From Campylobacterales bacterium (GTDB lineage: Bacteria > Campylobacterota > Campylobacteria > Campylobacterales > JALSKU01), in NCBI GenBank assembly GCA_026988685.1, contig JALSKU010000217.1:1-32451 (forward strand): DNA of 32,451 nt, in the 5' to 3' direction. The notes beneath the pieces were generated by a model. The model searched no databases and was not told the origin of the DNA. It saw only the letters and a program-made list of their open reading frames with translations. The first letter of the stretch is position 1, and each line of letters opens with the position of its first letter. Positions 1 through 32,451 of the stretch are shown here, in pieces. Made by a program: the position numbers and the translations under genes.

Positions 1-111
1 GCTTATCTTCTTATAGCTATTATATATGACAAGTGAACTATAAAAGATAGATATAGCAATCAAAATAATAACAGATAAAAAAAGCCTATTTTTATAAAAA
101 ACTTCTCTCAA
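1..111 (-). CDS. Partial CDS (N-terminus only, runs off the left edge): membrane protein with an N-terminal transmembrane segment
   Basis: Reverse complement of 111..1 reads TTG AGA GAA GTT TTT TAT AAA AAT AGG..., giving (M)REVFYKNRLFLSVIILIAISIFYSSLVIYNSYKKIS. It is open to the edge, with a hydrophobic helix and AAGGA 6 nt upstream of the TTG. Confidence 0.45.
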   Translation of the reverse strand, partial: MREVFYKNRLFLSVIILIAISIFYSSLVIYNSYKKIS

Positions 112-229
112 TATAAATCCTTACACGATATGATATATTTTACCAAAATATTTCTTAAGCAACTTAAAAGAATTTTATAAAAATCTATGTAATTTTTCAC
201 TATAATATGAAACAATTATTTCTAAGGAT

Positions 230-1120
230 ATGCTTTTGCAACATTTAATAAATACAAAAGATTTTAGCATCAAAGAGATAGAAGCTCTTTTTAAAAGAGC
301 TGAAGAGTTTTTGGATGAAAAACCAAGAGATATATTAAACGGAAAAACCATCATCACTATCTTTTTTGAAAACTCTACAAGAACAAGAAGCAGTTTCGAA
401 GTGGCAGCTAAAAGGCTTGGGGCAAATGTTGTCAGCCTTGATATATCAAAAAGTTCCTCAAGCAAAGGTGAGACCCTCTTTGATACGGCAGCCAATCTGG
501 ACGCCATGGGTCCAAATGCCATCATAGTAAGGCATAAAAACTCTGGAGTCCCAAGCATCCTCTCAAACTATGTAAACTGCCCTATCATAAACGGCGGGGA
601 TGGAAGTCATGCACATCCCACTCAGGCACTTCTTGATCTTTTTACCATAAAAAGGTATATCAAAGATACCAAAGGGAAAAAGATAGCTATCGTGGGAGAT
701 ATAAAAAATTCTAGAGTTGCAAACTCCAATATAGAGCTTTTAGGCAGGTTTGGTTTTGATATAACTCTTGTTGCACCCCCACACTTTATGCCTAAAACTG
801 AGCTAAAAAAGTGCTATAACTTAAAAGAGGGTGTTAAAGGCGTAGATGTCATAATGAGTCTAAGAACCCAAACAGAGAGACATACCAACCAGATATATGC
901 CTCTTTGAAAGATTATGCAACCGACTTTTGCATCACAAAAGAGATACTAGGAAACAGAGATATCTTGCTTTTGCATCCGGGCCCGGTCAATAGAAACATA
1001 GATATAAGCGATGAGTGTATGAAAGATAAGAGATGCAAGATCTTAGAGCAGGTTAAAAATGGAGTTGCCATCAGGATGGCTGTTTTGGAGAAACTAATAG
1101 GTAGGGAAATTGATGAATAG
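230..1120 (+). CDS. pyrB: Aspartate carbamoyltransferase catalytic subunit
   Basis: Motifs [41 protein letters not shown] and [14 protein letters not shown]. Confidence 0.97.
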
Positions 1121-2831
1121 TTGGAATTTAAAAGATTTATATAAAAGCGATGAAGAGCTTAAAAAGAGTGTGGAAAAAATCGAAAAAGAGGCAAAAGAGT
1201 TTGAAAAAAGATATAAGGGAAAATTGGACAAATTAAGCGAAAAGTCCTTTATGAGTACTTTAAAAGAGTATGAAGATATGCTAAATAGCCTTGCAAGGGC
1301 GGGAACTTATACCTTTTTGAAGTTTGCTTCAAATTCAGATAATGGCGGATTTTATGCAAAATGGTCTCAAAAATTAAATGAGATAAATGAATACTTGCTC
1401 TTTTTTGAGCTGGAGTTTAATAGGCTTGATAATAAAAAACATAAAAGTATAGTAAAAAAGAGTGGAATTTACAAATTTTATCTACAAAATCTTATAAAAG
1501 AGAAGAGGTATCAATTAAGTGACAATGAAGAGAAGATACTTCTTAAAAAGAGTCTTACAAGCTCAAGAGCCTTTTCAAGACTCTTTGATGAGCATTTTAG
1601 CAGACTAAAGTTTGACTTTAACGGTAAAAAACTCTCCGAAGAGGAGGTTTTATCAAAACTCTACTCAAACGACAGAAAAGAGAGAAAAAAAGCTGCTGAC
1701 TCTCTAACAAAAACTTTGAAGAAAAATCTACACCTAAACTCCTATATCTACAACATGATAAAAACTGATCTAAAGATAGAGTGCGATATAAGAGGATATG
1801 CCTCGGTTGAAGAGCCAAGACACCTTGATAACAAAATAACACAAAAAAGTGTCGATGCTCTTGTGGAAACAACTTCTAAAAATTTTCACCTTTGCAGTGA
1901 ATATTATGAGATAAAAAGAGAGCTTTTAGGCTATAAAAAACTTTATGATTATGACAGATATGCTCCTATTGTAAAAGATGAGAAAGAGATACCTTTTAGT
2001 GAAGCCAAGAAGATAGTGCTCGATAGTTTTATGGAGTTTGATGAAAGATTTTATGATATAGCCAAGATGGCTTTGGAAGATGGCTGGTGCGATGTTTTTC
2101 CAAAAGATAAAAAAAGAGGTGGAGCCTTTTCTCATCCGGCTTCTACCGATACGCACCCTTTTGTTATGTTAAATTATACAAAAAAAAGAAGAGATATCTT
2201 TACTATAGCCCATGAATTAGGCCATGCTATACATCAGTATCTCTCAAGAGATGTAGGCTATCTTGGAAGCGATACACCTTTGACTACCTCTGAGACAGCT
2301 TCTGTCTTTGCGGAGATGCTTCTGTTTGATCATATCAAAAAGATTACTCCAAAAGATGAGCTTTTGGCTCTTTATGGTGCAAAACTTGAAGATATCTTTG
2401 CTACTTTGTTTAGACAGATTATCTTTACAACTTTTGAGAGAAGAGTGCATAAAAAGAGTGAAGAGGTAACGATAGAGGAGTTTAATGACTACTGGATGGA
2501 AGAGAACAAAAAGATGTTTGGCAAAAGCGTGGAGTTAAGAGAGGGATATAAACTTTGGTGGAGCTATATACCGCACTTTATACATACACCTTTTTACTGT
2601 TATGCTTACAGCTATGGTCAACTGCTTGTGATGGCACTTTATGGAGCTTATAAACGAGGTGATGAGGGATTTAAAGAGAATTATATAAAATTTTTATCAA
2701 GTGGAGGAAGCAAAAGCCCCAAAAAACTAGTAAAAATGTTTGGATATGATATAGAGGATAGTTCGTTTTGGTCTATCGGTATAGAAGAGGTTAAAAAAGT
2801 TTTGGAAGAGTTTAAAGGGTTAAGGAGGTAG
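1113..2831 (+). CDS. pepF: Oligoendopeptidase F family (M3) metallopeptidase
   Basis: [12 protein letters not shown] zinc motif and M3B-type architecture. The track ORF starts at TTG 1110; ATG 1113 is the better start. Overlaps the pyrB stop. Confidence 0.93.
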
Positions 2832-2833
2832 AG

Positions 2834-3307
2834 ATGCTACATGATATCGTCAGTCAAAAAAATTTTAGAGAGATGATGATGGATCACTGTGAAGATTTTA
2901 TCAAGTTTTTATTTGATGAAAATATAGAGTTTTCCATATTGACCTCACTTGCCAATATAGGCTTTGAGCCTCCTTTGCCGGAGCATATCACAGCAGACTT
3001 TAAACCTATAACTCTTTTTACTCTTGCAGGATATACTTACGACAGTGCGAGGCTTGAAGATGGGTATTTAACATTTGAAGCCGGCTTTGGAAGAGAAAAT
3101 TTTGGAAGCTTTGTCAGCGTTCCAGTGTATGCGATACTTCAAATCATCATAGAAAACACCCCTATCTTCATCAACCTTGCCACTCCTCCTGAGAGTGATG
3201 AGGAGTTTGAAAGAAACAATAAAGAGAGTGGTGTAAAAAAATCGATGGATATCTTTCTATCCAACCCAAACAATAAAAAACTACTCAAAAAAAAGAGAGG
3301 AAAATAA
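2834..3307 (+). CDS. Small conserved-type protein with SspB-like sequence pattern (hypothetical)
   Basis: 157-aa ORF 2 nt after pepF. Segment LTFEAGFGRENFGSFVSVPVYAILQIIIEN resembles the SspB core VRFNARFGGxxxxVSVPxxAVLAIYAREN as recalled from E. coli. Confidence 0.85.
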   Translation: MLHDIVSQKNFREMMMDHCEDFIKFLFDENIEFSILTSLANIGFEPPLPEHITADFKPITLFTLAGYTYDSARLEDGYLTFEAGFGRENFGSFVSVPVYAILQIIIENTPIFINLATPPESDEEFERNNKESGVKKSMDIFLSNPNNKKLLKKKRGK

Positions 3308-3319
3308 CCTCTCTATATC
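3287..3319. terminator. Bidirectional intrinsic terminator between convergent genes
   Basis: A8 (3287-3294), stem AGAGAGG (3294-3300) / CCTCTCT (3308-3314), loop AAAATAA, then ATATCTTTTT. The A-tract becomes a U-tract for the minus-strand LysR transcript. Confidence 0.8.
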
Positions 3320-4215
3320 TTTTTGATATTCATCAGAAAATCGATAATGCTATCTATAAAAGCGTCATGTCTTCTCTCTTTTAGGTAAGTTATATAGAGG
3401 CTTCTTTTAAATTTATATCCTCTTATCTTGGCACTGTAGAGCATACCGTTTTTAACCTCATCTTCTATAACACTTGAAGATATTATCGATACTACCGGCT
3501 TATCCTCATCTTTGGGAGCTTTTAGGATGGATTGTTTTAGTGCGGTTGAGCTTGAAACGATACTTTTTATATCAAAACTTTTACAGTCAACTCCCATCTC
3601 TTCAAAAACTTCACTTACCAACTGCCTTGTATGAGACTCTTCTTCTCTGCATATCCAGGCAAAATTGCTAAGCTCCTCTCTTTTTATATACCTTGGAAGC
3701 GGAGAATTACTAAACAAAACAAGCTCATCACTCATCCACTCTCTATAAAGCATATTATCTTTAAATATAGGAGCTTCGATAAGTGCCAAGTCTATTTTTT
3801 TGTCTTCAAGCAACTCCAAGATATTTTTTGAGAGATCTATCTTTAAAAGTATGTTGTTTTTGACTTTCTCTTTTATCTTGTTTAAATAGTTTGGCAATAT
3901 ATAGTTACCTATGGTAAAAGAGGCGCCCATTACAAATGTTATCTCTTTGTTTATAACTTTCAACATCTCTTTTTCGGCATTGTAGATACACTTTTCAAGC
4001 TTTAGCATAACAGAATATATCTCTTCACCCTCTTTTGTAAGTCTGATACCATTCTTTTTTCTATCAAGTATCTTTGTTTCAACATAATCTTCAAGAAGTT
4101 TTATCTGTTGGGTTACAGCAGGTTGTGAAATACCAAGCTTTTTTGAAGCTCTTGAAAAACTTTTTTCTCTGACAACAGTAAGAAATGTTTGTATCTTTGA
4201 GAAATCTCTAAGCAT
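3313..4215 (-). CDS. LysR family transcriptional regulator
   Basis: N-terminal HTH FLTVVREKSFSRASKKLGISQPAVTQQIKLLEDYVETKILDRKKNGIRLTKEGE, followed by a substrate-binding domain. Confidence 0.95.
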   Translation of the reverse strand: MLRDFSKIQTFLTVVREKSFSRASKKLGISQPAVTQQIKLLEDYVETKILDRKKNGIRLTKEGEEIYSVMLKLEKCIYNAEKEMLKVINKEITFVMGASFTIGNYILPNYLNKIKEKVKNNILLKIDLSKNILELLEDKKIDLALIEAPIFKDNMLYREWMSDELVLFSNSPLPRYIKREELSNFAWICREEESHTRQLVSEVFEEMGVDCKSFDIKSIVSSSTALKQSILKAPKDEDKPVVSIISSSVIEDEVKNGMLYSAKIRGYKFKRSLYITYLKERRHDAFIDSIIDFLMNIKKI

Positions 4216-4236
4216 TACTCTGTCCTTTTTTAAAAA

Positions 4237-4252
4237 ATAATATATGTATTAT
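4237..4252. promoter_or_regulatory. AT-rich dyad, candidate LysR autoregulatory operator
   Basis: ATAATA-TATG-TATTAT perfect 6-bp arms, 22 bp upstream of the LysR start and next to a minus-strand TATAAT. Confidence 0.3.
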
Positions 4253-4406
4253 AACTTATTTCAATAATTTTTTCAATCCCCCAATAAGAAAAGATTATAT
4301 TTTATGATACTTTTTTCACAAAAAGTAACAAAAATATCTATATAAAAGTTAAAATAATGTTTTTTTAGATATAATATTAGATACAATAAACAAAGATAGA
4401 GTAACA

Positions 4407-6449
4407 ATGGACAAGATACTTAATGATTTAAACGAAGAACAAAAAAGAGCCGCCACCATGATAGATGGCTCTTTGCTTATCTTAGCAGGCGCCGGCAGTG
4501 GAAAAACAAAAACTATAACTTCGAGACTTGCATATCTACTTGCAAATGGAATAGACCCGGCCAATACCCTAACTCTTACCTTTACCAATAAAGCAGCAAA
4601 CGAGATGAGAGAGAGGGCATTAAAGATGATAGGAGATGTTATATATCCTCCACTACTTTGCACTTTTCATAAATTTGGACTTCTTTTTTTAAAGTTTAAT
4701 ATAGACAGAATAAATAGGACTAACAATTTTGTTGTTATTGATAATGATGATAAAAAAAGAATCATTAAAAATTTTGGCACTGAATTGCCCATAGCACTTG
4801 TAGCAAATGAGATATCAAAATATAAAAATTCTCTTATCTTTCCCAAAACCGCTATAGAGAGAGCAACTCTGCCAAATTATAAAATCATCGCCTCTTTATA
4901 TAAAAAGTATGAAGAGTATCTGGAAAAAAACAATCTTGTTGATTTTGATGATCTTTTGGTTTTAACTTATAAGATACTTGATGAAAATAGTGATCTTTGT
5001 GAACAAACAAGCCAGAGATACAGATACATCATGATAGATGAGTATCAAGATACAAATGAACTCCAGTATAAACTCATAAAAAAACTATGCTCTACTCATC
5101 AAAATATCTGTGTAGTGGGAGATGATGATCAGAGTATATATGGATGGAGAGGGGCCAATATAAAAAATATCTTGGAGTTTGCCGACCAATTTCCGGGAAC
5201 TACCATCATAAAACTTGAGAAAAATTACCGCTCAACAAAGCAGATACTAAAAATAGCCAACAATCTCATAGAGCACAACAGAGGAAGACTTGGCAAAAAA
5301 CTAGATAGCGTAAAAGGTGATGGAAAAGAAGTGGAGTATATCCACTCCGATAATGAAAATAATGAAGCAAACCTGATAGCAAAAAGGATACAGATACTTA
5401 TAGACAGAGGTATCAGCCCTAATAAGATAGCGATTCTTTATAGAATAAACGCGCTAAGTAGATCTATCGAGGAGGGCTTAAACAGGGCAAAGATAAACTA
5501 CAAAATGGTAGGTGGAGTTAAGTTTTACGAAAGAGCGGAGATAAAAGATCTCATAAGTTACTTAAGGATCATAGCCAATCCTCATGACGACTTCTCTCTT
5601 AGAAGAGTGATAAACAGACCCAAAAGAGGCATAGGAAAAGTTACTGTAGATAAGATACTAAAAGCAGCATATGATAAAAAGCTCTCTATATATCAGTTTT
5701 TATCAACAAACCTTGAAGAGGCTGAGAAGCTTTGCAGCAAAAAGAGTTTTGTTGAGATAAAAAGATTTATCAAAAATATTAAAAAACTAAAAAAAGAGCT
5801 TCAAAAGTCAACTTATGACTTTATAGATAACTTAGAAGATACCTTTCATATAAAAGAGTATTATCAAAAGCTTCCAGACTCTTTGGAGAAAGTTGCCAAT
5901 ATCGAGGAGTTTCAAGGTCTCTTTAGAGATTATATACTCTCAAATCCGGATGCAAGCATAGACGACTTTCTAAACGAGATAACTCTACAAAGCGATCAAG
6001 ACCAGATAGATAACCAAAGCGTTTCAGTTATGAATATACATGCTGCAAAAGGACTGGAGTTTGACTACCTTTTTGTTATAGGTTTAGAGGAGGGATTTTT
6101 CCCGATTACGGGTGATGGAAGCGATATAGAAGAGGAGAGAAGACTCGGATATGTTGCAATAACCAGGACCAAAAAGGAGTTGACACTTAGCTCATCAGCC
6201 AGCAGATTTTACAAAGGAAGGAGAGCATATCTTAATAAAAGTAGATTTTTAACAGAGTGTGGAGTTTGTAAAGGTAGCTTGCATCTTGAAAAAACTACCT
6301 CTTTTAAAAAGGGTGACTTGGTAAAACATAAGATATTTGGCATGGGGAGAGTTTTGGAGGTAAATAAGATAAAAAGGGAGTTTAAACTAAAGATAAACTT
6401 TGGTGGCACAAAGAGGGATATACTTGCCTCTTTTGTAGAGAAGATTTAG
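4407..6449 (+). CDS. UvrD/Rep/PcrA-like ATP-dependent DNA helicase (SF1)
   Basis: Walker A GAGSGKTKTI, DEYQDTNELQ, GDDDQSIYGWRGA, NYRSTKQIL and MNIHAAKGLEFDYLFVIGLEEGFFP motifs. Confidence 0.96.
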   Translation: MDKILNDLNEEQKRAATMIDGSLLILAGAGSGKTKTITSRLAYLLANGIDPANTLTLTFTNKAANEMRERALKMIGDVIYPPLLCTFHKFGLLFLKFNIDRINRTNNFVVIDNDDKKRIIKNFGTELPIALVANEISKYKNSLIFPKTAIERATLPNYKIIASLYKKYEEYLEKNNLVDFDDLLVLTYKILDENSDLCEQTSQRYRYIMIDEYQDTNELQYKLIKKLCSTHQNICVVGDDDQSIYGWRGANIKNILEFADQFPGTTIIKLEKNYRSTKQILKIANNLIEHNRGRLGKKLDSVKGDGKEVEYIHSDNENNEANLIAKRIQILIDRGISPNKIAILYRINALSRSIEEGLNRAKINYKMVGGVKFYERAEIKDLISYLRIIANPHDDFSLRRVINRPKRGIGKVTVDKILKAAYDKKLSIYQFLSTNLEEAEKLCSKKSFVEIKRFIKNIKKLKKELQKSTYDFIDNLEDTFHIKEYYQKLPDSLEKVANIEEFQGLFRDYILSNPDASIDDFLNEITLQSDQDQIDNQSVSVMNIHAAKGLEFDYLFVIGLEEGFFPITGDGSDIEEERRLGYVAITRTKKELTLSSSASRFYKGRRAYLNKSRFLTECGVCKGSLHLEKTTSFKKGDLVKHKIFGMGRVLEVNKIKREFKLKINFGGTKRDILASFVEKI

Positions 6450-6457
6450 GAGAACTT

Positions 6458-7288
6458 TTGCAAAATAGACTCTTTGTTGCTTATAAGCCGGCCGGAATCA
6501 GTTCAAATAATTTTTCAAAAGATATAAAGCGAAAATTTGGTGTTAAGAAAGCAGGCTACTCGGGGACTCTTGATCCGTTTGCCAAAGGGGTTTTGATATT
6601 TGCATTTGGACAATTTACCAAACTTTTTAGATTTTTAGATAAAACTCCAAAAGTTTACCAAGCCAAGCTTCACCTTGGTGCTTACAGCAAAACACTCGAT
6701 AGTGAAGCTATAGAGGAAGTTAAAGAGATAGAACAAATAGATATAAAGAGGATAGATGATATACTTAACTCATTAAAAGGTGAGATAGAGTATCTGCCTC
6801 CAAAATTTTGCGCAAAAAGTATAGATGGTCAAAGAGCTTATAAATTGGCAAGAGAGGGTAAAGAGTTTGAATTAAAAAAGATAAAAAGCAAGATCTTTGA
6901 TATAAAAATATTAAACTACACTCACCCTTTTTTAAATTTTGAGATAGCAGTCAGCGAGGGGGCTTATATACGAAGCATAGGAGCTTTGATAGCACAAAAA
7001 CTTGGCACGGTTGGTGCTTTAACAAGCCTTGAGAGAGTTAGAGAGGGAAACTTCATATATGAAGATGAAAGAGAGTTAAACCCTTTAGAGTATCTAAAAA
7101 CTGAAGAAAATAGTTACCTAAGAGATAAAAACGATATCTTGCTTGGAAAAAAGCTACTCAAAGATGATTTTGAAAAAAATGAGGATGGAGTTTATCATAT
7201 CGTCATAGATAATATGCTCTCAGTTATAAATATAGATGACGGCAAAGTCAGCTATGAATTAAACAGAATAAGGATGCAAGGATGCTAG
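6458..7288 (+). CDS. truB: tRNA pseudouridine(55) synthase
   Basis: VAYKPAGISSN..., KAGYSGTLDPFAKGVLIFAFG and EGAYIRSIGALIAQKLG. TTG start. Confidence 0.95.
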   Translation: MQNRLFVAYKPAGISSNNFSKDIKRKFGVKKAGYSGTLDPFAKGVLIFAFGQFTKLFRFLDKTPKVYQAKLHLGAYSKTLDSEAIEEVKEIEQIDIKRIDDILNSLKGEIEYLPPKFCAKSIDGQRAYKLAREGKEFELKKIKSKIFDIKILNYTHPFLNFEIAVSEGAYIRSIGALIAQKLGTVGALTSLERVREGNFIYEDERELNPLEYLKTEENSYLRDKNDILLGKKLLKDDFEKNEDGVYHIVIDNMLSVINIDDGKVSYELNRIRMQGC

Positions 7289-7515
7289 TATTATCAAGAA
7301 AAGCGGGAGAGAGTGTTTACATAGGAAACAATATAGAAGTCAGGGTTGTCTCTATTTCAAAAGATAAGGTCAAACTTGGCTTTGAGGCCCCAAGAGATAT
7401 ACCTCTTATAAGAGGGGAGTTAAGGGTTGCTATCATAGGGGCTAACATCGAAGCTAGTAAAAGCCCTAAAGATATCACTGCTTTAAAAAATTTATCACTT
7501 AAAAAGATAAAGTAG
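7282..7515 (+). CDS. csrA: Carbon storage regulator, translational repressor
   Basis: MLVLSRKAGESVYIGNNIEVRVVSISKDKVKLGFEAPRDIPLIRGEL. Confidence 0.97.
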   Translation: MLVLSRKAGESVYIGNNIEVRVVSISKDKVKLGFEAPRDIPLIRGELRVAIIGANIEASKSPKDITALKNLSLKKIK

Positions 7516-8313
7516 ATGTTAGAAAAAAAATCTTTTGCCAAAGTCAATATATACCTCAAAATCATAGGTATAAAAGATGGATATCATCTTCTAAATTCAA
7601 GGTTTATGATAGTAAACTCTCTTTATGATACTATCACATTTAAAAAAAAGAGTGGGCCAAAAGATGCATTTGAGTTAAGCGGAAAATTCTCCTGCAAAAA
7701 AGAGGATAATATCATCTATAAAGCTTACAAAGCACTTTTGAGAGTTGACAAAATTTCAAAAAAAGTGGAAAATTTTTTTGAAGAATATAGCGTAAATGTT
7801 CAGAAAAATATCCCGGAGTTTGCAGGTCTTGGGGGTGGCAGCTCAAATGCAGCTACTTTTTTAAAAATGGCAAATGAAGCCATAGAGCTTAAGCTGACAA
7901 AAGATGAGCTTTTAAATTTAGCATCCTCTCTTGGAGCAGATGTTGCTTTTTTTATAAATGAGTTTGAGAGTGCAAATGTCAGCGGTATAGGTGAAAATGT
8001 TTTAAAGTTTGATGAAAATACACTTGAGTTGAATATATACACCCCTCCTGTTAAATGTGTCACCAAAGATGTTTATGCCACTTTTAGAAAAGAGCTTATG
8101 AAAAATTATGATAAGATTATTTCAGACAATATAAAATTGGCTACAAAATTAGATACTCTAAAGAGTAAAGAGATTTTAAAAGATTATGCCCCGACTGAAC
8201 TTAATGATCTTTTTGCTCCGGCTATAAAACTATATCCAAAGCTACAAGATTATGTGGATTATGGTTTTTTTAGCGGTAGCGGGAGCTCATTTTTTAAGGA
8301 GTTAGAAGCATGA
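7516..8313 (+). CDS. ispE: 4-diphosphocytidyl-2-C-methyl-D-erythritol kinase
   Basis: [23 protein letters not shown] and the GHMP motif [20 protein letters not shown]. Confidence 0.95.
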
Positions 8314-8765
8314 GAAAAGTTATAGCGAAAAATAAAAAAGCTTTTCATGACTATGAGATCCTTGAAAAGTATGAGGCAGGCATATCGCTAAAAGGAAGCG
8401 AGGTAAAAGCCATAAGACAAGGCAGAGTCAATCTAAAAGAGAGTTTTGTAAAAATTATAAAAGGAGAAGCTTATCTTTTAAATGCTCACATTTCCCACTT
8501 AGATACAGCCAACCCCCACTATAGACCTGACGAGAGAAGAGACAGAAAGCTGTTGCTTCATAGAAAAGAGATAGATAAACTTCTTGGAAAGATAACAAAA
8601 GATGGACTTACTCTGGTGCCTCTTAGCATCTATCTAAACCACAAAAATATCATAAAAGTTGAAATTGCCGTAGCAAAAGGAAAAACTCTCCATGATAAAA
8701 GAGAAACACTAAAAAGAAAAGAGGCTGATAAAGCCGCAAGAGCCGCTATAAAGAAGTATATTTAA
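8310..8765 (+). CDS. smpB: SsrA-binding protein
   Basis: [42 protein letters not shown]...[25 protein letters not shown]. Confidence 0.97.
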
Positions 8766-8766
8766 C

Positions 8767-8796
8767 TTGACATTTCTTTTTAAATAGTATATACTA
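8767..8796 (+). promoter_or_regulatory. Consensus sigma70 promoter of vapBC with overlapping palindromic operator
   Basis: TTGACA (8767-8772), 17-bp spacer, TATACT (8790-8795). The perfect 12-bp palindrome TAGTATATACTA (8785-8796) covers the -10. Confidence 0.75.
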
Positions 8797-8827
8797 AAAA
8801 ATATATAAAAATATTAGAGGAGTGATT

Positions 8828-9067
8828 ATGGTATCAACTGCAAAACTTTTTAAAAACGGTCAAAGTCAAGCTGTCAGACTTCCCAAAGAGTACAGATTTA
8901 ATGGAGAAAAAGAGGTTTATATTAAAAAAATAGATAATACCATCATCCTCTTTCCTAAAGATAAAAAAATGATTTGGCAAGATATGTTCAATGGTCTTGA
9001 TGGTTTTTCCGATGACTTTATGCAAGAGAGAACCGAACCAAAACAAAATAGAGAGGAGATTTTTTGA
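8828..9067 (+). CDS. vapB: VapB-type antitoxin (AbrB/SpoVT-like DNA-binding)
   Basis: MVSTAKLFKNGQSQAVRLPKEYRFNGEKEVYIKK. ATG 8828 with AGAGGAG upstream is preferred to the track's GTG 8822. Confidence 0.9.
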   Translation: MVSTAKLFKNGQSQAVRLPKEYRFNGEKEVYIKKIDNTIILFPKDKKMIWQDMFNGLDGFSDDFMQERTEPKQNREEIF

Positions 9068-9465
9068 AAAGATATATGTTAGATACCAATATATGTATAT
9101 ATATCATTAAAAAGAGACCTTTAAGTGTTAAAAAAAGGTTTTTATCTTTTGAGATAGGGGAACTTTGCTTATCAAGCATCACAGTTGCCGAACTTTTCTA
9201 TGGAGCCTACAAAAGCCAACAAGTCACTAAAAATTTAGATGCACTTAAAAAATTTTTAACTCCTTTTGATATAGTGGATTTTGATTATAAAGCATCAATT
9301 GAATATGGAAAGATAAGAGCCTCTTTGGAAAAAAGAGGTCAAATCATAGGCAATATGGACATGCAAATAGCTGGACATGCATTATCTCTTGGAATGATAC
9401 TTGTAACTAATAATATAAAAGAATTTGTTAGAATCGACACTCTTAAGTTAGAAAATTGGGTTTAA
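9064..9465 (+). CDS. vapC: VapC-type PIN-domain ribonuclease toxin
   Basis: PIN acidic residues in YMLDTNICIYIIKK, SSITVAELFYGAYKS, GNMDMQIAGHALSLG and VTNNIKEF. TTG start overlaps the vapB stop (TTGA). Confidence 0.93.
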   Translation: MKRYMLDTNICIYIIKKRPLSVKKRFLSFEIGELCLSSITVAELFYGAYKSQQVTKNLDALKKFLTPFDIVDFDYKASIEYGKIRASLEKRGQIIGNMDMQIAGHALSLGMILVTNNIKEFVRIDTLKLENWV

Positions 9466-9782
9466 AGCATATACTTTTGATACATCTTTTCTAAAATATT
9501 TTCGCTCTCTTCATATTTCTTTTTGTAAGGCGACTTTGTCTCTTTTATCAAAGGTTGATACTTTTTGTATGTATCCCAAACTTGATAGGCACCTCTATCT
9601 CTTCCTTTTATCTTTAAGGCAATGGCTGTTGCACCGTTTATGAGACCTTTCTGGATATTTGCTTCCGTTTGGTCGACTTTTTTAAGCTCCTTCCAAGAGA
9701 CTTCCAAAACCTCATGAGCCTCTATAAACTCCTCACTTTTAACCATCTCTATAAAAAGATCTATCTGCTTTTCCATCTTCAT
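9462..9782 (-). CDS. DUF309 family protein
   Basis: FIEAHEVLEVSWKE...ANIQKGLINGATAIALKIKGRDRGA resembles the DUF309 helical pattern. Stop overlaps the vapC stop. Confidence 0.75.
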   Translation of the reverse strand: MKMEKQIDLFIEMVKSEEFIEAHEVLEVSWKELKKVDQTEANIQKGLINGATAIALKIKGRDRGAYQVWDTYKKYQPLIKETKSPYKKKYEESENILEKMYQKYML

Positions 9783-9816
9783 CCTATTTTTTCCATATTA
9801 TGATATAATAGCCATT

Positions 9817-11172
9817 ATGAAGAACTTAGAGATAGAAAATAAATATCTTTTAAAGTATAATAAAGCGCTCGATTTTATTAAAAAGTACCCCATTATTCAA
9901 AAAAAAGAGATATCCCAAGCGTATATACAATATAGTAAAAATTGCATCAAAAGGATCCGAAAAAGTGATGATTCATACTTTTTTACTATCAAAAAAGGCA
10001 GTGGCAGAGTCAGAGAGGAGACAGAGAGAGAAATAACCAAAAGAGAGTATGAAAAACTCTTAAAAAAAAGAGTCGGAAAAGTCATAAGAAAAAGCAGATA
10101 TCTTTTTAAGATAGATGATTTTTTATATGAACTTGATATTTTTAAAGGCGAATTAAAAGGCTTAGCTTTTTTGGAGATCGAGTTCGAGACAAAAGAGCAA
10201 CAAGATAGTTTTAAACTGCCGGATATTTTAAAAGATATCGTCATAAAAGATGTAAGTGAAGAGAAAAACTACACGAACTCTTCACTAGCCATAACCTCCG
10301 ATAGAAAAACGAATTTGAAAAAAATATTTTCATTAATTGACAAAAAAGAGGATAAATTCCACTTCAAAACGCCAAAAAGTATAAAAATAGGTGATTTTTT
10401 AAAAATTTATCTCTATATCTATTTGAAACTACTTAAGAAATATGCTCTAAAGGTTTCAAAAGGAGATGACAATGAAGACCTACACCAATTTAGAGTGAAT
10501 ATAAGAAGAATTAGATCTCTTATCTTTACGCACAAAGAGATCATAGAAAAAGATATATACAAAAAGTTGAGTCTCTCTTTTAAAAAAATAGCTCAAAAAA
10601 GTAACTATAAAAGAGATATTGATGTTTTTTTAGAGTATCTAAACGCTAATTATGAAGATACCCTTGACGACTTAAAAAGCGAGCTCCAAAAAGCAAGAGA
10701 TATAGAGACAAAAGCGATAAAAAGTATGATAGACTCGGATGAGTTTAGCTCTGCACTGTTTGATTTAAAAATATTTATAGAGGATGATAAATACTTTTAC
10801 ATCAACGAACTCTCATCGCTTGAGACAAAATATTTTGGATATCAAAAGATTAAAAAGCTTTTTAAAAAGGTCAAGAAAGAGATCAAGAAGCTAGATAAAG
10901 ATACACCCTTGGAAAACTTTCATAAAGTCAGGATAAAGATAAAAAAATTAAGATATTTAACTGAAACTTTTAGCAGTTTTGGAAAATATAAAAAAATGAT
11001 AAAAATGATAAAAAAATTTCAAGAGGATTTTGGAAATTTAAACGATAAAGCAAACCAGATAAATATAATCAAGCACTATATCAACAGCCACAAAAGCACC
11101 AGTTCATTGGAGGAACTATTAAAAAAAATTGAGGCTGAGGAGAAGCAGATAAAAGTGAAAATATGCTCATAA
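9817..11172 (+). CDS. CYTH-CHAD domain protein (polyphosphate/triphosphate-binding type)
   Basis: N-terminal EIENKYLL...FTIKKGSG...FLEIEFETKE (CYTH). C-terminal HQFRVNIRRIRSL and HKVRIKIKKLRYLTE (CHAD). Confidence 0.88.
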   Translation: MKNLEIENKYLLKYNKALDFIKKYPIIQKKEISQAYIQYSKNCIKRIRKSDDSYFFTIKKGSGRVREETEREITKREYEKLLKKRVGKVIRKSRYLFKIDDFLYELDIFKGELKGLAFLEIEFETKEQQDSFKLPDILKDIVIKDVSEEKNYTNSSLAITSDRKTNLKKIFSLIDKKEDKFHFKTPKSIKIGDFLKIYLYIYLKLLKKYALKVSKGDDNEDLHQFRVNIRRIRSLIFTHKEIIEKDIYKKLSLSFKKIAQKSNYKRDIDVFLEYLNANYEDTLDDLKSELQKARDIETKAIKSMIDSDEFSSALFDLKIFIEDDKYFYINELSSLETKYFGYQKIKKLFKKVKKEIKKLDKDTPLENFHKVRIKIKKLRYLTETFSSFGKYKKMIKMIKKFQEDFGNLNDKANQINIIKHYINSHKSTSSLEELLKKIEAEEKQIKVKICS

Positions 11173-11228
11173 CCGACAACTAAATTTATTTTTGATATAA
11201 TCTCATAAATTTTATAGAGGATAACTTT

Positions 11229-11939
11229 TTGAATAAGCAAAAAAAAATAGTATCGATGTTTGATGAGATAGCTCCTACTTATGATGTGGCAAATAGGGTT
11301 TTAAGCTTTGGGGTAGATAAAAGCTGGAGAAAAAAGGCTTGCGATAAAACTTTTAAGATATATGGTAAAAAAGATGTAGATCTTATCTTGGATGTTGCTT
11401 GCGGAACGGGCGATATGTGTGAATATTGGCTGAAAAGAGGCTCGCACAATGATGTAAAAGTTCACAAAGTAACCGGAGTTGACCCCTCTGTCGGAATGCT
11501 AGAAGTTGCCAAAAAAAAACATATTGACGCTTCATTTTTAGAGGGTGAAGCTAAAAATCTACCGGCAAATAGCGAAAGCGTCGATATAGTCAGTATATCT
11601 TATGGGCTAAGAAATGTAGTAGATAGAGTTGAGGGGTTAAATGAGTTTAATAGAGTGTTAAAAAAGGGTGGCATACTTACAATCCTTGAGTTTACAAAGC
11701 TTGAAAATGCGACCTTAATGAGCAAAATAAGAGACTTTTATATGAAAAAGATTTTGCCACTTGTTGGTGGATTACTATCAAAAAACTATGAGGCTTATAA
11801 CTATCTTCCAAACTCCATAGAAAACTTTCTTACAAGAGAAAAACTGATAAAAGAGTTAAAAGAGGCGGGTTTTGAGATAGAGTTTGTAAAAGGTTTTTCT
11901 ATGGATATCTCAACACTCTTTATAGCAAGGAAAATTTAA
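11229..11939 (+). CDS. ubiE: Demethylmenaquinone / 2-polyprenyl-6-methoxybenzoquinol methyltransferase
   Basis: MFDEIAPTYDVANRVLSFGVDKSWRKK, DVACGTGDM, SYGLRNVVDRVEGLNEFNRVLKKGG. TTG start. Confidence 0.94.
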   Translation: MNKQKKIVSMFDEIAPTYDVANRVLSFGVDKSWRKKACDKTFKIYGKKDVDLILDVACGTGDMCEYWLKRGSHNDVKVHKVTGVDPSVGMLEVAKKKHIDASFLEGEAKNLPANSESVDIVSISYGLRNVVDRVEGLNEFNRVLKKGGILTILEFTKLENATLMSKIRDFYMKKILPLVGGLLSKNYEAYNYLPNSIENFLTREKLIKELKEAGFEIEFVKGFSMDISTLFIARKI

Positions 11940-11941
11940 CT

Positions 11942-13195
11942 TTGCAAAAACCTTTAAGCGTAAGTGAGCTAAACAATCAGATAAAATCTCTTCTTGAGAG
12001 CACATTTTTATATATAAGTGTAGAAGGTGAGGTCTCAAGAGTCACATACCACAGTTCAGGACATCTATACTTCTCACTAAAAGATAAAAACTCATCTATC
12101 TCATGCGTTATGTTTAGAGGTAATAATGCAAAACTGAAATTTAGGGTTGAAGAGGGGCTAAAGGTAATCGTCCAAGGAGCTATCAGCGTTTACACTCCAA
12201 GAGGAAGCTACCAGATAAACTGCATCTCTATGGAGCCTTCAGGAAGTGGGGCTTTAGCTTTAGCTTATGAGCAACTAAAGAAAAAGCTGGAGGCCAAAGG
12301 ATATTTTAACAACAAAAAAGAGTTACCTAGATACCCTAAGCTCATAGCTTTGATTACATCCAAAACAGGAGCAGCCCTTCAGGATATGCTAAGAGTTGCC
12401 AAAAAGAGATGGCCATTAACAAAATTGATCCTTATTGATACACTAGTCCAAGGCGAAGAGGCAAAAAACTCTATAGCAAACTCGATAAAATTAGCCGATA
12501 AATTAAATGCGGATATCATAGTAGTATCCAGAGGTGGAGGAAGTGTAGAAGATCTTTGGGCGTTTAATGAAGAGATAGTGGCAGATGCAATATATAAGGC
12601 AAAAACTCCTATAGTTTCGGCTGTTGGACATGAGATAGACTTTCTTATCAGTGACTTTGTTGCTGACCTTAGAGCCCCTACCCCTTCGGCTGCTATGGAG
12701 ATGATATTGCCTGATATCAATGAAATGAGGATATACACAGATAACACCCTTGAAAATTTTCACAATGTTTTTAAAAGAGTTATCCTTAAAAAAAGTGAAG
12801 AGTTAAAAAATATATACTACTCCTACAGACAAAACTCTATCCCTTCCAGATTTGAACTACTGCAAAGAGAGATACTCTCAACCAAAAACAACATAAACCA
12901 AAGAGTAAAAGTCCTATTTGAACAAAGATATGAGGAACTATCATACCTTAAAAGGGAAATGACAAACAAGATGGCAAATATACTTCTTGCAAAAGAGCAA
13001 CTGCTAAATTTTGCATTATCAAATCTTGAAGCAAACAAGCCTCAAAAAAAACTAAAAGAGAGTTACGCCCAAATTGTAAAAAACAATAAGCCCACCCCAC
13101 TAAAAGATATAGCAAAAGATGAAGTTTTTGAACTTGTCTCACCCGAAGTAAAAATAGAAGCAAAAGCTATCTCAAAAACAGCTGTAAAAGCCTAA
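11942..13195 (+). CDS. xseA: Exodeoxyribonuclease VII large subunit
   Basis: [90 protein letters not shown]-like motif. Confidence 0.95.
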   Translation: [417 protein letters not shown]

Positions 13196-13311
13196 AATAG
13201 TGACTTTTAAGATATTTATTCATAAGAGATTAATATTTTGTTAAGTAGATATAAATTTTATTTTTTATATAATAATATAGATAGAGATATAGCAATTGAT
13301 TAAGGAAGATA

Positions 13312-14214
13312 ATGATTAGATTTTTTATATTTATGTCTATTTCTATAGGTATTGTATGTGCACAAAACCTTATAACACCTATACCAAAAGAGATAAAATA
13401 TAACAAACAAAAAGCAAAGATAGGGAAGATGCTCTTTTTTGATACGAGACTTTCAAAAGATAAAAAGGTAAGCTGCGCATCCTGCCATAAGCCATCAAAC
13501 GGGTGGAGTGACAATAAAAAGGTTTCTATCGGAGTGTTTGGTCAAAAAGATACTATTCAAACTCCAACTGTATTAAATGCTATTTTTAACTTTAGGGAGT
13601 TTTGGAATGGTAGAGCAAAAGACTTAAAAGAACAAGTTGATACAACTTTGCATAACAATATAGAAATGGACATGGATAAAAACAGCATAGAAAAAAATGT
13701 TAACAGCATAAAGTTATATAAAGATATGTTTAAAAAAGATTATGTATCTTACAAGATGGTTGTTGATGCTATAGCCGAATTTCAAAAAACCCTCATAACT
13801 CCAGGAGCAAAATTTGACAGATATATTGAAGGTAAAGTAAAACTCTCAAAAGATGAACTAAATGGATATAAAACCTTTAAAAGACTTGGGTGTATCACTT
13901 GTCACAATGGCAAAAATGTGGGCGGAAACTCTTTTCAAAAGATTGGTATTATTTTTAAGTATGACAACTGCCCAAATGATAGACACAGCATAACCAAAAT
14001 AAGCATAGACAAATGCGTCTATAAAGTTCCAACTCTTAGAAATATTGCTTTAACGCCTCCTTACTTTCATGACGGAAGTGCCAAGACTCTAAAAAGCGCG
14101 ATAGAAAAGATGGCATACTACAATCTAGGCTATATCATAAATGAGAAAGAGATAAAAAATATAGAAAAATTTTTAAAAACTCTAACCGGCAACAGCCCAA
14201 AACTTTCGGAATAG
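13312..14214 (+). CDS. Diheme cytochrome c peroxidase family protein (periplasmic)
   Basis: Signal peptide, two CXXCH haem motifs (CASCH, CITCH), KVPTLRNIALTPPYFHDGS. Confidence 0.93.
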   Translation: MIRFFIFMSISIGIVCAQNLITPIPKEIKYNKQKAKIGKMLFFDTRLSKDKKVSCASCHKPSNGWSDNKKVSIGVFGQKDTIQTPTVLNAIFNFREFWNGRAKDLKEQVDTTLHNNIEMDMDKNSIEKNVNSIKLYKDMFKKDYVSYKMVVDAIAEFQKTLITPGAKFDRYIEGKVKLSKDELNGYKTFKRLGCITCHNGKNVGGNSFQKIGIIFKYDNCPNDRHSITKISIDKCVYKVPTLRNIALTPPYFHDGSAKTLKSAIEKMAYYNLGYIINEKEIKNIEKFLKTLTGNSPKLSE

Positions 14215-14217
14215 TAG

Positions 14218-16299
14218 ATGAATAAGAGAGTAGACAATAAGACAATCATCATCCTTTTTATAGGTATATTTTTAGTAGTTTCACTTATAAGATTTAATAA
14301 TAGTAGAAAAGTATACTTTGCGAACAGCAATCTTATACAGTTAAAAATAGATCAGATAGGACACAAAGAGTTAAATCTTAACTATACGATTTTAGAATCC
14401 ACCATATATCTTTTTAACAACAATGACAAGATAGAACAAGCCATAAAAACTCTTCAAAAAACGATAAAAAACCTTAAAAACGATAAAAATTTTAGAGAAA
14501 ATTTTCCTAAAATATATAAAAAATTTGTAAACTCCTATATAAAAGAGATGGATAAAAAAATCGAGCTTATTTATGAGTTTGGAGCTATAAACAGTGCTAT
14601 AAAAAACTCAAACACCTACCTTATAAATGCCCTCTCAAGACTTCCATACTTCCACGAACGATACAGCTCCAATATGCCTCATGGATATATAAGAGAACTT
14701 ATGAAAAGTATATCAAATATACTCTTGAGCAAAAACTCATTGAGAAACTTTATAGATATAAACGATATAAAAAATCTTGAAAATGTAAAGTTTAAAACAA
14801 AAAAACTTCAAGAGTTCAACAACATAACTACCGCTCATTTTAAAATGATATACAAGAATTTTCCAATCTATCAAAATTATCTAAAAAAGATAACAGATAC
14901 AAAGTGTATGGATATACTAAGCTCTATAAACAGTGAATTTTTCACCAAAAACCTAAAAAGAGTAAAAGATATAAACTATGTTTTTTATGCTATCATCCTG
15001 CTTGTAATACTCTATACCCTTTTTGTTATCGTGTTGCTTGCAAAAATAAACAAAGAAAACTACAAGTTAAATATAGCCTCCAAAAAATTAAGAGAGACTA
15101 TAAGAACAGATATGCTTACAAAACTTGGAAACAGACAAAGATATGAAGAGGAGATAAAAGGTTTAGACAATATTGCTCTTTTTATCGTAAATATAGACAA
15201 ATTTAAACATATAAACGAATACTTTGGTACAGATATTGGAGATAGTGTCTTAAAAAAAGTTGCTTCCATACTAAAAGATATAACCAAAAACTACGATTCA
15301 AAGATCTATAGGCTTGGAGCTGACGACTTTGGAGTGTTAGTAGATAAAGAGAATATCAAAAGTTTTGAAAAAGTAAGTGAAGAGATTATCTCCTGGTTTG
15401 AAAATAACAAAATCTCCATAGGAAAATTTAGTTTTAGAATTAGCGTAAGTATAGGTATCAGTGATAAAAGGCCATTTTTTGAAAAAGCTGATATCGCACT
15501 TTCTGAGGTTAAAGAGTCTATAAGGCTGAAATATCTTCTCTTTACAGAGAGTTGCAAAAGAGTCAAGAATATAGAAAACAATATCAATAAAACTTCTATC
15601 TTGTATCAGGCTATAAAAGATGACAGGATAGTTCCTGTCTATCAGCCCATAGTAGATATAGAAACAAAAAAGATAGTAAAATATGAAGTTCTAGCAAGAG
15701 TTGTTCATGAAGATGGCAGAGTTGAGTCTATTTTTCCATATCTTAAGATAGCTATGGATAACAAACTCTATTTTGATATAACAAAAGCTATACTTATCAA
15801 ATCAGTCTCATATCTATATGATAAAAATATTGACTTCAACCTAAACTTCTCCATAGAAGACATAAATGATAATAAAATTATGAATATATTAAAGGGGCTG
15901 GAAGAGAGCTATAAAGATATCTTTAAAAGGATAACATTTGAGCTTTTGGAGAGTGAAGCTATAGAGGATTATGAAGCGATAAACAGCTTTATAAAATATG
16001 TCAAATCAAAAGGAGCAAAGATAGCTATAGATGACTTTGGAAGTGGATACTCCAACTTTGAGCATATTATAAAACTTGACATAGATTACCTTAAAATAGA
16101 TGGCAGTCTTATCAAAAATATCGACTCCAACAGCGGTTCACTAAAAATTGTATCTCTTATGAATAAATTTGCCAAAGATACCAACATCCAAACAGTTGCA
16201 GAGTTTATTGAAAATGAGGCAATTTGGCAAAAACTAAAAGAACTCGGTATAAATTTTGGTCAAGGCTACTACTTTTCAAAACCCTTAGAGTCTATCTGA
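14218..16299 (+). CDS. Membrane-bound GGDEF-EAL protein with degenerate GGDEF (GADDF) and intact-looking EAL
   Basis: TM - all-helical periplasmic region - TM (FYAIILLVILYTLFVIVLLA); DMLTKLGNRQRYEEE; RLGADDFGVLV; KYEVLARVV, FELLESEAI, DDFGSGYSNF, YLKIDGSLI, GQGYYFSKPL. Confidence 0.93.
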   Translation: MNKRVDNKTIIILFIGIFLVVSLIRFNNSRKVYFANSNLIQLKIDQIGHKELNLNYTILESTIYLFNNNDKIEQAIKTLQKTIKNLKNDKNFRENFPKIYKKFVNSYIKEMDKKIELIYEFGAINSAIKNSNTYLINALSRLPYFHERYSSNMPHGYIRELMKSISNILLSKNSLRNFIDINDIKNLENVKFKTKKLQEFNNITTAHFKMIYKNFPIYQNYLKKITDTKCMDILSSINSEFFTKNLKRVKDINYVFYAIILLVILYTLFVIVLLAKINKENYKLNIASKKLRETIRTDMLTKLGNRQRYEEEIKGLDNIALFIVNIDKFKHINEYFGTDIGDSVLKKVASILKDITKNYDSKIYRLGADDFGVLVDKENIKSFEKVSEEIISWFENNKISIGKFSFRISVSIGISDKRPFFEKADIALSEVKESIRLKYLLFTESCKRVKNIENNINKTSILYQAIKDDRIVPVYQPIVDIETKKIVKYEVLARVVHEDGRVESIFPYLKIAMDNKLYFDITKAILIKSVSYLYDKNIDFNLNFSIEDINDNKIMNILKGLEESYKDIFKRITFELLESEAIEDYEAINSFIKYVKSKGAKIAIDDFGSGYSNFEHIIKLDIDYLKIDGSLIKNIDSNSGSLKIVSLMNKFAKDTNIQTVAEFIENEAIWQKLKELGINFGQGYYFSKPLESI

Positions 16300-17161
16300 C
16301 GCTGCTTCTCAACCCTGCCCCAAAGTAAAGAGTCATCTTGGTGAGTGCTCCTTCAGTAAGCTTGCTTAGATACTCCTCAAACTTATCTCTTTTTTTCCAT
16401 CTTGGCTCTACAACCCCACTCTCACTTATAAGTATCTGTTTTGCTCTGTAAATTGAGCCGACTTCATCAACAAGCCCTACCTCTTTAGCTCTAAATGCAC
16501 TAAAAACATGAGCATCTGCAAATTTATCTTTATCTTCTATCTTTAAACCCCTAGCTCTTGCCACATCTGTTACAAACATATCATAAGTATCTTTTAGGAG
16601 TTTATCTATCTCCTCTTTTTCAGGCTTGCTCCACTCTCTAAAGATAGTTCCCGCTTCTTTAAACTTACCCATCTTTGCTACTTGTTCTTTAATGCCTACT
16701 TTCTTTATCAGTCCCGATATGTCAAATCCATCAAAAATAACTCCGATAGAACCTATTACACTACCCGGATTGGCAACTATCTTATCTGCCCAAATACCGG
16801 CATAATAACTTCCGCTAGCCATAACACCTCCAGCATAAACAACAACGGGTTTTAAACTTTTGAGCCTTTTTATAGCCAAACTCATCTCAATAGAAGGTGC
16901 CACCAAACCACCCGGAGAATTTATATAGATAAGCACCCCTTTTATATTATCCTCTTTGGCTTCATTAATCTTTTTTAGAAATGTGTCACTCTCCACAATA
17001 GGTCCGGTTATATCTACCCTCATAAGATTTGATTTTTTAAGAGCTTCTTGTTTTGTATCTGTAAAGTAAGCAACCACTATAAACAAAAAAAGCAAGATAA
17101 AAAAATAGTTTTTTACAAAATCAAGCACTCCGGTTATAAACTTATAAATCGCCTTAAACAT
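16292..17161 (-). CDS. sppA: Signal peptide peptidase SppA-like serine protease (S49)
   Basis: TM anchor, GVLIYINSPGGLVAPSIEM, VMASGSYYAGIWADKIVANPGSVIGSIGVI. Confidence 0.94.
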   Translation of the reverse strand: MFKAIYKFITGVLDFVKNYFFILLFLFIVVAYFTDTKQEALKKSNLMRVDITGPIVESDTFLKKINEAKEDNIKGVLIYINSPGGLVAPSIEMSLAIKRLKSLKPVVVYAGGVMASGSYYAGIWADKIVANPGSVIGSIGVIFDGFDISGLIKKVGIKEQVAKMGKFKEAGTIFREWSKPEKEEIDKLLKDTYDMFVTDVARARGLKIEDKDKFADAHVFSAFRAKEVGLVDEVGSIYRAKQILISESGVVEPRWKKRDKFEEYLSKLTEGALTKMTLYFGAGLRSSVR

Positions 17162-18389
17162 ATCTCTCTCCTGCTATATACCCGCTCTTTATACTTTTTG
17201 TATGCAAAATCAGTTCAAGCGGTAACTGAGCGGTATCTTCAACACTATCAGGAAGCACTACAGAAACGAGATCTGCATGCTTTCCTATCTCCAAGGTGCC
17301 ATTCTCTACTAGCCTCAAAGATTTAGCACCATTTCTTGTAGTAGCAAGCAGAGCATCTTTGGATGCTTTTAAAAGATCCTCCTCATTGTGGGCATAGATA
17401 AAAGTTCTCATCTCATCCCACAAATTAAGTGATGTATTTGAGCTAAGCCCATCTGTTCCGATAGTTAAATTTACACCTAACTCTTTTACTTTTTTTAGAT
17501 TTAACATTGGGTTTCCAAGGAGTCTGTTTGATCTGATACAGTGCGATATAGAGCCATTTTTTGATATAAAAGCCAACTCTTTTTTATCCGCTACATTACA
17601 GTGTGCAAAAAGGGTATCAATGCCCTCAAAAAGCTCCAGATACTCCATCGCACTATACATAGGCTCTACATCCTCGGTAAATCCGCTCAAAAACTCTCTA
17701 AATTTTCCACTTCCATTATTAAGCCACTCTCTCTCGCTAAAACTCTCCATAAAATGTGTAGATATCCTAAGATCCTCTTTTTTTGCTATATTTATAATAT
17801 ATTTGGCCAGCATCGGATGAGTTGAGTATGGAGCATGGATAAAAACTCCGGGCAAAAACGAATCATTTGCCAACTCTAAACTTTTTTGTAGCCTTTTTTC
17901 AAAATTTTTTATATTTTCATCTAAAAAGTCAGGATTTGAGCCGAGTATCTCATTGAAATAAACTACTCTTTGAGGAGTTTCAAAACAACTTATCATATCA
18001 GCACCAAAACTACTAACTGCTCCAAAAGCTACAGTTCCACTCTCAAGCATCTCATCCATCGTATCCTCGTAGCAGCTTTCCAAACACTGTTTTTGCAACT
18101 CTTCTCTTTTTTCTATAACACTTTTTAGCCAATTTGTAAAATCGCCATAGATAAGAGTAGCTTTATTGGCAGAAAATTCAAGATGAAGATGAGTATTGAT
18201 AAGCCCTGGTAAAATACATGAGTTTTTTGAGAGATATTTAACCTTTGCATAAGGGTTATTTTTGATAACATCATCTTTTTTACCAATATCCAAAATTTTT
18301 TCATCAAAACATACAGCACCATCTCTAATAATGCTAAACTCACTATCACAAGTCAATATATAATCAGCGCACAATATTTTCATCTCCAA
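17154..18389 (-). CDS. mqnF: Amidohydrolase, probable aminofutalosine deaminase (futalosine menaquinone pathway)
   Basis: ILPGLINTHLHLEFSA, HAPYSTHP, LFAHCNVADK, TIGTDGLSSNTSLNLWDEM. Adjacent to sppA, as recalled for Campylobacter. Confidence 0.82.
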   Translation of the reverse strand: MEMKILCADYILTCDSEFSIIRDGAVCFDEKILDIGKKDDVIKNNPYAKVKYLSKNSCILPGLINTHLHLEFSANKATLIYGDFTNWLKSVIEKREELQKQCLESCYEDTMDEMLESGTVAFGAVSSFGADMISCFETPQRVVYFNEILGSNPDFLDENIKNFEKRLQKSLELANDSFLPGVFIHAPYSTHPMLAKYIINIAKKEDLRISTHFMESFSEREWLNNGSGKFREFLSGFTEDVEPMYSAMEYLELFEGIDTLFAHCNVADKKELAFISKNGSISHCIRSNRLLGNPMLNLKKVKELGVNLTIGTDGLSSNTSLNLWDEMRTFIYAHNEEDLLKASKDALLATTRNGAKSLRLVENGTLEIGKHADLVSVVLPDSVEDTAQLPLELILHTKSIKSGYIAGERYV

Positions 18390-18412
18390 CCTCCATTTAA
18401 ATATTATACCAA

Positions 18413-18440
18413 AACTCTTAACTCTTAATTCTTAACTCTT
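18413..18440 (+). repeat. Heptanucleotide tandem array A: (AAYTCTT)4
   Basis: AACTCTT AACTCTT AATTCTT AACTCTT, exact 7-bp period. Confidence 0.85.
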
Positions 18441-18458
18441 CACCTTAAAATCCATTCC

Positions 18459-18551
18459 GATTTAAACTTCTTCAAAACGGATTCACGGTGGGTGCCCCAA
18501 AATCAAAGATTTTGACCCTTCCGCTGCATATGTTTTGCAGAAATTTAAATC
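18459..18551. other. Structured intergenic element with predicted three-helix fold
   Basis: Closing arms GATTTAAACTTC (18459-18470) / GAAATTTAAATC (18540-18551), 11/12 complementary. Inner hairpin CGGA..GGGT..AAAATC-AAA-GATTTT..ACCC.TCCG, then CTGCA-TATGTTT-TGCAG. Confidence 0.6.
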
Positions 18552-18638
18552 TCCATTCTATAACTATTTACCTAATTTGCCCCCGTAAAACTATGATTTT
18601 ATTACTTATTTGTGTCAACTTTGTTGATATGGGGGGGT

Positions 18639-18673
18639 AACTCTTAACTCTTAATTATTAATTATTAATTCTT
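18639..18673 (+). repeat. Heptanucleotide tandem array B: (AAYTMTT)5
   Basis: AACTCTT AACTCTT AATTATT AATTATT AATTCTT. Confidence 0.85.
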
Positions 18674-18762
18674 TTTTAGTTGCCTATTTTTTAATCAATT
18701 TTTTGGATAATGTTTATTTATATCTGTGCTAAAATTTCTCATCAAAAAAATGAGGAGTAAAA

Positions 18763-20028
18763 ATGAGAAAGTTTAAATTTCTTTTTGCATTTTTATCGCT
18801 TTTGCCTGTTTTGGCAAATGCAGGTGAAGATAAGTTAAGTGGTGGCGATACAGCCTGGATGATAGTGGCAACTGCGCTTGTTATGCTTATGACCCCTGCG
18901 GGCTTGGCTCTTTTTTATGGTGGATTGACCAGAAAAAAGAATATACTAAATACCATAAGTATGAGTTTAGGAGCTTATGCTATGGCTACACTTGCTTGGA
19001 TAATTGCAGGATATAGCATAGCTTTTGGAAGTGGTGATTTCTTTGGAACAGGAAAGATAATGCTTTCAGGCATAACACCTGATACTTTAAGCGGTACTAT
19101 TCCAGAGCTTCTTTTTGCGGCTTTTCAGGGAACTTTTGCAGCTATTACCGTTGCGATTGCCGGAGGCTCTATGATAGAGAGAGTAAAATTCTCTACCTAT
19201 TTGGCATTTAGTTTTATCTGGACACTTGTAGTTTATGCTCCTATTACCCACTGGGCATGGGGTGGTGGAACTACTCTAAACTTTGGAGAGATGGATTTTG
19301 CAGGTGGTACAGTTGTCCATATCAATGCGGGTATAGCAGGACTTGTTGTGGCTATGATACTTGGCAAAAGAAGAGATTATGAGAAGAGTGCTATTAAGCC
19401 AATCTCGCCTATATTTGTTGCTCTTGGTTCAGCACTTTTATGGTTTGGCTGGTTTGGTTTTAATGCCGGTAGTGAACTTGCGGCTGACGGCGTGGCAGCA
19501 AGTGCTTTTATAGTTACCAATGTGGCTGCAGCTCTTGGAGTTTTGGGCTGGATGGCAGTAGAGTACATAGTTTACAAAAAGCCTACTTTAGTTGGAGCAG
19601 CTTCTGGTGCAGTAGCAGGTCTTGTTGCTATAACTCCAGCTAGTGGAAGTGCAGGAGTAGGTGGAGCTATCATTATAGGATTTGTCGGAGGAGCACTTGG
19701 ATTTATAGGCGTTTCAAAAATTAAAAAAATATTTAAAATAGATGATAGTTTGGATGCTTTTTGGGTTCACGGTCTTGTAGGTATCTGGGGTTCGATTGCA
19801 ACTGCTATCTTTATAGCCGGATACGCTTTGCCAAAAGATTATAGTATGGGCTCTCAACTTGTTAGTCAAATAGAGGCAATACTACTAACACTTGTATACA
19901 GTGGTATAATGACAGCAGTTGTTTACTTTGTATCGGCTCTAATAACCGGTGGAGGAAGAGTTGATGATAAGACAGAACTTATAGGACTTGATGAGAGTGT
20001 CCATGGCGAAGAAGCCTTTAATTTATAG
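18763..20028 (+). CDS. amtB: Ammonium transporter
   Basis: GDTAWMIVATALVMLMTPAGLALFYGGLTRKKN, THWAWGGG, FAGGTVVHINAGIAGLV, DDSLDAFWVHGLVGIWGSIATAIF. Confidence 0.97.
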   Translation: MRKFKFLFAFLSLLPVLANAGEDKLSGGDTAWMIVATALVMLMTPAGLALFYGGLTRKKNILNTISMSLGAYAMATLAWIIAGYSIAFGSGDFFGTGKIMLSGITPDTLSGTIPELLFAAFQGTFAAITVAIAGGSMIERVKFSTYLAFSFIWTLVVYAPITHWAWGGGTTLNFGEMDFAGGTVVHINAGIAGLVVAMILGKRRDYEKSAIKPISPIFVALGSALLWFGWFGFNAGSELAADGVAASAFIVTNVAAALGVLGWMAVEYIVYKKPTLVGAASGAVAGLVAITPASGSAGVGGAIIIGFVGGALGFIGVSKIKKIFKIDDSLDAFWVHGLVGIWGSIATAIFIAGYALPKDYSMGSQLVSQIEAILLTLVYSGIMTAVVYFVSALITGGGRVDDKTELIGLDESVHGEEAFNL

Positions 20029-20034
20029 GAGTAA

Positions 20035-20376
<342 letters not shown>

Positions 20377-20382
20377 TGAATT

Positions 20383-20424
20383 AAGAATTAGGAGTTAAGA
20401 GTTAAGAATTTGACTCTTAACTCC
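20383..20424. repeat. Heptanucleotide array C (inverted orientation) ending in a 12-bp perfect inverted repeat
   Basis: AAGAATT AGGAGTT AAGAGTT AAGAATT. GGAGTTAAGAGT (20391-20402) / ACTCTTAACTCC (20413-20424) with a 10-nt spacer. Confidence 0.8.
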
Positions 20425-20522
20425 CTAACACTACCCACTATCCACTTAACACCCCCTCTTTTATCCGTTTTTAACCAATTATTTAATATCATATGAACTA
20501 AAATTTTTTATAAAGGTGAAAT

Positions 20523-21002
20523 ATGAAAGTTGTTGTTATACATGGACCAAACTTAAATATGCTTGGCATCAGAGATCAAGCAGTTTACGGACCTATGAAG
20601 CTTGAAGAGATAAATGCTCAAATGAAAGCGGTTGCGGAGCAAAACAAGATAGAGATCGAGTTTTTCCAGTCAAATTTGGAAGGTGAGATAGTTGATAAGA
20701 TACAAGAGTGTTTAGGAGATGCGGATGGTATCATCATTAACCCCGCAGCCTATACCCATACATCCATAGCTATAAGAGACGCTATCCAAGCGGTTCAGCT
20801 TCCGGCAATCGAAGTGCATGTAAGTAATATCCACAGAAGAGAAGAGTTTAGGGCAAAAAGTTTAACTGCTCCGGTTTGCCATGGTCAGATAACAGGATTT
20901 GGACCTTTTGGATACCACTTGGCGATGATAGGTATGCTTCAAATCTTCAACGAGATACAAGCTTTAAGAGAGCAACAAAAAAATGAAAACAAACAGGCTT
21001 AA
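20523..21002 (+). CDS. aroQ: 3-dehydroquinate dehydratase, type II
   Basis: [61 protein letters not shown]. Confidence 0.97.
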
Positions 21003-22024
21003 TGAATTATATACTAAAAGATGAAAATGCCGTATTTTATGAATGCGGCTTCTCTTGTGATAGCGTTGTATTTCTAAAACTTGGAAGTGAGTCATTTTTT
21101 ATAACCGACGGAAGATATTACGAAGAGGCAAAAGAGTCTATAAAAAATAGTGAAGTTATCCAAAGTAGCGACCTTTTCAAGAATGCTAGAGAAATTTTAA
21201 GAAAAAACAGGATAACAAAGCTCTTTTATGACCCATTTGAGTGGAGCGTGGAAGAGTTTTATAAATTGAGCTTTAAATTAACTGATTGCTACTTTCAAAA
21301 AAAGATCAAACTCTCTCAAACAAAGAGGATCATTAAGAGCAAAGAAGAGATTGAGATCATCAAGAAAGCTGTCAAATTAGGCTCTGAAGGCTTTAAAAAT
21401 TTTGCGGAGTTTTTAAAGGCCAATGGAGCCGATAAAGATGAAAAGAGACTCCATTTTGAAGCTGAAAACATCTTAAAGAGAAATGGAGAACTTGATATCA
21501 GCTTCTCTCCTATAGTGGCTATCAATGAAAATAGCGCTAAGCCTCATGCGCTTCCTGGAGAAAAAAAGTTAAATAGAGGAGATCTACTTCTTTTTGATGC
21601 AGGAGTAAAGTATCAAAGATACTGTAGTGACAGAACAAGGATGATGGAGTTTGACTACTTGTTTGACTTTGATCTGAAAAAAAGTTTCAAAGACAAAAAA
21701 AGACAAAAGATATACGATACGGTTTTAAAAGCCAAAGATGCTGCAGCATCAGTAGCAAAAGATGGTATCAAGGCAAAAGATGTCGATAAAGCCGCTAGAG
21801 AGGTTATATCAAAAGCCGGATATGAGAGGTATTTTATCCACTCTACCGGGCATGGTGTGGGACTTGATATCCATGAGCTTCCTGTCATATCAAAAAGAGA
21901 TGATACTTTACTAAAAGAAGGGATGGTTTTTACCATAGAACCGGGCATCTATCTCCCCGGTGAATTTGGTATAAGGATAGAGGATATGTATGTTATACAA
22001 AACGGTAAAGCGACCATCTTATAA
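21002..22024 (+). CDS. M24 family metallopeptidase (Xaa-Pro aminopeptidase/dipeptidase)
   Basis: LLLFDAGVKYQRYCSDRTRM, HSTGHGVGLDIHELP, VFTIEPGIYLPGEFGIRIED. Confidence 0.94.
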   Translation: MNYILKDENAVFYECGFSCDSVVFLKLGSESFFITDGRYYEEAKESIKNSEVIQSSDLFKNAREILRKNRITKLFYDPFEWSVEEFYKLSFKLTDCYFQKKIKLSQTKRIIKSKEEIEIIKKAVKLGSEGFKNFAEFLKANGADKDEKRLHFEAENILKRNGELDISFSPIVAINENSAKPHALPGEKKLNRGDLLLFDAGVKYQRYCSDRTRMMEFDYLFDFDLKKSFKDKKRQKIYDTVLKAKDAAASVAKDGIKAKDVDKAAREVISKAGYERYFIHSTGHGVGLDIHELPVISKRDDTLLKEGMVFTIEPGIYLPGEFGIRIEDMYVIQNGKATIL

Positions 22025-22487
22025 ATGGTTTAAGATCAAAAATTTTCCCTATATTTCAAAAAAAAGGAGCACAAAAAAGCATACCGCAGTCATAGGAGTG
22101 GGCGGCAATGTAGGCGATACAAAAAGAAGAGTGCAAAAACTCTTTGTTTTTTTAAAAAGGGGTATGGTTTTTGATATTTTACAAACCTCACCTATCCTGA
22201 AAAACCCGCCATTTGGCTATTTGGAACAGGATGATTTTTTCAATGCCGTTATCGTAGTAAAAACCAATTTGACACCTTTAAAACTACTAAAAGAGTTACA
22301 AAGGGTAGAAAAAAGGTTTAAAAGAGTAAGAGTTTTTAAAAATTCTCCCAGAACTTTAGACTTGGATATTATATTTTATGATAAAATAACAGTTAATAAA
22401 CAGGATCTTACAATACCTCATCCAAAATTTAGAGAAAGGGATAGCGTTTTGTTGCCATTATATAGTTTAAAAAGAAGGGTAGTATAG
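21990..22487 (+). CDS. folK: 2-amino-4-hydroxy-6-hydroxymethyldihydropteridine diphosphokinase
   Basis: GVGGNVGDTKRRVQ, QDDFFNAVIVVKTNLTP, SPRTLDLDIIFYDKI, IPHPKFRERDSVLLPL. Confidence 0.92.
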   Translation: MLYKTVKRPSYKWFKIKNFPYISKKRSTKKHTAVIGVGGNVGDTKRRVQKLFVFLKRGMVFDILQTSPILKNPPFGYLEQDDFFNAVIVVKTNLTPLKLLKELQRVEKRFKRVRVFKNSPRTLDLDIIFYDKITVNKQDLTIPHPKFRERDSVLLPLYSLKRRVV

Positions 22488-23756
22488 ATGAAACTTTTAT
22501 CTTTTACGGCAGATACTCCATCAAATGCGCTTAAAAAAGCTCAGCTTCAATGTGGTGAAAATGCGCTTGTTGTAAGCACAAAAGAGATACAAAAAAAGAG
22601 TTTCAATCAAAACGCTGTTTATGAAGTAGTAGTTGCGGTAGAGGAGAAAGAGTTACAAAAAAAAGCATCTATAAAGCAAAATACGAAAAAGAGAAAAAGC
22701 AAGGATATACTCTTGGATCTCTCAAATGCTGCCAAACAGATCTCACGCATAGAAGATATCACAAGCGAAGATAGCAAACTTTCTAAAAGTGAGACGGAAA
22801 CAAAACCATCAAATACAAATGGTGAGTATAAAGAGATCAAGGATGAAATATATAAACTTTCAGATAAGGTAAAACTGATCCAAGAGATGTTTTGGGAAGA
22901 GAGGGCGCCTCTTAGAGATGGGCTTACCATACCGTCAGAATTTGCAGAAATTTATAAAAAAGCAAAATTTAGCGGAATGGATCAGGATGATTTAAACTCA
23001 ATAATGGAGCTTACTTTAGAACATATGCCTTACAATATGAGGAAAAACAGTAAAACAGTTAAAAGATATTTTCAAGTTTTGCTTAGAAAAATGATACCTA
23101 TCAGAGTGGAGTCAGAGTATCAAAAAGAGAGAAAAAGGATAATGATGTTTGTGGGGCCGACTGGAGTCGGTAAAACCACAACTCTGGCAAAACTGGCAGC
23201 TAGATACTCCTACATAAAACAAAAGAGAGAAAAAGTCGGAATTATAACTCTTGATACATACAGAATAGGTGCGGTTGAGCAGCTGTTTCAATTTGCAAAG
23301 ATGATGAGACTTCCCATAGAAGATGTGATAGATATAGATGATTTTGCTAAGGCTATCAGATCTTTATCATACTGTGACACCATACTTATAGACACCATAG
23401 GTAGCTCCCAATATGATAAAGAAAAATTAGCAAAAATTGAGAAATTTATAAAAAATTCAAATGAAGATATAGATGTAAATCTCGTCATGTCTTCTAGCAC
23501 AAAACTAGAGGATTTAAGAGAAATTTACAAAAATTATGAATATCTCAATATAGATACCATAATATTTACCAAGTTTGATGAGACAAAAAGTTTTGGCAAT
23601 ATTTTTTCACTGGTTAAAGAGACAAACAAACCACTTAGCTATTTTTCTACCGGGCAAGAGGTACCTGATGATATAATGTGTGCTAGTAGTGAATTTTTGG
23701 TCGATTGTATCTTAGATGGTTTTAAGAAGGATAAAGATGCAAAATCAAGCAAATAA
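22488..23756 (+). CDS. flhF: Flagellar biosynthesis GTPase FlhF
   Basis: MKLLSFTADTPSNALKKAQ..., SRP-type NG domain MMFVGPTGVGKTTTLAKLAARYS, TLDTYRIGAVEQL. Upstream of flhG. Confidence 0.94.
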   Translation: MKLLSFTADTPSNALKKAQLQCGENALVVSTKEIQKKSFNQNAVYEVVVAVEEKELQKKASIKQNTKKRKSKDILLDLSNAAKQISRIEDITSEDSKLSKSETETKPSNTNGEYKEIKDEIYKLSDKVKLIQEMFWEERAPLRDGLTIPSEFAEIYKKAKFSGMDQDDLNSIMELTLEHMPYNMRKNSKTVKRYFQVLLRKMIPIRVESEYQKERKRIMMFVGPTGVGKTTTLAKLAARYSYIKQKREKVGIITLDTYRIGAVEQLFQFAKMMRLPIEDVIDIDDFAKAIRSLSYCDTILIDTIGSSQYDKEKLAKIEKFIKNSNEDIDVNLVMSSSTKLEDLREIYKNYEYLNIDTIIFTKFDETKSFGNIFSLVKETNKPLSYFSTGQEVPDDIMCASSEFLVDCILDGFKKDKDAKSSK

Positions 23757-24606
23757 GTTAAAAGATATTGTTCAAAAAGCTCCTAAAAATCAAGCCAAAA
23801 CAAAATTTATAGCCATAACGAGCGGAAAAGGCGGTGTCGGGAAAAGCACCATCAGTGTCAACAGTGCCATTTTACTCGCAGAGTATGGATACAAAGTTGC
23901 ACTTTTTGATGCAGACATAGGGCTTGCCAATCTAGATGTCTTACTCAATGTAAGATGTTCAAAAAACATACTAAATGTTCTAAAAGGCGAATGCTCACTA
24001 GAAGATATAATAGAACCTATAAATGACAATCTTATACTCATACCGGGAGATAGCGGTGATGAGATACTAAAATATAGCGATCAATTTATATATGAGAGAT
24101 TTTTTGATGAAGCTACAAGTTTAAATGACTTAGACTATATCATCATAGATACAGGAGCAGGCATAGGGGAAAATACAAGACTTTTCCTAAACGCTGCCGA
24201 TGAAGTTATCGTTGTTACCATTCCCGATCCGGCAGCTATAACTGATGCTTATGCTACCATAAAAATAACAAGCAAATTTAAAAACGAGGTTCATTTGGTA
24301 CTAAATATGGTTAAAAATCAAAAAGAAGCAAAACTTATATATGAAAAAATAAATAAGGTGGCCAAAGGAAATATCGGTAGCAACTTCTCTTTGGAGCTCC
24401 TAGGAAGCATCCCAAGTGATAAAAATATAGCTAAAAGTATCAGAAATAGAACTATCTTTGTAGAAGAGTATCCAAGCTCCTTTGCAACCGCTGACCTAAA
24501 AGATATTGTAAAAAAGCTTATCTTAAAGGTGGAACACAAAGTGCTTGATAGTAGAAAAGATAGTAGTTTTGGCGGTTTTATTAAGAGATTATTGGAACAA
24601 TTTTAA
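23737..24606 (+). CDS. flhG: MinD/ParA-like ATPase FlhG (FleN)
   Basis: TSGKGGVGKSTISVNSAILLAEYGYKVALFDADIGLANLDVLL. MQNQ... start at 23737 preferred to the track's 23716. Confidence 0.93.
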   Translation: MQNQANKLKDIVQKAPKNQAKTKFIAITSGKGGVGKSTISVNSAILLAEYGYKVALFDADIGLANLDVLLNVRCSKNILNVLKGECSLEDIIEPINDNLILIPGDSGDEILKYSDQFIYERFFDEATSLNDLDYIIIDTGAGIGENTRLFLNAADEVIVVTIPDPAAITDAYATIKITSKFKNEVHLVLNMVKNQKEAKLIYEKINKVAKGNIGSNFSLELLGSIPSDKNIAKSIRNRTIFVEEYPSSFATADLKDIVKKLILKVEHKVLDSRKDSSFGGFIKRLLEQF

Positions 24607-24615
24607 GGATATTCA

Positions 24616-24969
24616 TTGAGGGTAGAAAATTTTATATATTTTTTTACAGTTTGCGGGTTTTTTATAGGACTGGTCTTTTCAGTTGTAAATTTTGACATGC
24701 CCGAATATATACTTTTTTATACGCTTATTGTAACATTCTTTTTTTATCTGTTAGTGCATATCTCGATAGCCAGCTTTATGGATATAAAAACTCTCTCTAA
24801 AAAGATTTTTGATAAAGAGAAGTATGAAGAGCAGAGTGATTATTTTATCTTTGAGCTTGAAAACAGAGAAAAAAAGATAAGCTCACTAGTGAATGTCATA
24901 GAAAAAATGGACTCAAAAAGAGTGCAAAAAGTTAAAGCAGATGAATTACATGGCAAGATCGCAGCTTAA
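24616..24969 (+). CDS. Small bitopic/polytopic membrane protein in flagellar operon (uncharacterised)
   Basis: Two hydrophobic helices (FIYFFTVCGFFIGLVFSVV; YILFYTLIVTFFFYLLVHISIASF) then a charged coil. TTG start; position between flhG and fliA. Confidence 0.8.
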   Translation: MRVENFIYFFTVCGFFIGLVFSVVNFDMPEYILFYTLIVTFFFYLLVHISIASFMDIKTLSKKIFDKEKYEEQSDYFIFELENREKKISSLVNVIEKMDSKRVQKVKADELHGKIAA

Positions 24970-25654
24970 TGCTTACGAAAGACAGGTAAAAGAGGAGAAA
25001 GATAAACTTGCGCTTCAATTTTTACCCGCAGTTAGAGCAATGGCATACAGGCTCAAAGAGAGGTTGCCAAACAGTGTAGATGTAAATGATCTGATCTCCA
25101 TAGGAACCGAGGAGACTATAAAGCTTTCAAGAAGATATGATGAGAGCAAAAATGATTTTTTTTGGGGATATGCTAAACAGAGAGTTTATGGCTCTATGCT
25201 TGATTATCTAAGGAGCCTTGATACAGTAAGCAGAAACAACAGAAGACTGATAAAAGCTATAGATGCCGAGTGTGAACGATATATAAATGAATTTAATGAA
25301 GAGCCTGATGATAAATATCTCGCAGAGGTTTTGGGAGAGAGCGAAAAGAAGATAAGAGAGGTTAGAAATGTATGTGAGACCTCATCAGTTATGCCGATTA
25401 CCGAGCAGATGATTATATTTGATAAATGCAATACCGAAGAACAGGTAGAAAAAGAGGAGTTAATAGACGCTATAAAAGATGTACTTAAAAGTTTTAAAGA
25501 GAGAGAGCAACTTATAGTTCAACTGTACTATTTTGAAGAGTTGAGCTTAAAAGAGATAAGTGAGATTTTAAATATAAGCGAATCAAGAATTTCACAAATA
25601 CATAAAAAACTTATGAGAAAGATAAGAAACAGACTAGGAAGTGATTATGGCTGA
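24950..25654 (+). CDS. fliA: Flagellar sigma factor FliA (sigma28)
   Basis: FLPAVRAMAYRLKERLPNSVDVNDLISIGTEETIKLSRRYDESK, C-terminal YYFEELSLKEISEILNISESRISQIHKKLM. ATG 24941 is an alternative start. Confidence 0.95.
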   Translation: MARSQLNAYERQVKEEKDKLALQFLPAVRAMAYRLKERLPNSVDVNDLISIGTEETIKLSRRYDESKNDFFWGYAKQRVYGSMLDYLRSLDTVSRNNRRLIKAIDAECERYINEFNEEPDDKYLAEVLGESEKKIREVRNVCETSSVMPITEQMIIFDKCNTEEQVEKEELIDAIKDVLKSFKEREQLIVQLYYFEELSLKEISEILNISESRISQIHKKLMRKIRNRLGSDYG

Positions 25655-26696
25655 TATATTAAGTCAAGAAGAGATAGACGCACTGCTTGAAGTTGTTGAT
25701 GAGGAAGAGAGTGGAGATATCTCCGTTGATGATGTCATAGACCAAAGACAGATCATCTTGTATGACTTTAAAAGACCAAACAGAGTCAGCAAAGAGCAGC
25801 TAAGAGCGGTTAAAGGCATACATGATAAGATGGCTAGAAACCTCTCATCTCAGATTTCTGCTATTATGAGATCTATCGTAGAGATCCAGCTACATTCAGT
25901 GGATCAGATGACTTATGGTGAGTTTCTTATGAGTTTGCCAAGCCCTACAAGTTTCAATGTATTTTCAATGAAGCCACTTGATGGAAGCGGAGTTATAGAG
26001 ATAAACCCATCTATCGCTTTTCCAATGATAGATAGGCTCCTTGGAGGAAAAGGCGAAAGCTTTGAAGCAACTAGAGAACTGACCGATATAGAGCTTAATC
26101 TTTTAGATGCAATACTTAGGATCATTACCCAAAAATTAAGAGAAGCTTGGGCACCTATTACTGAGATATACCCAAATGTTGAAACAAAAGAGTCAAGCCC
26201 CAATGTTGTTCAAATAGTTTCGCAAAATGAGATAGTTATAATGGTTGTTATGGAGCTTATTGTAGGAAATTCTAGCGGTATGATAAACATCTGCTATCCC
26301 GTTATATATCTAGAGTCAATACTTCCTAAACTTGCCAATAGAGATATAATGCTTGGAAGTTCCAACACAAAAAAGAGTAGAAATAAAGAGTTAAATGTTC
26401 TTATAAAAAGAGCTGATATAAACATAGAAGCAATTCTTGGCAAAACAACACTAAGTGTAAGAGAGCTTTTAGATCTAAAAAAAGATGATATAATAAGGCT
26501 CGATAGAGGAGCAGATGACAAAGCGATAGTAAGCGTAGATAAAAAAGATATGTTTATAGGAGATATAGGCATACACAGATTTAGAAAATCGGTAAAAATT
26601 TCTGATTTTATAAAAAATGACAAAGATGAGATAAAAGAGTATCTAGAGATGGTTGAAAAAAGCAGAAGAGAAAAGATATCAACGGTAAGTGCATAA
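25641..26696 (+). CDS. fliM: Flagellar motor switch protein FliM
   Basis: ADILSQEEIDALLEVVDEE (CheY-binding N-terminus), LYDFKRPNRVSKEQLR, middle and SpoA domains. Overlaps fliA. Confidence 0.97.
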   Translation: MIMADILSQEEIDALLEVVDEEESGDISVDDVIDQRQIILYDFKRPNRVSKEQLRAVKGIHDKMARNLSSQISAIMRSIVEIQLHSVDQMTYGEFLMSLPSPTSFNVFSMKPLDGSGVIEINPSIAFPMIDRLLGGKGESFEATRELTDIELNLLDAILRIITQKLREAWAPITEIYPNVETKESSPNVVQIVSQNEIVIMVVMELIVGNSSGMINICYPVIYLESILPKLANRDIMLGSSNTKKSRNKELNVLIKRADINIEAILGKTTLSVRELLDLKKDDIIRLDRGADDKAIVSVDKKDMFIGDIGIHRFRKSVKISDFIKNDKDEIKEYLEMVEKSRREKISTVSA

Positions 26697-26709
26697 AGGA
26701 GAGTTTTCA

Positions 26710-27570
26710 GTGAATCAGTTTGTAGAAATTTTAGAGAAAGATATAGTCTCAACGATAGAGGGGTTAACCGGCATAGCTCCCAAGTTAACCTTAAAAAGTG
26801 AGGATGATCTCTCTCAAAATATCTCCATTATGCCACCACTTGCTTGTATGCATATAAGTTCATCCGGAGATATAGAGGGAAAACTAGCTCTTTGTATGAC
26901 CCCTGTCCTTGCTACAACGCTAGGGGATATGATGCTAGGAGGTGAAGGAGAGAGCAAAGAAGATATGGATGATGAAGATTTGGATGCTACAAAAGAGATA
27001 GTATCCAATATCTTTGGAGGTTTTTCTACTTCACTCTCAGCCCAAAAAGAGTTACCAAAGCTATCATTTAACATTGATGATGCAGAGTTTATAGGCGAAA
27101 GTGATGAGATAAATTTATCTGATTATTCCAAGATATATACATATGATGTGGAGGTTGTCAATACCAAATCCGAACTATATGTTGCCATCGATGAAAATAT
27201 TTTGTCAAATTTTATACCACAAAAACAAAAAGAGCAAGCATCACAACCAAAAGAAACAGCCAAAGCATCCAATTGCAACGAACAAGAAGAGGAATTATCA
27301 CCCCTAGAGATGAAAAACATCTCTCTTATAATGGATGTAAAACTCCCTGTAAGAGTTAGAATAGGCTCCAGAAAAATGCTTCTAAAAGATGTTCTTAGTA
27401 TGGACATAGGATCAGTTATAGAGTTAAATCAACTTGCAAATGAACCGCTTGATATATTGGTAGGAGACAAAGTAATAGCCCAAGGAGAGGTTGTTATAGT
27501 CGATGGGAACTTTGGTATCCAAATATCTGAAATTGGCACCAAAAGAGAGAGACTTGAAAAACTAAGATAG
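26710..27570 (+). CDS. fliY: Flagellar motor switch protein FliY (FliN paralogue)
   Basis: CheC-like N-terminal half plus C-terminal SpoA (MDVKLPVRVRIGSRKMLLKDVLSMDIGSVIELNQLANEPLDILVGDKVIAQGEVVIVDGNFGIQI). GTG 26710 preceded by AAGGAG is preferred to 26689. Confidence 0.92.
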   Translation: MNQFVEILEKDIVSTIEGLTGIAPKLTLKSEDDLSQNISIMPPLACMHISSSGDIEGKLALCMTPVLATTLGDMMLGGEGESKEDMDDEDLDATKEIVSNIFGGFSTSLSAQKELPKLSFNIDDAEFIGESDEINLSDYSKIYTYDVEVVNTKSELYVAIDENILSNFIPQKQKEQASQPKETAKASNCNEQEEELSPLEMKNISLIMDVKLPVRVRIGSRKMLLKDVLSMDIGSVIELNQLANEPLDILVGDKVIAQGEVVIVDGNFGIQISEIGTKRERLEKLR

Positions 27571-27620
27571 ATATAATAATTATTGATATATAATCTCCTT
27601 AAAAAAAAGGGGATAAACAG

Positions 27621-28637
27621 GTGAAAATAATGGTTGCCTTAAGCGGTGGCGTTGACTCTACCACCGTCGCGTATGAATTAAAACAAAAGGGCTTCGAAGT
27701 TGAGGGAGTCTATATGAAACTCCATGCTAAGCCAAACTACCACGAAGAAAATATCAAAAAGATAGATAAAATTGCCAATTTTTTAGGGATAAAATATCAT
27801 ATCCTAGACATATCAAAAAAATTTGACGAAAAGGTTTACAACCCTTTTATAGAGAGTTATAAAAATGGTTTTACACCGAATCCTTGTGTTTTGTGTAACA
27901 GAAATATAAAATTTGGTGAACTTATAGAATTTACAAAGAGTCGAGGTTTTGATAAACTCGCGACAGGGCACTATGTAAATATACAAGATGGTTTTATATA
28001 TGAGGCAAAAGACAAATCTAAGGATCAAAGTTACTTTTTGTCATTTATCAAGAAGGAGAATATCCCTTATATGATATTCCCACTTGGTAATACATTTAAA
28101 AAAGATTTGAAAGAGAGTGCTCTTAAAATACCCGTGCTAGAAGAGTTTTCCAAACAAAAAGAGAGTAGCGAGATATGTTTTGTGGACACTACCTATATAG
28201 ATATATTAAAAAAACATACCCAAGTTGAAATGCCCGGAAATGTGCTTGATAAAAAGGGTAATATCATAGGCAAGCACAAAGGATATATGCACTACACAAT
28301 AGGCAAAAGAAGAGGCTTTGAAGTATTTGGAGCCCACGAACCACACTATGTTATAAAAATCAACCCTACTACAAACGAGATAACCGTTGGGGAAAAAGAG
28401 GATCTTAAAATAGATGAGTTTTATATAAAAGATACAAATCTTTTTATAGAAAAAACTACATTTGACGCTTCAGTTAAGATAAGATATAGAAGTCCCAAAA
28501 CTCCCTGTAAAGTAGAGGTAGATAATAACCTAAACGCAAAAGTAACTCTAAAAGAGCCTGTTTTCGCGCTAGCAAGCGGTCAAATGGCAGCGTTTTATGA
28601 TGGTGAAAAATTATTAGGAGGAGGATGGATAGCATGA
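27621..28637 (+). CDS. mnmA: tRNA-specific 2-thiouridylase
   Basis: PP-loop [58 protein letters not shown]. Confidence 0.96.
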
Positions 28638-28846
28638 GCAAAGGTGGGTGGTCTTGTCCTCATAGTATAAACAATGTCTGCGAAATTATAAAAAAAGAGT
28701 GCGATCCGGGAGATAAAGGGTGTGTTTTATATGGAAAAGCGCTCTTCTCCTCACCTCTCTCCCCATCCAATGAAGCTTTTGAAAAAAGAATGGAGAGAAA
28801 ATTAAAAAAAATTGAAGAGCAGATACTTAACAAAAGGGGATCTTAA
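28634..28846 (+). CDS. Small tetra-cysteine protein coupled to mnmA (uncharacterised)
   Basis: ATG 28634 overlaps the mnmA stop (ATGA) with AGGAGG-type sequence upstream. [23 protein letters not shown]. Confidence 0.75.
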
Positions 28847-28850
28847 AGCA

Positions 28851-30938
28851 TCAGTTACCAACCTCTTTTTTAATCTTTGAAACAATCTCATTCAAATCTT
28901 TTGAATATGCAAAACAGACATCTACTTTACAAGCGAGATACTCTTTTGTTTGAACAACTTTATAAAGGATAAAAGGATAAAAGTTTTCTAACATATTTTT
29001 TGCCGGTAGCAGGGCATCTTTTTTAGCCTTCAGTATAATATATCCCTTATCAAATGCAACCTTGTCTATAACTGCTTGAGGGAAATTAGCTGGATATCTA
29101 GTGATAATCGGCAAGCTTTTATTGAGTGTTTGATTTGAGAGATCATGATAGCTAAGATCCTCTTCAATAAGTGCCAATTTTTCCAGGTTTTCCACCATTA
29201 TACCAAGAGAGCTAACATAAGCATTTCCCTCAAAACTTGCTTTTACTTTAAATGGTTCTATAGAACTATACCAACTCCCATCAACATAAAACTCCTCTAT
29301 AGCTTTTTTAAGTAGTTTATTGGCAAGTTTGAGGTAACTTTTATCAAAGCTATTTTCATAGGCGTCTATAAGAGCAGATATAACAAATGAGTAATCCTCC
29401 AAATTTGCCTTAACCTTTACCTTTTTACCCGGTAATTTTTGATGGTACAACTCTCCATCAACATATAGCTCATCTATGAGTTTATCCAATGATTCTGTCG
29501 CTACTTTCATAAACCTTTTTTCAATTTTTCCGGCTTTTAAAAATGCTTTTATGGTTAGAGCATTCCAAGATGTTAAAATCTTTTGGTCAACAAACGGGTA
29601 CGCCCTCTCCTCTCTTAGTTTTAAAAGTATCTCTTTTGCTTTTTTAAGGTTATCAGGTTTTTTAACATCCTCTTCTATATATGGATTGTTTTTTCCTTCA
29701 AAATTACCATCTTCTGTTATACTAAAATACTCAAGTATATCTTTACTGTTTTTGACACCCTCTTCATCAAGCGCTTTTTTAGCTTCGCTATATGTATAGA
29801 CAAAATATGCGCCCTCCTCTTTTTTACCACTTTTTTTATCAAAGCTATCTGCATCACTTGCGCTAAAAAAAAGCCCTTTATATCCAAATCTTTTTTGTAT
29901 AAAGTCTCCTAGGTCATTTACCACATTTTTATATGATTCGTTCTTTGTTATCTCATATGCTAAGGCATAATCCTCAAGAAGCTCGGCATTGGTATAGAGC
30001 ATTTTTTCAAAGTGAGGTATCATCCATCTCTCATCAGTGGAGTATCTAAAAAATCCGCTCTCGATTTGGTCATAGATCCCGCCTTTGCTCATAGCAGTTA
30101 GCATTTCATCTGCCATTTTTAATGCTTGTTTATTGCCATTTAATTGGTAAACTATAAGCAAAGCCTTGATGGTAGAAGCATGTGGAAATTTCGGCGCAAC
30201 ACCTATACCAAAATTTTCATTGTCATAATTTTTCAATACCCCCTTGACAAATTTTTCAGCCAAATCTTTGCTCTCTAGAGCTTTAAAATTGCTACTATTT
30301 TTTCTCTCTTCATATATCTGGAGGTATTTATCTACATCCTTCGAAGCATCAACTATCTTTTTATAGTTTTTGTTTTTTAACTTTGCGAAATATTTTAGCA
30401 TCTCCAAAAGGCCGGGCCTACCATACTTAGACTCTTTTGGAAGATAAGTCGCACTAAAAAAAGGTTTGCCATCAGGAGTTAAGATGATTGTGAGCGGCCA
30501 ACCTCCGCCTCTTTGGTTTATCACATAAAAAACATCCTGAAAATGTTTATCGACTGAGGGCATCTCCTCTCGGTCTACTTTTATAGCTATATAGTTATCA
30601 TTTAAAACCTTGGCTACCTCTTCATCCTCAAAAGATTCTCGCTCCATTACATGGCACCAGTGACAAGTACTGTAGCCTATAGATAAAAATATCAACTTAT
30701 TCTCTTTTTTTGCAAGCTCAAAAGCCTTTTTGTTCCATGCATGCCAATGCACAGGGTTGTGAGCATGCTGTAAAAGATAAGGAGAATCCTCGTTTATCAA
30801 CTCATTTGTATATTTATCTGACCATGCATGATTTGACGAAGCCGCTTCTGCCTCTACCGATGTATGGTCAGTTTTATATGTTTTTGCTTGCATAATTACT
30901 ATCACCCCCACCATTAAAATTATAATCTTTTTGATCAT
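28851..30938 (-). CDS. DUF255 / thioredoxin-domain protein (YyaL-like) with N-terminal signal sequence
   Basis: [25 protein letters not shown] motif, [55 protein letters not shown]-terminus [22 protein letters not shown]. Confidence 0.93.
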
Positions 30939-31060
30939 TTTGCATCCTTCATCACTGGATAACAGATAGTACCGTAAGATATTTAATGCACAATTTTTTC
31001 ACAATTTTAATGTAAAGTTTTAAAGTTAAAACTGATGTTACACACTTTTCATCAGCTAAG

Positions 31061-31250
31061 AGCATTTTGCCTTACGGGCGGTAAGAAAATGTTAAAAGGA
31101 GAACCGTTAAGAAAAAGCAAACTGCTTTGCTTTTTTAGGTTCGCACGACAAATCCATGTGCAAACTTGCACGGATTTATGTCAAGAAAAACGCAAGCGCC
31201 CTTGGGCTAAAGTGTGATTTTCTTAACACATTTTCTTACCTCAAAATGCT
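31061..31250. other. Compound nested palindrome element
   Basis: AGCATTTTG (31061-31069)/CAAAATGCT (31242-31250); GGTAAGAAAATGT (31080-31092)/ACATTTTCTTACC (31228-31240); GTTAAGAAAA (31106-31115)/TTTTCTTAAC (31218-31227); plus internal hairpins. Confidence 0.85.
31111..31136. terminator. Terminator-like hairpin inside the palindrome element
   Basis: AAAAAGCAAA (31112-31121) - CTGC - TTTGCTTTTT (31126-31135), A- and T-tracts on both sides (bidirectional form). Confidence 0.5.
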
Positions 31251-31267
31251 ACGCATCTTCAAAGTTG

Positions 31268-31273
31268 TATAAT
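31268..31273 (+). promoter_or_regulatory. Putative -10 box of the flavin reductase-like gene
   Basis: TATAAT 20 bp upstream of ATG 31293, in GTATAATATC. Confidence 0.4.
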
Positions 31274-31292
31274 ATCAGTCAAAAGGAAAGTT

Positions 31293-31886
31293 ATGTTAGT
31301 GGATTATTCTAAAATTGAAGCGAAAGATAAATATAAACTTATGAGTGGAGGGATCATACCAAGGCCGATTGCCTGGATAGTAACGGAAAATGAAAAAGGG
31401 ATTATCAATGTAGCACCCTTTAGCTATTTTACCGGACTCTCATCCAATCCACCTACTCTTATCGTCTCTATCGGGCACAAAAGTAACGGCGAACCAAAAG
31501 ATACTCTTAAAAATATCAGAGATAGCAAAAAGTGCACCCTTTGCTTAGCAAAAGAGGAGCAGTTAGAGCCTATGCACTTTAGTTCCAAGGAACTTGAGAG
31601 TGATATAAGTGAGGCTACGCATTTTAATATAGCCACAAAAAAGATACTTGAGGATTTTCCACCTATCATAAGCGGGGTTCCACTAGCATTTTTTTGCACT
31701 CTATATAAAGAGATAGAGTTAGGTGGAAGCAAAACTATACCTCTTATACTTAAGATAAAAAGTGAGTATATTAATGATAGTGCTATCGATAAAGATTTAA
31801 GAACGGATTTCAGTGCCATTGCTAGACTAGGAGGAGAGTATACATTTTTATCCTCCAAGATAACTCCACCAAAGATAGAGGACTAA
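31293..31886 (+). CDS. Flavin reductase-like (FMN-binding split barrel) family protein
   Basis: [43 protein letters not shown]...[18 protein letters not shown]. Confidence 0.9.
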
Positions 31887-31887
31887 A

Positions 31888-32451
31888 ATGAGTAAAAAAT
31901 TACACTTAGTTAGCCTGGGATGCACTAAAAATCTAGTAGATAGTGAGGTCATGTTGGGTCGTTTAAAAGATTATGAGATCACAAATGAACCTGAAAAAGC
32001 TGATGTTTTGATAGTAAATACCTGCGGTTTTATAGGACCTGCTAAAGAGGAGAGTTTGGAGACTATTTTTGATCTTCACTCAAAAAGAAAAAAAGATTCT
32101 TTACTGGTTGTTAGCGGTTGTCTAACACAAAGGTATCAAGAGGAGTTGCAAAAAGAGTTACAAGAGGTTGATATCTTTACAGGAGTTGGAGACTATGGCA
32201 AAATAGATAAAATCATCCAAGAAAAAGAGTCGAAATTTTCCAATGAAACATATCTACTCTCAACTGAAGAGAGGGTGATAACAGGAAGCAAGGCCCACGC
32301 ATATATAAAACTAAGCGAGGGTTGCAACCAAGCTTGTAGCTTTTGCGCGATACCGGGCTTTAAAGGAAAATTAAAATCCAGAGATTTAAAAGATATCATA
32401 AAAGAAGTTAGAAATTTAGTAAAAAAAGGTTACTTTGATTTTAGTTTTATC
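31888..32451 (+). CDS. rimO: Ribosomal protein uS12 methylthiotransferase RimO, 3'-truncated by the window edge
   Basis: [54 protein letters not shown], radical-SAM [20 protein letters not shown]. Open to the end of the window. Confidence 0.95.

Follow-up and report, generated by a model that had tools for sequence, protein, structure and literature searches.

The large palindrome near the right end of the window (the whole stretch of DNA analyzed, 32,451 nucleotides) represents one of the copies of a small transposon, non-coding and dispersed in its own bacterial genome. We give a probability of roughly 0.85 to the reading that it is a MITE whose core is found order-wide and is common to MITEs of different ends. 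Copies of the element have defined ends and many of them carry target duplications, while its core covaries across the order and lies beneath different ends. The element has ends of the IS701 type, and the transposase that goes with them (transpos_IS701_2) would most likely have moved it in trans to AT-rich sites between genes, where insertion duplicates 7 bp of the target. The sequence-only reading had offered a MITE or an undescribed structured element, and each description holds in part, because the palindrome is a MITE with a conserved, structured interior that has no Rfam match.

Position, extent and fold of the element

The element, a long form of the MITE, occupies 31032–31278 on the plus strand (247 bp), as delimited by a covariance-model match (1–162) to contig C217 of its own genome (G000). 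It sits between genes at 28851–30938 (minus strand) and 31293–31886 (plus strand), contains no ORF of 80 or more amino acids and, being short and without coding capacity, has the makeup of a bacterial MITE. Although the palindrome noticed earlier at 31061–31250 is real, those limits were too narrow: an outer stem (31032–31047/31262–31278) had been overlooked, and it marks the true ends. The left terminal inverted repeat, CTGATGTTACACACTT (31032–31047, plus strand), exactly matches the pattern CTGATRTTACRCACTT and is also found at the ends of IS701-type ISs, and the right one, AAGTTGTATAATATCAG (31262–31278, minus strand), has drifted slightly and forms the outer stem with the left arm when the element is folded. 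These repeats of 16–17 bp, CTGATGTTACACACTT and its complement, lie outside the earlier limits, and the ends are accordingly CTGATGTTACRCAC rather than the AGCATTTTG supposed earlier.

Inside the terminal repeats, all three stems that had been described were found in place. The second stem pairs AGCATTTTG (31061–31069) with CAAAATGCT (31242–31250) in the sequence; its left arm adjoins an unpaired CATCAGCTAAG kept within the own genome, and its right arm is followed by a conserved unpaired ACGCATCTTC. The main stem, seen in both sequence and fold, joins GGTAAGAAAATGT (31080–31092) to ACATTTTCTTACC (31228–31240), and the third stem is AAGAAAA/TTTTCTT (31183–31189/31218–31224). The two internal hairpins were likewise present, namely, AAAAAGCAAA-CTGC-TTTGCTTTTTT (31112–31136; sequence and fold), which resembles an intrinsic terminator on both strands, and a stepped hairpin, GACAAATCC..GTGCAAACTTGCAC..GGATTTATGTC (31147–31182), seen in the fold. 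The apical module ACGCAAGCGCCCTTGGGCTAAAGTGTGA (31190–31217, plus strand) is the best-conserved part in a sequence comparison among genera. The window palindrome folds far beyond chance, with z scores of −7.1 (plus strand) and −7.0 (minus strand) as RNA and −6.3 as DNA, and 0 of 200 shuffles folded as well.

Alignment with 13 short copies showed that the long form carries a 92-nt insertion (31098–31189, plus strand) in place of ATCACAA (7 nt) of the short form, which brings in two hairpins and a new arm. The "extra insert" TAAAAGGAGAACC of the sequence-only reading is present, but it is only the beginning of this insertion. A unit 78% identical to the insertion adjoins tRNA-Leu on contig C109 of the own genome, so the insertion was probably derived from another repeat. 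Relatives of it (AACCGTTAARAAAA-hairpin-TTTTTAGGTT) were also seen at L023:1498–1640 and G000:C131:94–129, one of them between tRNA-Leu and tRNA-Gly, and make up a further repeat family.

Copies, terminal repeats and target duplications

The earlier guess of a mobile element, for which a multicopy check had been suggested, was borne out by a search of the own genome (a MAG assembly of 1.98 Mb in 232 contigs): there are 15 full-length copies, 13 of them short (161–165 bp, about 163) and two long (the window copy and one on C30, 97% identical to it), together with fragments. In two copies, L017 (C47) and L007 (C190), the terminal repeats have drifted at 6–7 of about 16 positions and the arms still match near-perfectly (19/19 in L007).

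Among the copies with IS701-like ends in the own genome and its relatives, a 7-bp AT-rich target duplication at offset 0 was exact in 19 of 50 and had at most one mismatch in 29 of 50; other offsets and lengths fared worse, except for a 5-bp sub-window within it. The duplications that had been proposed as a check thus exist for the family, but the window copy, flanked by GTTAAAA and TCAAAAG, does not have an exact one, and from these flanks its duplication is judged to be decayed or lost. A comparison with an empty site in relatives, also proposed earlier, found no orthologous empty site because the gene order differs: the gene read as panC lies immediately ahead of the flavin reductase gene in G001, G002, G003, G004, and G007, leaving no gap orthologous to that in the window.

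The terminal repeats, CTGA(TG/CC)TTACRCAC, also flank other MITEs of 109, 117, and 265 bp in the own genome and in G002, G003, G004, and G006. In the own genome, the outer 16 bp, CTGATRTTACRCACTT, bound two other sizes of palindromic element (265 and 109 bp), and in related genomes, elements of about 117 and 265 bp are bounded by CTGACCTTACGCAC. The MITE of about 265 bp (L057–L061, L073, L076, L077, and L080–L084; G000, G002, G003, G004, and G006) has a second core, with two long hairpins and a recurrent internal loop like GACTTCGTTAGA/TCTGCCTCGCAT; this loop motif stays constant while the stems vary between species. A third MITE type, likewise bounded by these ends (CTCGAAAAGTCCTACTTTTCG ... 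GAGCTTTGCTCATTATAGTGCG) and about 117 bp long, occurs in several copies in G002 and G003 (L072, L074, L075, L078, L079, and L091).

A probable IS701-type partner

The ends and the 7-bp duplication of the MITE also belong to two complete ISs carried by plasmids of Polaromonas (NZ_MG869620 and NC_008757); these ISs are 1099 and 1102 bp long, have the ends CTGACCTTACGCAG and CTGATGTTACGCAG, are flanked by the 7-bp duplications TTACTAA and TATTTAA, and encode IS701-type transposases that score 376 and 365 bits against NF049921 (transpos_IS701_2; cut-off 250). The window element has in common with these ISs the terminal repeat CTGA(CC/TG)TTACGCA and the AT-rich duplication of 7 bp, whereas it is gene-free and measures 247 bp against about 1100. 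On contig C80 of the own genome, the contig edge falls 96 bp into an IS with the terminal repeat CTGAAGTTACGCAC and the start MKTEYLELYTDYLIASFG; the query used to trace it included eight residues added as those expected in the protein family, and the conclusion rests on the Polaromonas comparison. The complete genome G046 has 37 model matches and a broken IS701_2 gene ending in TGCGTAACGTCAG. The ends that a MITE has in common with an autonomous IS were therefore found on the Polaromonas ISs, on the C80 fragment, and on the broken G046 copy; a Stanieria IS and a Moraxella IS have related ends on reading of the sequence.

An intact IS701_2 transposase was absent from the genomes of the genus examined, where the MAG assembly may have collapsed one, and a PF13546 search for a transposase in the genus was also negative. 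Matches to PF01609 were rejected as the partner transposase because they belong to other ISs (ISAs1-like at C193 and IS5_4 at C210). These two are intact in the own genome: the former (L087:25–1320) is ISAs1-like by reading, and the latter (L092) is IS5_4 with the ends TTGAACCCTCTGAAAAA.

IS701 proper has 4-bp duplications and ends of the form ---YACT-Y--YR and encodes a transposase (PMC2266710), whereas the element has 7-bp duplications, CTGA ends, and no transposase gene. Since both the duplications and the ends of IS701 proper are different, we regard the partner IS as a separate branch under that name, to which only the NCBIfam name IS701_2 applies.

An order-wide core beneath different ends

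A covariance model (R1) built from the 13 short copies matched 50 of 400 genomes of the order, representing 18 of 87 genera, and the matches were mostly full-length and often multicopy. Among well-finished genomes of the phylum, 16 of 398 were matched, all of them listed in the same order. Gene content, including a relative of FliY, suggests that the hosts belong to the Campylobacterota. When the matches were read as sequence, an apical string, (GTGC)AAACGCAAGCGCCCTTCGGGTTGAGT(GCAC), framed by CTAAAAA and TTTTTTTAACG, recurred across genera. In a related genome, the apical hairpin lies at a contig end and is followed by another CGTTAAAAAA-framed hairpin (L032:1–140; G001:C106).

In 102 aligned matches, 93.0% of 5319 cells were paired and 50 of 55 pairs showed double-sided changes, giving a covariation score of 0.642 compared with 0.162 for shuffled and at most 0.107 for slid alignments; these figures are not probabilities, as the alignment was fitted to the model structure and the copies are related rather than independent. 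Compensatory change is heavy in every stem of the core. In a consensus over 28 genomes, the mean majority was 0.85 at apical unpaired positions, 0.74 in the inner stems, and 0.50 in the outer stems, which are thus the least conserved. Three A-T pairs at the apex were invariant in 100 of 100 sequences, and most other pairs varied through several types. No Rfam family matched the element or its core. The core was not found in plasmids or phages, and exact patterns were absent from GTDB contigs and viral contigs. Integron attC was considered and dropped, as the R box pair was unfit by eye.

Three kinds of ends were found on the conserved core: IS701-like, IS5-like, and a GGNACTGACTAAAT-type, the last on weaker grounds. 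IS701-like ends occur in G000 and G046, and in drifted form in G161 and G044. The IS5-like ends, (TTGAnnC)TCTGAAAAA, occur in G080, G097, and G104 and match the TTGAACCCTCTGAAAAA that bounds the intact IS5_4 element on C210 of G000; copies with these ends showed no target duplication. The GGNACTGACTAAAT ends, which we take to resemble an IS1595-type end, occur in G025, G039, G068, and G102, with 8-bp duplications that are exact in 3 of 18 and have at most one mismatch in 6 of 18. The core is therefore common to MITEs whose ends are of two kinds at the least and probably of three, and its presence beneath different ends argues for a module that has had a history of its own, rather than being just a deletion remnant of one IS. 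A conserved core under exchanged ends is unusual; a MITE core common to unrelated ends is absent from Rfam and from the open-access literature found. We see about even odds that the branched module is a transferable part, used by MITEs belonging to three or more unrelated kinds of transposase, and that as a domesticated or parasitic hairpin it provides insulation, protein capture, or an advantage in replication that depends on no single transposase.

Proposed function and maintenance of the core

The core would be a structural insert. Its apex, in the order A-tract, stem, small hairpins, stem, and T-tract, would stop transcription arriving from either side, and such termination would make intergenic insertions tolerable. 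A terminator-like apex, made up of an A-tract, one arm of a stem of 4 bp or more, a loop region, the second arm, and a T-tract, and thus readable on either strand, was found in 82 of 97 copies but in only 1 of 1940 shuffled sequences. Both long copies fail this test, and only their inserted hairpin AAAAAGCAAA-CTGC-TTTGCTTTTTT is terminator-like. By simple ORF calling, 52 copies lie between tandem genes, 20 between divergent genes, and 15 between convergent genes, with four inside ORFs that are themselves probably spurious; the absence of enrichment between convergent genes offers nothing to suggest a special role at such pairs. The 82 terminator-like apices and the invariant A-T pairs favor a two-way terminator or insulator, an assignment that we put forward tentatively, at somewhat under even odds, and a terminator alone does not account for the conserved apical loops.

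Conservation of these loops and covariation in every variable helix are what would be expected if the core were a functional non-coding RNA, regulatory or processed, that is spread by MITEs and whose pairing is selected in the transcript. A relative in kind, the Coxiella QMITE2, does yield sRNAs (PMC10969869, PMC5896051). Selection for RNA on the plus strand would, however, raise G-U over A-C, and with the sequences oriented by the conserved apex we counted 59 G-U against 86 A-C, with tRNA acceptor stems being too few to use as a wobble control. Because there is no G-U excess, the pairing looks to be kept at the DNA level or by template-switch upkeep. Together with the lack of an Rfam match, the lack of a promoter called within the element, and the report that template switching can make palindromes covary (PMC8794818), this leaves the RNA reading improbable, at about one chance in four by our estimate. 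The same covariation, Watson–Crick in style and without strand preference, suits a DNA hairpin or cruciform bound by a host or phage protein of replication, recombination, or hairpin processing, from which transposons benefit, as do the branched apex with its two mini-hairpins and the recurrence of the core beneath different ends. No such protein was identified, and the copies in G046 showed no clear strand bias by inspection irrespective of the replication origin; we rate this reading as unlikely, though a little less so than that of an RNA.

An ordinary IS-derived MITE with a functionless interior, in which covariation comes from template-switch repair and likeness between genera from transfer, would account for the mobility through its ends and target duplications, and its stems could be maintained by template switching (PMC8794818). 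Against it, the apical loops and the A-tract/T-tract are fixed, including the three invariant A-T pairs, despite wide divergence of the stems, and the outer stems are less conserved than the inner ones (0.50 versus 0.74), whereas recent transfer would preserve both; we consider it about as improbable as an RNA. REP/BIME-like palindromes, spread on single strands by an IS200-type (RAYT) transposase, would also be palindromic, intergenic, and multicopy. They are, however, palindromes of 20–40 bp that go with a RAYT (Y1) transposase, which the size and ends of the element do not fit, and its IS-type terminal repeats and 7-bp target duplications make this origin very improbable; the REP-like guess made earlier thus gives way to an IS-type MITE. 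For the MITE with a conserved core that we prefer, perfect pairing would be a DNA-level property, maintained by selection, by repair of the palindrome through template switching, or by both.

Possible effect on the neighboring gene

The earlier placement of the element, ahead of the −10 of the gene that follows, is not quite right: the hexamer TATAAT (31268–31273, plus strand), which may serve the flavin reductase gene as its −10, falls within the right terminal repeat, 19 bp before the start codon (ATG at 31293). This hexamer arose in the drifted repeat, and no consensus promoter was called by a promoter scan there or within the element. Because the flavin reductase gene has no direct upstream neighbor here, unlike in relatives, the element may supply its −10.

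Comparison with known systems

MITEs are usually taken as leftovers of a single IS. That the core is recognizable in at least 18 genera despite exchanged ends suggests that something in the interior benefits the element or its host. Telling selection from template-switch repair is a long-standing difficulty in interpreting covariation, and this multicopy natural series, with its many compensatory changes, could separate selection on structure from such repair; it also cautions that covariation by itself is no proof of RNA.

The Coxiella QMITE2 and other bacterial MITEs are, like the element, non-coding, with terminal repeats and a strongly folding core, and have duplications of 7–9 bp and cores of 113–145 bp; what was read of these reports, however, describes neither order-wide covariation nor a core that recurs in other genera beneath terminal repeats of unrelated kinds (PMC10969869, PMC5896051). 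SPRITE, RUP, and BOX of Streptococcus pneumoniae (named in PMC10969869) are also small mobile repeats with a terminator-like or structured interior, but they differ from the element in sequence, host phylum, and ends. Palindromes maintained by template switching resemble it in having perfect stems that are renewed via double changes (PMC8794818); template switching is, however, a mutation mechanism and not an element, and in the MITE core described here the loops are conserved too.
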